Below, piece after piece: positions 1 through 64,000 of a stretch of DNA of 64,000 bases. The stretch comes from Candidatus Roizmanbacteria bacterium (GTDB taxonomy: Bacteria; Patescibacteriota; Microgenomatia; UBA1406; GWC2-37-13), in the NCBI GenBank assembly GCA_016214055.1, contig JACRPE010000002.1, positions 1-64,000 on the forward strand, written 5' to 3'. The translations under genes and the position numbers were made by a program. How positions within the stretch are numbered: the first letter of the stretch is position 1; every line of letters starts with the position of its first letter. The notes under the pieces are model-generated. The model was given only the letters and a program-made list of their open reading frames with translations, searched no databases and was not told the DNA's origin.

Positions 1-5
1 GGCTT

Positions 6-128
6 ATGAAATTTAACGGTACCAAAAAGAACTTTCCTCTCCACTTAAAAGAATGTGAGTGGAGATGGAAACAATCCCAGGAAAAACTGTTCGAAAATCT
101 GTTACAAATTGTTAAAGTGCTAGTCTAG
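6..128 (+). pseudogene. C-terminal end of an IS1595-like transposase (partial at window edge)
   Basis: Frame from 6 reads MKFNGTKKNFPLHLKECEWRWKQSQEKLFENLLQIVKVLV*; the NF-LHLKECEWR-like tail resembles IS1595/ISXO2 transposase C-termini. Confidence 0.5.
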
Positions 129-598
129 AGCCTATGATATTTGCAAAAGGAATGGGTAATGGGGCGGTTATTGCGGCTACAGTTACCACAAATGCAATTG
201 GGGAGAAAAGTTATACAAAATCAAACCCACAATCAACATTTGGGTGGACACCGCTTAATGTTGCGGCCGCGATGAAAACACTAGAAATCCATAAACGAGA
301 TAAAATTTGGATGAAGGCAAAAAAAGATGGAGAATATTTATTAAAGACATTACAAGAGGAGTTAAAAAATAGCAATAAAGTGAATGATATTAGTGGAATG
401 GGTATGGAGATAGGCGTTCACCTAAACACCGCTCTTCAACATAAGACAAAAATGAGAGATTTCATTTCAAAGGCAAGAAATAATGGATTACATCTGGCAT
501 ACGCTGATGAAACCAATTTTCAACTCATGCCGCCACTTACCATTGAAAGAAAAGACCTTGATCGGGGAATTGAGATATTTATTGACTTATTAAAGTGA
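116..598 (+). pseudogene. 5'-truncated class III aminotransferase (C-terminal part)
   Basis: ORF 134-598; EPMIFAKGMGNGAVIAATVTT matches the PLP-lysine region of class III aminotransferases, but the N-terminal half is absent and the frame is closed by a stop at 113-115. Confidence 0.6.
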
Positions 599-605
599 AT
601 TCCTT

Positions 606-908
606 ATGACCAAAAAAATATTATCAAAAGAAGAAATTCTCCATTTGGCTCACCTTGCAAGGCTTACGTTGACAGACGAGGAGATATTAAAATATCAAGA
701 ACAATTTGGTGAGACTATAGACTACATAAAGAACCTGGGTGAATTAGATACAAAGAATGTCCCCCCAACAAATTCTGTAGTCGACTTAAAGAATGTCACA
801 TTTGAAGATGGAGTAGAAAATTTGATTGGGCTAACTACAAATGAAGCATTACAGAATGCAAAGAAAATTAAGGGGAATGAGTTTATAGTTGATCGAATTA
901 TGCAGTAA
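606..908 (+). CDS. gatC: Asp/Glu-tRNA amidotransferase subunit C
   Basis: 100 aa GatC-like ORF directly upstream of gatA/gatB. Confidence 0.9.
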   Translation: MTKKILSKEEILHLAHLARLTLTDEEILKYQEQFGETIDYIKNLGELDTKNVPPTNSVVDLKNVTFEDGVENLIGLTTNEALQNAKKIKGNEFIVDRIMQ

Positions 909-912
909 TTCT

Positions 913-2277
913 ATGTTTCCCGGGAAAACCATAACACAATTAAAATCGTTGATCGACGAAAAAAAAGTTAGCGCTTCTGAAGTGAAGGAATATTTTTTAA
1001 AGCGTATAAAAAAATATAATGCCAAATTAAATGTTTTTTTGACTCTTGATGAGAAAAGTGAAGGTGGGGTACCTCTTGCGGTCAAAGACAATTTTTGTAC
1101 TAAGGGATTACGAACAACCGCTTCATCAAAAGTCTTAGATAGTTTTATTCCCCCCTATGAATCGACCGTGACTACTCGTCTAAAAAAGGAAAAACTTCTC
1201 ATAATCGGAAAGACAAATATGGATGCATGGGCACATGGGTCATCAACTGAGACGTCAGACTATGGTCCCACTAAAAATCCCTGGGATATAACCCGCTCGC
1301 CAGGTGGGTCATCGGGAGGATCTGCGGCTTCGGTTTCTGCATATTTAACTCCGGGTGGAATTGGTTCTGAGACCGCAGGTTCAATACGTCAACCTGCCTC
1401 CTGGAGTGGTGTAGTTGGTTTAAAGCCGACCTATGGACGGGTCTCCCGATTTGGGGTAATCGCAATGGGTTCTTCCCTTGACTGTCCTGGTCCGCTCACT
1501 TTAAATACGGAAGATGCGGCATATCTCCTTTCAATCATCGCGGGTCATGATCCACTAGATGCAACTTCCTCCCCACTCCCAACTGAAAATTATATGGATG
1601 AAATGAAGAAAAGGAAATCCTACACGATCGGGATCTCTGAGGATTACTTTGAGGGTTTGGACCCAGACGTTGCTAAAGCAATTGAGAAATCAATCGAAGT
1701 GTATAAAAAAATAGGATTCAAAACTAAGAAAGTAAAGCTTCTTTCTCCCAATTATGCTATTTCCGTCTACACCATTATTCAGCGAGCAGAGGTGTCTTCA
1801 AATTTAGCAAGATATGATGGAATCAGATACGGAAATGATCGAACAACATTTGGCACTGAAGCAAAACGGAGAGTGATGCTTGGGACGTATACTTTATCTC
1901 ACGGCTATTACGACGCATTTTACAAAAAAGCTCAAAAGGTGCGCACACTCATTATCAACGATTTCAAAAGAGTTTTTAATGAAGTGAACTTTGTCATAGG
2001 AACACCCACCCCAATAACTGCGCTTAAATTGGGAGAGTTTGCTAAATATCCTTTTTTTGGAGAACTTATGGATAAGTTTAATGAACCGGCGGCAATGGCT
2101 GGCATTCCCGCAATTAGCATTCCCGTCGGACTCGACAGAAGCGGGCTTCCTATTGGTATGCAACTTATGGGAAATTATTTTAGGGAGTCAGATATATTAA
2201 ATGCATCCTATCAATTTGAGCAGGAGACTGATTATTTTAGTGTTATTAAAAAGGGAATTGAAAACTATAAAGATTGA
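913..2277 (+). CDS. gatA: Asp/Glu-tRNA amidotransferase subunit A
   Basis: Amidase signature GGSSGGSAA; ORF opens at 889 but ATG 913 just after the gatC stop is the likelier start. Confidence 0.95.
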   Translation: MFPGKTITQLKSLIDEKKVSASEVKEYFLKRIKKYNAKLNVFLTLDEKSEGGVPLAVKDNFCTKGLRTTASSKVLDSFIPPYESTVTTRLKKEKLLIIGKTNMDAWAHGSSTETSDYGPTKNPWDITRSPGGSSGGSAASVSAYLTPGGIGSETAGSIRQPASWSGVVGLKPTYGRVSRFGVIAMGSSLDCPGPLTLNTEDAAYLLSIIAGHDPLDATSSPLPTENYMDEMKKRKSYTIGISEDYFEGLDPDVAKAIEKSIEVYKKIGFKTKKVKLLSPNYAISVYTIIQRAEVSSNLARYDGIRYGNDRTTFGTEAKRRVMLGTYTLSHGYYDAFYKKAQKVRTLIINDFKRVFNEVNFVIGTPTPITALKLGEFAKYPFFGELMDKFNEPAAMAGIPAISIPVGLDRSGLPIGMQLMGNYFRESDILNASYQFEQETDYFSVIKKGIENYKD

Positions 2278-3683
2278 TTATGAAACAATATCAACCAGTA
2301 ATTGGTCTTGAAATACATGTTGAGCTGAAAACGGAGTCGGGGATGTTCTGCCAGTGCAAGATAAACCAGTTTGATGCAGAACCGAACAGTCATGTGTGTC
2401 CTGTATGTTTAGGTCTTCCCGGAGCGCTCCCTGTACCCAATAAAAAAGCAATTGAGTGGACCATTAAAATTGGTCAGGCTTTAAACTGTACGATAAATAA
2501 ACATACAAAATTTGACCGCAAACATTATTCCTATCCCGATCTTCCCAAAGGGTATCAGATATCCCAGTATGATGAACCAATAGCTGTAAATGGCAAACTC
2601 CAAATTCCAATTATCAATTTCCAATCAAATTCCAATAACCAATTACCAATTTCCAAAGAATTTAGAATTCATCGTGTTCATCTTGAGGAAGACACAGGGA
2701 AACTAATCCACAAAGGAAGTGATACTCTTATCGACTTTAACCGATCAGGAACTCCGCTCGTTGAAATTGTCACTGAGGCAGATTTTACTTCAAGTGATGA
2801 TGTCAAAATGTTTCTTGAAGAGCTCCACACCATCATTCGTTACCTCGATGTGTCGGATGCTGATATGGAAAAAGGAACGATGAGAATGGAACCTAACATT
2901 TCTGTACGAGTAATTTCCAATAACCAATTTCCAATTTCCAATCAATTACCAATATCCAAATCTCAATTACCAAAGTATAAAGTTGAAGTGAAGAATATTA
3001 ATTCGTTCAACTTTGTGAAACGGGCGATTGATTACGAAGTAAAGAGACATATAGACCTTTTGGAAAAAGGTCAGACACCAATTCAAGAGACGCGAGGGTG
3101 GGATTCAAATAAAAACAAGACTTACTCTCAGCGGACAAAGGAAGACGCACATGATTATCGTTATTTTCCCGAGCCTGATATCCCGCCTTTTGAATTCAGT
3201 GATGCATATACTGAATCAATAAAAAAAACACTCGTCGAATTACCGCATCAAAAAATGAATCGATACATTGAGATATTTAAGTTGAAGCCAATGGATGCGT
3301 ATACATTGACAAGAGACATAAATACGAGTGACTATTTTGAAAAAGTTTTAAGTAATCAGATTGCCACGTCGCCTTCGGCTCCTCGCAATGACATGGGGCA
3401 AGCAATTGCCAATCTTATCATCAATAAAAAAATATCTACGGAATTATCAATAGAAGAGTTTATTAAAGAAGCCACCGAATTATTAAAACCAAAAGAAACC
3501 GATGCCAAACTTCTTGATGAAGTTGCACTGAAGCTTATTAACGCAAATCCAAAAGTGGTAGCTGATTACAAAGGCGGCAAACAGGGTGCGATTATGTTTC
3601 TCGTAGGACAAGTAATGAAGGAAATGAGAGGAAAAGCAGACGCCCAGACCGTTATTTCAACACTAAAACAAGTGTTGAAATAA
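2274..3683 (+). CDS. gatB: Asp/Glu-tRNA amidotransferase subunit B, with three repeat-derived in-frame insertions
   Basis: VIGLEIHVELKTESGMFC, DFNRSGTPLVEIVTE motifs of GatB. Confidence 0.95.
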   Translation: MIMKQYQPVIGLEIHVELKTESGMFCQCKINQFDAEPNSHVCPVCLGLPGALPVPNKKAIEWTIKIGQALNCTINKHTKFDRKHYSYPDLPKGYQISQYDEPIAVNGKLQIPIINFQSNSNNQLPISKEFRIHRVHLEEDTGKLIHKGSDTLIDFNRSGTPLVEIVTEADFTSSDDVKMFLEELHTIIRYLDVSDADMEKGTMRMEPNISVRVISNNQFPISNQLPISKSQLPKYKVEVKNINSFNFVKRAIDYEVKRHIDLLEKGQTPIQETRGWDSNKNKTYSQRTKEDAHDYRYFPEPDIPPFEFSDAYTESIKKTLVELPHQKMNRYIEIFKLKPMDAYTLTRDINTSDYFEKVLSNQIATSPSAPRNDMGQAIANLIINKKISTELSIEEFIKEATELLKPKETDAKLLDEVALKLINANPKVVADYKGGKQGAIMFLVGQVMKEMRGKADAQTVISTLKQVLK

Positions 3684-3765
3684 CGTAATTTGAAATTCGA
3701 ATTTTTTAATTTTTAATTAAATTAAAATTCATTTCAAATTTCAAATTAAAAATTTCAAATTCAAT

Positions 3766-6700
3766 ATGTCATTCGTTCATCTGCATGTTCATACCGAATA
3801 CTCGCTTCTAGATGGTATGTGTCGTATCGACGATATTCTTCAAAAAACCAAAGATGAAGGAATGACATCTTTAGCTATTACTGATCATGGGGCGATGTAT
3901 GGGGCTTTCAAATTCTTTGTGAAAGCAAAAGAAGCAGGAATTAAACCTATTATCGGGGTCGAAATGTATAAGGCGAAGAATTCCCGCCTCGATAAGCAAC
4001 CAAATGTTGACCGCGATCGGTTCCATCTTGTGCTTCTCGCGAAAGACTTGGAAGGATACAAAAATCTTATAAAGTTGGTGAGTATTGCTCACCTTGAAGG
4101 CCTTTATTACAAGCCAAGGACCGATTTTGAGTCATTAAAAAAATACAGCAAAGGAATCATAGCGACCTCGGCCTGTTTAGGGGGCGAGATTCCCCAAGCC
4201 CTACTCAATAATCAAACGAAAGAGGCAGAACAACTCCTGGAAAAATATTTAGATATTTTTAAGGAAAATTTTTATATTGAAATACAGCGTCATCCTAATG
4301 TGGAAAGTTTGGAACAGGTTAATAAAGATCTCATTTCCCTTGCGAGAAGATATGCAGTGCCTCTTGTTGCGACGAATGACATCCATTATTTGAACGCAGA
4401 GGATGCCTACGCACAGGAAGTTCTTTTATGCATTCAAACTCAGAGGACTATCATTGAAAAAGACAGGACAATGACCATGTATGATGTCCCCGACTATTAC
4501 TTTAAATCAGAAGGGGAGATGAGAAATACATTCTCAGATTTACCTGAAGCAATCGAAAATACCAACAAAATTTCAGATCTTTGCAATGTCGAGATTCCTA
4601 ACGGGAAATGGATTTTGCCTTACTATAAAACACCTCATGAGGAGACACCTGAACAGCATCTTCGCGACCTCGTTACTGAGCGAAAAACGAGAGTTGCCAG
4701 TTATGACCAAAAAATCAGTGAAAAAAGATTGGAGTATGAGCTAGATATTATCACGAAAAAAGGCTATGCAACTTATTTTTTAATGGTGCAGGATTTTGTG
4801 AATTGGGCAAAGAATAAAGGTATTGCTGTTGGCCCAGGGAGAGGATCGGTTGCCGGTTCACTCGTAGCATATGTTTTGCGGATAACCGATATTAATCCTC
4901 TCGAACACAACCTGCCGTTTGAGCGTTTTCTTAACCCGGAACGACCGACACCTCCGGATATTGATATCGATTTTGCAGATATTCGACGTGATGAGGTACT
5001 TAAATATGTCACTGATAAATATGGGAAGGAAAAGGTAGCTCAGATTATTACATTTGGTACCATGGAGGCGCGTTTAGCTGTTCGTGACGTGGCCCGTGCA
5101 CTTGGTCAGTCTTATTCTCAGGGCGATCGCATTGCAAAGATGATACCTCAAGGAAAACAGGGTTTTCAACTAAAACTTGCGCAAGCCCTGATCGAAGCTC
5201 CTCCTCTAAAATTTGCATATCAGACAGAACCCGATGTCAAAAAAGTCATTGACATTGCCGAGCGATTGGAAGGCTTACCCCGCCATTCTTCGGTCCATGC
5301 TGCGGGAGTCATCATCTCCAAGGATGACCTAACGGAGTACGTGCCAATCCAAACAGAGTCGAAAGAGAATAGAGTTATCACGCAGTATGATATGTATAGC
5401 CTAGATCTTAATAGTGCTCCAAACGGTAAAGCCGTAGGCCTTCTCAAAATTGACTTTCTGGGTCTCCGCAACCTTACCATCCTCGAGCAAGCGCTTGGTT
5501 ATGTGCAAAAAAACTCCGGAGTAAAAATTGATATCCACGACGTACTCCTTGATGATAATAAAACATATGAGTTGATTTCGCGTGGGGAGACGGTAGGTGT
5601 ATTTCAACTTGAATCAGGAGGTATGCGACGACTTGCAAAAGATTTGGCCCCGTCGAAGATGAGTGATATAACCGCCATGGTTGCGTTGTTCCGCCCGGGT
5701 CCCATGGACCTTATCCCTATGTTTCTTGAAGGAAAAAAAAATCCAAAAAATATTAAGTATCTGCACAAAGACCTTGTACCAATCTTGTCAGAGACATACG
5801 GCATTTTGGTTTACCAGGAACAAGTCATGGAAATTGCAAACAAGATGGCGGGCTACAAGATGAGTGAAGCGGACAATTTCCGTATGGCCATGGGTAAAAA
5901 AAAGAAATCCCTCATGGAACGAGAAAAAGTGAAATTCATAAGCGGGTGCATCATACGCGGATATTCAAAAAAACTTGCTGAAAGCATCTTTAACTTCATG
6001 GAAAAGTTTGCGGCTTATGGCTTCAATAAACCGCATTCCGCATCTTATGCCCTTATTGCCTATTGGACTGCCTATATGAAAGCAAACTTTCCTATCGAGT
6101 ATATGACGGCATTACTTACTGCAGAACTTCAAGGTGTGGCGGGCCCCATGAGGGAAATTAAAATGGCGCAGGCAATTGAAGAGTGCCGGCGTATGGAAAT
6201 AAAAGTATTGTCTCCCGATATTAACGCATCCATACATGACTTTTCAATCGAATCGGGAAATATAAGATTCGGACTTTCTGCAATCAAGAATGTTGGAAGC
6301 GCGGCCATTGAATCGATTATGGAAGCGCGGAAAAAAGGTCCATTTGCGGGATTTAAAGATTTTTTATACCGGGTCGACTTGCGGAAGGTTAATAAACGTA
6401 CAGTTGAAAGCCTGATTAAAGCGGGGGCATTCACCGCATTTGGAACTTCGGCAACCCTGCTTTACTATTACCCTCAAATTGCCAAGGACATCATTGATTC
6501 AAAACAGGAAAGTTCAAAAGGGCAGTTCAGTCTATTTCTTCAGTCAAACGTGGCTCAAACTCAAAAAGATGACTTTGAGCCGATGGTTGAATACCCGGAA
6601 GACGAACTCATTACGATGGAAAAGGAGGTAATAGGCTTTCTTATCAGTAAAAATCCTCTCACTAAATTTAAAAAGATCATTGATGAAAAAACTACAAAGA

Positions 6701-6981
6701 AAATAGGTGAAATCTCCAAAGGCGATATCAACAAAACCCACATGCTTGTGGGTGTTATCAGCAGTAAAAAAATTATCCGTACAAAAAAGGATAATAGCGA
6801 GATGGCATTTATTACCGTGTATGATGAAACAGGTTCCGTAGAAGCAATTGTTTTTCCCAAGTTATATGCGAAGATTGGATTATCTCTCATTCTTAACCAA
6901 GCGGTTATATTGAAAGGAAAGGTTACTGAAAAAGAAGATCAACTGAGTATTATTGTGGACAATGCCATGAAATTAACTTGA
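3766..6981 (+). CDS. dnaE: DNA polymerase III subunit alpha
   Basis: PHP domain HLHVHTEYSLLDG, PDIDIDFADIRRDEV, AAYGFNKPHSASYALIAYWTAYMKANFP. Confidence 0.97.
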   Translation: MSFVHLHVHTEYSLLDGMCRIDDILQKTKDEGMTSLAITDHGAMYGAFKFFVKAKEAGIKPIIGVEMYKAKNSRLDKQPNVDRDRFHLVLLAKDLEGYKNLIKLVSIAHLEGLYYKPRTDFESLKKYSKGIIATSACLGGEIPQALLNNQTKEAEQLLEKYLDIFKENFYIEIQRHPNVESLEQVNKDLISLARRYAVPLVATNDIHYLNAEDAYAQEVLLCIQTQRTIIEKDRTMTMYDVPDYYFKSEGEMRNTFSDLPEAIENTNKISDLCNVEIPNGKWILPYYKTPHEETPEQHLRDLVTERKTRVASYDQKISEKRLEYELDIITKKGYATYFLMVQDFVNWAKNKGIAVGPGRGSVAGSLVAYVLRITDINPLEHNLPFERFLNPERPTPPDIDIDFADIRRDEVLKYVTDKYGKEKVAQIITFGTMEARLAVRDVARALGQSYSQGDRIAKMIPQGKQGFQLKLAQALIEAPPLKFAYQTEPDVKKVIDIAERLEGLPRHSSVHAAGVIISKDDLTEYVPIQTESKENRVITQYDMYSLDLNSAPNGKAVGLLKIDFLGLRNLTILEQALGYVQKNSGVKIDIHDVLLDDNKTYELISRGETVGVFQLESGGMRRLAKDLAPSKMSDITAMVALFRPGPMDLIPMFLEGKKNPKNIKYLHKDLVPILSETYGILVYQEQVMEIANKMAGYKMSEADNFRMAMGKKKKSLMEREKVKFISGCIIRGYSKKLAESIFNFMEKFAAYGFNKPHSASYALIAYWTAYMKANFPIEYMTALLTAELQGVAGPMREIKMAQAIEECRRMEIKVLSPDINASIHDFSIESGNIRFGLSAIKNVGSAAIESIMEARKKGPFAGFKDFLYRVDLRKVNKRTVESLIKAGAFTAFGTSATLLYYYPQIAKDIIDSKQESSKGQFSLFLQSNVAQTQKDDFEPMVEYPEDELITMEKEVIGFLISKNPLTKFKKIIDEKTTKKIGEISKGDINKTHMLVGVISSKKIIRTKKDNSEMAFITVYDETGSVEAIVFPKLYAKIGLSLILNQAVILKGKVTEKEDQLSIIVDNAMKLT

Positions 6982-6996
6982 CCAATTATTGAGATA

Positions 6997-7272
6997 ATGC
7001 TACAATACAATAATAAAAATATTCCCGCGATGAATGAGGATTTTGAGATTGGGTTGTCGAAAAAATCTAAAAAGGCAATAAAAAATACGCAAGATTTGGG
7101 ATATTTGAAGTATTTAAATATCGGTTTTTATTTGGTAACGCCCCTATTATTTGGTGTGTTGGCGGGGGCATACGCTGATGGAAGATTTCATTCAAAACCA
7201 ATCGTAGTAACTCTTGGAATTATCATAGGTTCGGTCGGAACCTTTTACAACTTGTTTAAGCTGGTAAAGTAA
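6997..7272 (+). CDS. AtpI-like/AtpZ small membrane protein preceding the ATP synthase operon
   Basis: 91 aa, two TM segments, immediately upstream of atpB. Confidence 0.6.
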   Translation: MLQYNNKNIPAMNEDFEIGLSKKSKKAIKNTQDLGYLKYLNIGFYLVTPLLFGVLAGAYADGRFHSKPIVVTLGIIIGSVGTFYNLFKLVK

Positions 7273-7276
7273 ATAT

Positions 7277-8041
7277 ATGTCTCAACTTGAATCTAAAACG
7301 GGTGTTCCCGAGATAAGCATAAAAGCCGAACCTGTATTTCATCTGAGTTCGTTTAAAATTACAAACTCACTTGTACTTTCGGCGGTTGTTTTGGTATTTT
7401 CCCTTTTTATTGCCCTTCGCTATTCAAAAGAGGTTGTATCACACCGGAAATCCGGGTTTTTTTATGTGTTCAACACTTTGCTTAAAGGGTTATATGGTCT
7501 CTTTGAATCCATTATGGGACATCATATCAATTTCTTTTTTCCCATTTTAAGTGCTTTTTTTGTTTACATTTTATTTCAAAACTGGTTTGGGCTTCTTCCT
7601 GGCGTCGGAAGTATACTTATTGGGGTAACTGAGGGAGTCCGTACCTTGCGGGTGCCATTGTTCAGAGGGAATAATGCAGATATCAACGCCACTCTTGCAC
7701 TCGCCCTCATCTCAGTGGTTCTCATGCAGGTTTACGGAATTAAATTTTTAGGTTTTAAGGACCACATACAGAAATATGTAAATTTATCCAACCCGATAAA
7801 TTTTTTCCTTGGCTTTCTCGAGATATTATCTGAAATTTCACGTGTTCTTTCGTTTGCATTTCGACTTTTTGGTAATATATTCGCAGGTGAAGTGCTTATG
7901 ACCATTGTGGCATTCCTGGTGCCGGTACTTGCTTCCTTCCCGTTTTTAATTCTTGAAATATTTGTGGGTTTGGTCCAGGCGCTCGTGTTTTCCCTTTTGA
8001 CATCAGTATTTATGAGTTTAGCGGTCGCGAAGCATCATTAA
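7277..8041 (+). CDS. atpB: F0F1 ATP synthase subunit a
   Basis: LSFAFRLFGNIFAGEVLM and operon context. Confidence 0.93.
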   Translation: MSQLESKTGVPEISIKAEPVFHLSSFKITNSLVLSAVVLVFSLFIALRYSKEVVSHRKSGFFYVFNTLLKGLYGLFESIMGHHINFFFPILSAFFVYILFQNWFGLLPGVGSILIGVTEGVRTLRVPLFRGNNADINATLALALISVVLMQVYGIKFLGFKDHIQKYVNLSNPINFFLGFLEILSEISRVLSFAFRLFGNIFAGEVLMTIVAFLVPVLASFPFLILEIFVGLVQALVFSLLTSVFMSLAVAKHH

Positions 8042-8125
8042 AGAATTTTTAATTTGAAGTTTAAATTTATAATAAATTTTAAATTTCAAATTGTAAATTT
8101 CAAATTTTCAAAGGGGGTGATTTAA

Positions 8126-8356
<231 letters not shown>

Positions 8357-8369
8357 TGTTTAACGAAGT

Positions 8370-8870
8370 ATGGAAAATCTAGGCGTTGATCCAAAATTAT
8401 TGATTGCACAACTGATTAATTTCGGGCTTTTTTTCTTTATCTTTAGTAAGTTTATTGCAAAACCTTTTTTGGCTTTTGTTGCAAGCGAAAAGAAAAAAGA
8501 CGCTGAACGGAGCCGGCTAAACGAGCTTGCTGTCAAGCAGGACGCGGATCTGGTGAAGAAAGAGGAGGAGATGAAGACGCGTTTGAGAAAAGAGTATGAT
8601 AAGGCACTGCTTGAGGCAAAACATGAGGCAGAATCAGTCAAGTCAAATCTCATGAAAGATGCAAAGCGTGAAGCTGAAGAATACGTCTCAAAGGCGCAGA
8701 AGCAAATGCAAAGTGATAAACTTGCCATGGAGGGAGTTATCAAGGAGAAAATTGCATCACTCAGCGTACTTTTAGTTGAACAAGGCCTAAGAGAGTACTT
8801 AACCGATGATATGCAAAAAGGAGTGACCAAGCAATTACTTACAAATTTAGAGTCTAAGAGTTTGAACTAA
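8370..8870 (+). CDS. atpF: F0F1 ATP synthase subunit b
   Basis: N-terminal TM plus long charged coiled coil; operon position. Confidence 0.9.
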   Translation: MENLGVDPKLLIAQLINFGLFFFIFSKFIAKPFLAFVASEKKKDAERSRLNELAVKQDADLVKKEEEMKTRLRKEYDKALLEAKHEAESVKSNLMKDAKREAEEYVSKAQKQMQSDKLAMEGVIKEKIASLSVLLVEQGLREYLTDDMQKGVTKQLLTNLESKSLN

Positions 8871-8877
8871 TGAGGTT

Positions 8878-9162
8878 ATGAAAATCAACCCACAACTGAA
8901 AGAGGAGTTAAAAGCCCGTCTTTTTAGTCAGGCGGCGAAAGAAAAGGAGAAAGTGTTCATATTTTCCACCTATCAGTTGTCACCCGATGAAATGACAAGG
9001 CTTATGAGCACATTACCCGACCTTAAAGATCGGCCGTGTATTAATGTGGTAGAAAAATCCTTATTAGGTGGGGTTATTGTCCAATACGGGTCCAAGATTA
9101 TTGACCTATCTATCCGACATTTATTACAAACATTCCAGAAAACCATCCATGAAACTCATTGA
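8878..9162 (+). CDS. atpH: F0F1 ATP synthase subunit delta, short form
   Basis: 94 aa; VVEKSLLGGVIVQYGSKIIDLSIRHLLQ matches the delta C-terminal domain. Confidence 0.75.
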   Translation: MKINPQLKEELKARLFSQAAKEKEKVFIFSTYQLSPDEMTRLMSTLPDLKDRPCINVVEKSLLGGVIVQYGSKIIDLSIRHLLQTFQKTIHETH

Positions 9163-10635
9163 CGAATACCTACAGGATATAGAACGTGACCTCAAGAAGT
9201 CTGCAATTTCCATTAACACCGAAGAAGTCGGTTTGGTTGATGAGGTACGGGATGGGGTAGCACTTGTAACTGGTTTGGAAAATGTAACATTTGGTGAAGT
9301 GGTGCAGTTTGCATCAGGAATAAAGGGATATGTAATTGACTTGCTTGAAGATAAGGTCGGAGTAGTGGTATTGGGAGATTATCTCAACATTAAATCAAGT
9401 GAGCAAGTGAAGGCGTTGGGATATACCCTATCCGTTCCCGTTTCAGAAGAAATATTAGGAAGGGTGGTTGACCCTTTATGCAATCCTCAAGACAATCTTC
9501 CCGCAATCAAAGCGGATAAGATGTATCCGGTTGAAAAAATAGCACCCACCGTCGTCTATCGAAAATCTGTCAGTGTTCCTCTTCAAACAGGTATAAAAGC
9601 CATTGATGCCCTTACTCCAATCGGACGAGGCCAACGCGAGCTTATCATCGGCGATCGTGGAACGGGAAAGACGACTATTGCACTTGATACTATTATCAAT
9701 CAAAAAGGACAAAATGTTATTTGTATTTACTGCGGTGTCGGCCAGAAAAATTCCAAGATGGCACTCGTAGTTGATCTTCTCAGAAGAAATAAAGCGCTGG
9801 ATTATACGGTTGTGGTGAATGCACCCGCCGCCGATTCGGTGGCTCTCCAATATATTGCTCCCTATAGTGCCAGTGCGATTGCAGAGTATTTTATGGATAA
9901 AGGAAAAGATGTTCTTGTGATTTATGACGATCTTTCAAAACATGCCTGGGCATACCGTCAGATTTCCCTCATTCTGAGAAGACCAGCTGGACGCGAGGCT
10001 TATCCGGGTGATATTTTTTACCTTCATTCCCGATTGCTTGAGCGTTCATGCCGCATAGACGAAAAATATGGAGGTGGCTCAATCACTGCGCTTCCCATTG
10101 TAGAGACCCTCGAAGGTGATGTGTCGGCATATATTCCGACAAATATTATCTCAATTACTGATGGTCAAATATTTTTAGAAACAGATTTATTTAATGCGGG
10201 TGTTCGTCCTGCAATCAATATTGGTATTTCGGTATCACGCGTGGGAGGAAATGCACAAACAAAAGCTATGAAACAGGTTGCGGGTAAACTCAAACTTGAT
10301 TTGGCCCAATACCGTGAAATGGCGGCATTCTCTCAATTTGAATCTGACCTTGATGATGAAACAAAAAAATTACTTAATCGTGGCGCTAAGGTTACGCAGA
10401 TACTTAAACAAGATAAAAACAAACCATACTCATTAGGTGAAGAGATTGTTGTCTTATGGGCGGCTCATAAGGGGTATTTGGATACGGTTGCGGTAAACGA
10501 GGTTGAAAAATTTGAGAAAAGGATGATTGAAATTGTCCGGATGAAAGGTCATGATATAACAAGGGCAATTCAAACGGAGAAAATAATCAGCCCGGAAACG
10601 GAGCATAAACTTGAAAAATTAGTCAAAGAAGTAGT

Positions 10636-10639
<4 letters not shown>
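9149..10639 (+). CDS. atpA: F0F1 ATP synthase subunit alpha
   Basis: GDRGTGKTTIALD P-loop; ORF opens at 9068 but MKLIDEYLQDIE at 9149 is the likely start. Confidence 0.97.
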
Positions 10640-12881
<2,242 letters not shown>

Positions 12882-12891
12882 TTCGTTTTAC

Positions 12892-13317
12892 ATGCACAAT
12901 TTACATCTCAAGATTATCACACCGAAGCGCATCGTCCTGGAAAAAGAAATTGCATCCATCACTGTTCCCTCATCAGAAGGGGATCTTACCGTATTACCTC
13001 ATCACACGCATTTATTTTCGTTGCTTAACGAGGGTATTGTTACCTATAGAACAGAGAAAAATGAGGAGGTGTTGGCAATTGGAGGTGGCTACCTGGAAAC
13101 CGACGGGAAGAACGTGCAGCTTTTAGTTACCCGTGCATATGGACAGGACGAGATTGACCATGCGGCAACTGTGAAGGCAATTGAGGATGCAAAAGCCGAT
13201 ATGAAGCAGGTAAAAGACAAAAAACAGTTGCAGGATATTTCAACATTACTGCGAAGATCGCTTGTCGATCTGAAGCTTCTTAAAAGAAAAGCTCCGAAAA
13301 CTTTTCACAATGAATAA
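12892..13317 (+). CDS. atpC: F0F1 ATP synthase subunit epsilon
   Basis: N-terminal beta domain ITPKRIVLEKEIASITVPSSEGDLTVLPHH. Confidence 0.93.
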   Translation: MHNLHLKIITPKRIVLEKEIASITVPSSEGDLTVLPHHTHLFSLLNEGIVTYRTEKNEEVLAIGGGYLETDGKNVQLLVTRAYGQDEIDHAATVKAIEDAKADMKQVKDKKQLQDISTLLRRSLVDLKLLKRKAPKTFHNE

Positions 13318-13356
13318 TAGTTATAAAAGTTATAACTGTTATAATTTTTATAACTT

Positions 13357-15393
13357 ATGGCATTAATCATAGTTGAGTCACCTACAAAAGCACGCACATT
13401 TAATCGTATTCTGAAAGGAAAAGATTACTATGTCTTTGCAACCATGGGCCATATACGTGATTTGCCGGGAAAAGAGATGGCTATCGGGTTTGAAAATGAA
13501 TTTGAGCCAAAGTATGAAATCATTGACAGAAAGACAAAAACAGTTGATCAACTCATAGAACTTGCCAGCAAACATAACGAAATAATCCTCGCAACTGATA
13601 TGGATCGGGAAGGGGAATCAATCTCTTTTCATGTGGCACACATTCTTGGTTTCATTCGTGATAAATGGCCTGATTTTGAAATTGAATCTGGAAGCAGGCC
13701 CCTTAAGCGCATTGTCTTTCATGAGATTACCGCCAGTGCTCTTGAGGAGGCACTAGCACATCCCTCAGAACTCCGCATTGACTTGGTAAAAGCCCAACAA
13801 GCAAGACGTATATTGGACCGCATTGTTGGCTATGAACTTTCTCCTTTGCTTTGGAAAAAAACAGGAAAAAATTGGCTGTCTGCAGGGAGAGTACAAACCG
13901 TAGCCTTACGGCTTATCGTCGAGCGGGAAAAGGAGCGACGTGCTTTTAAACTTGAAAAGTACTATCAAATCTATGGATTGTTTAAGTCAACCGAAGAGCT
14001 CAAGGGTAAACTTATTTCAAAAGACGACAAGTCATTTGAGATATCCAACACCATCTCACTTTACGCAGGAGATTACACCTACACAAAGACTTCCATTACC
14101 GATGAAAATCTGACACCGATTATGAAAGACCTGGAAGGGGATTCCTACTCAGTTTCAAAAACAGAAGAAGAAATCATAAAGCGATATCCGCCACCACCAT
14201 ACACCACCTCATTGCTTCAACAGGATGCGTTTTATAAATGTGGATTTTCTTCCAAAATGGTCATGAGACTTGCTCAGGATTTATACGAACAGGGAATTAT
14301 CACCTATCATCGCACCGACTCTTTCAACCTTTCAACTCAATTTGTATTCCGAGCAAAGGATTATATAATCGAGAAATACGGGAGTGACTACGCACTTGAT
14401 AAACCACGAGGCTATCGCACCAAATCCCGGTTGGCTCAAGAGGCTCACGAGGCTATTCGTCCTACAAAACTCGTCGATGAATCTTCTTTAAATACCGCAA
14501 AAGGAAAAAAGATTACCGTAAACCATAAAAAATTATATAAGATCATTTTTGAACGGGCTGTTGCGACGCAAATGAAGGAAGCTGAGATAAAAGTTGTCAA
14601 GATATATGTTAAATCCAGTAAGAATTATCTGTTTGAAACGAGCTCTCAACAGGTTTTATTCGATGGCTTTTTGAAGCTTACCCAAAAGGATTTTGTAACT
14701 CAGAATAATAGATCAATAGATATAAAAGAAGGTGCGCCAATCACCCTTACCAGTCTTGAATCAAAAGATCAGGAAACATCTCCTCCACCGCGCTATAATG
14801 AGGCAAGTCTCATACGCATCATGGAAGAAAAAGGCATCGGGAGGCCTTCAACTTACGCCCCCATCATTTCCCTCATCCAGGATAAGGGATATGTTGAGAA
14901 GGATTACCGGTACTTTACTCCTACTAAATTAGGAGAACCGATATCTGATTATCTGTCCTCAAGTTTCCCCATCTTGTTTGATCTTTCGTTCACCTCACAT
15001 ATGGAGGAAGAACTCGATGAGATTGCCGAGGGAAAAAAACAACTGACATCCGTACTCCATGAGGTATATGATCCATTTAAAAAGCAATTGGACATAAAAG
15101 CAAACGATGGTACGATGGTTACGATTAATGAAGAAACGACTGAAAAATGTCCCAAATGCGGAAAATCGCTCACCATCCGCTTTTCTAAATTCGGGAAATT
15201 TTTTGCTTGTAGTGGATATCCTGCATGTAAATTCACCAAATCTTTTCTTCATGTAGTCCCGGGAAAAAAATGCCCCAAATGTCAGGGAGATATTGTGGTA
15301 AAGTATTCTAAGAACAGAAAGCGATTTTACGGCTGTAGTAATTATCCGAAATGCGATTTCAGTTCTTGGACCATAAAAGATGTCAAAGCTTAA
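13357..15393 (+). CDS. topA: DNA topoisomerase I
   Basis: LIIVESPTKARTF, TYHRTDS active site, C-terminal Cys4 zinc ribbons. Confidence 0.97.
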   Translation: MALIIVESPTKARTFNRILKGKDYYVFATMGHIRDLPGKEMAIGFENEFEPKYEIIDRKTKTVDQLIELASKHNEIILATDMDREGESISFHVAHILGFIRDKWPDFEIESGSRPLKRIVFHEITASALEEALAHPSELRIDLVKAQQARRILDRIVGYELSPLLWKKTGKNWLSAGRVQTVALRLIVEREKERRAFKLEKYYQIYGLFKSTEELKGKLISKDDKSFEISNTISLYAGDYTYTKTSITDENLTPIMKDLEGDSYSVSKTEEEIIKRYPPPPYTTSLLQQDAFYKCGFSSKMVMRLAQDLYEQGIITYHRTDSFNLSTQFVFRAKDYIIEKYGSDYALDKPRGYRTKSRLAQEAHEAIRPTKLVDESSLNTAKGKKITVNHKKLYKIIFERAVATQMKEAEIKVVKIYVKSSKNYLFETSSQQVLFDGFLKLTQKDFVTQNNRSIDIKEGAPITLTSLESKDQETSPPPRYNEASLIRIMEEKGIGRPSTYAPIISLIQDKGYVEKDYRYFTPTKLGEPISDYLSSSFPILFDLSFTSHMEEELDEIAEGKKQLTSVLHEVYDPFKKQLDIKANDGTMVTINEETTEKCPKCGKSLTIRFSKFGKFFACSGYPACKFTKSFLHVVPGKKCPKCQGDIVVKYSKNRKRFYGCSNYPKCDFSSWTIKDVKA

Positions 15394-16999
15394 ATATATT
15401 TTTATTTCAGGTGGGGTAATATCAGGAATTGGAAAAGGGATTACCTCAGCATCCGTAGCATATCTTCTCCAATCCTCTGGTTACCGCGTTACTCCCGTTA
15501 AATTTGAAGGATACCTGAATATTGATGCAGGTACGATAAACCCAATCGAACACGGTGATCCATTTTTGTGTGAAGACGGGACCGAGACGGATATGGATAT
15601 CGGAACATATGAAAAATTTTTAGGACGCAACATGAACAAGGATAACTTTGTGACGATGGGACAGGTGTATCGGGATATAATTCAGAAGGAGCGTCGTTTT
15701 GAATACAACGGAGAAGACGTAGAGGCGGTCCACATCAGTAACGAAATAATTGAAAAGATACAAAAAGTCGGAAAAAATCAAAATGCGGAGATTGTTCTCA
15801 TCGAATTGGGGGGCACGGCAGGTGAATACTGGAATGTATTTTTCTATGAAGCGTCTCGCATATTAACTTTACGTTATCCGGGGGATGTAATTCACATACA
15901 TGTAAGCTATGTTCCCACACCTCAGCATTTGGGTGAACCGAAAACAAAACCAACGCAACTTTCCGTTCGGACCCTTAACTCAATGGGAGTCCAACCGGAT
16001 TTTATCGTCGCCCGGTCTTCTACCTATATTGATCAACGGAGACGAGACCGTTTTGCACTTTTCTGTAACGTACATGGGGAAGACATTATTTCAAATCCTG
16101 ACTGCAATAGTGTCTATGAAGTACCTCTCATTCTTCATAAACAAGACTTTGATAAAAAAATAGTAAGTAAATTAGGATTGACCTATAAAGAGCCTAATCT
16201 TACTGATTTAAAAGATCTGATATCGAGCATTAAGATTGAAAAAAAGATTAAAAAGGAGATCGTGATAGTTGGAAAGTATTTTGGTACCGGTGAATATCAA
16301 CTAAAGGACTCCTATGCGGCTTTATTTGATGCCATAAATCATGCTTCTTGGAAGGAAGGAATCGAAATAACAACTAAATGGGTTGATGCGGAACAAATTG
16401 AAAAAAAAGGAGTTGAAATAATAGGAAAACCGGATGGCATCATAGTTCCAATAGGTTGGGGAAAGCGAGGGGCCGAAGGTATGATTGCCGCGGCAAACTT
16501 TGCCAGAGAACAGAAGATTCCCTATTTAGGACTGTGTTATGGTATGCAGCTTGCCGTAGTAGCGTTTGCACGCAACGTACTTGGTTGGAAAGATGCCGAC
16601 ACTACTGAAAACAATTCTGAGACAAAGTACCCGGTTATTCACCTTATACCCGATCAAGAGAAAATTCTCAAAGCACGTTCATATGGAGGCTCTATGCGAT
16701 TGGGTGGATGGGACGCAATCGTGAAAGAGGGTACAAGGGCTTGGGAAATATACAAAACCTCTTTAACTAACGAGCGTCATCGCCACCGATGGGAGTTTAA
16801 CAATATTTATATGAAAGACTTCGAGGATAAAGGTATGATAATAAGCGCAAGATCAAAAATAGAGAATCTCGTTGAAATCATTGAGCTGCCCTCATCTGCC
16901 CATCCTTTCTACATGGGTACGCAGGGTCATCCGGAGTATAAGAGTAGTCCCTGGAAGCCACATCCTTTATTTCTAGCGTTCATACATGCTATGACTTAA
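15380..16999 (+). CDS. pyrG: CTP synthase
   Basis: YIFISGGVISGIGKGITSAS and glutaminase YLGLCYGMQLAVV; overlaps topA by 14 nt. Confidence 0.97.
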   Translation: MSKLKYIFISGGVISGIGKGITSASVAYLLQSSGYRVTPVKFEGYLNIDAGTINPIEHGDPFLCEDGTETDMDIGTYEKFLGRNMNKDNFVTMGQVYRDIIQKERRFEYNGEDVEAVHISNEIIEKIQKVGKNQNAEIVLIELGGTAGEYWNVFFYEASRILTLRYPGDVIHIHVSYVPTPQHLGEPKTKPTQLSVRTLNSMGVQPDFIVARSSTYIDQRRRDRFALFCNVHGEDIISNPDCNSVYEVPLILHKQDFDKKIVSKLGLTYKEPNLTDLKDLISSIKIEKKIKKEIVIVGKYFGTGEYQLKDSYAALFDAINHASWKEGIEITTKWVDAEQIEKKGVEIIGKPDGIIVPIGWGKRGAEGMIAAANFAREQKIPYLGLCYGMQLAVVAFARNVLGWKDADTTENNSETKYPVIHLIPDQEKILKARSYGGSMRLGGWDAIVKEGTRAWEIYKTSLTNERHRHRWEFNNIYMKDFEDKGMIISARSKIENLVEIIELPSSAHPFYMGTQGHPEYKSSPWKPHPLFLAFIHAMT

Positions 17000-17907
17000 T
17001 TTGCGCCGACCTTTCCAATTATTTTAACTGCATACTCTGCTCCAATTTCCATAGACTTTGCTACATCTTCAGGGTGTTTAAGATATCCCACAATAAAACC
17101 CGCAGTATATGCATCACCTGCACCCGTAGTGTCTATCATTTTATTGACGGGTAGTGCCCTCATATAAACCACTTTATTTCCATGGTAGCTGTAACTTCCT
17201 TTCTCCCCGTCAGTTACTACGAGTAGAGATTGGAAAGTTGGATGAATATATTTTCTCACCTCACGATTAAAATCAATTTTTTCATAGGGGACTTTGACCA
17301 TCTCGGAGAACTCATGAGAATTCAAAATAAGAATCTGCGATTTACTAATAAGGGGAAGGATTTGATGTAAAGGTCTCCTGCAATCTTTAATTCCAAAATT
17401 TAAGATTACCGGAATACCATGAGAATTTAAATAAGACAAAACATGAACCCGCTCCTGTATGGGTACGCGGGGAAGGTTTGACACATATATCATTCTTGCT
17501 TTTTTTAAATGAAGGAAGTCCTCTGCTTTTTCAAAAATATGCTCATGGGGAGTCTCATAATTGATGATGGTCCGCTCACCGCTTGGCGAAAGAAGAATGG
17601 AAGAGATTTTTTGGTAATCATCTTTATAATTGCAGAACTCACTTGACACATCATGGTCCTTGAGATGTTTGAGAATAATGGGTTTAAATTGATTGTTTCC
17701 TATCACTCCGATTATTGCAGTTTTAAAACCATGCTTTGTCACACCTATTGCTACATTTGCTCCTCCACCGCCAAGCGTCTCATAAAAATGATCCACCAGA
17801 TATTTTCCACCGAGCGCTAAATTAAATCGGTTGCCAGTATGGGTGAGCGATTCACCCTGAAAGAAAAGATCGATACTTATATTTCCTATGGAAATAAGGT
17901 CATACAT
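16996..17907 (-). CDS. PfkB-family carbohydrate kinase
   Basis: DTTGAGDAYTAGFIVGYL signature. Confidence 0.88.
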   Translation of the reverse strand: MYDLISIGNISIDLFFQGESLTHTGNRFNLALGGKYLVDHFYETLGGGGANVAIGVTKHGFKTAIIGVIGNNQFKPIILKHLKDHDVSSEFCNYKDDYQKISSILLSPSGERTIINYETPHEHIFEKAEDFLHLKKARMIYVSNLPRVPIQERVHVLSYLNSHGIPVILNFGIKDCRRPLHQILPLISKSQILILNSHEFSEMVKVPYEKIDFNREVRKYIHPTFQSLLVVTDGEKGSYSYHGNKVVYMRALPVNKMIDTTGAGDAYTAGFIVGYLKHPEDVAKSMEIGAEYAVKIIGKVGAN

Positions 17908-17951
17908 ACTTTCAGTATATTAGATTTTTACCGTAATGTTATAATGACTTC

Positions 17952-18665
17952 ATGCTGACTATCATCTGCGGTGAAGACATTGTGGCCTCACGCAACTATC
18001 TTTCTCTGTTGAAGAGTGAGTTTAGTAAAAAAGGGGAGACCATCACTCATCTTGCTTCACAGGAAGTTCCGGATATTCTTAAGTGGCAAGGTGATAATCT
18101 CAATTTATTTACTACAAAACTCATATTCATCACTGAACACCTTGAGGCATCAATTATTCGAAAAAGAGGAAAAAAAAGTGTTAAAAAATCTACGGTTAAA
18201 ACACTTGAGGAAATTGTCCTTGAGATTGCATCCCGTAAAGACATCGAACTCATTGATTGGGAGGAGAAGGCAGGGCGTGAAATTAAATTAAAAGATTCTT
18301 CCAAGGTGAAAGAGTTTAAACCTTCAAAAAGTATTTTCAAACTGTTGGAATCCTGTAGTCCAGGTAACCTCAAATTATTTGTGGAAACTCTATCGGTAAT
18401 AGCCGAATCACAAGATGATACCTTTATCTTTATCATGCTATATCGGCACATCCGCACTCTTCTTCTGGCGCAAGAAGGAATATTTGCAAATACAGTCCAG
18501 TCTTGGCAAAAGCACAATCTTGCATCCCAAGCCAAGCTATGGCAACAATCCAAGCTCTCGGACTTCTATGAAGGGCTATACCGCATAGAAGTCACTTCTA
18601 AATCAGGCACGAATCCCTACGGTGTAAAGAAAGCACTTGAGATTTTGGCCTGTTATTACTTATAA
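17952..18665 (+). CDS. DNA polymerase III delta subunit-like protein
   Basis: HolA-like N-terminus (ICGEDIVASRNYLSLLKSEF) and C-terminal helical region; -10 TATAAT at 17939 close to ATG. Confidence 0.6.
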   Translation: MLTIICGEDIVASRNYLSLLKSEFSKKGETITHLASQEVPDILKWQGDNLNLFTTKLIFITEHLEASIIRKRGKKSVKKSTVKTLEEIVLEIASRKDIELIDWEEKAGREIKLKDSSKVKEFKPSKSIFKLLESCSPGNLKLFVETLSVIAESQDDTFIFIMLYRHIRTLLLAQEGIFANTVQSWQKHNLASQAKLWQQSKLSDFYEGLYRIEVTSKSGTNPYGVKKALEILACYYL

Positions 18666-18674
18666 TATACGTAT

Positions 18675-20099
18675 ATGAATAAATCACTCATCACACCGGA
18701 CCATGTGTTTCGCGGATATGATTTGAGAGGCGTCGTCGGTACCGATTTAAATGAAGCGCGAGTTGAAAGTTTAGGTAAAGCTTATGCAACTTGGCTTTTG
18801 AGACGAAAGGTTTATGATTGTGTGGTCGGATATGATTCTCGCGAATCGAGTCCGAGATTCAGAGATGCATTGATAAAGGGTTTAACTGAATCAGGTGTCT
18901 CAGTGTATGACATTGGTATGACCCTGTCACAGATTTGTTATTTTGCCCAGTATTATTTCCGAACAAGAGGGATGGTTATGATTACGGCTTCACATAATCC
19001 AAAGGAATATAATGGGTTTAAATTCGGCACCGGGTTTTCAGAGACGATGGTTACTGAGGAAATAATTGAATTTAGAGAACTTGCCAAATCGGGAGATTTT
19101 GTAAAAATAACGCCTAAAGGAAAAGTGATAAAAAAGGATGTCTTCCCCATTTATTTAGAAGATCTTTTGCGCAGGGTTGGTCCTATTAGAAAATTTAAAG
19201 TAGTAATCGATTCATGCGCGGCTACAACGGGTATATTTCTTCCTAAAATCCTTAGAAAGGTAGGTTGTGAAGTCGTTGAACAAAATACAAAGCCTGATCC
19301 TACTTTCCCGGTGGGAGTAGCTGACCCTACAGAAAAAGATGTCCAGGAGCGACTTGCAAGGAGAGTGGTAAAAGAAAAAGCAGATATAGGATTTTCTTAT
19401 GATACAGACGGTGACAGAATTGGCGTAGTAGATCAGGCCGGTGGGTTAATGTGGAATGATACTTTAGTTTCTTTATTTTCTAAAGACATCCTTGACTCAA
19501 TTCCTAAAGCAAAGATAATATTCAATACTCTTTGTTCAAAGCAAGTTGATGAAGTCATTAAAACAGCAGGAGGTCAAGGAATAATCTGGAAAACCGGTCA
19601 TTCATTTATTAAGGCTAAGGTAAAGGAAGAACATGCTCCATTTGGAGGCGAGTTAAGCGGTCATTTCTTTTTTGTAGATAATTTTTATGGTCATGATGAT
19701 GGTGCAATAGCATCCCTAAGGTTACTTGCTTATTTAACAAGGGTTAAAAAGACATTGAAAGAAGCAGTGGCAGAACTCCCAAAATATTTCTCTAGTCCGG
19801 AAATAAAGGTTGGCTGTGCCGATGCCATCAAATTTGATGTAGTTACCCATAAAATCGGAGGGTCAATTAAAAAACTCTATCCAAAGGCAAAGTATATTGA
19901 GATTGATGGGGTACGTATGGATACTGAGGCTGAGATGCTTATTGTCCGAGCCTCACAAAACGGGCCCTATCTTACCGTGAAATTTGAAGCCAAATCTCAA
20001 AAAATGTATGATACTTTAAAGAAACAGGTTGGAGCAATACTACACTCATTGAAAGAGGTTGATTTTAAATCAGGAGTAAACGTAGATTCTTTAAACTAG
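18675..20099 (+). CDS. Phosphomannomutase/phosphoglucomutase
   Basis: MITASHNPKEYNGFKFG, SYDTDGDRIGVVD. Confidence 0.93.
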   Translation: MNKSLITPDHVFRGYDLRGVVGTDLNEARVESLGKAYATWLLRRKVYDCVVGYDSRESSPRFRDALIKGLTESGVSVYDIGMTLSQICYFAQYYFRTRGMVMITASHNPKEYNGFKFGTGFSETMVTEEIIEFRELAKSGDFVKITPKGKVIKKDVFPIYLEDLLRRVGPIRKFKVVIDSCAATTGIFLPKILRKVGCEVVEQNTKPDPTFPVGVADPTEKDVQERLARRVVKEKADIGFSYDTDGDRIGVVDQAGGLMWNDTLVSLFSKDILDSIPKAKIIFNTLCSKQVDEVIKTAGGQGIIWKTGHSFIKAKVKEEHAPFGGELSGHFFFVDNFYGHDDGAIASLRLLAYLTRVKKTLKEAVAELPKYFSSPEIKVGCADAIKFDVVTHKIGGSIKKLYPKAKYIEIDGVRMDTEAEMLIVRASQNGPYLTVKFEAKSQKMYDTLKKQVGAILHSLKEVDFKSGVNVDSLN

Positions 20100-20100
20100 T

Positions 20101-20934
20101 ATGCTGAAGAATACACAGATAGTAGAATTTCAGCTCTTTGCAGAGCGCACGGTTAGGAGCGCTGGAGCGATTTTGAAGTCTTTCAAGGAAAACTACCATA
20201 TAAAAAAGACAAAAGATAGGTTGTTAGTAGACATTGCAACTGACGCAGATTATGCTTCAGAGAAATTTATCATTGACCAAATCAAACTTCATTATCCTGA
20301 ACACAGCATTTTAACTGAAGAAACTCCAGATCTTCTCCAAAAATCAGATTTTCAGTGGATTATTGACCCCCTGGATGGTACGAAGGAATTTATCCGCCAT
20401 ATGCCTTATTATTACGTCCTGCTTGCACTAGAATATAAAGGGAAATTGGTTTGTGGGGTTGGATATCAGCCTGAAGTCGATAGATTATTTTCGTCTGGAT
20501 ATCAAAAGATTCCTCAGGTAAATGGCAAAGATGTGACAATTTCTTCACAAGGAGACTTATCAAAATCGTTTGTTTACCTTTCACTTCCTAAAAACCAAAT
20601 GCCAGACGACGAGCTTGACCATTATGTTGAATTTTTTAAAATGTTAAAGAAAAAAGTGTATCGAATTCGAAGTTCGGCGTGGGACGTGGAGGGTCTTTAT
20701 AACGTTGCATTTGGAGCAGGTGAGGGTTTTGTAACTGCAACGTCGAAAAAACATATTGGTCCCAAATGGTGGGACATTGCCCCGGGCATGCTCATGGTTG
20801 AGGCCGCCGGCGGAAAGGTAACCGATTTTCATGGCAATCCGATTCGTAAACATGATATTTCCCATGGCATAATAGCCTCAAATGGCAAAATCCATGAGGC
20901 CTTGCTTAATCTCTGCCATTATCTTATAATATAG
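20101..20934 (+). CDS. Inositol monophosphatase-family protein
   Basis: WIIDPLDGTKEFI, PKWWDIAPGMLMVEAAGGKVTD. Confidence 0.9.
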   Translation: MLKNTQIVEFQLFAERTVRSAGAILKSFKENYHIKKTKDRLLVDIATDADYASEKFIIDQIKLHYPEHSILTEETPDLLQKSDFQWIIDPLDGTKEFIRHMPYYYVLLALEYKGKLVCGVGYQPEVDRLFSSGYQKIPQVNGKDVTISSQGDLSKSFVYLSLPKNQMPDDELDHYVEFFKMLKKKVYRIRSSAWDVEGLYNVAFGAGEGFVTATSKKHIGPKWWDIAPGMLMVEAAGGKVTDFHGNPIRKHDISHGIIASNGKIHEALLNLCHYLII

Positions 20935-20935
20935 C

Positions 20936-22558
20936 ATGTCAGAAACTGCTGAAGCCCCGATTGACCCTATTGTATTGTCTCATTTTACATCTGCACTCCT
21001 GGATAACCTGAAGGCGATTAAGCCCCGCGTGAAGCCGGACGATGTATCAAAAATACACGTATCACAAACTGTTTCACTTGTTGCCCTCATTTACGAAAAG
21101 ATCCGCAACGCCATAGAGTACCGCGAAGACCACCTCATCAGGCGTGCCGCGATTGAACGCATCATTAAACGACGTCTCATGTTGAACCCTGAGGGGAGGG
21201 GAGAGGCCGAAAACGTACTAAGGGAAGTCCTTTGGGCCCGTTACTTCTCAAGCGGAAGCTTGGGCGGTCAGGATCTTGTCAGAATCCAGGCTATCATTGA
21301 TAAATACTTATTTATAAAGAAAACCATTATTACCGGCCGAGATATTGAAACCCAGCAGTATTTGGCCGAGTTTGTCATCCAGATGCTTACCTGTGAAATT
21401 GAAGAGACACTTTCTCCTGAGGATGCGTCCCAATACTCCAGTTTTACGTTCTTTATCTATCAAGTGATGCGAAAAAAAATTAAAATTGAAGGGCTCTCCG
21501 ATGATCAACGGGATGCCTACTTCCTCGCAGCTCTGGAGCGCACCTACCGCAAAAGCGATATGCCTTATCAACGCTATCATCTTTTCATCACGTTCTATAA
21601 ACCGGTCGGGGATTACTCGATGAGCGAATTAAAGGATTTGTCAAATAAGCTACCTAAAATATTTCTCAAGATAGATGAAACTCTCAATAACTCTTTTGTT
21701 GACAGTCTCATGCGCTATACCAGGAAACAGCTCCCTTCATTTCTTATACTTTTCAGCATCATAAATGACAAGTTTAAAGAGATCATGCCAATACTGGGGG
21801 ACAAAATAAAATTATGGAGTGAGGTTGAGCAAACGTGCCGTGAAAAATATCAGCAGTTAAGCTCCCGGGTACGGACTTTGGCAGTACGGAGCTTTATCTA
21901 TATATTCCTTACCAAAATGATTTTTGCCCTCATTCTGGAAGTCCCTGTCTCCAAATATATTTATGGGGAAGTGAATTTGAGGTCAGTCATCATTAATTCG
22001 GTATTCCCCCCCATCCTCATGCTTCTGATCGTATCCTTTTTTAAAGTACCGGGTGAGGATAACACAAAGAATATTTTTAATAAAATAGTAAATATAATCG
22101 ACCGTGATACTACGTTTGAAACGAGTGTTTCCTATATTCCAAAAAAATCGCGTGTCAAAAAGCCTATGCTTATCTTTGGGTTTACCATATTTTATACACT
22201 CACTTTCATGGTAACGCTATCTCTGATCTATGAAGGGCTTTCCTATATTGACTTCAATCTTATCAGTATGAGTGTCTTTGTATTTTTTGTGAGTATTGTC
22301 AGCTTCTTTTCCTACCGAATCCGGCAAATTGTCAATCTTTACCGGCTTGAGGAAAAGGAAGGCGTACTTACTCCTATTATCGACTTTTTTTTCATGCCAA
22401 TCCTTTCCTTGGGGAAGTTTTTCAGTGGAGGTCTTGCGAAACTCAATTTTCTCATTTTCGTCTTTGACTTTCTCATCGAGGCACCATTTAAGCTCATTTT
22501 TGAGGTAGTCGAAGAATGGATCTCTTTCGTAAGGAAACGAAAAGATGAGATTATTTAA
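20936..22558 (+). CDS. Conserved hypothetical multi-TM protein
   Basis: 540 aa ORF, several C-terminal hydrophobic segments. Confidence 0.7.
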   Translation: MSETAEAPIDPIVLSHFTSALLDNLKAIKPRVKPDDVSKIHVSQTVSLVALIYEKIRNAIEYREDHLIRRAAIERIIKRRLMLNPEGRGEAENVLREVLWARYFSSGSLGGQDLVRIQAIIDKYLFIKKTIITGRDIETQQYLAEFVIQMLTCEIEETLSPEDASQYSSFTFFIYQVMRKKIKIEGLSDDQRDAYFLAALERTYRKSDMPYQRYHLFITFYKPVGDYSMSELKDLSNKLPKIFLKIDETLNNSFVDSLMRYTRKQLPSFLILFSIINDKFKEIMPILGDKIKLWSEVEQTCREKYQQLSSRVRTLAVRSFIYIFLTKMIFALILEVPVSKYIYGEVNLRSVIINSVFPPILMLLIVSFFKVPGEDNTKNIFNKIVNIIDRDTTFETSVSYIPKKSRVKKPMLIFGFTIFYTLTFMVTLSLIYEGLSYIDFNLISMSVFVFFVSIVSFFSYRIRQIVNLYRLEEKEGVLTPIIDFFFMPILSLGKFFSGGLAKLNFLIFVFDFLIEAPFKLIFEVVEEWISFVRKRKDEII

Positions 22559-24242
22559 ACTTCAGTATTAACTTGACCCACCATGGGGTCTCGTCCTTCA
22601 CCGATTTCTCAACGATAAAATATTTTGGAGTTGAAGAGGTCCATTTTTTCCCCTCACATCCTTTTCTATTTATAATCCACCAATATAATCCTGTCTCAAG
22701 TTTTAACTCATCCGTTCTAATTGAAGAGGTTATTAATGGAATATCGACTTGCTTGAAGGGTGATTCTATCTGGCGAGGAGGAGTATTCTTCCAGAGGTAA
22801 AAAGCTTGAGATTCCCCCGCATCATTTTCAAGATTATTCCATTCAATTGTTGCTGGATTAAAAGTTCTGTTTGGGGTCTTTGAGATTATTTCAGAAACAA
22901 AACAGTGCTCTTTTTCATATTCCTCGCTTAGTATCGTCTTTACCTGTGGTATGGCAGGGGTACCATCGATATCCCGTTCATTATAGATATCAATAAGCTT
23001 TGCCGGCTCAACGGGGTTATTTAGCGTGTTATTCAATGCTTTTTGCCAATTGGAAGCCTCTTTGATGAGGGGGGAAAACTCAGGTGCAGCCCACGAAATA
23101 TAGCCATTATTTACGATAGTATTTTTGAGAAGTTTAAAGTCCATAGGAGCTTCGGCTCTGCCATACAGACTCATCCCTGGACGAGAGAACAAAGTAATTG
23201 AAGCGCCAATTGCATCTGTATATTTTGTTTCACCTTCATTTGCCTCACTCCAGACATGACTATAGATTCGTTGTTTGGGAAGTCCTTGTGAGGCGGCTAT
23301 TCGTGCCATATCAATAAAATATTTGTTCAGTATTTTTTTTCTCATCTCATGCAATTCGTCCTTACTCCACTCTTTTTTCCCTCCAAACATATCTAAAATT
23401 GCACGATATCCAAACGGCTTAAAGTTTGCGTCTCCCTGCTCAATTGCCCCGTTTAAAGTAACCTCAGTGCCCATTGATATTCCCGCAAATAGATAGCCCT
23501 TCTTCTTTTTGTTCCACTCTTCAGCTTGTTTAGCTATCACTTGAATAATGGCTGAAAAACGTTCTTTATTAACTCTGCTGAAGTCCTTTCCGATAATATT
23601 GGGTGACGGAGCAACGAGAACATCTCCTCCTCCCCAGTTCCTCGTGCTGAAACCCATAGGGCTTTCCCAATCCTTCCAATCAACGTTATACTTATTATCC
23701 GGATTGTATCCCTCAATAAAGCGTTTACGATATGAGGGATCTCTCAGCTTCTTGAATCCGCATGAAGAATAATTTTCATTCTTACAACCGGGAGTTTGGT
23801 TACCATCTTTATCCCAGTAATTCCATAGCTCAGGCTGTTCATCCCACCACTGTACCCCATTCAATGGCATAAATACAGGCAAATCTTCCTCTTCCGCAAT
23901 TTCCATAATGCGTCGGGCCTGTATTACATACTTAGACTGAGAGGATGGAGTATCTTTTGGAAAATTCATGTATTCAAGAAGAGCACTCCAGGCAAGTCGG
24001 CGGGTATCATTTCCCACTGTCAGATTGTTCTTCCACCTTCGCAACTCAGTTTTAATTTGAGGTTTTATTTTTCCTTGCCATTCCTTTTCAGGAGCCGCCC
24101 AATCGTGAAAGTAAAAATTGGCAAAATTAATAACCAGATACTGAGGGTCACTATCGATTTCAAAGGCGTAGGCTGATTCGACCTTAAGCACTCCTAATAT
24201 AACTATTATAAGAGTTATAATAGTTATAATTTTCTTAGTCAT
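22551..24242 (-). CDS. Secreted protein, possibly glycoside-hydrolase-like
   Basis: Signal peptide; aromatic-rich FANFYFHDW...VFMPLNGVQWWDEQ resembles TIM-barrel sugar hydrolases by eye only. Confidence 0.6.
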   Translation of the reverse strand: MTKKIITIITLIIVILGVLKVESAYAFEIDSDPQYLVINFANFYFHDWAAPEKEWQGKIKPQIKTELRRWKNNLTVGNDTRRLAWSALLEYMNFPKDTPSSQSKYVIQARRIMEIAEEEDLPVFMPLNGVQWWDEQPELWNYWDKDGNQTPGCKNENYSSCGFKKLRDPSYRKRFIEGYNPDNKYNVDWKDWESPMGFSTRNWGGGDVLVAPSPNIIGKDFSRVNKERFSAIIQVIAKQAEEWNKKKKGYLFAGISMGTEVTLNGAIEQGDANFKPFGYRAILDMFGGKKEWSKDELHEMRKKILNKYFIDMARIAASQGLPKQRIYSHVWSEANEGETKYTDAIGASITLFSRPGMSLYGRAEAPMDFKLLKNTIVNNGYISWAAPEFSPLIKEASNWQKALNNTLNNPVEPAKLIDIYNERDIDGTPAIPQVKTILSEEYEKEHCFVSEIISKTPNRTFNPATIEWNNLENDAGESQAFYLWKNTPPRQIESPFKQVDIPLITSSIRTDELKLETGLYWWIINRKGCEGKKWTSSTPKYFIVEKSVKDETPWWVKLILKFK

Positions 24243-24259
24243 ACTCTATTTTACATAAT

Positions 24260-25288
24260 ATGATCAATTGGACAACAATAAAAAAATCCATCATTGGGCT
24301 TGCCCCAATGGATGGTATAACTGACGCCGCGTACCGGGAATTGATTGACAAATACAGTAAACCTGACGTTCTTTTCACCGAATTTGTTGCAGTTGAGGGT
24401 ATTACTCATGGCGTAACCAGTCTTTTTAAATGTTTTTTAAGGCATAAAACAGAAACGCCTATCATAGCGCAACTCTTTGGATCGGATCTGAAAGCTTTCT
24501 ATAAAGCTACATTTATTGCGGCCGAGTTAGGATTTGATGGGATAGATATAAATATGGGATGCCCTGATAATAATATTATGAAGAAGGGCGGGGGAGGGGC
24601 TCTCATCGGAAAACCGGATCATGCAAAAAACATCATTAAAACGGTTAAAGAGGCAGTAAATGATTGGTATGAAGGGAAAAGTATGGAAGATGCCCAAGTC
24701 GCACCAAAAATAATTGAATGGATCAAATCAATCGCGTCTCCCTCTTTTTCAAAAAGAAATAAACTTCCCGTGACGGTAAAAACCCGGACTGGACTGGATT
24801 ATTCAGTGACTGAATTTTGGATATCACAACTTCTTGAAGCAAGTCCCGAAGCAATTACATTACACGGAAGAACTTTGCTGCAGATGTACAAAGGTTTGGC
24901 TGATTGGGTAGAAATTGAGAAAGCTTCAAAATTAGTAAGGCAAACAAGCACGATATTTTTGGGAAATGGAGATGTAAAGACGATGGCACAAGCAAAAAAG
25001 AGAATTGAGGAATATGACTTGGACGGAATACTTGTAGGACGTGGAACCCTTGGTAATCCCTGGTTTTTTTCAGACAAAGTTCCAACCTTGAAAGAACGGT
25101 TTGCTGCAATGGTAGAACACAGTGATTTATATTTGAAATACCGTCCTGAGCTCAAGTTATACCCCATGCGCAAGCATCTGGCATGGTACTGCACTGGATT
25201 TGAAGGGAGCCGGGCAGTACGCGACCGGTTGATGAAAGTAGTGACTATAGAGGATCTCAAATCAATACTTTCGAGCCTCCAGACTTGA
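24260..25288 (+). CDS. tRNA-dihydrouridine synthase
   Basis: LAPMDGITDAAYRELI, GIDINMGCP, VKTRTG, DGILVGRGTLGNPW. Confidence 0.93.
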   Translation: MINWTTIKKSIIGLAPMDGITDAAYRELIDKYSKPDVLFTEFVAVEGITHGVTSLFKCFLRHKTETPIIAQLFGSDLKAFYKATFIAAELGFDGIDINMGCPDNNIMKKGGGGALIGKPDHAKNIIKTVKEAVNDWYEGKSMEDAQVAPKIIEWIKSIASPSFSKRNKLPVTVKTRTGLDYSVTEFWISQLLEASPEAITLHGRTLLQMYKGLADWVEIEKASKLVRQTSTIFLGNGDVKTMAQAKKRIEEYDLDGILVGRGTLGNPWFFSDKVPTLKERFAAMVEHSDLYLKYRPELKLYPMRKHLAWYCTGFEGSRAVRDRLMKVVTIEDLKSILSSLQT

Positions 25289-25313
25289 CAAATACTCCAA
25301 TCAAGTGTATACT
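25285..25313 (+). promoter_or_regulatory. Consensus sigma70-type promoter
   Basis: TTGACA (25285-25290), exactly 17 nt, TATACT (25308-25313). Confidence 0.8.
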
Positions 25314-25323
25314 ATAAGCTATT

Positions 25324-25479
25324 ATGGCATACGGAACCAGGACAGTACAACTCAAATCAGTTCGTCGTAATTATATTAAAGAAGTCACTCAAATCGATAC
25401 ATTTGTGAGCAGGTTCTTCCTATTTCTTACCCTCTTCACCATTGCCCTTCTTTGCTTGAGGCTTATTGTTAGAATCTAA
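25324..25479 (+). CDS. Small single-TM protein (51 aa)
   Basis: MAYGTRTVQLKSVRRNYIKEVTQIDTFVSRFFLFLTLFTIALLCLRLIVRI*, start about 11 nt after a consensus -10. Confidence 0.6.
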   Translation: MAYGTRTVQLKSVRRNYIKEVTQIDTFVSRFFLFLTLFTIALLCLRLIVRI

Positions 25480-26438
25480 GTACTACTTAATTCTTTTAAC
25501 AAATCCTTTAACTTTTCAAGTGCATCTGCATCGTACACAGACACACAAAAAATCTTTGGATTTATCTTCTTAAATGTTTTTAATTTGAGAAGTCTGTCTT
25601 TAGGCAATATTAAGTCTGACTTAGTTAAAAGAAGTAATTCAGGCTTCTTTAATAACTCAGGGTTATATGCTCCTAACTCCTCGCGTACTGTCTTGTATTC
25701 ATTTTCCATCACAGCCATATCACGGTCACAGGCAACACAGTGTATTAAAAGCTTCACTTTTTCGACATGTTTCAGAAAGCGTATTCCCAATCCGCGGCCT
25801 TTTGATGCGCCTTCTATGAGGCCGGGAATATCCGCCAATACAATGTCTCCCATCGCTCCTAAATTGGGTTCGATCGTAGTAAAGGGGTAAGGGGCTACGC
25901 GTGCTGTTGCGGCAGTCAATTCATTCAGCAGACTGCTTTTACCCGCATTAGGCAGACCGATAAATCCGATATCTGCTATCAAGCGCATAACCGCTTTAAA
26001 TGTCCGAACTTCACCCGGTTGACCTTTGTCAGCCTGACGGGGACTGCGATTGGTGGGGGATTTATAAAAATCATTACCATGACCACCCTTTCCACCCTGG
26101 CATACCATAATCATCTCCCCGTTTGCAGGAATAATGACGATTTTTCCCGTCGATTGTTCGCGCAACTCAGTCCCGATTGGAAAGTCCAATATGAGGTCCA
26201 TGCCATGCGCACCGGTCTTAGTTGCACCACCGCCATTTTCACCTTTTGAAGCTTCATACTTTGTTTTTTCGGTATATTTATGCAGTGTGGTGAGATTTAT
26301 ATTCACCCGTACGAAGACGTTTCCACCTTGACCTCCATCTCCACCGGATGGACCACTTTTTAAACCGGGAAAGAATGATACGTTACCAGCCCCTCCACGT
26401 CCGCCGCTGAGAATGATATAAGCTTCGTCAATTAACAT
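25476..26438 (-). CDS. obgE: Obg-family GTPase
   Basis: Glycine-rich Obg fold, GLPNAGKSSLLNELT, ADIPGLIEGAS. Confidence 0.95.
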   Translation of the reverse strand: MLIDEAYIILSGGRGGAGNVSFFPGLKSGPSGGDGGQGGNVFVRVNINLTTLHKYTEKTKYEASKGENGGGATKTGAHGMDLILDFPIGTELREQSTGKIVIIPANGEMIMVCQGGKGGHGNDFYKSPTNRSPRQADKGQPGEVRTFKAVMRLIADIGFIGLPNAGKSSLLNELTAATARVAPYPFTTIEPNLGAMGDIVLADIPGLIEGASKGRGLGIRFLKHVEKVKLLIHCVACDRDMAVMENEYKTVREELGAYNPELLKKPELLLLTKSDLILPKDRLLKLKTFKKINPKIFCVSVYDADALEKLKDLLKELSST

Positions 26439-26445
26439 GGCCCCA

Positions 26446-26829
26446 TTATACTCTTTTTTCCTCTACTCGTATATGGTCATCTGAGTTCCAGCCAGGTTTT
26501 GATGTGCACTTTACCCATGTTTCATCCCCTTTTGCACTATGTATTTCCTGTGGTTGCATAGTGAACGACTCACCTGGTTTCAAATGATATGTTTTTCCTT
26601 CAACTATTAAGTCCAATTCTCCTTTTATAACTTCATATGTTTCAGTACTTTTTTTATGATAATGGGGAGTTGTTTCATCTATTACACCGATAGCAACACT
26701 ATATGATGGATGTAATTGAGATGGCTCTATCTCACATAAGATCTCGGTAAGATTATTTCTATTATTTAAAACAACCGACTTACCAGGGTATGTTTTTTTC
26801 AGTTCGGCGATGACTTCATTAATTCTCAT
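26446..26829 (-). CDS. Cupin-domain protein
   Basis: PHYHKKSTETYEVIKGELDLIVEGKTYHLKPGESFTMQPQEIHSAKG. Confidence 0.85.
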   Translation of the reverse strand: MRINEVIAELKKTYPGKSVVLNNRNNLTEILCEIEPSQLHPSYSVAIGVIDETTPHYHKKSTETYEVIKGELDLIVEGKTYHLKPGESFTMQPQEIHSAKGDETWVKCTSKPGWNSDDHIRVEEKRV

Positions 26830-26888
26830 ACTCTATTGTACCAAATATATTTAATTACTTAAAAAATCATCATTTGTTATAGTTAAAT

Positions 26889-27647
26889 ATGTCCAGTAAA
26901 GGTCAAAAGAACACATCGTTTACTTTTGTTGAGATACTTGTTATCATCTCAATTCTTGGTGCCGTTGCCATGGGAAGTAGTATTGGTCTTGCCAAACAGC
27001 TTTCAAAAGCGAGAGATGCAGAACGAAAGCTTTTACTGAAGCCCCTCTATAACGCTCTTGAGAATTACTATGATTCGACACTTTGTTATCCAGCATTTCT
27101 TCCTTCCTGTGGGCAAAAATTACTCTTGAGAAATATAACACTTCTTGATTCAGTCCCTTGTGACCCACTGACGCATCTTCCCTATACCTACATAACTGAT
27201 AATGTGGTATGTAATACTCAATTTAAATTGTATGCAAAACTTGAGAATAAGGAGGACAGGGATATTGCATATTTAGGTTGTACTTATGGGTGTGGTCCTG
27301 ATTGCTTATATAATTACGGATTTGCAAGCTCTAACACCTGGCTTGAAACTTGTCCCGGCCCAATAACTCCTACTAAAGTTCCTACTCCAACTCCAAGTTC
27401 TCCTACTCCAACAGTAACATTACCAATTACTTCAACGACACCCACAATAACATTAACCCCCACACCATCATTGCAACCCGCACAGTACGTATGTGCGCCT
27501 GGGTTAGGTAATGACGGTCACTGTACCTTATTTGTCTATCCTGAATTAAGCGAGTGCCCTATCATTTGGTTAGATGATCCAACATGCGACAATTCATGCA
27601 ATATTAAAGCCAATCATTGCAAAACTTCAAAAGGAAAAAAGAATTAG
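26889..27647 (+). CDS. Type IV pilin/pseudopilin-like protein
   Basis: N-terminal TFVEILVIISILGAVAMG prepilin-like helix, Pro/Thr-rich linker, Cys-rich tail. Confidence 0.75.
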   Translation: MSSKGQKNTSFTFVEILVIISILGAVAMGSSIGLAKQLSKARDAERKLLLKPLYNALENYYDSTLCYPAFLPSCGQKLLLRNITLLDSVPCDPLTHLPYTYITDNVVCNTQFKLYAKLENKEDRDIAYLGCTYGCGPDCLYNYGFASSNTWLETCPGPITPTKVPTPTPSSPTPTVTLPITSTTPTITLTPTPSLQPAQYVCAPGLGNDGHCTLFVYPELSECPIIWLDDPTCDNSCNIKANHCKTSKGKKN

Positions 27648-27665
27648 TTTAATTCTGTCCATTTA

Positions 27666-29054
27666 TTATTTTGTAAAAATTAAATGTTTATGTAAATATT
27701 TGCGCGTAAACCTGTCCATATATCCCATAAAAAAAGTGTAAGTTTTAAATGGCATATCGTTCAGCTTGAAATTAATCTCATCGAGTAATTGCTGTGTTGT
27801 ATCTATTGTATCACCCCCTATGCCTCCCCGGTAAATATAATAGGGTTTCGGTCCGAGCCAAAAACTGTCATTAATGAGTTTTGCGTTTTTTGCCTGCTCG
27901 TATAAAGCTGTGCCGGGAAATACCCAGACTGATCCCACCGTCCCGACTTCATCAGGTTTCATCTTTTTGATCAGTTTTTTTGACATAATTTTATCCTGCT
28001 CTGTTTCACGCGGGAGGCCGTACATCATAAGCGCATTCGCTTTTATTCCTGCAAGTTTGGTGATCTTAATTGCTTTTTCTATCATCTCAACATCAGTTCT
28101 TTTGTTAATTTTGACGAGCATACCGGGAGATCCTGACTCTATTCCATAACTTAGTTCATAAAAGCCTGCTTTTTTCATCATTTTCAACAGTCTGATATCA
28201 ACTTTATCTACGCGTGTAGTTCCATAAATAGCTATTTTAAGTTTCCTCTTAATTATTTCTTTGCAAAAAAGAATTATATCATCACGACTGCCGGTAAGAG
28301 TATCATCCTGAAAAACAAAGTGCTTTGCTCCAAATCTATTCATGAGAGACTCAACCTCATCTGCCACTAATTTACCATTACGCCACCGGTACCCCTTCCA
28401 AATCATCCAACTTGAACAAAATGTACATGAAGCCATACAGCCTCTCGAGAAAATAAGAGGAAAACGTACTTCCCGAGCGAGGTCTACGCCATTCACTATT
28501 CCCTCACCACGTGCAGGATAAATTTTAGGATTCACCAGTTCCCATGCGGGCGGAGGAAGACTGTTTAAATCCTGTAACATGGGACGATTGGGATTTTCAA
28601 TAACTTTGTTGTGTTTACGCCACGCAAGCCCCTGTATTTTAGATAGTGGTAAACCAATCACGAGTTCAAAAAGAGTTATTTCACCCTCACCGCGAACCAC
28701 ATAGTCAACCTCCGGGTAATACTCAAGCATTTGCTTCCACATGAGGGTAGGGTGAACATTCCCAAACACCGTGGCTACACCAGGAATGAGGCGCTTAGAG
28801 ACTTTTGCTACCCAAAGACCTTGATGACGTCCTGGGGTGAGTGCGCCAATACCAACTAAGTCAGGCTTAAATTCTTTCAAAGCTTGTATCACTTTCCACT
28901 CTCCTTCAATTGCCCCGTCGACCATACGGACATCAACTCCTTTACAGTTCTTTTTTAGATATGCGCCTAGATAAAGTAGTCCCAAAGGGCTTGGTTTATA
29001 CCCTCCCTGAGCAACCTTTGGGGGATTAACAAGTAGTACTCTCCTAAATCTCAT
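27666..29054 (-). CDS. B12-binding/radical SAM protein
   Basis: N-terminal cobalamin-binding-like region and FSRGCMASCTFCSSW radical SAM motif. Confidence 0.9.
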   Translation of the reverse strand: MRFRRVLLVNPPKVAQGGYKPSPLGLLYLGAYLKKNCKGVDVRMVDGAIEGEWKVIQALKEFKPDLVGIGALTPGRHQGLWVAKVSKRLIPGVATVFGNVHPTLMWKQMLEYYPEVDYVVRGEGEITLFELVIGLPLSKIQGLAWRKHNKVIENPNRPMLQDLNSLPPPAWELVNPKIYPARGEGIVNGVDLAREVRFPLIFSRGCMASCTFCSSWMIWKGYRWRNGKLVADEVESLMNRFGAKHFVFQDDTLTGSRDDIILFCKEIIKRKLKIAIYGTTRVDKVDIRLLKMMKKAGFYELSYGIESGSPGMLVKINKRTDVEMIEKAIKITKLAGIKANALMMYGLPRETEQDKIMSKKLIKKMKPDEVGTVGSVWVFPGTALYEQAKNAKLINDSFWLGPKPYYIYRGGIGGDTIDTTQQLLDEINFKLNDMPFKTYTFFMGYMDRFTRKYLHKHLIFTK

Positions 29055-29104
29055 CTAAATATTATAACATGGGAAATCAATATGGAATTTGCTATACTTT
29101 TACT

Positions 29105-30472
29105 ATGACAACACATGATTTAACCTATGATGACTCACTCATGCGGAGTGAAAACGTGGGAGTACGGGGAGTACGGAATGATAAAATATTTCAAATAAAT
29201 AAAGAGTATCTTCCTCAATATAAAAGTATTTCTGAAAAACTTCAAAACAAACAGTTTGATTTTGCGAACTTGTGCTATGACCGCAAAATATTATCCCAAT
29301 GTAAGACGGTATGGCAACCGTACGCTTCTTTCACGAAAAAAGTTGTTTTTGTGGGAATTGGGGGAGGTTCACAAACGGCTAAAATGCTTTACTATGCATT
29401 CGGGCGTACTCCAAAGAATCTGCAGGTATATTTTGTGGGTGATTATACCGATCCGGATGAGTTCTTAAGATTGCGTTCTGAAATCGAAGGTCATGAAGCG
29501 GAGACAAGCGTAGTTGTCCTTTCCAAATCAGGTACCACAGTTGAGGTTGGCGCAGGTTATCTTTATTTCCGTGATTTTATGCAGGATAAACTGAAGGAGT
29601 CCTGGAAGAAGCATTTTTTATTTGTTACCGGAGCTCATGAGGGCATTCTCATAAAAGAGGCAAAAGAAAATGGATTAACACACATTCCTACATCGGTTGT
29701 GGGAGATCGCTTTGCTCCATTTTCTTCACTTGGTTTATTACCTGCGGTCGTAATGGGAATAGATGCTGAGAAGCTTCTGACCGGAGGGGCATTGATGTTT
29801 GGTCATATAGTAAAAAGCTCACAGGAAAAAAATATTGCCTGGAGTATGGCGGTCTACCAGCATATCTATCAGAAGATGTATGGAATAAACCAGTTTGTCA
29901 CCATGTCCTATATATCACGGCTTGAAGAGTTCAACATGTGGCTCCGTGAAATGTGGGGAGAATCTTTAGGAAAAGAAAAGAAGGGTCTCATCCTATTTCC
30001 CGCAATGGGTCCCAAGGACCAGCACTCGGTCTTACAGACGTTTAACGATGGTCATTGGTTCAGTACATTCCTTTTTATATCTCAATCTTCTTTTGATGAG
30101 GAAATTTCTATTGAAAATAGGGGGATTACCGATCTAAACCATCTAGATGGAAAAAAACTTTCCTATATTACTAATGCTTCATGCCGCAATACTCAGCTTA
30201 CCCTGAAGAATTATAACCGGCCCTCAGCTCAGCTCATCGTCTCTGAATTTAACGAGAAGACAATGGGTGAGCTCATTGCTTTGTTTGAGATGGTTGTCCT
30301 CTATCTGGGCGAATTTGTGGGGTTAAAGAATGTCTTTGATCAGCCAGCGGTGACTGAGAGTCGCCTATTTATTGATGCAAGTATGAAGCGGCCCGGGTCT
30401 GAAGAATTTCAACAAAACTTAACAAAAATGGAAGAGAATATAAAGCACACGGTTATCACGTTCCCCACCTAA
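29105..30472 (+). CDS. pgi: Glucose-6-phosphate isomerase
   Basis: VVFVGIGGGSQTAKM, VVVLSKSGTTVEVG; -10-like TATACT at about 29091 favours ATG 29105 over 29069. Confidence 0.85.
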   Translation: MTTHDLTYDDSLMRSENVGVRGVRNDKIFQINKEYLPQYKSISEKLQNKQFDFANLCYDRKILSQCKTVWQPYASFTKKVVFVGIGGGSQTAKMLYYAFGRTPKNLQVYFVGDYTDPDEFLRLRSEIEGHEAETSVVVLSKSGTTVEVGAGYLYFRDFMQDKLKESWKKHFLFVTGAHEGILIKEAKENGLTHIPTSVVGDRFAPFSSLGLLPAVVMGIDAEKLLTGGALMFGHIVKSSQEKNIAWSMAVYQHIYQKMYGINQFVTMSYISRLEEFNMWLREMWGESLGKEKKGLILFPAMGPKDQHSVLQTFNDGHWFSTFLFISQSSFDEEISIENRGITDLNHLDGKKLSYITNASCRNTQLTLKNYNRPSAQLIVSEFNEKTMGELIALFEMVVLYLGEFVGLKNVFDQPAVTESRLFIDASMKRPGSEEFQQNLTKMEENIKHTVITFPT

Positions 30473-30477
30473 TACCA

Positions 30478-31701
30478 ATGTTTGACTCAAAAAAATATTT
30501 CTCAAAAAGATTGGGATCGATGGAGGGCAGTGCTATTCGGGATTTGTTAAAACAGGCAGGCGTCCCCGGATTTATATCCCTCGGTGGGGGATACCCTGAT
30601 CCAAAAAGTTTCCCCTCTTCTTTATTTGATACTCTCAATCAGAGAGTAAAGAATAAATATGGGAATGGCGTCTATCAATATGGAAAGACAGAAGGTTTTG
30701 ACCCCTTGCTTCAGATTCTACCCCAATTCTTTCAAAGAGCAAATAGAAAGGTAAAGGCGTTCCCCGATACTATATCGATCACGACCGGATCACAACAGGC
30801 GCTTACCATGCTGGGGATGTTGTTTATTGATCCGGGAGATTTAATAGCTGTTGAGTCCCCCACCTATCTGGGGGCTATTCAGGCCTTTAACCCATTTGGC
30901 CCGAAGTATATTGAGATGGAGACCGATGAGAACGGTATCGTTCCCGAAAATTTAGACCAGCTGCTCACGAAACACCCATCAATAAAATTTATGTATACCG
31001 TATCCACCTTTCAAAACCCAACGGGGAAAACAATCCCGCCTGAAAGAAGAAAGCAAATTGCAACATTGTTGGTAAAACATGGGAAGCTGGCAATTGAGGA
31101 TGATCCTTACAGCGAACTGAGGTATGAAGGTGTACCCGTACCCTCGTTACAATCCTTTGCTCATGATCACGTCATTCATCTCTTTACCTTTTCAAAGACG
31201 TTTGCACCAGATTTCCGTCTGGGTGGAATAGTTGCGCCTCCTGATATCCGTAATGCCTCAGTCATGATAAAACAGGGGCTTGATCTTTGTACCAGTAACC
31301 ATGACCAGGCGATGGTGGCAGAGTATCTCTCCGGCAATTATTTAGATCCACATATAAAGGAGATCGTAGCTCTTTACAAACCACGCAGAGATTGTATGAT
31401 GAAGGCGATTGACACTTATTTTCCCTCAATTTTCCAGCACACCTGCCCTGAGGGGGGTATGTTTATTTGGGTTTCTTTGAAGGAAGGAATCAGTCTTGAA
31501 GAAGAAAAACTTGATATGAAGAAAATTCTTTTGGAGACTGTTTCTCAAAAAGTAGGTTTTGTTCCGGGGAGCGCTTTCTTCGCTCGGAAGGATCATTCGC
31601 CCTTCTCCATGCGCTTAAACTTTACGAATCAAACTGAGGAAAATATTGAGAAGGGTATAGAAATAATTGGAAAAATTCTCCAGAAACATCTCAAATTGTA
31701 A
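30478..31701 (+). CDS. PLP-dependent class I/II aminotransferase (2-aminoadipate-type)
   Basis: FISLGGGYPDPKSFP, TTGSQQALTMLGMLFIDPGD, TFSKTFAPDFRLGG. Confidence 0.93.
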   Translation: MFDSKKYFSKRLGSMEGSAIRDLLKQAGVPGFISLGGGYPDPKSFPSSLFDTLNQRVKNKYGNGVYQYGKTEGFDPLLQILPQFFQRANRKVKAFPDTISITTGSQQALTMLGMLFIDPGDLIAVESPTYLGAIQAFNPFGPKYIEMETDENGIVPENLDQLLTKHPSIKFMYTVSTFQNPTGKTIPPERRKQIATLLVKHGKLAIEDDPYSELRYEGVPVPSLQSFAHDHVIHLFTFSKTFAPDFRLGGIVAPPDIRNASVMIKQGLDLCTSNHDQAMVAEYLSGNYLDPHIKEIVALYKPRRDCMMKAIDTYFPSIFQHTCPEGGMFIWVSLKEGISLEEEKLDMKKILLETVSQKVGFVPGSAFFARKDHSPFSMRLNFTNQTEENIEKGIEIIGKILQKHLKL

Positions 31702-31711
31702 ACAAAACATT

Positions 31712-33157
31712 ATGCTTGATTCACCAGATGTTCCGAGAGTTGGTCAGCTTACAGAAAGAGTCGCTACTACTCCTTTAGCACACTATAGTCGAAATGTATT
31801 AGATAGATTGCGTGTAGTTCAATATTTATGGTCATATGAAAATTCTAAATTCTTAAGAACGCGCAACGCTCCAGTTAATACGAATGATATCCAAGCTTTA
31901 CAGACACATGTTGCAATGGTGTTTGAAAAGGATGACGGTTTTTATGCTAAACCTGACACTCATACGAGGCCTGAATGGGAAGATGGTTTACCAACTCATC
32001 CAAAAGCTGTTCCCTTAAATTATGATCCTTTAGTGATTCAAAATGGTATCGGTTGGTATAACAAACTTAAAGCTCCTTTTAATGAAATTACGCATAAACT
32101 TGGTGGCAAATGGGGTAGTGATACTGTGATATCTTATCTCATCGATCAATTTGAAAAGAGACTAATGGAATTAGCATATAAAAGAAGTGTTGATTTACCT
32201 CTTAATTTCCTAGATCAGAATGTGCTCATTAATTTTGTACTTGGAACTGACAAACAAAATTTATTTTCGATTGATGAAGCAAATGTAAGTATTGTTAATA
32301 CAGATTCAACAACGAACTTGCACGCCGAAGCTAAGCTAATCGGTGAGAAGATTGCAAGAGATAATGAAATTGCAAAACCACTATTTGAAAAAGCATTCCG
32401 CGATGTGCTTATTGATGATTCTCTGACAAATTTACAAGCTGAAACAAGAGTTATGAGCCATGAACTTGATGCACCAACCCAAACCCAAATTTTCCAGGTT
32501 CCGCATGATGGTGTCGGTGCAGATGTTGTATCCAGCAAGAACAATCGCATAGTAGTTGTCGATGGAGAGGGCTTTGGAAATTCTGGAAAAAGAATGAAAG
32601 CTGAACGTCTTGCAAAGAAATTACTTGATACTGATGAACCACTGACAACAACGGAATCTTATATAGCGTTAGAGTTTAAGAATGACGAAATGATAATAAG
32701 AGCTAGAGGAGGGTATGTTGTAATATGGAATGTTAATACATCTAATTTACTTGAGCCAAAAGTTGTTTATTCCGACGACGACTCAGTTTCGCTCAAGGAC
32801 ACACAGGAAAAAATTGACATTAGAAATGCCAGATATGTAGCTATTTTTACAGATGGCGGTATTGATTTACTTGGGGAGAATGTATTGTTTGGACATTCTA
32901 AAGATTTTAGTAGAAATGCTCATGAGGCTGTGGAATCAATTGGGATGGGAGGTCTCAATAAAAAAGAAGTCGTTGGATATCTTGAATATAATCTTTTAGA
33001 ACCAATCACAAACTTACTAAATGCAAATAGCAATCACCAAACTATGCCAGAAAACGTTAAAATGTTTTTTAATGAAATGCAACAAAATAAACCCAAATTA
33101 AAACAAATGCATGACGACGCAACTTTTACATTTACCTGCTTAGGTAAAGAAGCATAG
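31712..33157 (+). CDS. Hypothetical protein with divergent PP2C-like C-terminal domain
   Basis: VVVDGEGFGNSGKRMKAERLAKKLL, YVAIFTDGGIDLLGE, terminal DDATFTFTCLG resemble PP2C motifs. Confidence 0.5.
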   Translation: MLDSPDVPRVGQLTERVATTPLAHYSRNVLDRLRVVQYLWSYENSKFLRTRNAPVNTNDIQALQTHVAMVFEKDDGFYAKPDTHTRPEWEDGLPTHPKAVPLNYDPLVIQNGIGWYNKLKAPFNEITHKLGGKWGSDTVISYLIDQFEKRLMELAYKRSVDLPLNFLDQNVLINFVLGTDKQNLFSIDEANVSIVNTDSTTNLHAEAKLIGEKIARDNEIAKPLFEKAFRDVLIDDSLTNLQAETRVMSHELDAPTQTQIFQVPHDGVGADVVSSKNNRIVVVDGEGFGNSGKRMKAERLAKKLLDTDEPLTTTESYIALEFKNDEMIIRARGGYVVIWNVNTSNLLEPKVVYSDDDSVSLKDTQEKIDIRNARYVAIFTDGGIDLLGENVLFGHSKDFSRNAHEAVESIGMGGLNKKEVVGYLEYNLLEPITNLLNANSNHQTMPENVKMFFNEMQQNKPKLKQMHDDATFTFTCLGKEA

Positions 33158-33245
33158 CCAACCAAGAGTCCTATGCTCCATGATAAATATTGAGAAGGGG
33201 ACACAAATAGTTGTGTACTTATTAAAAAAAGCATTACAATAATTC

Positions 33246-34049
33246 CTAAACTAAATCAAAATCTAATAGGAGAGGTAGGTGATCTGAAACGTCGGAATCC
33301 AGAACCTCAAAAGAATTGACTTTTACACCTTTTGATATAAAAATATAGTCAACAACATTTCTTTCTTTTCCGTGCAGCTCATTTGTGGGGGGCCTTGTCG
33401 TCATGATGTTATATTTGTTTGGCAGATTGATGAAATTTTCATCAAAAAGCTTAATTGATGGGGTTTCGGGAAATAAGTTAAAATCACCGCATATAATAGA
33501 TGGATAATCGACTTCTAAGGCAAGTTTTTCAATTTTTTTACAGGCTTTATAAGCTAAATCATTTCCTTGTTTGTGTTGTGTCCAAATACCGTGATAATTC
33601 AGCAGCCGCAATTTTTTATTTGCACTAATTAATATATCTACGACTTGAACTGCCCGATGATCCTCCTCAGGCCAATAGGACCAGTCAGTTACATAAGTAA
33701 AATGGTTCTGGACAAAAATATTCTGCCCCTTATAGATTTTATATTTGCTTTTTACATAGTTACCAAACTCAATGTTTCCGCCATACGAGAATTCAAATTT
33801 TTCCTTTCCGTGAAAATTTTTCATTGAAAAACCTTTTTTTATCCAAAGGGGACCGAAGAAGGAATATTTCAGCTCTTTCGTTGAGTCGTCTATGGGATTT
33901 TTAGATAAATAATCTTCACTCACCTCGTTATCTACTCTTTTGGTTACTTCTTGTAAACAAACGAAGTCAAATTTATTCTTTAAAAAAAAGCCGCTGAGTT
34001 GAGGGTTATTCTTCTCAAAAACGGCAACGTTAAGAGAGACGAGTTTCAT
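33246..34049 (-). CDS. Endonuclease/exonuclease/phosphatase-family protein
   Basis: FVCLQEV, ICGDFNLFPETP, SDHLPLLLDF. Confidence 0.88.
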   Translation of the reverse strand: MKLVSLNVAVFEKNNPQLSGFFLKNKFDFVCLQEVTKRVDNEVSEDYLSKNPIDDSTKELKYSFFGPLWIKKGFSMKNFHGKEKFEFSYGGNIEFGNYVKSKYKIYKGQNIFVQNHFTYVTDWSYWPEEDHRAVQVVDILISANKKLRLLNYHGIWTQHKQGNDLAYKACKKIEKLALEVDYPSIICGDFNLFPETPSIKLFDENFINLPNKYNIMTTRPPTNELHGKERNVVDYIFISKGVKVNSFEVLDSDVSDHLPLLLDFDLV

Positions 34050-34117
34050 GAATTAAATTATAACAAAAATGAATTATAATATTGTTTTGAGTGTATTAGC
34101 AACTTAATCAAAAAAAT

Positions 34118-35146
34118 ATGGGAGGTGATCGCCTAGCAAGTTCAGATACGTTAGCCGCAGTAGGTAAACAAATATTTAAGAGAGAAGAATTGCTAAAAGG
34201 GCATAATCTAGCTGGATTAATGTCAGGACAGGGGGAACTCAAGCCACAAATGGGAAAGGGGTTTCTTAGCATGAAGGAGGATCGTTATGTGGTACATATA
34301 TTTGACAAGGCTAATGAGTTATTTCACAAATGGAATCCTGATAGAGGAGTTGACTTTAATTTTAGGGACATAATTGAAAAAGGCACCGAAAGTGACCTTT
34401 CGCAAACAACAATAGCCCAACCATTATTAATAATACTGAGTTTATTATCAAAATATGTACTTGAAAAGGGTTTTGATATCAAACCAACTCTCCTTGCTGG
34501 TCACAGTGCAGGGGAGTATTCTGCACTTGCTGAGAACTGCTTAGATTTAGATGATGCATTGGAATTGATAATTGCCCGTGGTAGGATAACTCAAGAGGAA
34601 GTTCAAAGATCTGTGGAACAAAATGAACCCCAAACCTCAATGTATGCATTAAAGAGGAAGAAGACTTCTATCGAACTAGCGGAGCTTAACAATATTCCTG
34701 ATATTAATTCGCACATTTCCCTAATCAATGGCAAAAACGATTTTGTTGTATGGTCTGAGGAACTGAATTTTAACTCGCTTAAGGAAGGTTTGAATTCACT
34801 TGGAATAAGAATGATAGAACTTAATATTCCCACCGCATTTCATGCAAACACTCCCACGATGCAACGTATAGCTGGAAGAATGAACGAGCTTATGAGAAAG
34901 TTTACTTGGAGTGATCCTAAAATTCCTATACTTATGAATGCAACTCATCAAGTTGCAACTACAAAAGAACAAGTTATTGAGGCTCTTATAGCTAATCATA
35001 CCAATACGGTAGACTGGCTTGAAAGTATGAATGAAATGGGAAGAAAAGAGATCGACGCGGCAGTACAATTTGGTCCCGGATCATTTCTCACAAAGCAAAT
35101 TGAACAGGTAATACCGGGGATTGTCACAGACAGCTCAGCTATTTAA
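34118..35146 (+). CDS. FabD-like acyltransferase
   Basis: LMSGQGELKPQMGKGF, TTIAQPLL, LLAGHSAGEYSAL, AFHANTPTM. Confidence 0.82.
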   Translation: MGGDRLASSDTLAAVGKQIFKREELLKGHNLAGLMSGQGELKPQMGKGFLSMKEDRYVVHIFDKANELFHKWNPDRGVDFNFRDIIEKGTESDLSQTTIAQPLLIILSLLSKYVLEKGFDIKPTLLAGHSAGEYSALAENCLDLDDALELIIARGRITQEEVQRSVEQNEPQTSMYALKRKKTSIELAELNNIPDINSHISLINGKNDFVVWSEELNFNSLKEGLNSLGIRMIELNIPTAFHANTPTMQRIAGRMNELMRKFTWSDPKIPILMNATHQVATTKEQVIEALIANHTNTVDWLESMNEMGRKEIDAAVQFGPGSFLTKQIEQVIPGIVTDSSAI

Positions 35147-35171
35147 GTTTACCCAGATCAAAAAAAATATC

Positions 35172-35729
35172 TTATTTGATTACAAGTATTTTTCTATTGC
35201 TGAGTAAATGTGTAGAATTAGGTTTCAATCCATTATATAATCCTTTTTGTACTACCTCTAATCTCCCGTTTCTACTTAGTCGTTGAATTAAACCTTCAGC
35301 TTGGGCAGGAGGCATATTTCTAAAATTATTTTCAGTTGAAAGGCAAATAAGCGCCTCTTTGCTCATATTGAAATGATGAGCTAATATATTCCACGCCAAT
35401 TCATCAGAGGTAGGGTGGTTATATTTCAAAGAAAGCGCTAACCTTCCGCTATGAATACCTCTATCCTCACTAATCTGCTCAACAAATCTGGCTAATTCAT
35501 TCCCGTCCATATTTTCTATCTCAGTTGTGAGTAAATCCACTGATTGAGGGATGCTCACCCTCCCCAACATACCTTCTGCTCTCAGAAAAATATCATCAAC
35601 ATAACAGACGTAGGTCAAACCATTTGGACCATTTATGTGTGCCATATTACCCACTATTTCTGCGTCCGGTTCATAGTTTTGTATTGTGATAGTTCTATGA
35701 TCAGATCGAGTTTCTACGATTTTAGCCAT
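35172..35729 (-). CDS. Hypothetical protein
   Basis: 185 aa ORF, no family recognised. Confidence 0.5.
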   Translation of the reverse strand: MAKIVETRSDHRTITIQNYEPDAEIVGNMAHINGPNGLTYVCYVDDIFLRAEGMLGRVSIPQSVDLLTTEIENMDGNELARFVEQISEDRGIHSGRLALSLKYNHPTSDELAWNILAHHFNMSKEALICLSTENNFRNMPPAQAEGLIQRLSRNGRLEVVQKGLYNGLKPNSTHLLSNRKILVIK

Positions 35730-35808
35730 GACATATTATAGGTTATTTGTCTAGGAATTTCAATAATATACGTATAGAATATTGTGGATATGGTACAATT
35801 AGGGCCGT

Positions 35809-36290
35809 ATGACAGAATTTTTAACAATGCCAGCTGCAGTTACTACTATTAGTGCTCTTGTTCCTTTACTCGGTGCGGTATATAAAGCATATCTTTCTCA
35901 ACCTGTTAGGATAAGAAATGCTAATGATATGGCAAAAGCGATTGACTTGATCATGACTACTACTAAACCAGAACTTCTACCCAAAGGGAGCCACGATATA
36001 ACTCCTATGGGCGCAAGTTATAACTTCACTCTCGAAGTCACAGGTTATGATGATGAGGAGCAATTGGCCTGTTACAAGTATCACATCCGGATACCTCAAG
36101 GCTTATTAATGTCCGCAATGATAAAGATGGTACCACGAGAAATGTAAGTAACGGAGTCACAGCACTAAATCAAAACAATGTTCAAATAATAGCTGAAGAT
36201 GTAATTGACGACGTCAGTGCATTGTTTGATATGTATGGCGTACTTATTCACAGATTCAAGGGCGTGCCTGCATTTCCAGAAAGCAAATAA
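35809..36290 (+). pseudogene. Hypothetical protein, apparently frameshifted near 36095
   Basis: ORF 35809-36147 in one frame; the -1 frame continues coherently INVRNDKDGTTRNVSNGVTALNQNNVQIIAEDVIDDVSALFDMYGVLIHRFKGVPAFPESK* to 36290. Confidence 0.4.
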
Positions 36291-36348
36291 CTTTCAATTT
36301 TCTGACCTTAAGCCCCATTAAGAATACAAACTGGTGGTTATAAAATCA

Positions 36349-36693
36349 TCAACCTAGGATTTGAATGTCTGCTATCGCAAAAAATGATTGTAATTCTTGC
36401 TCAGTTTCAAATGCGTTTTCAGGTTCAGAAAAATCAGTGGAATGCCCGGTTTGTATAATACTCCCATCTGGATTGACTCTTAACCTCCCTGCCTTAAAGT
36501 TACCCGGATTCTTAATTTTATATGGTGGTACTGCACTCAAGTCAACTTCCACCAAATCGTATCTTGTACCGATTGAAGCATGAGACATATCAGTGCTCAT
36601 ATTTGCCACTGCAAGCATTGGAGGAATAATCTGGCATACAAATTTGTACTGTTGGCCCTTTTCAATTGTTTTTATTGCTTCAGCGGCATTCAT
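36349..36693 (-). CDS. Hypothetical protein
   Basis: 114 aa ORF, no family recognised. Confidence 0.45.
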   Translation of the reverse strand: MNAAEAIKTIEKGQQYKFVCQIIPPMLAVANMSTDMSHASIGTRYDLVEVDLSAVPPYKIKNPGNFKAGRLRVNPDGSIIQTGHSTDFSEPENAFETEQELQSFFAIADIQILG

Positions 36694-36795
36694 TTAGGGA
36701 ATTATACAACAATATATCTTGAAGCAGGAGTGAGTAATTAATTATTATTCTAGGTAGTCAAGGAGCCATCACATCTGGTTAGGCTGCTATAATAA

Positions 36796-37704
36796 AGGCC
36801 TATTTGGATAGTATATTCCGTTCTTGATGGAGCTCTTAATGCGGTTACCAACATCATTGAAAAGTTTGTTGTAGATAAACACGTAAAAGATACAAATCTT
36901 CTCGTCGTCCTGGGAGGCGGGATTGTATTTGTCATTGGCATTATTATCTTTATTATTTCGGGGTTTCCACTAATACCGTTTATTTCTGTGCTTCCCATCA
37001 TACTCGCCGGAATTTTCTTAGCCCTCTATCTCGTGCCTTACTTACAAGCATTGTCTTTAGAAGACGCCTCCACTGTTATTCCTCTATTTGCCTTTGTGCC
37101 GGTTATGACGTTGATTTTATCATCTTTATTTCTGAAAGAGTTCTTGCTTCCTAAACAGTTTGTTGGTTTTTCTATTATCTTTATCGGAGGCTTAATGCTT
37201 TCAGTGAATGGAAACGAAAAAGGATTTGCATGGCTTAAACCAAGGAAAGCATTTTTGTTGATGATGTTATCCTGCTTAATATTTTCTTTTTCCAGTGTAC
37301 TTTTTAAATTCGTAACATTAAATATCGGTTACTGGACGACATTAACTTACGAGTACTTTGGAGTAGGTGTTGGAACATCGTTATTCCCTGGGTACTTGGT
37401 GATATCAAATAAGCTTAAATGGAAGCCCAAAGCTCTCACACCGACTGTTTCTCTGATTTTTATCTTAGATAAATTAATAGAGGTAGCCGGGCAGGCGTTT
37501 GGAGCTTATGCAACAACTTTAGCACCCGTTGCACTCGTAGGGATCGTAAGTAGTACCCAGCCTTTTTTTGTATTTTTATTTGCAGTTATTCTATCTATTT
37601 GGTTCCCCCAAATAATCAAGGAAAACTTGAGCAGAAAGGTAGTGCTTACAAAACTCATTTGTATGGTTATGATGTTTGTAGGTATAATAATTCTAACTTT
37701 TTGA
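36796..37704 (+). CDS. EamA/DMT-family transporter, 5' end possibly degraded
   Basis: ORF 36988-37704 with multiple TMs; same frame is open upstream to 36796 (PIWIVYSVLDGALNAVTNIIEKF...) after TAATAA and without a standard start codon. Confidence 0.6.
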   Translation, partial: RPIWIVYSVLDGALNAVTNIIEKFVVDKHVKDTNLLVVLGGGIVFVIGIIIFIISGFPLIPFISVLPIILAGIFLALYLVPYLQALSLEDASTVIPLFAFVPVMTLILSSLFLKEFLLPKQFVGFSIIFIGGLMLSVNGNEKGFAWLKPRKAFLLMMLSCLIFSFSSVLFKFVTLNIGYWTTLTYEYFGVGVGTSLFPGYLVISNKLKWKPKALTPTVSLIFILDKLIEVAGQAFGAYATTLAPVALVGIVSSTQPFFVFLFAVILSIWFPQIIKENLSRKVVLTKLICMVMMFVGIIILTF

Positions 37705-37717
37705 TAGGATATTTCTT

Positions 37718-38176
37718 ATGTACATTCAAGAAGCCAAGATTAACGATTCAAAAAAAATACTGCACTTAGCGGGACAATTAAGAAAATCTGCATATTTGGA
37801 AATGGGTCTTCCTATTCCTGCACAACTAGTCGATCCGGCATCTGAGAAATATCTTTTGACGCTGTTTGATCGTTCTGATATCCATCTCATTGTTGCAAAA
37901 GAGAATGATGAAATAATTGGCTTTTGTATGGCAGTTGAAACCCCAAAAATTACCGAAGGGAGAAATAGGATAGATATCCTTGAGCTTATCATTGATGAAA
38001 AAAATCGCTCTAAAGGAATTGGGTCTGCATTTTTACGCTCAGTTGAAAAAATTGCAAAACATAGGGGACTGTTATATGTCAAAGTCGCGACCGGGACCAA
38101 AATGAAGTCAAATGAATTTTATAAGAAGAATGGATATCTACATATTGAGAACATGTATAGGAAGAAGATCAAATAG
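37718..38176 (+). CDS. GNAT-family N-acetyltransferase
   Basis: IIDEKNRSKGIGSAFLRSVEKIAKHRGL, C-terminal NEFYKKNGYLHIE. Confidence 0.85.
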   Translation: MYIQEAKINDSKKILHLAGQLRKSAYLEMGLPIPAQLVDPASEKYLLTLFDRSDIHLIVAKENDEIIGFCMAVETPKITEGRNRIDILELIIDEKNRSKGIGSAFLRSVEKIAKHRGLLYVKVATGTKMKSNEFYKKNGYLHIENMYRKKIK

Positions 38177-38241
38177 TAGGAAGCTCCTCCATTGAATTTA
38201 TCTCTGCATTGATATATACTATGAGTCATTAATCTCATAAT

Positions 38242-39207
38242 ATGTCAGAAGAAGCAAACTCTCGAAATAAATGGATAAGAGGAGCACAGAGTATGCTTGG
38301 TGCTTTTGTTTTACCTTCAATTGTGGCGCTAAACCGTGCAAGTTATTTTAGAAAAACAGCAATTGAAAGAGCTTTAAATGTAGGAGAGCTGCTACCTGAC
38401 GACCTTACCTTGTCTCAACTGGAAATGACTGTAGGAATTTGCAAGAAGCTTGCTGAGCATGGTCTCTATAAGGGGTTTAATGAAGAATATATCCTTACTA
38501 ATATATTAGACGGTGCGGATGGACTGTTAGCGCGCCGCCTTAATAAAGAATCACCTGAAGGTGCAATGAAAGATGTCCTTGTAGACAGACTGTGCGAGGC
38601 GGTTATGGCAAAATATATTGCTACAGAAAGATATGCGGACACTGAGAGTAGGACAAATTTGCAGAGAAATTTATCTACTTCTTTCCAATTATCTACCCTG
38701 TCGAAGGCGGCTTGCGAAGCATGCAATGTTGAGACAGGTGAAGGAGGTATTGGTAGCATGATTGAGCGAAGAAGGATTTTATATGGCGTTTTACACGATA
38801 TAGCTACACTTAAAACAGTTCCAGAGAGTAATAAGGCCTTAAGAGATAAATTATTACATCGAATTGATATAAATAACCAAACATTAATTAGTAAGAGTAG
38901 GAAAGGAGCAATAGACCGGATTGAAACTTTAGCAAGAGCTGGACATATAACCAGTTGGAATAATAATAATCTAGAAAATGATAAATCACTCGCATCGGGT
39001 GCGGCTAGAAAGTATGCCGCGGTTGTTTTAATGAATAAAAAGATTGTCATTGACTCCGTGGAAGTTCTTAATAGCTTAGCGGGTGGGAAAATTATGTTTC
39101 CAAGTGCGGATGATCTAATAGGAAAATATAAATACATTCCAACAAGCTTGGGAGCAATTGATGGCTTTTACCAGGAGGCGCTGAGAATTGCAAATATTAC
39201 TTCTTAA
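38242..39207 (+). CDS. Protein with CDP-alcohol phosphotransferase signature
   Basis: DGADGLLARRLNKESPEGAMKDVLVD fits D-x2-DG-x2-AR-x8-G-x3-D-x3-D exactly. Confidence 0.5.
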   Translation: MSEEANSRNKWIRGAQSMLGAFVLPSIVALNRASYFRKTAIERALNVGELLPDDLTLSQLEMTVGICKKLAEHGLYKGFNEEYILTNILDGADGLLARRLNKESPEGAMKDVLVDRLCEAVMAKYIATERYADTESRTNLQRNLSTSFQLSTLSKAACEACNVETGEGGIGSMIERRRILYGVLHDIATLKTVPESNKALRDKLLHRIDINNQTLISKSRKGAIDRIETLARAGHITSWNNNNLENDKSLASGAARKYAAVVLMNKKIVIDSVEVLNSLAGGKIMFPSADDLIGKYKYIPTSLGAIDGFYQEALRIANITS

Positions 39208-39214
39208 AAATATT

Positions 39215-40114
39215 ATGACGATGGAATCTCGCAATTTACTAAAACGCGCACGTACAGACTATCTAAAATCAGAACCAGTCAGTATAGCAAAGCCTTTTTT
39301 ATGGATTGCGCCTTTGATATTTGGGGCAAATGAAACAGCTATATTTCTATCTCTCTATCAATATGCAAGAATAATTGATGACACTGTTGATTCAGCTAGT
39401 GACCCTTATCATGCTAAAGAACTACTCAAAAATGATTTAGAAGCTTTATCCGGCATAATGCGGGGAAATTCATTAAATACACTTATTCCAGCTACTGAAA
39501 TAAGTAGAGAGACGCTCTACCGTAGAAGTTTATTACATACTAGTCTCAGTAGAATTAATCCAGAAGGACAACCTGAGATTGCAAAATATCTTCATCAAGC
39601 TCTTCAAGGTGCGTACGTAGATAATACTGCAATTATGTATGGACATCCTATTCATGACTATTTTAAGCCTGAACGTGATAATGCGGCTGTTCTTGTATAT
39701 TTTGAAGCTCTCTCAAGAGTTTTTTTTAATAAGCCCTTTGTTGAGGCTGAGCACGAAGGAAAGATCAAAGAATTTTTTCAATGGGTACTTAGGTTTGATG
39801 GTCTCGACGATATTGTTTCCGATCTTGAACGGGGAATATGTGTATTTACCCGGAAGAGTCTGAAGGAATCTGGAGTAAATCTTGTTCAAGGAGAACCAGT
39901 AGGATCAGAGATAGCTGATTTTTATATAAAGCAGAGAGATAAATTGGTTATGGAAAGCAAGACAGTATTACCGTATATTTATAAAAGTAATTTGCCTATA
40001 TTAGGAAGCGCCGCTCTTCATGTGAGATTAGTTCAGCAAGCACACCGTATCTCAAAAACTGAATATCCGAAAGGTAAGGCTGTTGTGTTTGGGAAAGCGA
40101 GGGCAGATTGGTGA
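39215..40114 (+). CDS. Squalene/phytoene synthase-family protein
   Basis: YQYARIIDDTVDSA and RFDGLDDIVSDLERGICVFTRKSLKESGVN match the two Asp-rich regions of trans-isoprenyl head-to-head synthases. Confidence 0.65.
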   Translation: MTMESRNLLKRARTDYLKSEPVSIAKPFLWIAPLIFGANETAIFLSLYQYARIIDDTVDSASDPYHAKELLKNDLEALSGIMRGNSLNTLIPATEISRETLYRRSLLHTSLSRINPEGQPEIAKYLHQALQGAYVDNTAIMYGHPIHDYFKPERDNAAVLVYFEALSRVFFNKPFVEAEHEGKIKEFFQWVLRFDGLDDIVSDLERGICVFTRKSLKESGVNLVQGEPVGSEIADFYIKQRDKLVMESKTVLPYIYKSNLPILGSAALHVRLVQQAHRISKTEYPKGKAVVFGKARADW

Positions 40115-40139
40115 GCCACTCATTATCGCAACCGAACCA

Positions 40140-40227
40140 AACCTGAGGCTAGTCGTTCAAGAAGTGTTGGGTTGGTATAATAGCTTCATTCGGAATAATG
40201 GATATCTTCAAATAAAGATGCTTTAGG
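40140..40227 (+). pseudogene. Remnant of a GNAT C-terminus
   Basis: Frame reads EPNLRLVVQEVLGWYNSFIRNNGYLQIKML*, no upstream gene body. Confidence 0.4.
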
Positions 40228-40249
40228 TATTAAAACCAGACGAAAATGA

Positions 40250-40552
40250 TTATGTTATTACGTTTGCACCCAGTGAATCTATTACTTGGTCAAATTGAGA
40301 CTTTGTAGCATCTGGAATTGATCCAGCTGTTGGTGCCCAATATTTTAATATTCCATTTATAGTTATACAATAGCCTCCACTTAACCCTAAAAGGGATCCA
40401 AGTAACCCACCTTCAATAAGTGAGATGGCAATTTCTCTATGATTGGGATGGCCAGCTACTGGACGATTATCTATAAGCATCGGAACATTCGGCGCAACAA
40501 AAAATCTCCGCTCCTGCTCATTGGGTAGTAATTTTGCGGTTTCTGCTCTATT
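40250..40552 (-). CDS. Hypothetical protein
   Basis: ORF 40250-40609; likely internal start MNRAETAKLLPNEQERRF. Confidence 0.45.
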   Translation of the reverse strand, partial: NRAETAKLLPNEQERRFFVAPNVPMLIDNRPVAGHPNHREIAISLIEGGLLGSLLGLSGGYCITINGILKYWAPTAGSIPDATKSQFDQVIDSLGANVIT

Positions 40553-40587
40553 CATTATACTAATTATACTATAGGTTTGGGCTTTTG

Positions 40588-40657
40588 TAATCCCATGGGG
40601 ATTCACCAAATAAATTTACGCCGTAAATTTTTCGGTGTAAACGAACCGAAGATTTAA
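40588..40657 (-). pseudogene. 3' part of a broken tRNA-Glu copy, interrupted by a 38-nt palindrome
   Basis: Minus strand AATCTTCGGTTC-[38 nt, 40605-40642]-GAATCCCCATGGGATTA versus intact GAATCTGGGGTTC-GAATCCCCATGGGATCA. Confidence 0.65.
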
Positions 40658-40675
40658 ACCCTTAGAGATAGCTTC

Positions 40676-40706
40676 AAAAAAAGCTCGGATGAACCGAGCT
40701 GTTTTT
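40676..40706 (-). terminator. Rho-independent terminator downstream of tRNA-Glu
   Basis: AGCTCGG-ATGAA-CCGAGCT stem with A tract (T tract on minus) and GTTTTT on the other side. Confidence 0.75.
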
Positions 40707-40711
40707 CGAAG

Positions 40712-40785
40712 TGATCCCATGGGGATTCGAACCCCAGATTCTCTGGCTGAAAACCAGATGTCCTAGGCCACTAGACGATGGGACC
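40712..40785 (-). tRNA. tRNA-Glu(UUC)
   Basis: GGTCCCATCGTCTAGTGGCCTAGGACATCTGGTTTTCAGCCAGAGAATCTGGGGTTCGAATCCCCATGGGATCA; loop TTTTCAG. Confidence 0.95.
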
Positions 40786-40799
40786 AGTAAATAGCTTTT

Positions 40800-41021
40800 C
40801 TATAGCCTTGCGCTTTTCCAAGCCTTGATTTGTTTCTCGCGTATCCTAGCCTCAGATAAAGTTTTAATTTCCTCACTATATTTTAACATCCAAGGCCCTT
40901 TATTTCTTGTGAACTTGCTCATTCCCAAATTATGCTCGTGAAGTCTTCTAACAATATCTTTAGTACATCCGATATAATACTTACCGGTTGTAATTGATTT
41001 AATAATGTAGATATAAAACAT
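40800..41021 (-). CDS. GIY-YIG nuclease-domain protein
   Basis: MFYIYIIKSITTGKYYIGCTKDIVRRLHEHN. Confidence 0.85.
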   Translation of the reverse strand: MFYIYIIKSITTGKYYIGCTKDIVRRLHEHNLGMSKFTRNKGPWMLKYSEEIKTLSEARIREKQIKAWKSARL

Positions 41022-41117
41022 TCAAGATGTGGCATCACTAGTCCCGATTCCAGGATTAAAATCTGGAATCGTGGATAGTCGATCCACGACGAAGTCGGGA
41101 TCGGTAACGATGGGACC
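41022..41117 (-). pseudogene. 5' part of a broken tRNA-Glu copy, interrupted by a 65-nt palindromic insertion
   Basis: Minus strand GGTCCCATCGT-[65 nt, 41042-41106]-CTAGTGATGCCACATCTTG versus intact GGTCCCATCGT-CTAGTGGCCTAGGACATCTGG. Confidence 0.65.
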
Positions 41118-41125
41118 TTCGGCTG

Positions 41126-41782
41126 TTAGCCTTTTTCCAACTTATTCATTATATCATCTAAAATTCTTTTTGCTGCATCACGACCACCTAAACCAAACGC
41201 GAGCCCTCCGGCTATGGCAATGGCCGCGACAATTCCTGTAAAGAAAATTCTAATAAGATCTTGCGCAACCCCAAGCTGATTCATCATGATGAGAACGGTG
41301 AAAAAGATGATGGTTGATTTGGCAAAAGCACTCAGAGTAATTGCCGAGGTGGCGCCTGAGGACTTGATGCTGTGCTTCACCAGATCAGCGGTAAGATTCG
41401 AGACGATGATACCTACAAAGCCGATTATGACAGCAACTATAACATTCGGAAGATAAAACAAAAATTGATTGAGAACTGCAGTAGCTCGAGATAGCCCCCA
41501 TGTCTCAAGTGTGGGGATAAGGAAAAGGATGATGATGGTCCATTTAACCAGCTCAGTCAAAACTTCCTGCCATATCCGCACTTCTTTTTGAGTTACCAAG
41601 CCTGTCTTGTTCAAAAGGGCATCAACCCGAAAAAAGGCAAGTAAGGTAAAGAGAATTTTTTTAAAAAGAGCGGCGACTAAAAATCCAACTACTAATATGA
41701 CAAGGCCACCAAAAAATATAGGTAAGTAATTAATAAAGTTGCTCCAGAAACGGGTTAGCACATCGTTGGTTGATGCAAACAT
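41126..41782 (-). CDS. Multi-TM protein resembling MscS/CmpX-like TM-helix proteins
   Basis: Hydrophobic helices and C-terminal GLAFGLGGRDAAKRILD; ORF start at 41803 lies inside a repeat so MFASTNDVL may be the true start. Confidence 0.7.
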   Translation of the reverse strand: MFASTNDVLTRFWSNFINYLPIFFGGLVILVVGFLVAALFKKILFTLLAFFRVDALLNKTGLVTQKEVRIWQEVLTELVKWTIIILFLIPTLETWGLSRATAVLNQFLFYLPNVIVAVIIGFVGIIVSNLTADLVKHSIKSSGATSAITLSAFAKSTIIFFTVLIMMNQLGVAQDLIRIFFTGIVAAIAIAGGLAFGLGGRDAAKRILDDIMNKLEKG

Positions 41783-41799
41783 AATAATAAAAATGCTTG

Positions 41800-41870
41800 T
41801 CATGCTGAACTTGTTTACCCTGTAAGGGTTTCAGCATCTAAGATCCCGAAATAAATTCGGGATGACAATA
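41800..41870. repeat. Palindromic dispersed repeat (TTGTCATGCTGAAC...GATCCCGAAATAAATTCGGGATGACAA type)
   Basis: TTGTCAT/ATGACAA ends and internal TCCCGAA/TTCGGGA palindrome. Confidence 0.6.
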
Positions 41871-41872
41871 AT

Positions 41873-42238
41873 TTATAACAAAACGTCCTCAAAATGATCA
41901 ATCTTCTCTACCTTCAAATCAGGAGTTAAGACGATTGATACCACATGTACTGACAGTTTATACTCTTTCAATTTATTTTTCAATACATATAACTCCGCCG
42001 CTAATTTGAGATGACTATACTTATTTCTGGTAACGGCCTCGTAAGGTTTACCTTTTTGGTCTCCGACTCTTGTCTTCACCTCGACGAATATTATTTTCTT
42101 ATCTTTCTTAATAATAAGATCAATCTCCCCGTATTTCGCTCTAAAGTTACGGTCAATAATGTGAAGTCCTTTTGAAGTGAGATAGTCTAAAGCAATTTGT
42201 TCACCAAGTTTGCCAATTTGAAGCGATGATGACATCAT
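41873..42238 (-). CDS. YraN/UPF0102-family endonuclease-like protein
   Basis: GKLGEQIALDYLTSKGLHIIDRNFRAKYGEIDLI...IIFVEVKTR. Confidence 0.93.
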   Translation of the reverse strand: MMSSSLQIGKLGEQIALDYLTSKGLHIIDRNFRAKYGEIDLIIKKDKKIIFVEVKTRVGDQKGKPYEAVTRNKYSHLKLAAELYVLKNKLKEYKLSVHVVSIVLTPDLKVEKIDHFEDVLL

Positions 42239-42603
42239 TTAGCAGTGTAAAGTTTTCTTTTTACTTCAGCCTCGGTAAGATTTCTTATGAAGTAGAGCTT
42301 TGACTTTACATAGGTGCTTTTCTTATCTATTTTTATGTCAACTAGGTTAGGGGATATGAGGGGGATAATACGCTCCACGCCAACACCTATTTTAGATATT
42401 TTTCTTACAGTGATCATGCGATTTTCATCAGTACTACCGTTAATCTTGAGGATGATACCCTTGAATAACTGTTGTCGTTCCTTTTCACCATCTTTGAACT
42501 TGTAGGTTATACTTATGGTGTCGCCGACATTCAACACATCTTTTTTGTAGGAAATTGAGTTGGACATAGAATATATTTTACCAGTCAGGAGGGGATTATA
42601 CAA
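42235..42603 (-). CDS. rplS: 50S ribosomal protein L19
   Basis: VGDTISITYKFKDGEKERQQLFKGIILKI; GVGVERIIPLISP. Confidence 0.93.
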   Translation of the reverse strand: MYNPLLTGKIYSMSNSISYKKDVLNVGDTISITYKFKDGEKERQQLFKGIILKINGSTDENRMITVRKISKIGVGVERIIPLISPNLVDIKIDKKSTYVKSKLYFIRNLTEAEVKRKLYTAK

Positions 42604-43078
42604 GTGATTGATTTATGCAGCAATAGGCATACCCGCAAGCTATTGCATCCGCTTGATCGTCCTGTTTTAACTCTTTTATGAGACCGAGTGACATTTGCAA
42701 CATTTTTTGGACACTTTTTTTATCAGCTTGCCCATAACCGGTCACTATTTGCTTAATCTCAAGCGGAGTCATAAATATGACGGGCATGGTATGTTCTGCA
42801 GCTAATAACATTATGACTCCCTGAGCTTGACCAACAGCCACAATTGTCTTTTGATTTTTGAAAAAAAAGATTCGCTCCATAATTAATAATTTGGGTCTCA
42901 GTTTAAGTGCTAATGATTCCAAATCAGAGTGAATCTTCAAAAGGCGCTTTTCTGGCGTACATTTCTTATCTGTTTGGATAAGACCTGACGATAGATAGGT
43001 ATAGTCTGATGAGCTTTTCTTATCGAAAAATGCGTAGCCCACCCGATCTATACCCGGGTCGATACTCATGATGATCAT
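42596..43078 (-). CDS. ruvC: Crossover junction endodeoxyribonuclease RuvC
   Basis: SIDPGIDRVGYAFF; LLIMERIFFFKNQKT; DDQADAIACGYAYC. Confidence 0.93.
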   Translation of the reverse strand: MIIMSIDPGIDRVGYAFFDKKSSSDYTYLSSGLIQTDKKCTPEKRLLKIHSDLESLALKLRPKLLIMERIFFFKNQKTIVAVGQAQGVIMLLAAEHTMPVIFMTPLEIKQIVTGYGQADKKSVQKMLQMSLGLIKELKQDDQADAIACGYAYCCINQSLV

Positions 43079-43140
43079 GACGTAATTGTAGCGAAGAAAG
43101 ACTGAATTATAAAGAGTAGAAACGTATTTAACTAGCGAAA

Positions 43141-46116
<2,976 letters not shown>

Positions 46117-46200
46117 TTATGTTAGTTAAAAAAGATGATTCTCTATACAGGACATGTATAAAGAATTTTGTTACTACTCTCAACTTGTTGTCAAAGAACT

Positions 46201-46272
46201 TAGCATTTAGCCGTTAGCTACTAGCTATTAGATTTGATTGTCTAATTGCTAAAAGCTAATCGCCAATGGCTA
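46201..46272. repeat. TAGCTATTAGCC-type repeat cluster
   Basis: tagccgttagctactagctattag...gctaaaagctaatcgccaatggctaac. Confidence 0.6.
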
Positions 46273-46278
46273 ACTTTG

Positions 46279-46352
46279 TGGACCTAGGGGGACTCGAACC
46301 CCCAACCTTCGGAATGCAAATCCGACGCTCAAGCCAATTGAGCTATAGGCCC
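46279..46352 (-). tRNA. tRNA-Ala(UGC)
   Basis: GGGCCTATAGCTCAATTGGCTTGAGCGTCGGATTTGCATTCCGAAGGTTGGGGGTTCGAGTCCCCCTAGGTCCA. Confidence 0.95.
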
Positions 46353-46418
46353 TGTAAAATCTTACAGGATTTTACAGGGTGAACCCGGTAAACCCTGTTG
46401 CATTCAGAGTTCAATGCA
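46350..46418. repeat. Chain of three palindromes abutting the tRNA-Ala 5' end
   Basis: CCCTGTAAAATC-TTACAG-GATTTTACAGGG; ACAGGGT...ACCCTGT; TGCATT...AATGCA. Confidence 0.65.
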
Positions 46419-46627
46419 TCTCCTCATTTAAAAGTGCTTTAAACACAAAAAAGGCCACAAGATCATTCTTTAAGCTTTTTTTGGATTTATTTAAGAAGGC
46501 TGTTAGGAGAGCGGTATGTTGCCGTCCAATGGTGCCTTATGAATATATTTTATTCATCGGTAATTGCAATAATAACATAGAAAAAAAGTCCTGTCAAGGC
46601 CAATTCACCCCTTTTTATGGAGATTCT

Positions 46628-47098
46628 TTAGACCACCCGTTCTCTAAACCCATAATATATAAGGAAGCCAGCTAAAGCCACAATTCCTAGTATGGGTAAA
46701 AGAGCGCCCGTTTGAGGTAATTCTCCCTTTGTTGTTTCATCAACCGGTACACTACCAGCTCCAATAGTCAAAATGAACGAAATGTTTTGCTCTCCGGAGG
46801 ATATCTTTACATTATGATCTTTCTTTTCAAGTTGTCCCTCATGCGTATACTTCCATTTCCCATCCTCAACCGACGCTTTTATTGTCATCACCCCATTATC
46901 AATATAAACATCAATATTTGCTCCCTTGCTACCCGTACCTTCAAGTGTCAAATTTGTCGGCTCATACCACCAATGGGTAAAGTATTTCCCATTTACATCA
47001 AGTGCGCCAATTTTTGTCAAAGACAATCCATCAGCATATGCAAAAGATATCATTATAAGAAAAAGAGGAATAAGGAGAAGTCGAAGAACATTTTTCAT
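46628..47098 (-). CDS. Secreted protein with LPXTG-like C-terminal anchor
   Basis: N-terminal signal peptide; C-terminal LPQTGALLPILGIVALAGFLIYYGFRERVV. Confidence 0.75.
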   Translation of the reverse strand: MKNVLRLLLIPLFLIMISFAYADGLSLTKIGALDVNGKYFTHWWYEPTNLTLEGTGSKGANIDVYIDNGVMTIKASVEDGKWKYTHEGQLEKKDHNVKISSGEQNISFILTIGAGSVPVDETTKGELPQTGALLPILGIVALAGFLIYYGFRERVV

Positions 47099-47161
47099 AA
47101 TAATTTCATACTATACCTTTTTTTATCAACTGTCAAATAAAACTATTTGACACTAATTTTT

Positions 47162-48193
47162 TCAACACACTATACTGTTTGAAGTTCCTTTTACCGCACA
47201 TTGATCACAATTTGCGTACCAGGCACAAAATTGATATAGTTGAGTACACGGAACATACCCATTTTTAGAGGTACATATATGTGCTTGCGAAGTTTGCTTT
47301 GGAAAAACTGATCCAGGTGCAGAGAGCGAGTAATTTACACCTGATTCATAATTTATCCCAGTTTTTTTATTTATCCATTCTGAAACATTTGCGACTCCTG
47401 TGTAATACGAACCCATTAGACAAAATAATGTTCCTTTTGCAACCCCTACAACTTGAGGCTTGTCATTAATTATCCTAATAAATGGCCCACCCGAATCACC
47501 AAAACAGGCATTTACATTTGGGGTTTTACTCGAATAAAGAAGGATCATATAAGGATACTTACCAATTTCTCCCTCAGTTTTGTAAATATAGACCTCGCCT
47601 TTGAGAAGTGCATTGGGGAATGCACCTGGTTCATTTTCCAAATGCTCTCCAAATCCTATGATGGTTCCTATGCTATTTGGACTTATTCCACTCACATCAT
47701 AAGGTTTAGGGATAGACAATAGGGGAACTCCTACTGCAGGATTAGTTAATCTCAGTAGCGCGATATCCTCAGCAGAGCTAGCGGTATCGGACGAATGGAG
47801 TATTACTTCAGCTACAGGTGATGCAAATTGAGCTATAAGTTTAGTGTTGAGGGTATTGAGGCCAATAATGACATAGATCTCTTTAGATTCAAAATTTTTC
47901 ACACAATGCGCCGCGGTAAGTATCCAGCTTTCACCGATGAGGGAGCCGCCACAAAATTTACTGCTGCTATTATTTTCAGACTTAATATATGCAAAATACG
48001 GAAACTCGTTTTCCTCTGCTGGTACACCATTGATTATAAAATTCTCGTCTTTTACCTCCTCAGCCCGTGTCTTCACCGTTGTAGGTTTCCTTATAAGAAA
48101 ATTTGAATAATAAACTGAACCTAGCGCAACTATTGAGCCAACAAGAAAAACTACAAGGAGTTTTTTTGATACGCAGATTTTACCTTTCATCAA
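47162..48193 (-). CDS. Trypsin-like (S1) serine protease, membrane anchored
   Basis: LTAAHCV, EDIALLRL, CFGDSGGPFI catalytic motifs. Confidence 0.92.
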   Translation of the reverse strand: MMKGKICVSKKLLVVFLVGSIVALGSVYYSNFLIRKPTTVKTRAEEVKDENFIINGVPAEENEFPYFAYIKSENNSSSKFCGGSLIGESWILTAAHCVKNFESKEIYVIIGLNTLNTKLIAQFASPVAEVILHSSDTASSAEDIALLRLTNPAVGVPLLSIPKPYDVSGISPNSIGTIIGFGEHLENEPGAFPNALLKGEVYIYKTEGEIGKYPYMILLYSSKTPNVNACFGDSGGPFIRIINDKPQVVGVAKGTLFCLMGSYYTGVANVSEWINKKTGINYESGVNYSLSAPGSVFPKQTSQAHICTSKNGYVPCTQLYQFCAWYANCDQCAVKGTSNSIVC

Positions 48194-48204
48194 ATAATTA
48201 TACC

Positions 48205-48891
48205 TTAAAAAGAAATTACGAGCACAATTTCCCCCCGAAATTTCATTTCACTCAATTCTTTCGGAGTTCCCCTCAAAATTTCCTCATACATTTTTGTTAA
48301 CTCTCGGCAGACGCACACGTGAGCATTTGGTGCAACTACATCCAATAATAGCAAAGTTTCATTAAGTCTATTTGCCGATTCATAAAATACGATAGGGGAG
48401 CCACCTAGTAAAAGTGATACCTCTTGAGCTTTTAATAATGTTTTATTTACATCACCTTTTTTCCGTGGAAGAAATCCAAAAAAAGTAAAATGATTCAATT
48501 TAAAACCCGAGTGGGCGAGTGCCGTCACCACTGCGGTAGGTCCCGGAATAACCGTATATGGAATTTTTCTTTTAATTACTTCTTTTACTAGCAGATATCC
48601 GGGATCTGATATGAGTGGCATTCCCGATTCAGAGATGAGGACAATCTCTTTTCCCACCTCCAGTAACGATATTATTTCGGGAAGTTTCTCAAACTCCTTA
48701 TCCTGATAATAAGATATGAGTCGGCACTCCGGCTTTTTACTGAGATGAAACAACTCTTCAATCCGTTTAAGTAGCATTCCCGTTGAACGTGTGTCTTCGG
48801 TTACGATAATTTCAGCTGAAGTTATCGTCTTCGCTTGGCGTAAAGAGAGATCCTCCATGTTTCCGATGGGAGTACCTACAATGTAAAGCAT
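48205..48891 (-). CDS. rsmI: 16S rRNA (cytidine-2'-O)-methyltransferase
   Basis: LYIVGTPIGNMEDLSLRQ, SESGMPLISDPGYLLV, VIPGPTAVVTAL. Confidence 0.93.
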   Translation of the reverse strand: MLYIVGTPIGNMEDLSLRQAKTITSAEIIVTEDTRSTGMLLKRIEELFHLSKKPECRLISYYQDKEFEKLPEIISLLEVGKEIVLISESGMPLISDPGYLLVKEVIKRKIPYTVIPGPTAVVTALAHSGFKLNHFTFFGFLPRKKGDVNKTLLKAQEVSLLLGGSPIVFYESANRLNETLLLLDVVAPNAHVCVCRELTKMYEEILRGTPKELSEMKFRGEIVLVISF

Positions 48892-48892
48892 A

Positions 48893-49528
48893 TTATTTTT
48901 TCAACTTTTTCTTCGCCAATTCAAACATGATCGGCACGAGTGACAAAAATATTACGGCAATGATAACTAAAGAGAAATTTTTCTTCACAATTTCTATATT
49001 TCCAAAGAAAAAACCCGCCATACTTGCTCCTCCTACCCACAATACTCCACCTAAAATACTATACGATAAGAACATTCCATAGCTCATTCTTCCCACTCCG
49101 GCTACAAAAGGTGCAAACGTTCTAAAAAAAGGCATAAAACGCGCCATGATGATCGTCTTTCCTCCATGTTTATTAAAGAATTTTTGTGTTTCTTTGATAT
49201 GCTTTTCATCAATGGGGATTTTTGGATGCGCAATTATTTTCTTACCAAAAAAATGACCGATCCAATAATTTGTTTGGTCCCCGATGATTGCCGCCGCCAT
49301 GAGTACCGGAACAAGAATGTAAACATTTAATGAATTTAATGCCGCAAAAGCTCCCGCCGCAAAGAGTAAAGAGTCTCCGGGTAAAAAAGGGGTGAAGACG
49401 AGACCCGTTTCCATGAAGATTATTAAGAACAAAATAAGATAAGTTGCGGTACCGTAGGTTGCAATAATTTGTCCCAAGTGGACATCAATATGAAGAATAA
49501 AATCAATCATGAGTTTCACAATTTCCAT
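48893..49528 (-). CDS. DedA-family membrane protein
   Basis: FLPGDSLLFAAGAFA, ARFMPFFRTFAPFVAGVGRM. Confidence 0.92.
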   Translation of the reverse strand: MEIVKLMIDFILHIDVHLGQIIATYGTATYLILFLIIFMETGLVFTPFLPGDSLLFAAGAFAALNSLNVYILVPVLMAAAIIGDQTNYWIGHFFGKKIIAHPKIPIDEKHIKETQKFFNKHGGKTIIMARFMPFFRTFAPFVAGVGRMSYGMFLSYSILGGVLWVGGASMAGFFFGNIEIVKKNFSLVIIAVIFLSLVPIMFELAKKKLKK

Positions 49529-49605
49529 GATGTATTATGTCAGATAAGTTGTTTTTATACAATCAAATAATGTAGTGGTGCAATTTATTGCACCTGAATG
49601 TTCAG

Positions 49606-50856
49606 TCAGTCTCCCCGTGGTGTAGACTGCCAACGAGGGCTTTTTGATTTTGCAATTCTTGAAGCTCTTTCAGGGTCATGCTTATAAATTGTACCTTCTC
49701 TCTTTACTCTACTATTACGATTTGCCAAACTCAGAAGCGCTACATATACTTTGTCATCAAAACACTTTTCTGATCCACCCCACAGATTTTGAACATCAAC
49801 CCTACCTAATATTTCATTCAAATATATATTATCATCGCTCGCCTCCAACTCATCAGTCTCAATCTGAATTCTTCCCTGCATGGCAATAATGCTTACAACT
49901 CTAGCAATGCATTGTTTCTTAAATTCAACATCAGTTCCCTGCATAATTACTTCAACTACTCCTTCATGTGGCCACATCATCCTAAATGCTTCCTTAAGTA
50001 GACTTGCTTCTGAATTAAATTTTCCATTATCCACACTTGCAGTCCCTCCACCTATTAGTGCGTGAGTTAAAAATTGAGCACCTGGTCTTCTTCTATTTTT
50101 CCTCAAAGTTTCAATATAGTATTCGACACTGCCATAGATCGAATTAATTTGAGAAATCAATTTTTCATCCTTTAAAATCATCGTCTCGCCCAATAAAGCC
50201 CTAGCATTTTTCCTTGACATGGATTTTCCATCAGCTGCATCTTCTCTTCGCATAAGAGCAAGCGCAAAATACAATTTCAGTGAATCATCATCAGCGGCAA
50301 GCGTTCGAACTTTATCAAAATAATGTGGTAAAAGGTCGGGAGGTACCACCATAACCAACTCACCTAATACTTTCTTTTGAACTTGGGTTCTTAAACTTAT
50401 GTCTTGAGCCTGACATTCAGCAGAGGTAGTTCGCGCTAAATTGTATTGGCCGTTGGCCATGTATATTCTGGAAGCGGCAAGAGTTGCTTTCTTGTGCCAT
50501 TTATCACTTAGTCCCGGGTCACTTTCCTCGGCCGCAAAGCCTTGACCAACTTGAATCGCATGGACAGCAAGTTCACGTGTTTGTTGCTTAAACCTCTCAC
50601 TAGCATTGACGTCAACAAGTAGACCTTCCTTATTTGCTTTCGCAACTAATCCTTTTTGCAGTTTTACTGTATAAGAAAAATTACCCGTATTGAGTACCAA
50701 GTTTTTGGCTACAGGTATTCCAAAGTCTTGCAAAGTCTCGTAATTTATGTCTGGCGATCTGACCAATCGTTTCAAAAGATGAGTCTGTACCTGAGGAACA
50801 TCACCTCGATGATCTCTGCGGTACTCTGTAAGTGCTTTAATATTTGAAAAGTTACC
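49606..50856 (-). CDS. Hypothetical protein (downstream part of an ORF split by an in-frame TAA)
   Basis: ORF 49606-50775 (TTG start) stays open in the same frame up to 50856. Confidence 0.5.
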   Translation of the reverse strand, partial: GNFSNIKALTEYRRDHRGDVPQVQTHLLKRLVRSPDINYETLQDFGIPVAKNLVLNTGNFSYTVKLQKGLVAKANKEGLLVDVNASERFKQQTRELAVHAIQVGQGFAAEESDPGLSDKWHKKATLAASRIYMANGQYNLARTTSAECQAQDISLRTQVQKKVLGELVMVVPPDLLPHYFDKVRTLAADDDSLKLYFALALMRREDAADGKSMSRKNARALLGETMILKDEKLISQINSIYGSVEYYIETLRKNRRRPGAQFLTHALIGGGTASVDNGKFNSEASLLKEAFRMMWPHEGVVEVIMQGTDVEFKKQCIARVVSIIAMQGRIQIETDELEASDDNIYLNEILGRVDVQNLWGGSEKCFDDKVYVALLSLANRNSRVKREGTIYKHDPERASRIAKSKSPRWQSTPRGD

Positions 50857-51198
50857 TTACCAGTTACTGTACTCAACCAATAAAGAATTTGGACCTTCAG
50901 CCCATAATCCACCCTCCAAAGATTCAGCATGCTTCTGCATTCTCGATATTGTATGATACATAACGTTAGCAATTGCTTTTGGCTTATATTGAGCGGCATG
51001 CGCAAGAATTGAATTCGCGAGCCTCATTGATTCTTCTACGACCGTAGCTGGAGATGATATGTATTTCAATACGAAGGATGGAAGTAGAGGTGGAGCGTAC
51101 TCTGGACTGATTTTCCCGATAAGTTGAGTCCGAGGATTTTCATATGTACTAGCTGCCATATCAGGATAAATATTATCACATAAATCCCCTCCTGTCAA
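50857..51198 (-). CDS. Hypothetical protein (upstream part of the split ORF)
   Basis: 114-codon ORF ending in TAA, exactly in frame with the downstream ORF. Confidence 0.5.
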   Translation of the reverse strand: MTGGDLCDNIYPDMAASTYENPRTQLIGKISPEYAPPLLPSFVLKYISSPATVVEESMRLANSILAHAAQYKPKAIANVMYHTISRMQKHAESLEGGLWAEGPNSLLVEYSNW

Positions 51199-51303
51199 CC
51201 TAAAGTAGCCCCTCCTGCCTCATTTAACTGGTCCAGTTGGATGAGGCTAAGTCAGTCAAAATCTTATATGGCATGGGCCTTGTGTTACCCATACATTCTA
51301 TGC

Positions 51304-51309
51304 TATAAT
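51304..51309 (+). promoter_or_regulatory. -10 element TATAAT upstream of uvrB
   Basis: TTGTGT - 18 nt - TATAAT. Confidence 0.6.
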
Positions 51310-51339
51310 GTAAGGTTACGTTTTTTTTTAAACAAAACC

Positions 51340-53352
51340 TTGTTTTATCTCAAATCACCCTTCCAACCCACCGGAGATCAGCCGCAGGCGATCGATAAGC
51401 TTGCAAAAGGTGTTCTTGATGGCCTCAAAGATCAAGTCCTTCTTGGTGTCACCGGCTCAGGCAAAACCTTCACCATAGCCAATATCATACAAAAGCTCAA
51501 CATGCCTGCCCTCGTCATATCTCATAATAAGACGCTTGCCGGCCAACTCTATCAGGAAATGAGAGACTTTTTCCCTCAAAATGCGGTTTCTTACTTCGTT
51601 TCATACTACGATTATTATCAACCAGAAGCCTATATTCCTGCAACCGATACCTATATTGAAAAAGAGTCTCAAATTAACGAAGTTATAGACAAGCTCCGGC
51701 TTCAATCAACTACAAATATTCTCACAAGAAATGATGCAATCGTCGTAGCCTCAGTTTCCTGCATCTACAACATCGGTTCACCTATAGAATACGGCAAATT
51801 TGTGGCTGAATTGACGGTTGGGGAGAAAGCTTCAACCAGCGATTTAAGCATGAAACTGGTCCATTTGCACTATGACCGCTCTGAATTTGAATTCAAACGA
51901 GGCACATTTCGTATACGGGGGGGAAGGGTTGACATATATCCTGCCTATGAAGATTATGGGTACCGGATTGAGCTATCGGCGGATAAAGTAACTAAAATAA
52001 CCCGTTTTGAGCCCGTTTCAGGAAGTGTCATCGAATCTGATCTTCAAAAAATCATCATCTATCCCGCGAAGCATTTTATGGCAGATCCCAAAACCTTTGA
52101 GACTGCAGAGGGTGAGATAAGGGCTGACTTGAAGCTTGAGTACGCCATGTTGAAAAAAGCAGGAAAGATCGCCGAAGCTGACCGACTCTGGCGACGGGTG
52201 AATTATGACTTGGAGATGATTAAAGAAGTAGGATATGTAAATGGAATTGAGAACTATTCGAGGTATTTTGACGGCAGAAAAATAGGAGATCCACCCTATT
52301 CTTTACTCCATTATTTTAAGAAGGCATACGGCGATAACTTTCTCGTATTTATTGATGAATCGCACATGACGGTTCCACAAATAAGAGGAATGTTTAATGG
52401 TGACGCTTCTCGAAAAAAGATGCTTATCGATTTCGGTTTTCGCTTACGGGCAGCCTATGACAACCGTCCTATGAGATTTGAGGAATTTTATTCCATTCCA
52501 AAACATTTGATTTATACTTCGGCAACTCCCGATGAGTGGGAGCTTGAAAAATCGAAAGGTGTGATTGCTGAGCAACTCGTGAGACCTACCGGAATCATTG
52601 ATCCCAAAATTTCGATCCGGCCAGCTAAGGATGAAGTACAGGACCTTATAATTGAAATTGAAAAAAGGGTGAAATTGGGACAAAAAATTCTTGTTACTAC
52701 TCTGACAAAAAAGACTGCGGAAGATTTGAGTATATATTTTAAAGATAAAAAAGTCCGTGCAGAATATTTACATTCTGATGTGAAGACACTTGAGCGTTCA
52801 AACATTCTTGATAAATTGAGAAACAACGAGTTTGATGTGCTTATTGGTGTGAATCTTCTCCGGGAGGGTCTCGATCTCCCCGAGGTATTTCTTGTTGCCA
52901 TTTTAGACGCAGACAAAGAAGGATTCTTACGTTCCCGGACTGCCCTCATTCAAACGATGGGACGCGCCGCGCGCAATATATCCGGAGAAGTTATTATGTA
53001 TGCCGATACCGTTACAAAATCAATGAAGTTTGCAATCGATGAAATTGACCGACGTCGCGAGTATCAAGTGAGGTATAATACCGAACACGGAATAACGCCG
53101 AAATCGATTATTAAGCCGGTTCGGGAAAAGATAGCCGAAGGTGAGGAAAATACAGGTAACCTAAACTTTCAAAAAACAGATTTTAACAATGCATATATTG
53201 ATTCGATCAAACGTGAAGGCATGACCCCTTATGATTTGAAAAAAATAATTCCGAAATTAGAAAGAGAAATGCGCAAACAGGCCGAAAATTTACACTTCGA
53301 AGCCGCAATTGCAATAAGGGATAAAGTCAGGGAGTTGAAAGGAGATGTTTAA
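51340..53352 (+). CDS. uvrB: Excinuclease ABC subunit B
   Basis: [36 protein letters not shown] 51340 proposed because the ORF start 51241 precedes the -10. Confidence 0.95.
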
Positions 53353-53354
53353 TA

Positions 53355-53435
53355 AACGTATAAACATGATTTTTTATACAATCGCCTGGGTTAACCCTGA
53401 GGGTGAGGCGGTATAAAAAAGCGTGTTTATACGTT
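53355..53435. repeat. Long imperfect palindrome between uvrB and uvrA
   Basis: AACGTATAAACATGATTTTTTATAC...GTATAAAAAAGCGTGTTTATACGTT. Confidence 0.7.
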
Positions 53436-53450
53436 GGAAACAAGTATATT

Positions 53451-56339
53451 ATGTTAAACCAAATTAAAATCCGCGGGGCGCGACAACACAACCTCAAGAA
53501 TATTGATGTAGATATTCCAAAGAATAAATTGGTGGTCATCACGGGTGTCTCCGGCTCAGGTAAATCATCGTTAGCTTTTGATACCATCTACGCTGAAGGT
53601 CAACGTCGTTATGTGGAATCACTTTCTGCCTACGCCCGTCAATTCTTAGGGGTTATGGATAAGCCCGATGTAGACCTTATCGAAGGTCTCTCTCCCTCCA
53701 TTTCCATAGATCAAAAGACGACCTCTCATAACCCAAGATCGACAGTGGGGACAATAACAGAAATATATGACTATTTACGTCTTCTTTTTGCTCGTGTCGG
53801 TCATCCACACTGCCCTAACTGTAAAATTGAAATTTCTAAACTCTCACTCGATGAGATCGTTGACCGGGTTATTAAGACGATGCAGGAGGACATTATGCAG
53901 GATAAAATAAAACCTCATTCATTTAAGATTTTGTCACCGGTTGTACGAGGTAAAAAAGGTGAGTTTAAGGATTTATTTGAAAACATCAGAAGTAAAGGAT
54001 TTTTCAAACTGCGTGTTGATGGCAAGAATTTTGATTTAAATACTGAAGAAATAAATATTCTAAAAACAAATAAACATTCCATCGAAGTTGAAATTGATTC
54101 TTTTTCATTTCAATATGCAGACTTAAAAAATGAACTTTTTGTTTCCAATCTCCATTCACGCTTGACCAACAGCCTGGAGCAGGGGCTTAATCTGGCCGAC
54201 GGGCTCGTTATCTTAGCAGGTCAAAAAGAACGTCTTTTTTCAGAAAAGTTTTCATGTCCTCAGTGCGGCATGTCCTTGCCCGAACTGGAACCCCGTATGT
54301 TTTCATTCAATTCTCCTCTGGGAGCATGTGAAAAATGTAAGGGTCTTGGAACAATTTACAAAATTGACCCCGAGCTGATTTTAAACAACAAACTGACAAT
54401 TAATGAGGGGGGAATCCTCCCCTTTAATAAAATGTTTTTTCAGGATACATGGTATATCCGACTCTTGAAACAAGTAGCCGAGGAGGAAGGGCTGGATATG
54501 AATATAAAAATTGGAGACTTTAATGAAAAACAGCTTAAAATATTACTTGATGGTACGGATAAAGTATATCGGGTCATCGGTCCCAATCGTTTTGGAAAAC
54601 AAACAGCTATCTTTGAAAAATGGACCGGACTTTTAAATGAATTTGAACGTCGGTTTTTTGATAATCAAACCCCCGGTGAAGAGATGGATGTAAATAAATA
54701 TGTACGTGAGGAAATATGCGATAAATGCAAAGGGAAAAGGTTGAAACCCGAGATACTTGCCATCACGATTGATAAAAAGAATATTATCGACCTTTCCACC
54801 TACGCCATTGATTTCCTTCGAAGTTACTTTGAGAATGAAATCATGTCCTTACTTTCACTTTATGAAAAGGAGATAGCAAAAATGATTTTAAAAGAAATTA
54901 TTACACGACTTACTTTTCTTGATAATGTGGGACTATCATATTTGACTGTCGACAGACCAGCTAAAACATTATCAGGAGGCGAACTTCAGCGGATTCGACT
55001 TGCCTCTCAGATTGGAAGTGGTTTGACTGGAGTACTTTACGTGCTTGATGAACCGTCTATCGGATTACACCCGAGAGATGTGTCCGCCCTTATTGACTCG
55101 CTGAAAAATTTACGTGAATTAGGGAATAGCGTCCTTCTAGTTGAACATGATCGGGAGACCATTGAAACTGCTGACTATGCAATAGAACTCGGTCCCAAAG
55201 CAGGTAAAGAAGGAGGTAAGGTCATGTTTGCGGGCACGGTGCCAGAGATGTTGAAATCTAAGAAGTCAATCACCGGACGCTATCTATCTGGTGAAAAAGA
55301 TGTTTCTTTTCCTCCAAGAGAAATGGTCTTAAATAAGGGCAACATCGAGCTCCAAGGAGCCACCCAATTCAATCTCAAAAATGTAAATATCACATTTCCA
55401 CTCGGCAATCTTATAGCAATAACGGGTGTATCCGGTTCAGGAAAATCGACACTCATTGTGGAGACACTTTATCCCGCACTTAAATATTATTTGGATGGAT
55501 ATTATCTGCAAAAGATGGGGGATTTCACCCGGCTGCTTGGGCAACATTATATTGAGCGTGTGTACTTAGTTGATCAGTCACCGATAGGCCGCACTCCTCG
55601 TTCAAACCCCGTTACTTATTTGGGTATATTTGATGAAATTCGGGATATCTTTGCGATGACCGCCGAGTCCAAAGCAAAGGGGTTTAAAAAAGGAAGATTC
55701 TCTTTTAATGTTAAAGGAGGGCGATGCGAAAAATGTCAGGGTGCAGGCGTCATCAAAATCCAAATGCAATTTCTCCCTGATGTTTACGTAACGTGCGATG
55801 TATGTGAAGGGCACAGATACAATCGAGAAACTTTGGAGATAAAATATAAAGGGAAAACAATTTTTGATATCCTCAATATGACAGTGGATGAGGCGGAGCC
55901 GTTTTTCCAAAACCATTTTAACATTGCGTTGAAGTTAAGCTTTCTAAAGAGTGTGGGATTAGGATACATCTCTCTTGGTCAACCGGCACCGACGTTCTCG
56001 GGAGGGGAGGCACAACGAATTAAGCTCGCGAATGAACTTTCACGACGAGACACGGGTAAAACCGTATATATACTTGATGAACCCACGACCGGCCTACACA
56101 TGTATGACATAGAAAAGTTGCTTCAAACATTGCATCAACTTGCCGAGCATGGAAACACTGTAATCATCATCGAGCACAATCTTGATGTGGTAAAAAACTG
56201 TCAGTATGTCATCGATCTAGGTCCCGAGGGTGGAGAAAAAGGTGGAAACGTACTCTATCAGGGCCCATTAACTGGTATTATGAAAGTAGCATCATCTTAT
56301 ACAGGCAAATACCTGAAGATGTTGCTCAAAAAATGGTAG
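53451..56339 (+). CDS. uvrA: Excinuclease ABC subunit A
   Basis: [39 protein letters not shown] and second ABC domain. Confidence 0.97.
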
Positions 56340-56341
56340 AT

Positions 56342-56427
56342 TGTCATTGCGAGCGAAGCGAAGCAATCTATCAAGTATTTTAGATTGCCACGTCGTCCTC
56401 CGATTCGGAGGACTCCTCGCAATGACA
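56342..56427. repeat. TGTCATTGCGAG...CTCGCAATGACA palindromic repeat
   Basis: Inverted terminal TGTCATTGCGAG/CTCGCAATGACA; internal GTCCTCCGATTCGGAGGAC hairpin. Confidence 0.9.
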
Positions 56428-56435
56428 TATAAGCA

Positions 56436-58265
56436 ATGAACAATAAAAAATTTTTCCACTTTGTGCTTCTTGCATTCTTTTTAATTCTTTATACTCTTTC
56501 TGTTAAACCCATTTTCGCAATCGAACACTTCCGCACAGACTACACCGTTGATTATTTCCTCAGTGAAAGTGATAATAATATTTCCTCAAGGGTTTCCTAC
56601 AAAATTAAGATAACTAATCTCACCACCGACCTTGTCATCAAGAACTTTTCAATATTGTTTCCTAAAAGTTTCCAAATCGGCAATATAAAAGCCGCTGATG
56701 ATTTTAAATCAATCATCCCCGGAGTTTCAGATGCTGACGGCAAAAATACGATAAGCGTAGCACTCACCGACCCGATCGCAGGTCTCAACTCAGAAAATAA
56801 TATTTACCTGGACTTTCTCCAGCAAAACCTTTTCAAAGTCAACGGCAACGTCTGGGAAGTCATCCTCCCGACCGTTGAAAATAAAGAGGGGGAGGGGAAT
56901 TACACCATTATCGTCCATCTTCCTCCAAATTCAGGGAAACAAATCTCAATAGCCAAACCGAAGCCGGATCATATAACGCTCAACGAAATAACGTGGAAAA
57001 ATCCTGTTAACCGAACCATTTATGCGGTATTTGGAAAGCATCAAAATTATTCACTACAGCTCCGGTATCATCTAACCAATCCAAACTTAAACCGTGTATA
57101 CACTGATATTGCTTTTCCTCCTGACACGCTATATCAAAAAGTATTCGTAAACTCAATCAGACCGGAACCGGCCATTGCAAGCACTGATGAAGATGGGAAT
57201 TATATAGGACGGTATTTTTTGAATCCTAAGGAAGAAAAAACAATATTATTCGATGGGGGAGTCATCGTATCCTCCGAACCCCGCGAGGATATGAAGGAGT
57301 CCATTCGTACCTTATTTAAAACACAGCAGAAATATCTTCTTGCCCCAAGCACCCACTGGAATTTGAAAGAAGATTATATCCCAAAGAAACTATCAAACAT
57401 TCATGAAATTTATCAATATGTGGAAGATACACTGAGCTATAATTATGGCAGACTGAACACCTCAATCACCCGATTGGGAGCGCAACAGGCAATTCAGTAC
57501 CCGGATCAGGCCGTATGCACAGAGTATTCAGATGTCATGATCGCTATTGCCCGTGAGAAAGGACTTTACACGCGGGAGGTCCAGGGTTATGGCTTTTCCA
57601 ATGATCAGGAGTTGAGACCTCTTTCGGTGAATGCAGACATTCTCCATTCATGGCCGGAATATTACGATGGTACAAAACAGTTATGGATTCAGACTGACCC
57701 CACCTGGGAAGACACTTCAGGGATAGATTACTTTAATTCTTTTGACTTAAATCATGTGGTATTTGCCATACACGGAAAAAAATCTGATTCCCCATATCCG
57801 GCAGGAAGTTATAAAACACAGGACAGCACCAAGGACATAAATATCACCCCCACTGCGCAGTTTTTTTCCGAAGAAAAATCAGTGTCATTTGAGACCAATC
57901 CTCTTCAAATTCCTAACATGAATAATAATTCCTACACATTGAAAGTTACCGTTCGCAATACCGGAAACACCTTTCTGTGGAACTTCCCGATCTCGGCTGA
58001 GGCAGATAAATTAACCTTGTCACCCGCAATGCAAGTGGTGGATTCTCTTGCCCCTCTTGAAAAAAAGGAGTTAATATTTGAATACATTCCAAAGAGTCAG
58101 TTGGGTGATATCAAAACAACTCTGAAATTATCATCTGAATCAAAACTACTTTATGAACATGAGATAAGCATTGCTTCCTTTTATTACGGAATTGCAAAAG
58201 TTGCAGGCATCGTCTTTCTCTTCCTTTTCGGTCTTACGATTGCAATTAAGCTAATAAAACGGTAA
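56436..58265 (+). CDS. Secreted transglutaminase-like protein
   Basis: AVCTEYSDVMIAIAREKGL, LHSWPEYYDGTKQLWIQTDPTW; signal peptide and C-terminal TM. Confidence 0.85.
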   Translation: MNNKKFFHFVLLAFFLILYTLSVKPIFAIEHFRTDYTVDYFLSESDNNISSRVSYKIKITNLTTDLVIKNFSILFPKSFQIGNIKAADDFKSIIPGVSDADGKNTISVALTDPIAGLNSENNIYLDFLQQNLFKVNGNVWEVILPTVENKEGEGNYTIIVHLPPNSGKQISIAKPKPDHITLNEITWKNPVNRTIYAVFGKHQNYSLQLRYHLTNPNLNRVYTDIAFPPDTLYQKVFVNSIRPEPAIASTDEDGNYIGRYFLNPKEEKTILFDGGVIVSSEPREDMKESIRTLFKTQQKYLLAPSTHWNLKEDYIPKKLSNIHEIYQYVEDTLSYNYGRLNTSITRLGAQQAIQYPDQAVCTEYSDVMIAIAREKGLYTREVQGYGFSNDQELRPLSVNADILHSWPEYYDGTKQLWIQTDPTWEDTSGIDYFNSFDLNHVVFAIHGKKSDSPYPAGSYKTQDSTKDINITPTAQFFSEEKSVSFETNPLQIPNMNNNSYTLKVTVRNTGNTFLWNFPISAEADKLTLSPAMQVVDSLAPLEKKELIFEYIPKSQLGDIKTTLKLSSESKLLYEHEISIASFYYGIAKVAGIVFLFLFGLTIAIKLIKR

Positions 58266-58270
58266 TAGTG

Positions 58271-58374
58271 TGTCATTGCGAGCGGCTCGAAATATATATT
58301 GTGGAGCGTGGCAATCTAATAATTATTGAGATTGCTTCGGCGTCCTCCGTACCGGAGGACTTCTCGCAATGACA
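58271..58374. repeat. TGTCATTGCGAG-type palindromic repeat
   Basis: Same ends as 56342-56427; internal GTCCTCCGTACCGGAGGAC. Confidence 0.9.
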
Positions 58375-58398
58375 TTTATATTATGTTAAAATATCCCT

Positions 58399-59289
58399 AT
58401 GAACAAACTTATCACATTCACAAATACTCTTAAAAAAAGTTTAACTAATCCGGGATATTACGAGGATGTCTTAGCCGCCCCCTATTCGTTCTCATTAAAA
58501 TATCTTTTTGCACTCCTTTTCTTCATCTCTTTTGTTCAAGGTATAGTTTTCACAATTGCTTTTATCCCCACCGTACCTAAAATTCCAGGGTATGTGGAAG
58601 AAAGCAAGCAAATTATGAGAAATCTTTATCCTACAGGTCTCACCATAACTATTAAGGACGGGTCCCTCAGAACTAATGTTGACGAGCCCTATTTCATCCC
58701 ATTCCCCTCGAGATTTAAGGTAAAAGATATGAGCCTGGTAGCGATTGATACCAAAGCCTCAGTTGACTCATTTAAGAGATATAATACAGCATTTCTCGTG
58801 ACCAAGAACGCCCTCGCTTATCCTGATTCCGACACGAGGGGAAGTTATAAAGTGTACCCATTTTCCGACTTAAAAGGTTTCCTTATTATTAACCGTGAAG
58901 CTTATGAGCGTGTCATAAACCCGATTATTCCCTATTTTAAATACTACCCCCTAGCTACAGTGGCCATTTTCATTTTCTTTCTGATGATCGTTCCCATATT
59001 TGGATCACTTTTCGCCTTTTCCGGCACTTTATTCTATCTCCTTGTGTTGACCTTGGTGACGTATCTTATTGCGAAATTTATGAAACTTAGATTAACTTAT
59101 TCCCAGATTCTTCATCTCGGTATCCACGGCCTTACCTTTTCCCTGCTTTTCAGCATGCTTAAGACGCTGATGGGAATAACCATCCCTTATACTTACACGG
59201 CTCCTTTCATAATTTGGATGATTATTGTATTTAACCAACTGAAAAAACATCATGATGCAATTCTTTCCCCTTCAAAATCCACTAAGTAA
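58399..59289 (+). CDS. DUF1189-like multi-TM protein
   Basis: Four hydrophobic segments, soluble central domain. Confidence 0.7.
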   Translation: MNKLITFTNTLKKSLTNPGYYEDVLAAPYSFSLKYLFALLFFISFVQGIVFTIAFIPTVPKIPGYVEESKQIMRNLYPTGLTITIKDGSLRTNVDEPYFIPFPSRFKVKDMSLVAIDTKASVDSFKRYNTAFLVTKNALAYPDSDTRGSYKVYPFSDLKGFLIINREAYERVINPIIPYFKYYPLATVAIFIFFLMIVPIFGSLFAFSGTLFYLLVLTLVTYLIAKFMKLRLTYSQILHLGIHGLTFSLLFSMLKTLMGITIPYTYTAPFIIWMIIVFNQLKKHHDAILSPSKSTK

Positions 59290-60532
59290 AACGTCCTATT
59301 CTGAATTACCTTCCACGGCTGGTATTTATCTGTTTAAAAAAGGAAAAACGTATCTTTACATTGGAAAATCTGTCAATATCAAAGCTCGTGTCCTGTCACA
59401 TGTGGAGAATTCTGCTCAGGACACTAAGGAGTACGCAATCGTTTCCCAGTCTGACAGTATTGAGACACAGATAACCGATTCCGAATTCAAAGCGCTCCTT
59501 CTGGAGTCCGAATTGATTCAAATTCATCATCCAAAGTACAACGTTATCTGGCGAGATGGAAAAAGCCACTTATATATAAAAATAACGGAAGAAAAATACC
59601 CAAAAATATATGCAGTCAGGAAGGAAGATGACAACAAATCACTCTACTTCGGTCCCTTTTCATCTACACGAGATGTGGAAAGTCTACTCCGTACAATCCG
59701 CCGTATCATTCCCTTTTGCTCTCAAAAAAAGATAACAAAAAGGCCCTGTTTTTATCATAAAATAGGTTTGTGTGACCCTTGCCCGAATGACATCGGCTCA
59801 AGAGGGAAAGAATATCGACGGAATATCAGACGAATAGTTTCTCTTCTTTTAGGAAAGACAGGAATATTATTAAATAGCATGAATCGCGATCTGAAAGTTG
59901 CCATAAAATCTGAACTGTATGAGGATGGACTGAGGATTCGGAATCGCATACAAACTCTTAAGTACCTTATTCAGAACCGTTCTTTTGAACGTTATGGTGA
60001 ACATGACTTTAACAATTCGGAAGAAAGCCTGCAGGCATTATTTTCCCTTATTTCGCCTTACTTTCCGCAGATTCCCAACCTAAAACGAATCGAATGTTAT
60101 GACATAAGTAATCTTTCTCAGAAACAAGGAACAGGGTCAATGGTAGTGTTAACTGGTGGCCTAATCGATAAGAATCAATATCGACGATTCAAAATCAAAA
60201 ACCTAAAGATTCAAAGCGACTTTGATATGCTCGATGAAGTAATCACACGGAGATTTAAAAACAAATGCGAAACTCCATCGCTCATTATTGTCGACGGAGG
60301 TAAGCCGCAGGTTCGGCGCATTATGCAAGTTACGGAAAAGATGGGAGTGAGCGTACCTATTTTAGGTATTGCTAAAGGCCCTGATAGGTTTATTTTAGGT
60401 GTAAAAGGAATGCCGACGATTAATCCCCGGTCAAATAACCTGGGGTATCGGCTCGTCCAACTCATCCGTGATGAATCCCACCGCTTTGCTCGAAAGTATC
60501 ATTTGTTTTTGAGGGATAGAGAGATGATATAA
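59252..60532 (+). CDS. uvrC: Excinuclease ABC subunit C, short form
   Basis: GIYLFKKGKTYLYIGKSVNIKARVLSH, RIECYDISNLSQKQGTGSMVV, LIIVDGGKPQV; stops soon after the endonuclease domain. Confidence 0.88.
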   Translation: MMQFFPLQNPLSKTSYSELPSTAGIYLFKKGKTYLYIGKSVNIKARVLSHVENSAQDTKEYAIVSQSDSIETQITDSEFKALLLESELIQIHHPKYNVIWRDGKSHLYIKITEEKYPKIYAVRKEDDNKSLYFGPFSSTRDVESLLRTIRRIIPFCSQKKITKRPCFYHKIGLCDPCPNDIGSRGKEYRRNIRRIVSLLLGKTGILLNSMNRDLKVAIKSELYEDGLRIRNRIQTLKYLIQNRSFERYGEHDFNNSEESLQALFSLISPYFPQIPNLKRIECYDISNLSQKQGTGSMVVLTGGLIDKNQYRRFKIKNLKIQSDFDMLDEVITRRFKNKCETPSLIIVDGGKPQVRRIMQVTEKMGVSVPILGIAKGPDRFILGVKGMPTINPRSNNLGYRLVQLIRDESHRFARKYHLFLRDREMI

Positions 60533-60543
60533 TATTGTAACTT

Positions 60544-60638
60544 TGTCATTGCGAGCCAATCAAAGTATAGCGAAGCAATCTATCAAATCAAGAGATTGCC
60601 ACGTCGTCCTCCGAGTCGGAGGACTCCTCGCAATGACA
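60544..60638. repeat. TGTCATTGCGAG-type palindromic repeat
   Basis: Same ends; internal GTCCTCCGAGTCGGAGGAC. Confidence 0.9.
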
Positions 60639-60650
60639 TGATTACAATCT

Positions 60651-61043
60651 ATGAAAAAAATCTTCCGCATGATCATATTTTCAGCCCTCGCCCTCATCTT
60701 TACCTCTTTTTGGAACAAGGGATTTCAACTGAATATAAATGCTTTTCTTACCGCAACTATCGTTCTGGCCCTTGTCTTTTATCTCATCGTCCCTTTATCA
60801 AAAATAATTCTTCTCCCTCTGAACATCATCACCCTCGGACTCATGTCGTTCCTCGTATACCTAGCTATTCTGCACCTGAGCAGTGACGCGTTTCACCTTT
60901 TCACCATCACATCATGGACATTCCCCGGACTTTCAATTTTCTTTGTATCTATACCAAAGACATACATTCCCTACTTGGGTAATTTGGTTTTGTCTTCTGT
61001 GTCAATATCAAGTATAATTAACTTGTTGGAACAGTTGCTTTAA
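60651..61043 (+). CDS. Small multi-TM protein (phage-holin-like membrane family)
   Basis: Four hydrophobic segments in 130 aa. Confidence 0.6.
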   Translation: MKKIFRMIIFSALALIFTSFWNKGFQLNINAFLTATIVLALVFYLIVPLSKIILLPLNIITLGLMSFLVYLAILHLSSDAFHLFTITSWTFPGLSIFFVSIPKTYIPYLGNLVLSSVSISSIINLLEQLL

Positions 61044-61046
61044 ATT

Positions 61047-61265
61047 ATGAGGATAGCTTTAATTGTCATAAACATCATCGTCTCCATCCTTATCGTCGGT
61101 CTTATTCTTATGCAGGGTCGGGGAGCCGGATTAGGGAGTGCATGGGGTGGGGGAGGAGAAACATTTCAGACACGACGCGGCATTGAGAAGGTAACTCTAA
61201 ACATCACTGTTTTCTGCATTATATTATTTTTCATCATATCCGTCGTTAGTTTTTTTGTTAAATAA
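61047..61265 (+). CDS. secG: Preprotein translocase subunit SecG
   Basis: LMQGRGAGLGSAWGGGGETFQTRRGIEK. Confidence 0.9.
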   Translation: MRIALIVINIIVSILIVGLILMQGRGAGLGSAWGGGGETFQTRRGIEKVTLNITVFCIILFFIISVVSFFVK

Positions 61266-61268
61266 CGC

Positions 61269-62633
61269 ATGGATCCCGACAGTCGCAATGTCCGGTACTA
61301 CTACTGGTTATTTCTTGAGTTTGCCAAGAAGCACATCAAGCTTATCTTTTTGAGCGCGCTCATTTCGACCATCTTTATCATAAGCACCATAACCATCTCT
61401 CCATACCTCATCAATCTTCTTACACCTCAAAATACGATTATCGGCATGGTAGGTTCCTTCACGATTGACACATTACCCGATGATATCCTTTCCAGAATAT
61501 CCAATGGTCTTTTATATATGAATGAAAAGGGGAAGCCGGTACCCGTTCTTGCTGAATCGTGGGAGTTGGTTGAGAATGGCCTGGTGTACCGATTTCAGCT
61601 TAAGAAAAATATTCTTCTTGATGATGGAAGTTTTTTTACCGCGCGGGATATTAATTATCACTTTAAGGATGTCACAATGCGCTTGAAAGGTGATTATCTC
61701 GTTGAGTTCGTCCTCAAAAAGCCTCTCGCCATATTTCCCATTTATCTTACGAAGCCCATCGTTAAATATCCCAAACTGGGAATTGGGGGGCTCTACAAGA
61801 TTGACCGCTACAAATATAAATATGATTCTTTACTTGAGTTAAGCCTCACTCCGAACAAAAAGGATTTGAACCGCATTACGTATAAATTTTACCCCTCTGA
61901 AACGCAGATGATTAACGCATACAAATTGGGACAAATTACACAGATGGACCTTTCAAAAAAGAGTATCGCAGACGTCTTTTTGCAGTGGAAAAATACCAAA
62001 GTTGAAAAAGTGGTAGATTACACCAATCTACTTACTTTATTTTTCAATTACAATAATCAGTTTTTGAAAGAAAAGGAAGTCCGTAGCGCCATAAAGATGG
62101 GAATTGATCGAGAACAATTTGCCGATTTGGGAGCAGGCGCCAAGACGTCAATTCCTCCGAATTCCTGGGCGTACCAGAAAAATATCAAGTCCCCTGTGTA
62201 TGACGCGGAATTGGGACAGAAAATTATTAAAAAGTTCAGGGAGTCTTCAGATTCTGCGAAGCTCAATTTTAATACCTACTATGATTATTTGGACGTTGCA
62301 AGTGATATCAATAAAAATTTAAACGAGATTGGCATTCCCACCAACCTTAATGTAATGTCGTATTCAAATACCAATGATTTTGACATCATGCTTGCATACC
62401 TAAAAATTTCACCCGACCCGGATCAGTATTATTACTGGCACTCAACTCAAAATCTTTCTCTTGCGACGGGTTACAAAAATCTAAAAATTGATAAATTGTT
62501 AGAGGATGGTCGAAGTACTTTTGACCAGGAAGAGAGGATAAAATTCTATTATGATTTACAAAAAAACTTAGACGATGACAATGCGGCAGTATTCATCTAC
62601 TTCCCATATAATTACACAATTAAAAGAATCTGA
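61269..62633 (+). CDS. Family 5 extracellular solute-binding (OppA-like) protein
   Basis: LPDDILSRISNGLLYMNEKGKPVPVLAESWELVENGLVYRFQLKKNILLDDGSFFTARDI. Confidence 0.85.
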   Translation: MDPDSRNVRYYYWLFLEFAKKHIKLIFLSALISTIFIISTITISPYLINLLTPQNTIIGMVGSFTIDTLPDDILSRISNGLLYMNEKGKPVPVLAESWELVENGLVYRFQLKKNILLDDGSFFTARDINYHFKDVTMRLKGDYLVEFVLKKPLAIFPIYLTKPIVKYPKLGIGGLYKIDRYKYKYDSLLELSLTPNKKDLNRITYKFYPSETQMINAYKLGQITQMDLSKKSIADVFLQWKNTKVEKVVDYTNLLTLFFNYNNQFLKEKEVRSAIKMGIDREQFADLGAGAKTSIPPNSWAYQKNIKSPVYDAELGQKIIKKFRESSDSAKLNFNTYYDYLDVASDINKNLNEIGIPTNLNVMSYSNTNDFDIMLAYLKISPDPDQYYYWHSTQNLSLATGYKNLKIDKLLEDGRSTFDQEERIKFYYDLQKNLDDDNAAVFIYFPYNYTIKRI

Positions 62634-62650
62634 GTGCTATAATTTAATCG

Positions 62651-62693
62651 ACGCTAACGGCTAGTAGCTGACAGCTAATGGCTCATTGCTAAC
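62651..62693. repeat. TAGCTATTAGCC-type repeat cluster
   Basis: acgctaacggctagtagctgacagctaatggctcattgctaac. Confidence 0.55.
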
Positions 62694-62695
62694 CT

Positions 62696-62776
62696 GCCCG
62701 GGTGGTGAAATGGTATACACGCAAGACTTAAAATCTTGTGACGCAAGTCGTGAGGGTCCGACTCCCTCCCCGGGCA
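62696..62776 (+). tRNA. tRNA-Leu(UAA)
   Basis: GCCCGGGTGGTGAAATGGTATACACGCAAGACTTAAAATCTTGTGACGCAAGTCGTGAGGGTCCGACTCCCTCCCCGGGCA; loop CTTAAAA. Confidence 0.95.
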
Positions 62777-63192
62777 CACCTTTCTGCTTCAATAGCGACA
62801 TCATATGCGAGAGGTAACGTCTTAAGTTTCTTTATCTCTTCTAAACTGAACCACCCATGATCCATTGATTCATGATTAAGGACGATTGGAGCATCTATGT
62901 CTTTCATCTCGCACAGGTAACAAATAAGCAGTCCATGCCAGTTATTTCTTATTGGTGAGAATATGCGGGGGATCAAGGTGAGTATATTTATCTCAACATT
63001 CAACTCTTCATTTATTTCTCGTGTTAAAGCAACCTTTGGGTCTTCTCCCCATTGTATTCCTCCCCCGGGGAAGTTCCAACAGTGACCGTAGTCAACATCG
63101 TCACGATCTATCTCTTTCCGTTGAGTCATGAGATATTTATTCGTTTTCTTGTTGTATATGATTGCTATGGCAACGGGAACAATCTTTTTCAT
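62728..63192 (-). CDS. NUDIX hydrolase
   Basis: GGGIQWGEDPKVALTREINEELNV Nudix box; start MKKIVPVAIAI at 63192 rather than 63219. Confidence 0.88.
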   Translation of the reverse strand: MKKIVPVAIAIIYNKKTNKYLMTQRKEIDRDDVDYGHCWNFPGGGIQWGEDPKVALTREINEELNVEINILTLIPRIFSPIRNNWHGLLICYLCEMKDIDAPIVLNHESMDHGWFSLEEIKKLKTLPLAYDVAIEAERCARGGSRTLTTCVTRF

Positions 63193-63268
63193 GGTGACCA
63201 GGGTGAGACTTGAACTCACAACCTACTCCTTAGAAGGGAGTTGCTCTATCCAATTGAGCTACCAGGTC
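63192..63268 (-). tRNA. tRNA-Arg(UCU), CCA encoded
   Basis: GACCTGGTAGCTCAATTGGATAGAGCAACTCCCTTCTAAGGAGTAGGTTGTGAGTTCAAGTCTCACCCTGGTCACCA. Confidence 0.93.
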
Positions 63269-63279
63269 AATCCACAAAG

Positions 63280-63326
63280 AGCCCGCTGTCAGATTTGAAC
63301 CTGATCCCGCTCTGCGGGACTGTTTA
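63280..63326 (-). pseudogene. 3' part of a broken tRNA-Thr copy with a 15-nt hairpin insertion
   Basis: Minus TAAACAG-[TCCCGCAGAGCGGGA]-TCAGGTTCAAATCTGACAGCGGGCT. Confidence 0.75.
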
Positions 63327-63344
63327 TCCATGTAAATTAAGTTG

Positions 63345-63416
63345 AGCCTGCTGTCAGATTTGAACTGACGACCTGCTGTTTACAAAACAGCTGCTCTACC
63401 ACTGAGCTAAGCAGGC
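63345..63416 (-). tRNA. tRNA-Thr(UGU)
   Basis: GCCTGCTTAGCTCAGTGGTAGAGCAGCTGTTTTGTAAACAGCAGGTCGTCAGTTCAAATCTGACAGCAGGCT. Confidence 0.95.
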
Positions 63417-63441
63417 CATTCAACTTAATTTACAGGACGGG

Positions 63442-63511
63442 CAAAACAGCTGCTCTTTTACACCGTAAATTTAATCTGAGAAATTTACGGTGACCACTGA
63501 GCTATCCAGGC
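63442..63511 (-). pseudogene. 5' part of a broken tRNA-Thr copy with a 36-nt palindrome insertion
   Basis: Minus GCCTGGATAGCTCAGTGGT-[36 nt, 63457-63492]-AGAGCAGCTGTTTTG. Confidence 0.8.
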
Positions 63512-63512
63512 A

Positions 63513-63602
63513 AGTTAGCTTCTAGCCATTAGCTACTGGCTATTAGACAAAAAATGTGACAAATAAACCTAACTGCTAAAGGCTAACAGCTGATAGCTAA
63601 CT
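63513..63602. repeat. TAGCTATTAGCC-type repeat cluster
   Basis: gttagcttctagccattagctactggctattag...ctgctaaaggctaacagctgatagctaac. Confidence 0.6.
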
Positions 63603-63611
63603 TGGTGTTTA

Positions 63612-63680
63612 CACTTAAAATGTTTGCTAATTTGCACAAAGCAAATTAAAAAGCTATGCTTTTTGCAAATATTTTAAGTG
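63612..63680. repeat. Fully paired double-hairpin (three-way junction) element
   Basis: Outer 16-bp stem 63612-63627/63665-63680 (one mismatch); hairpin 63628-63648; hairpin 63649-63664. Confidence 0.75.
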
Positions 63681-63759
63681 CCCGGGAGAGGACTTGAACC
63701 TCCACGGGTTGCCCCACAGCCTCCTCAAGACTGCGCGTATACCATTTCGCCACCCGGGC
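63679..63759 (-). tRNA. tRNA-Leu(GAG)
   Basis: GCCCGGGTGGCGAAATGGTATACGCGCAGTCTTGAGGAGGCTGTGGGGCAACCCGTGGAGGTTCAAGTCCTCTCCCGGGCA. Confidence 0.94.
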
Positions 63760-63901
63760 ATTAGAACCTATTAACGATCCTCCAATTCGGAGGAGAGTTT
63801 ATAGGTTCTTATGTCCGCCGATAAACGCTCTTTGAGCCGCAGTTCAAATGAACTAAGGCGAAAAGGAAGTTATGGCGGACTACACAATATAAAGAATTAT
63901 A

Positions 63902-64000
63902 TCAAACCAGACTCTGCTGTTCTACTCCTCTTGCTGAAGTTTTGATTTTAAGGTGTTTCAATGCCCTAGGAGTCAGCACCCGCCCGCGTGAAGTTTTCTT
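63902..64000 (-). CDS. ruvB: Holliday junction helicase RuvB, C-terminal end (partial at window edge)
   Basis: Minus strand reads KKTSRGRVLTPRALKHLKIKTSARGVEQQSLV*, resembling the RuvB tail RTPRGRV-T--A--HL. Confidence 0.65.
   Translation of the reverse strand, partial: KKTSRGRVLTPRALKHLKIKTSARGVEQQSLV

Follow-up and report, generated by a model that had tools for sequence, protein, structure and literature searches.

A GIY-YIG nuclease gene and an intact tRNA-Glu inside a broken tRNA-Glu point to a candidate family of tRNA-replacing elements in Patescibacteriota

How does a tRNA-Glu gene come to lie in pieces on either side of a small nuclease gene and a second, intact tRNA-Glu? The question is raised by a locus of a Candidatus Roizmanbacteria bacterium (the source genome; assembly GCA_016214055.1), found in a stretch of 64,000 nucleotides at the start of contig JACRPE010000002.1 that we refer to as the window. 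To our knowledge, essential single-copy tRNA genes are seldom open to invaders other than self-splicing introns and elements whose integrase restores the 3′ end. Here we describe the locus and compare it with those of 37 relatives and, subsequently, of 287 genomes drawn from the phylum (our labels for genomes begin with G and for loci with L). We hold it probable that the window's locus is one copy of a widespread, intron-less, homing-like family of elements that disrupt tRNA genes while providing a substitute tRNA. Comparison with uninterrupted relatives demonstrates, at the level of sequence, invasion and replacement; DNA cleavage, homing, repair-mediated copying and co-transcription are steps that we infer.

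The tRNA-Glu locus and its empty counterparts

All parts of the locus are on the minus strand and are given in that reading direction. The MS-channel gene ends at 41126, and the 5′ end of the old tRNA-Glu follows at 41117. Its first piece (GGTCCCATCGT, 41107–41117) occupies the position at which, in relatives, an uninterrupted tRNA begins after the MS-channel gene. A 65-nt insert in the D-arm (41042–41106) then leads to what remains of the degenerate D-arm together with the 5′ strand of the anticodon stem (CTAGTGATGCCACATCTTG, 41023–41041), which abuts a GIY-YIG nuclease ORF of 73 amino acids with an ATG start (40800–41021). The ORF matches PF01541 (E = 1.2e-17), consists of the catalytic domain only and keeps the catalytic residues. 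The intact replacement tRNA-Glu(UUC) comes next (40711–40785; called by ARAGORN, 57.5 bits with Rfam), with a terminator-like hairpin and T-run 3′ of it (near 40676–40700). The old tRNA resumes with the 5′ part of its T-arm (AATCTTCGGTTC, 40643–40654, assigned by sequence and alignment), a 38-nt insert in the T-loop (40605–40642) and, finally, the 3′ part of the T-arm with the 3′ strand of the acceptor stem (GAATCCCCATGGGATTA, 40588–40604), a 94% direct repeat of the 3′ end of the intact tRNA. Each part that the sequence-only reading had placed between 40588 and 41117 is present at its coordinates. Of the two palindromes that it described, the 38-nt one folds as a single hairpin, whereas the 65-nt one is in fact two adjacent hairpins (−31 kcal/mol).

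Once the inserts are removed, the outer pieces align with the intact tRNA-Glu with a score of 35.5, whereas none of 500 shuffles exceeded 12.5. An Rfam scan of the pieces as they stand gives no tRNA signal (E ≤ 10), and ARAGORN calls no tRNA in the rejoined halves; most of the anticodon arm is gone from the outer copy, which is why no tRNA finder recognizes it. The putative tRNA identity of the outer pieces rests on sequence, synteny and many parallel loci rather than on a covariance-model hit. No integrase gene is present, and the GIY-YIG ORF stands alone between the remnants. Could the outer halves instead be a working split or intron-containing tRNA, joined after transcription? Breaks at loci of this kind often fall in the anticodon loop, where tRNA introns usually lie. 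We give the idea practically no credence, because no intron or ribozyme family of Rfam matches around the ORF, either at the gathering threshold or at E ≤ 10, because the outer D- and T-arms are broken by hairpins, and because an intact gene for the same tRNA accompanies them.

The sequence-only reading had proposed a search of relatives for an uninterrupted gene, and such a tRNA-Glu lies at the orthologous site, directly behind the MS-channel gene, in four of them (G012, G021, G017 and G027). The same site is occupied in both the window and G020, by nucleases from different branches of the tree. These empty and occupied sites together indicate that the outer 5′ piece marks the original start of the tRNA. 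Occupied and empty alleles of one site, by which homing elements are recognized, are found for tRNA-Glu and also for tRNA-Thr, which is whole in G002. The preserved parts of the inner and outer tRNA-Glu are identical and so give no sign of a foreign allele at the Glu locus itself, a point against the homing-like reading.

Small GIY-YIG genes beside tRNAs

Across 19 aligned tRNA-linked proteins, Y5, Y16, G18, R26, H30 and E62 are invariant, as expected of the GIY-YIG superfamily. The closest solved structures are UPF0213, SLX1 and the catalytic domain of I-TevI, the best PDB match being UPF0213 protein BH0048 (E = 7.9e-16), and the predicted fold is one that the tRNA-linked nuclease has in common with stand-alone proteins of the UPF0213/YhbQ type. 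The tRNA-linked proteins, at 73–90 amino acids, are bare catalytic domains without an additional DNA-binding region, a feature that we count against the homing-like reading. The ratio dN/dS is 0.11 (0.106/0.968) for a pair of orthologues at tRNA-Gln and 0.09 (0.088/0.971) for a pair at tRNA-Phe; values near 0.1 signify purifying selection and hence an enzyme that is kept functional. A tree of 49 proteins, short and poorly resolved, requires 22 changes of tRNA isotype compared with 31.0 when labels are shuffled (none of 200 shuffles was as low), and the nuclease lineages follow tRNA identity loosely, with switches. A phage origin was considered and rejected: the nuclease has just five phage matches, all of them weak, and the loci studied all come from bacterial genome collections.

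A Pfam search of the source genome finds nine GIY-YIG loci, one of which looks UvrC-like and lies in a 429-aa frame. For six of the other eight ORFs, a tRNA lies no more than 300 nt away (Lys, Phe, Glu, Val, Ser and Gln). At most about 3.4% of the genome is that close to any of its 46 tRNA hits, and the chance of at least six of eight is around 4e-8. GIY-YIG genes of the type seen at the tRNA-Glu locus are common among the 37 relatives and the 287 genomes of the phylum. Of 75 sampled phylum-wide matches, 45 are within 300 nt of a tRNA, a fraction that is biased upward because the sample was ranked by a profile built from tRNA-linked members; the unbiased figure is the six of eight from the source genome. 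The nearest tRNA of these 45 is always on the same strand as the ORF, downstream of it in 25 cases and upstream in 20. In G002, a genome in one contig, five of nine inspected GIY-YIG loci are tRNA-linked, and many of the top PF01541 matches in the relatives have no tRNA nearby. The ORF at tRNA-Gln is one that G002 has in common with G000. Where the ORF is upstream, the distance from the end of the GIY-YIG domain to the intact tRNA is mostly 22–64 nt, on the same strand, and the stop codon of the ORF frequently falls within the tRNA, for example in TAGCTCAG or GTCTAA.

At 49 loci with the ORF upstream, the first 40 nt of the tRNA were compared with the 220 nt before the ORF, with all tRNAs of other isotypes as controls. 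The locus's own tRNA beats every non-cognate control at 31 of the 49, where about one would be expected by chance, and the survey of small GIY-YIG ORFs near tRNAs that had been suggested from sequence alone is thereby strongly positive. Most of these loci keep a 5′ remnant only, and a 3′ remnant beyond the intact tRNA is found at about a fifth (9/49). A recognizable remnant is missing at 18, which we also count against the homing-like reading. Examples of the layout involve some 14 kinds of tRNA (Glu, Gln, Val, His, Lys, Ser, Tyr, Cys, Phe, Leu, Pro, Thr, Asn and Met). Within the source genome, a scan of the flanks of 34 tRNAs finds a 5′ half upstream and/or a 3′ half downstream for nine, namely Glu, Thr(UGU), Pro(CGG), Pro(GGG), Phe, Val(CAC), Gln(UUG), Thr(CGU) and Lys(UUU); halves placed the other way round are rare and weak. 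Many loci (Thr, both Pro, Cys, His and Lys) are broken in or close to the anticodon loop, others (Ser L169 and Tyr L166) in the T-loop. The earlier idea of a family that interrupts and restores tRNAs is upheld by the survey, the remnants and the empty sites, but its supposed targeting of the anticodon applies only in part.

Small GIY-YIG genes are common in the phylum, and their neighbourhood with tRNAs might be put down to chance. Strand, the 22–64-nt distance, cognate remnants and isotype clustering are, however, far from random, and ORFs end inside the tRNA at many loci. The controls refute this explanation, which we consider extremely improbable.

The layout recurs beyond the phylum, in named genomes searched with a single protein as the query. 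In the Bacteroidota, the tRNA-Arg of Owenweeksia is arranged as a 5′ piece, a palindrome, the ORF, the intact tRNA and a terminator-like hairpin, which recurs in the 3′ piece that follows. Related forms are found in Mucilaginibacter (including the strain Mucilaginibacter sp. X4EP1), Chitinophagales and Flavobacteriales. Gracilibacteria have a tRNA-Met case of the layout.

Small GIY-YIG ORFs also occur in other settings. In a second kind, the ORF is 3′ of a tRNA (L120, L122, L124, L130, L151 and L160) or of a tmRNA (L135, L139 and L149); a recurrent structured stretch runs from the CCA end, CCACGAAGT..ACTTCATGG, followed by a GTGCCC..GGGGC hairpin, and a tRNA remnant is mostly absent. We tried and rejected the assignment of downstream-ORF loci to the nested type, and keep them apart from it, because a cognate 3′ piece follows the ORF at no more than 3 of 26. 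In a third kind, the ORF lies at gene starts beside CCCGTTAGAGA or CCCCGTAGAGAATTT repeats (L127, L128, L142, L145, L158 and L165), which in L127 and L128 are inverted on either side of it.

Alleles at nested tRNAs without an ORF

The sequence-only reading had likened the Glu locus to a tRNA-Thr near 63.3 kb, and the layout there is real, with an inner tRNA-Thr nested between outer halves, again on the minus strand. The old 5′ half (63439–63511) comprises the acceptor strand and D-arm (63494–63511), a hairpin insert (63456–63493) and part of the anticodon stem ending in TTTTG (63439–63455). The inner, intact tRNA-Thr(UGU), called by ARAGORN (63344–63416), is an allele unlike the outer halves by comparison with relatives. 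The old 3′ half (63279–63330) starts at about TAAACAG and continues through a hairpin insert in the variable region and T-stem to the T-arm and acceptor strand, so that the outer tRNA is split between TTTTG and TAAAC. In G002, which belongs to the same genus and has the same tRNA neighbours (Leu, Thr and Arg), the tRNA-Thr is whole and begins with GCCTGGATAGCTCAG, like the window's outer half. The window's inner tRNA-Thr begins with GCCTGCTTAGCTCAG; over 61 nt it shares 98% identity with the tRNA-Thr of G001.

The same holds for tRNA-Pro(CGG) of the source genome, in which the outer halves carry the complementary ends CGGGATG and CATCCCG and match the gene of G009, G011 and G012, and the inner tRNA has CGGAGTG and CACTCCG. 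At the tRNA-Ser locus L169, outer (GGAGAGG..CCTCTCC) and inner (GGTGGGA..TCCCACC) ends differ in the same manner as in Thr and Pro. ARAGORN calls a tRNA in the rejoined Pro(CGG) halves, a weak result in that three bases of the anticodon loop were filled in from the inner copy, and makes no call for the rejoined Pro(GGG) halves. As far as alleles can tell, Thr, Pro(CGG) and Ser L169 demonstrate that an old resident was split and that a different allele took over, and the ORF-less loci Thr and Pro(CGG) provide the strongest evidence on tRNA replacement.

Two features of these loci count against the homing-like reading. Three nested loci of the source genome (Thr and both Pro) have no ORF, and in Thr and Pro(CGG) the inner copy has the same anticodon arm as the outer one, so that only a reading of the acceptor stem or the flank would account for an inner tRNA that is immune.

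Perfect inverted repeats directly flank the inner tRNAs, of 15 bp in Thr (63331–63345 and 63420–63434 in the window) and of 12 bp in Pro(CGG) (L032, about 1489–1590). They could insulate the tRNA or be the ends of an element.

The main rival to replacement is segmental amplification of the kind attributed to SegB, whereby a nuclease cuts tRNA genes and unequal recombination yields tandem tRNA–ORF–tRNA arrangements, the broken copies being surplus duplicates in decay and no replacement having been inserted. SegB is reported (PMC13096335) to cut inside tRNA genes and to drive tandem tRNA–segB repeats, and G006 has a tandem array that would suit such a process (L079, G006:C2:1–4700), with a spacing of 357 bp and a unit of a tRNA-Ser 5′ piece, a hairpin and a GIY-YIG ORF; its copy number is uncertain because the array runs to the contig end. 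In L085 and L072, moreover, the downstream broken copy is almost full length. Yet the left remnant is 5′ only and the right remnant 3′ only at Glu, both Pro, Thr(UGU) and L169, the two adding up to one tRNA; Thr, Pro and Ser L169 have an inner allele that differs from the outer one, which matches relatives; and the whole outer tRNA is seen, across species, without an inner tRNA or an ORF. We regard amplification as unlikely, though of the explanations set against replacement it deserves the most weight.

Proposed mechanism and comparison with known systems

For the homing-like reading, we propose an element made up of a minimal GIY-YIG nuclease gene and a substitute tRNA, either complete or at minimum its 5′ half. 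The nuclease would cleave the resident tRNA gene, at the anticodon loop in many cases and at the T-loop in some, and the ORF and tRNA would be copied in by repair, with the flanking tRNA halves as the homology. The old tRNA is left as split outer halves and the inner tRNA takes over, an essential gene being broken and restored in one event, as the comparison with uninterrupted relatives shows. The ORF, now just behind the old tRNA promoter, probably shares a transcript with the new tRNA, from which RNase P would free the latter. In 17 of 32 fragments a −10-like box directly precedes the outer 5′ piece; one stands 5′ of the intact tRNA in 10 of 32. This pattern fits an old promoter that may drive both ORF and tRNA; co-transcription is suggested by these boxes and by the ORF stop codons inside the tRNA. 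The dead halves would then degenerate and acquire hairpin inserts, chiefly in the D-, anticodon and T-arms. The ORF-less nested tRNAs (Thr and both Pro) may be remnants of such elements or may have moved in trans.

Hairpins are indeed located mainly in the D-, anticodon or T-arms of the dead copies, and the longest inverted repeats have a mean arm of 7.2 nt in remnants compared with 5.0 in the adjoining flank. They may reflect decay, insulation of the new tRNA or removal of a cut site. A single mobile palindrome of fixed sequence was rejected as the sole cause, as hairpin sequences vary between loci. Palindromes like TTTACRGTGTAAA (up to two mismatches) number 14 in the window, where 4.5 are expected, including 40615–40641 and 63457–63469, and they interrupt the tRNA-Glu and tRNA-Thr remnants alike.

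The hairpins in the remnants also bear on another explanation, namely that a structure-specific nuclease of the SLX1/UPF0213 type acts on hairpins or cruciforms and that the tRNA layout is a by-product of palindrome mobility. UPF0213 and SLX1 are among the closest solved structures, and related small GIY-YIG genes are flanked by palindromes. Because cognate 5′ remnants, fixed order and strand, carried tRNAs and isotype clustering would go unaccounted for, we find this explanation improbable. The palindrome-flanked genes include L003 and L004 of the source genome, which lie between inverted GTCATTCC..GGAATCC palindromes and not between tRNAs, and many of L195–L229 (Proteobacteria, Nitrospirae, Zixibacteria and others), where inverted GTCATTCCTGCG..GGAATCC-type palindromes likewise enclose a small GIY-YIG gene; both groups call to mind REP-type repeats equipped with their own nuclease.

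Returning to replacement by homing-like elements, we lean, by a modest measure, towards a wider claim: that these may be selfish elements of about 0.3 kb, present throughout the phylum and carrying a whole replacement tRNA as cargo, by which host tRNA genes have repeatedly been swapped for horizontally acquired alleles on which the host then depends. If tRNA genes are invaded by an element that carries a spare, the parasite becomes indispensable at once. Such a family would account for the broken tRNA pieces that litter the tRNA loci of these small genomes, would be a route to the replacement of tRNA alleles through horizontal transfer and, with its many natural pairs of empty and occupied sites, would offer a testing ground for homing on RNA genes. 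A published description of a nuclease ORF with a nested tRNA was not found in the open-licence literature.

Integrative elements that enter tRNA genes rebuild the tRNA that they enter and leave a piece of tRNA behind, by means of an integrase and with replacement of the 3′ end. The elements described here likewise rebuild the tRNA and leave a piece, but as a unit of about 0.3 kb without an integrase, and their remnant is mainly the 5′ half. Group I introns with endonucleases are also found in tRNA genes, one example being the enzyme of the tRNA-fMet anticodon region (Bonocora and Shub 2001, as cited in PMC3984707). They share with the present loci an endonuclease gene at the tRNA anticodon region; here there is no intron, and the tRNA is restored by a second copy of the gene and not by splicing. 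In CPR bacteria, rRNA genes carry insertions with homing endonucleases, among which the GIY-YIG inserts match no known intron type (PMC11270868). Endonuclease genes thus lie inside essential RNA genes of the same bacterial group in both cases, although the targets there are rRNA genes and tRNA is unmentioned in the text of that paper.

SegB of phages T4 and T6 is a free-standing GIY-YIG nuclease encoded among tRNA genes, within which it cuts, promoting repeats of tRNA and nuclease gene (PMC13096335 and PMC2988022). A free-standing GIY-YIG gene in a tRNA region is common to both; SegB, however, is phage-borne and reported as intergenic in a tRNA array, and the available portions of those accounts report no split outer tRNA with an inner replacement, whereas bare catalytic domains of 73–90 amino acids in cellular genomes are the rule here. 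Mobile ORFs of fungal mitochondria bring replacement gene ends with them, in atp6 of Allomyces and in atp6, atp9, cox2 and nad3 of Glomus: an intron-less homing-endonuclease ORF (GIY-YIG in atp9) enters an essential gene together with a substitute for the part that it severs, and the native part persists as a diverging remnant, inner and native sequences being different alleles (PMC3630166). The carried-in substitute and the native remnant are likewise seen for Thr, Pro(CGG) and Ser L169. The fungal ORFs differ in that they replace the 3′ end of mitochondrial protein genes, whereas bacterial tRNA genes are affected here, with a whole tRNA or a 5′ half replaced and with the ORF upstream of the restored gene. 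As the two systems are defined, the tRNA-replacing elements are members of neither the fungal mobile ORFs nor SegB.
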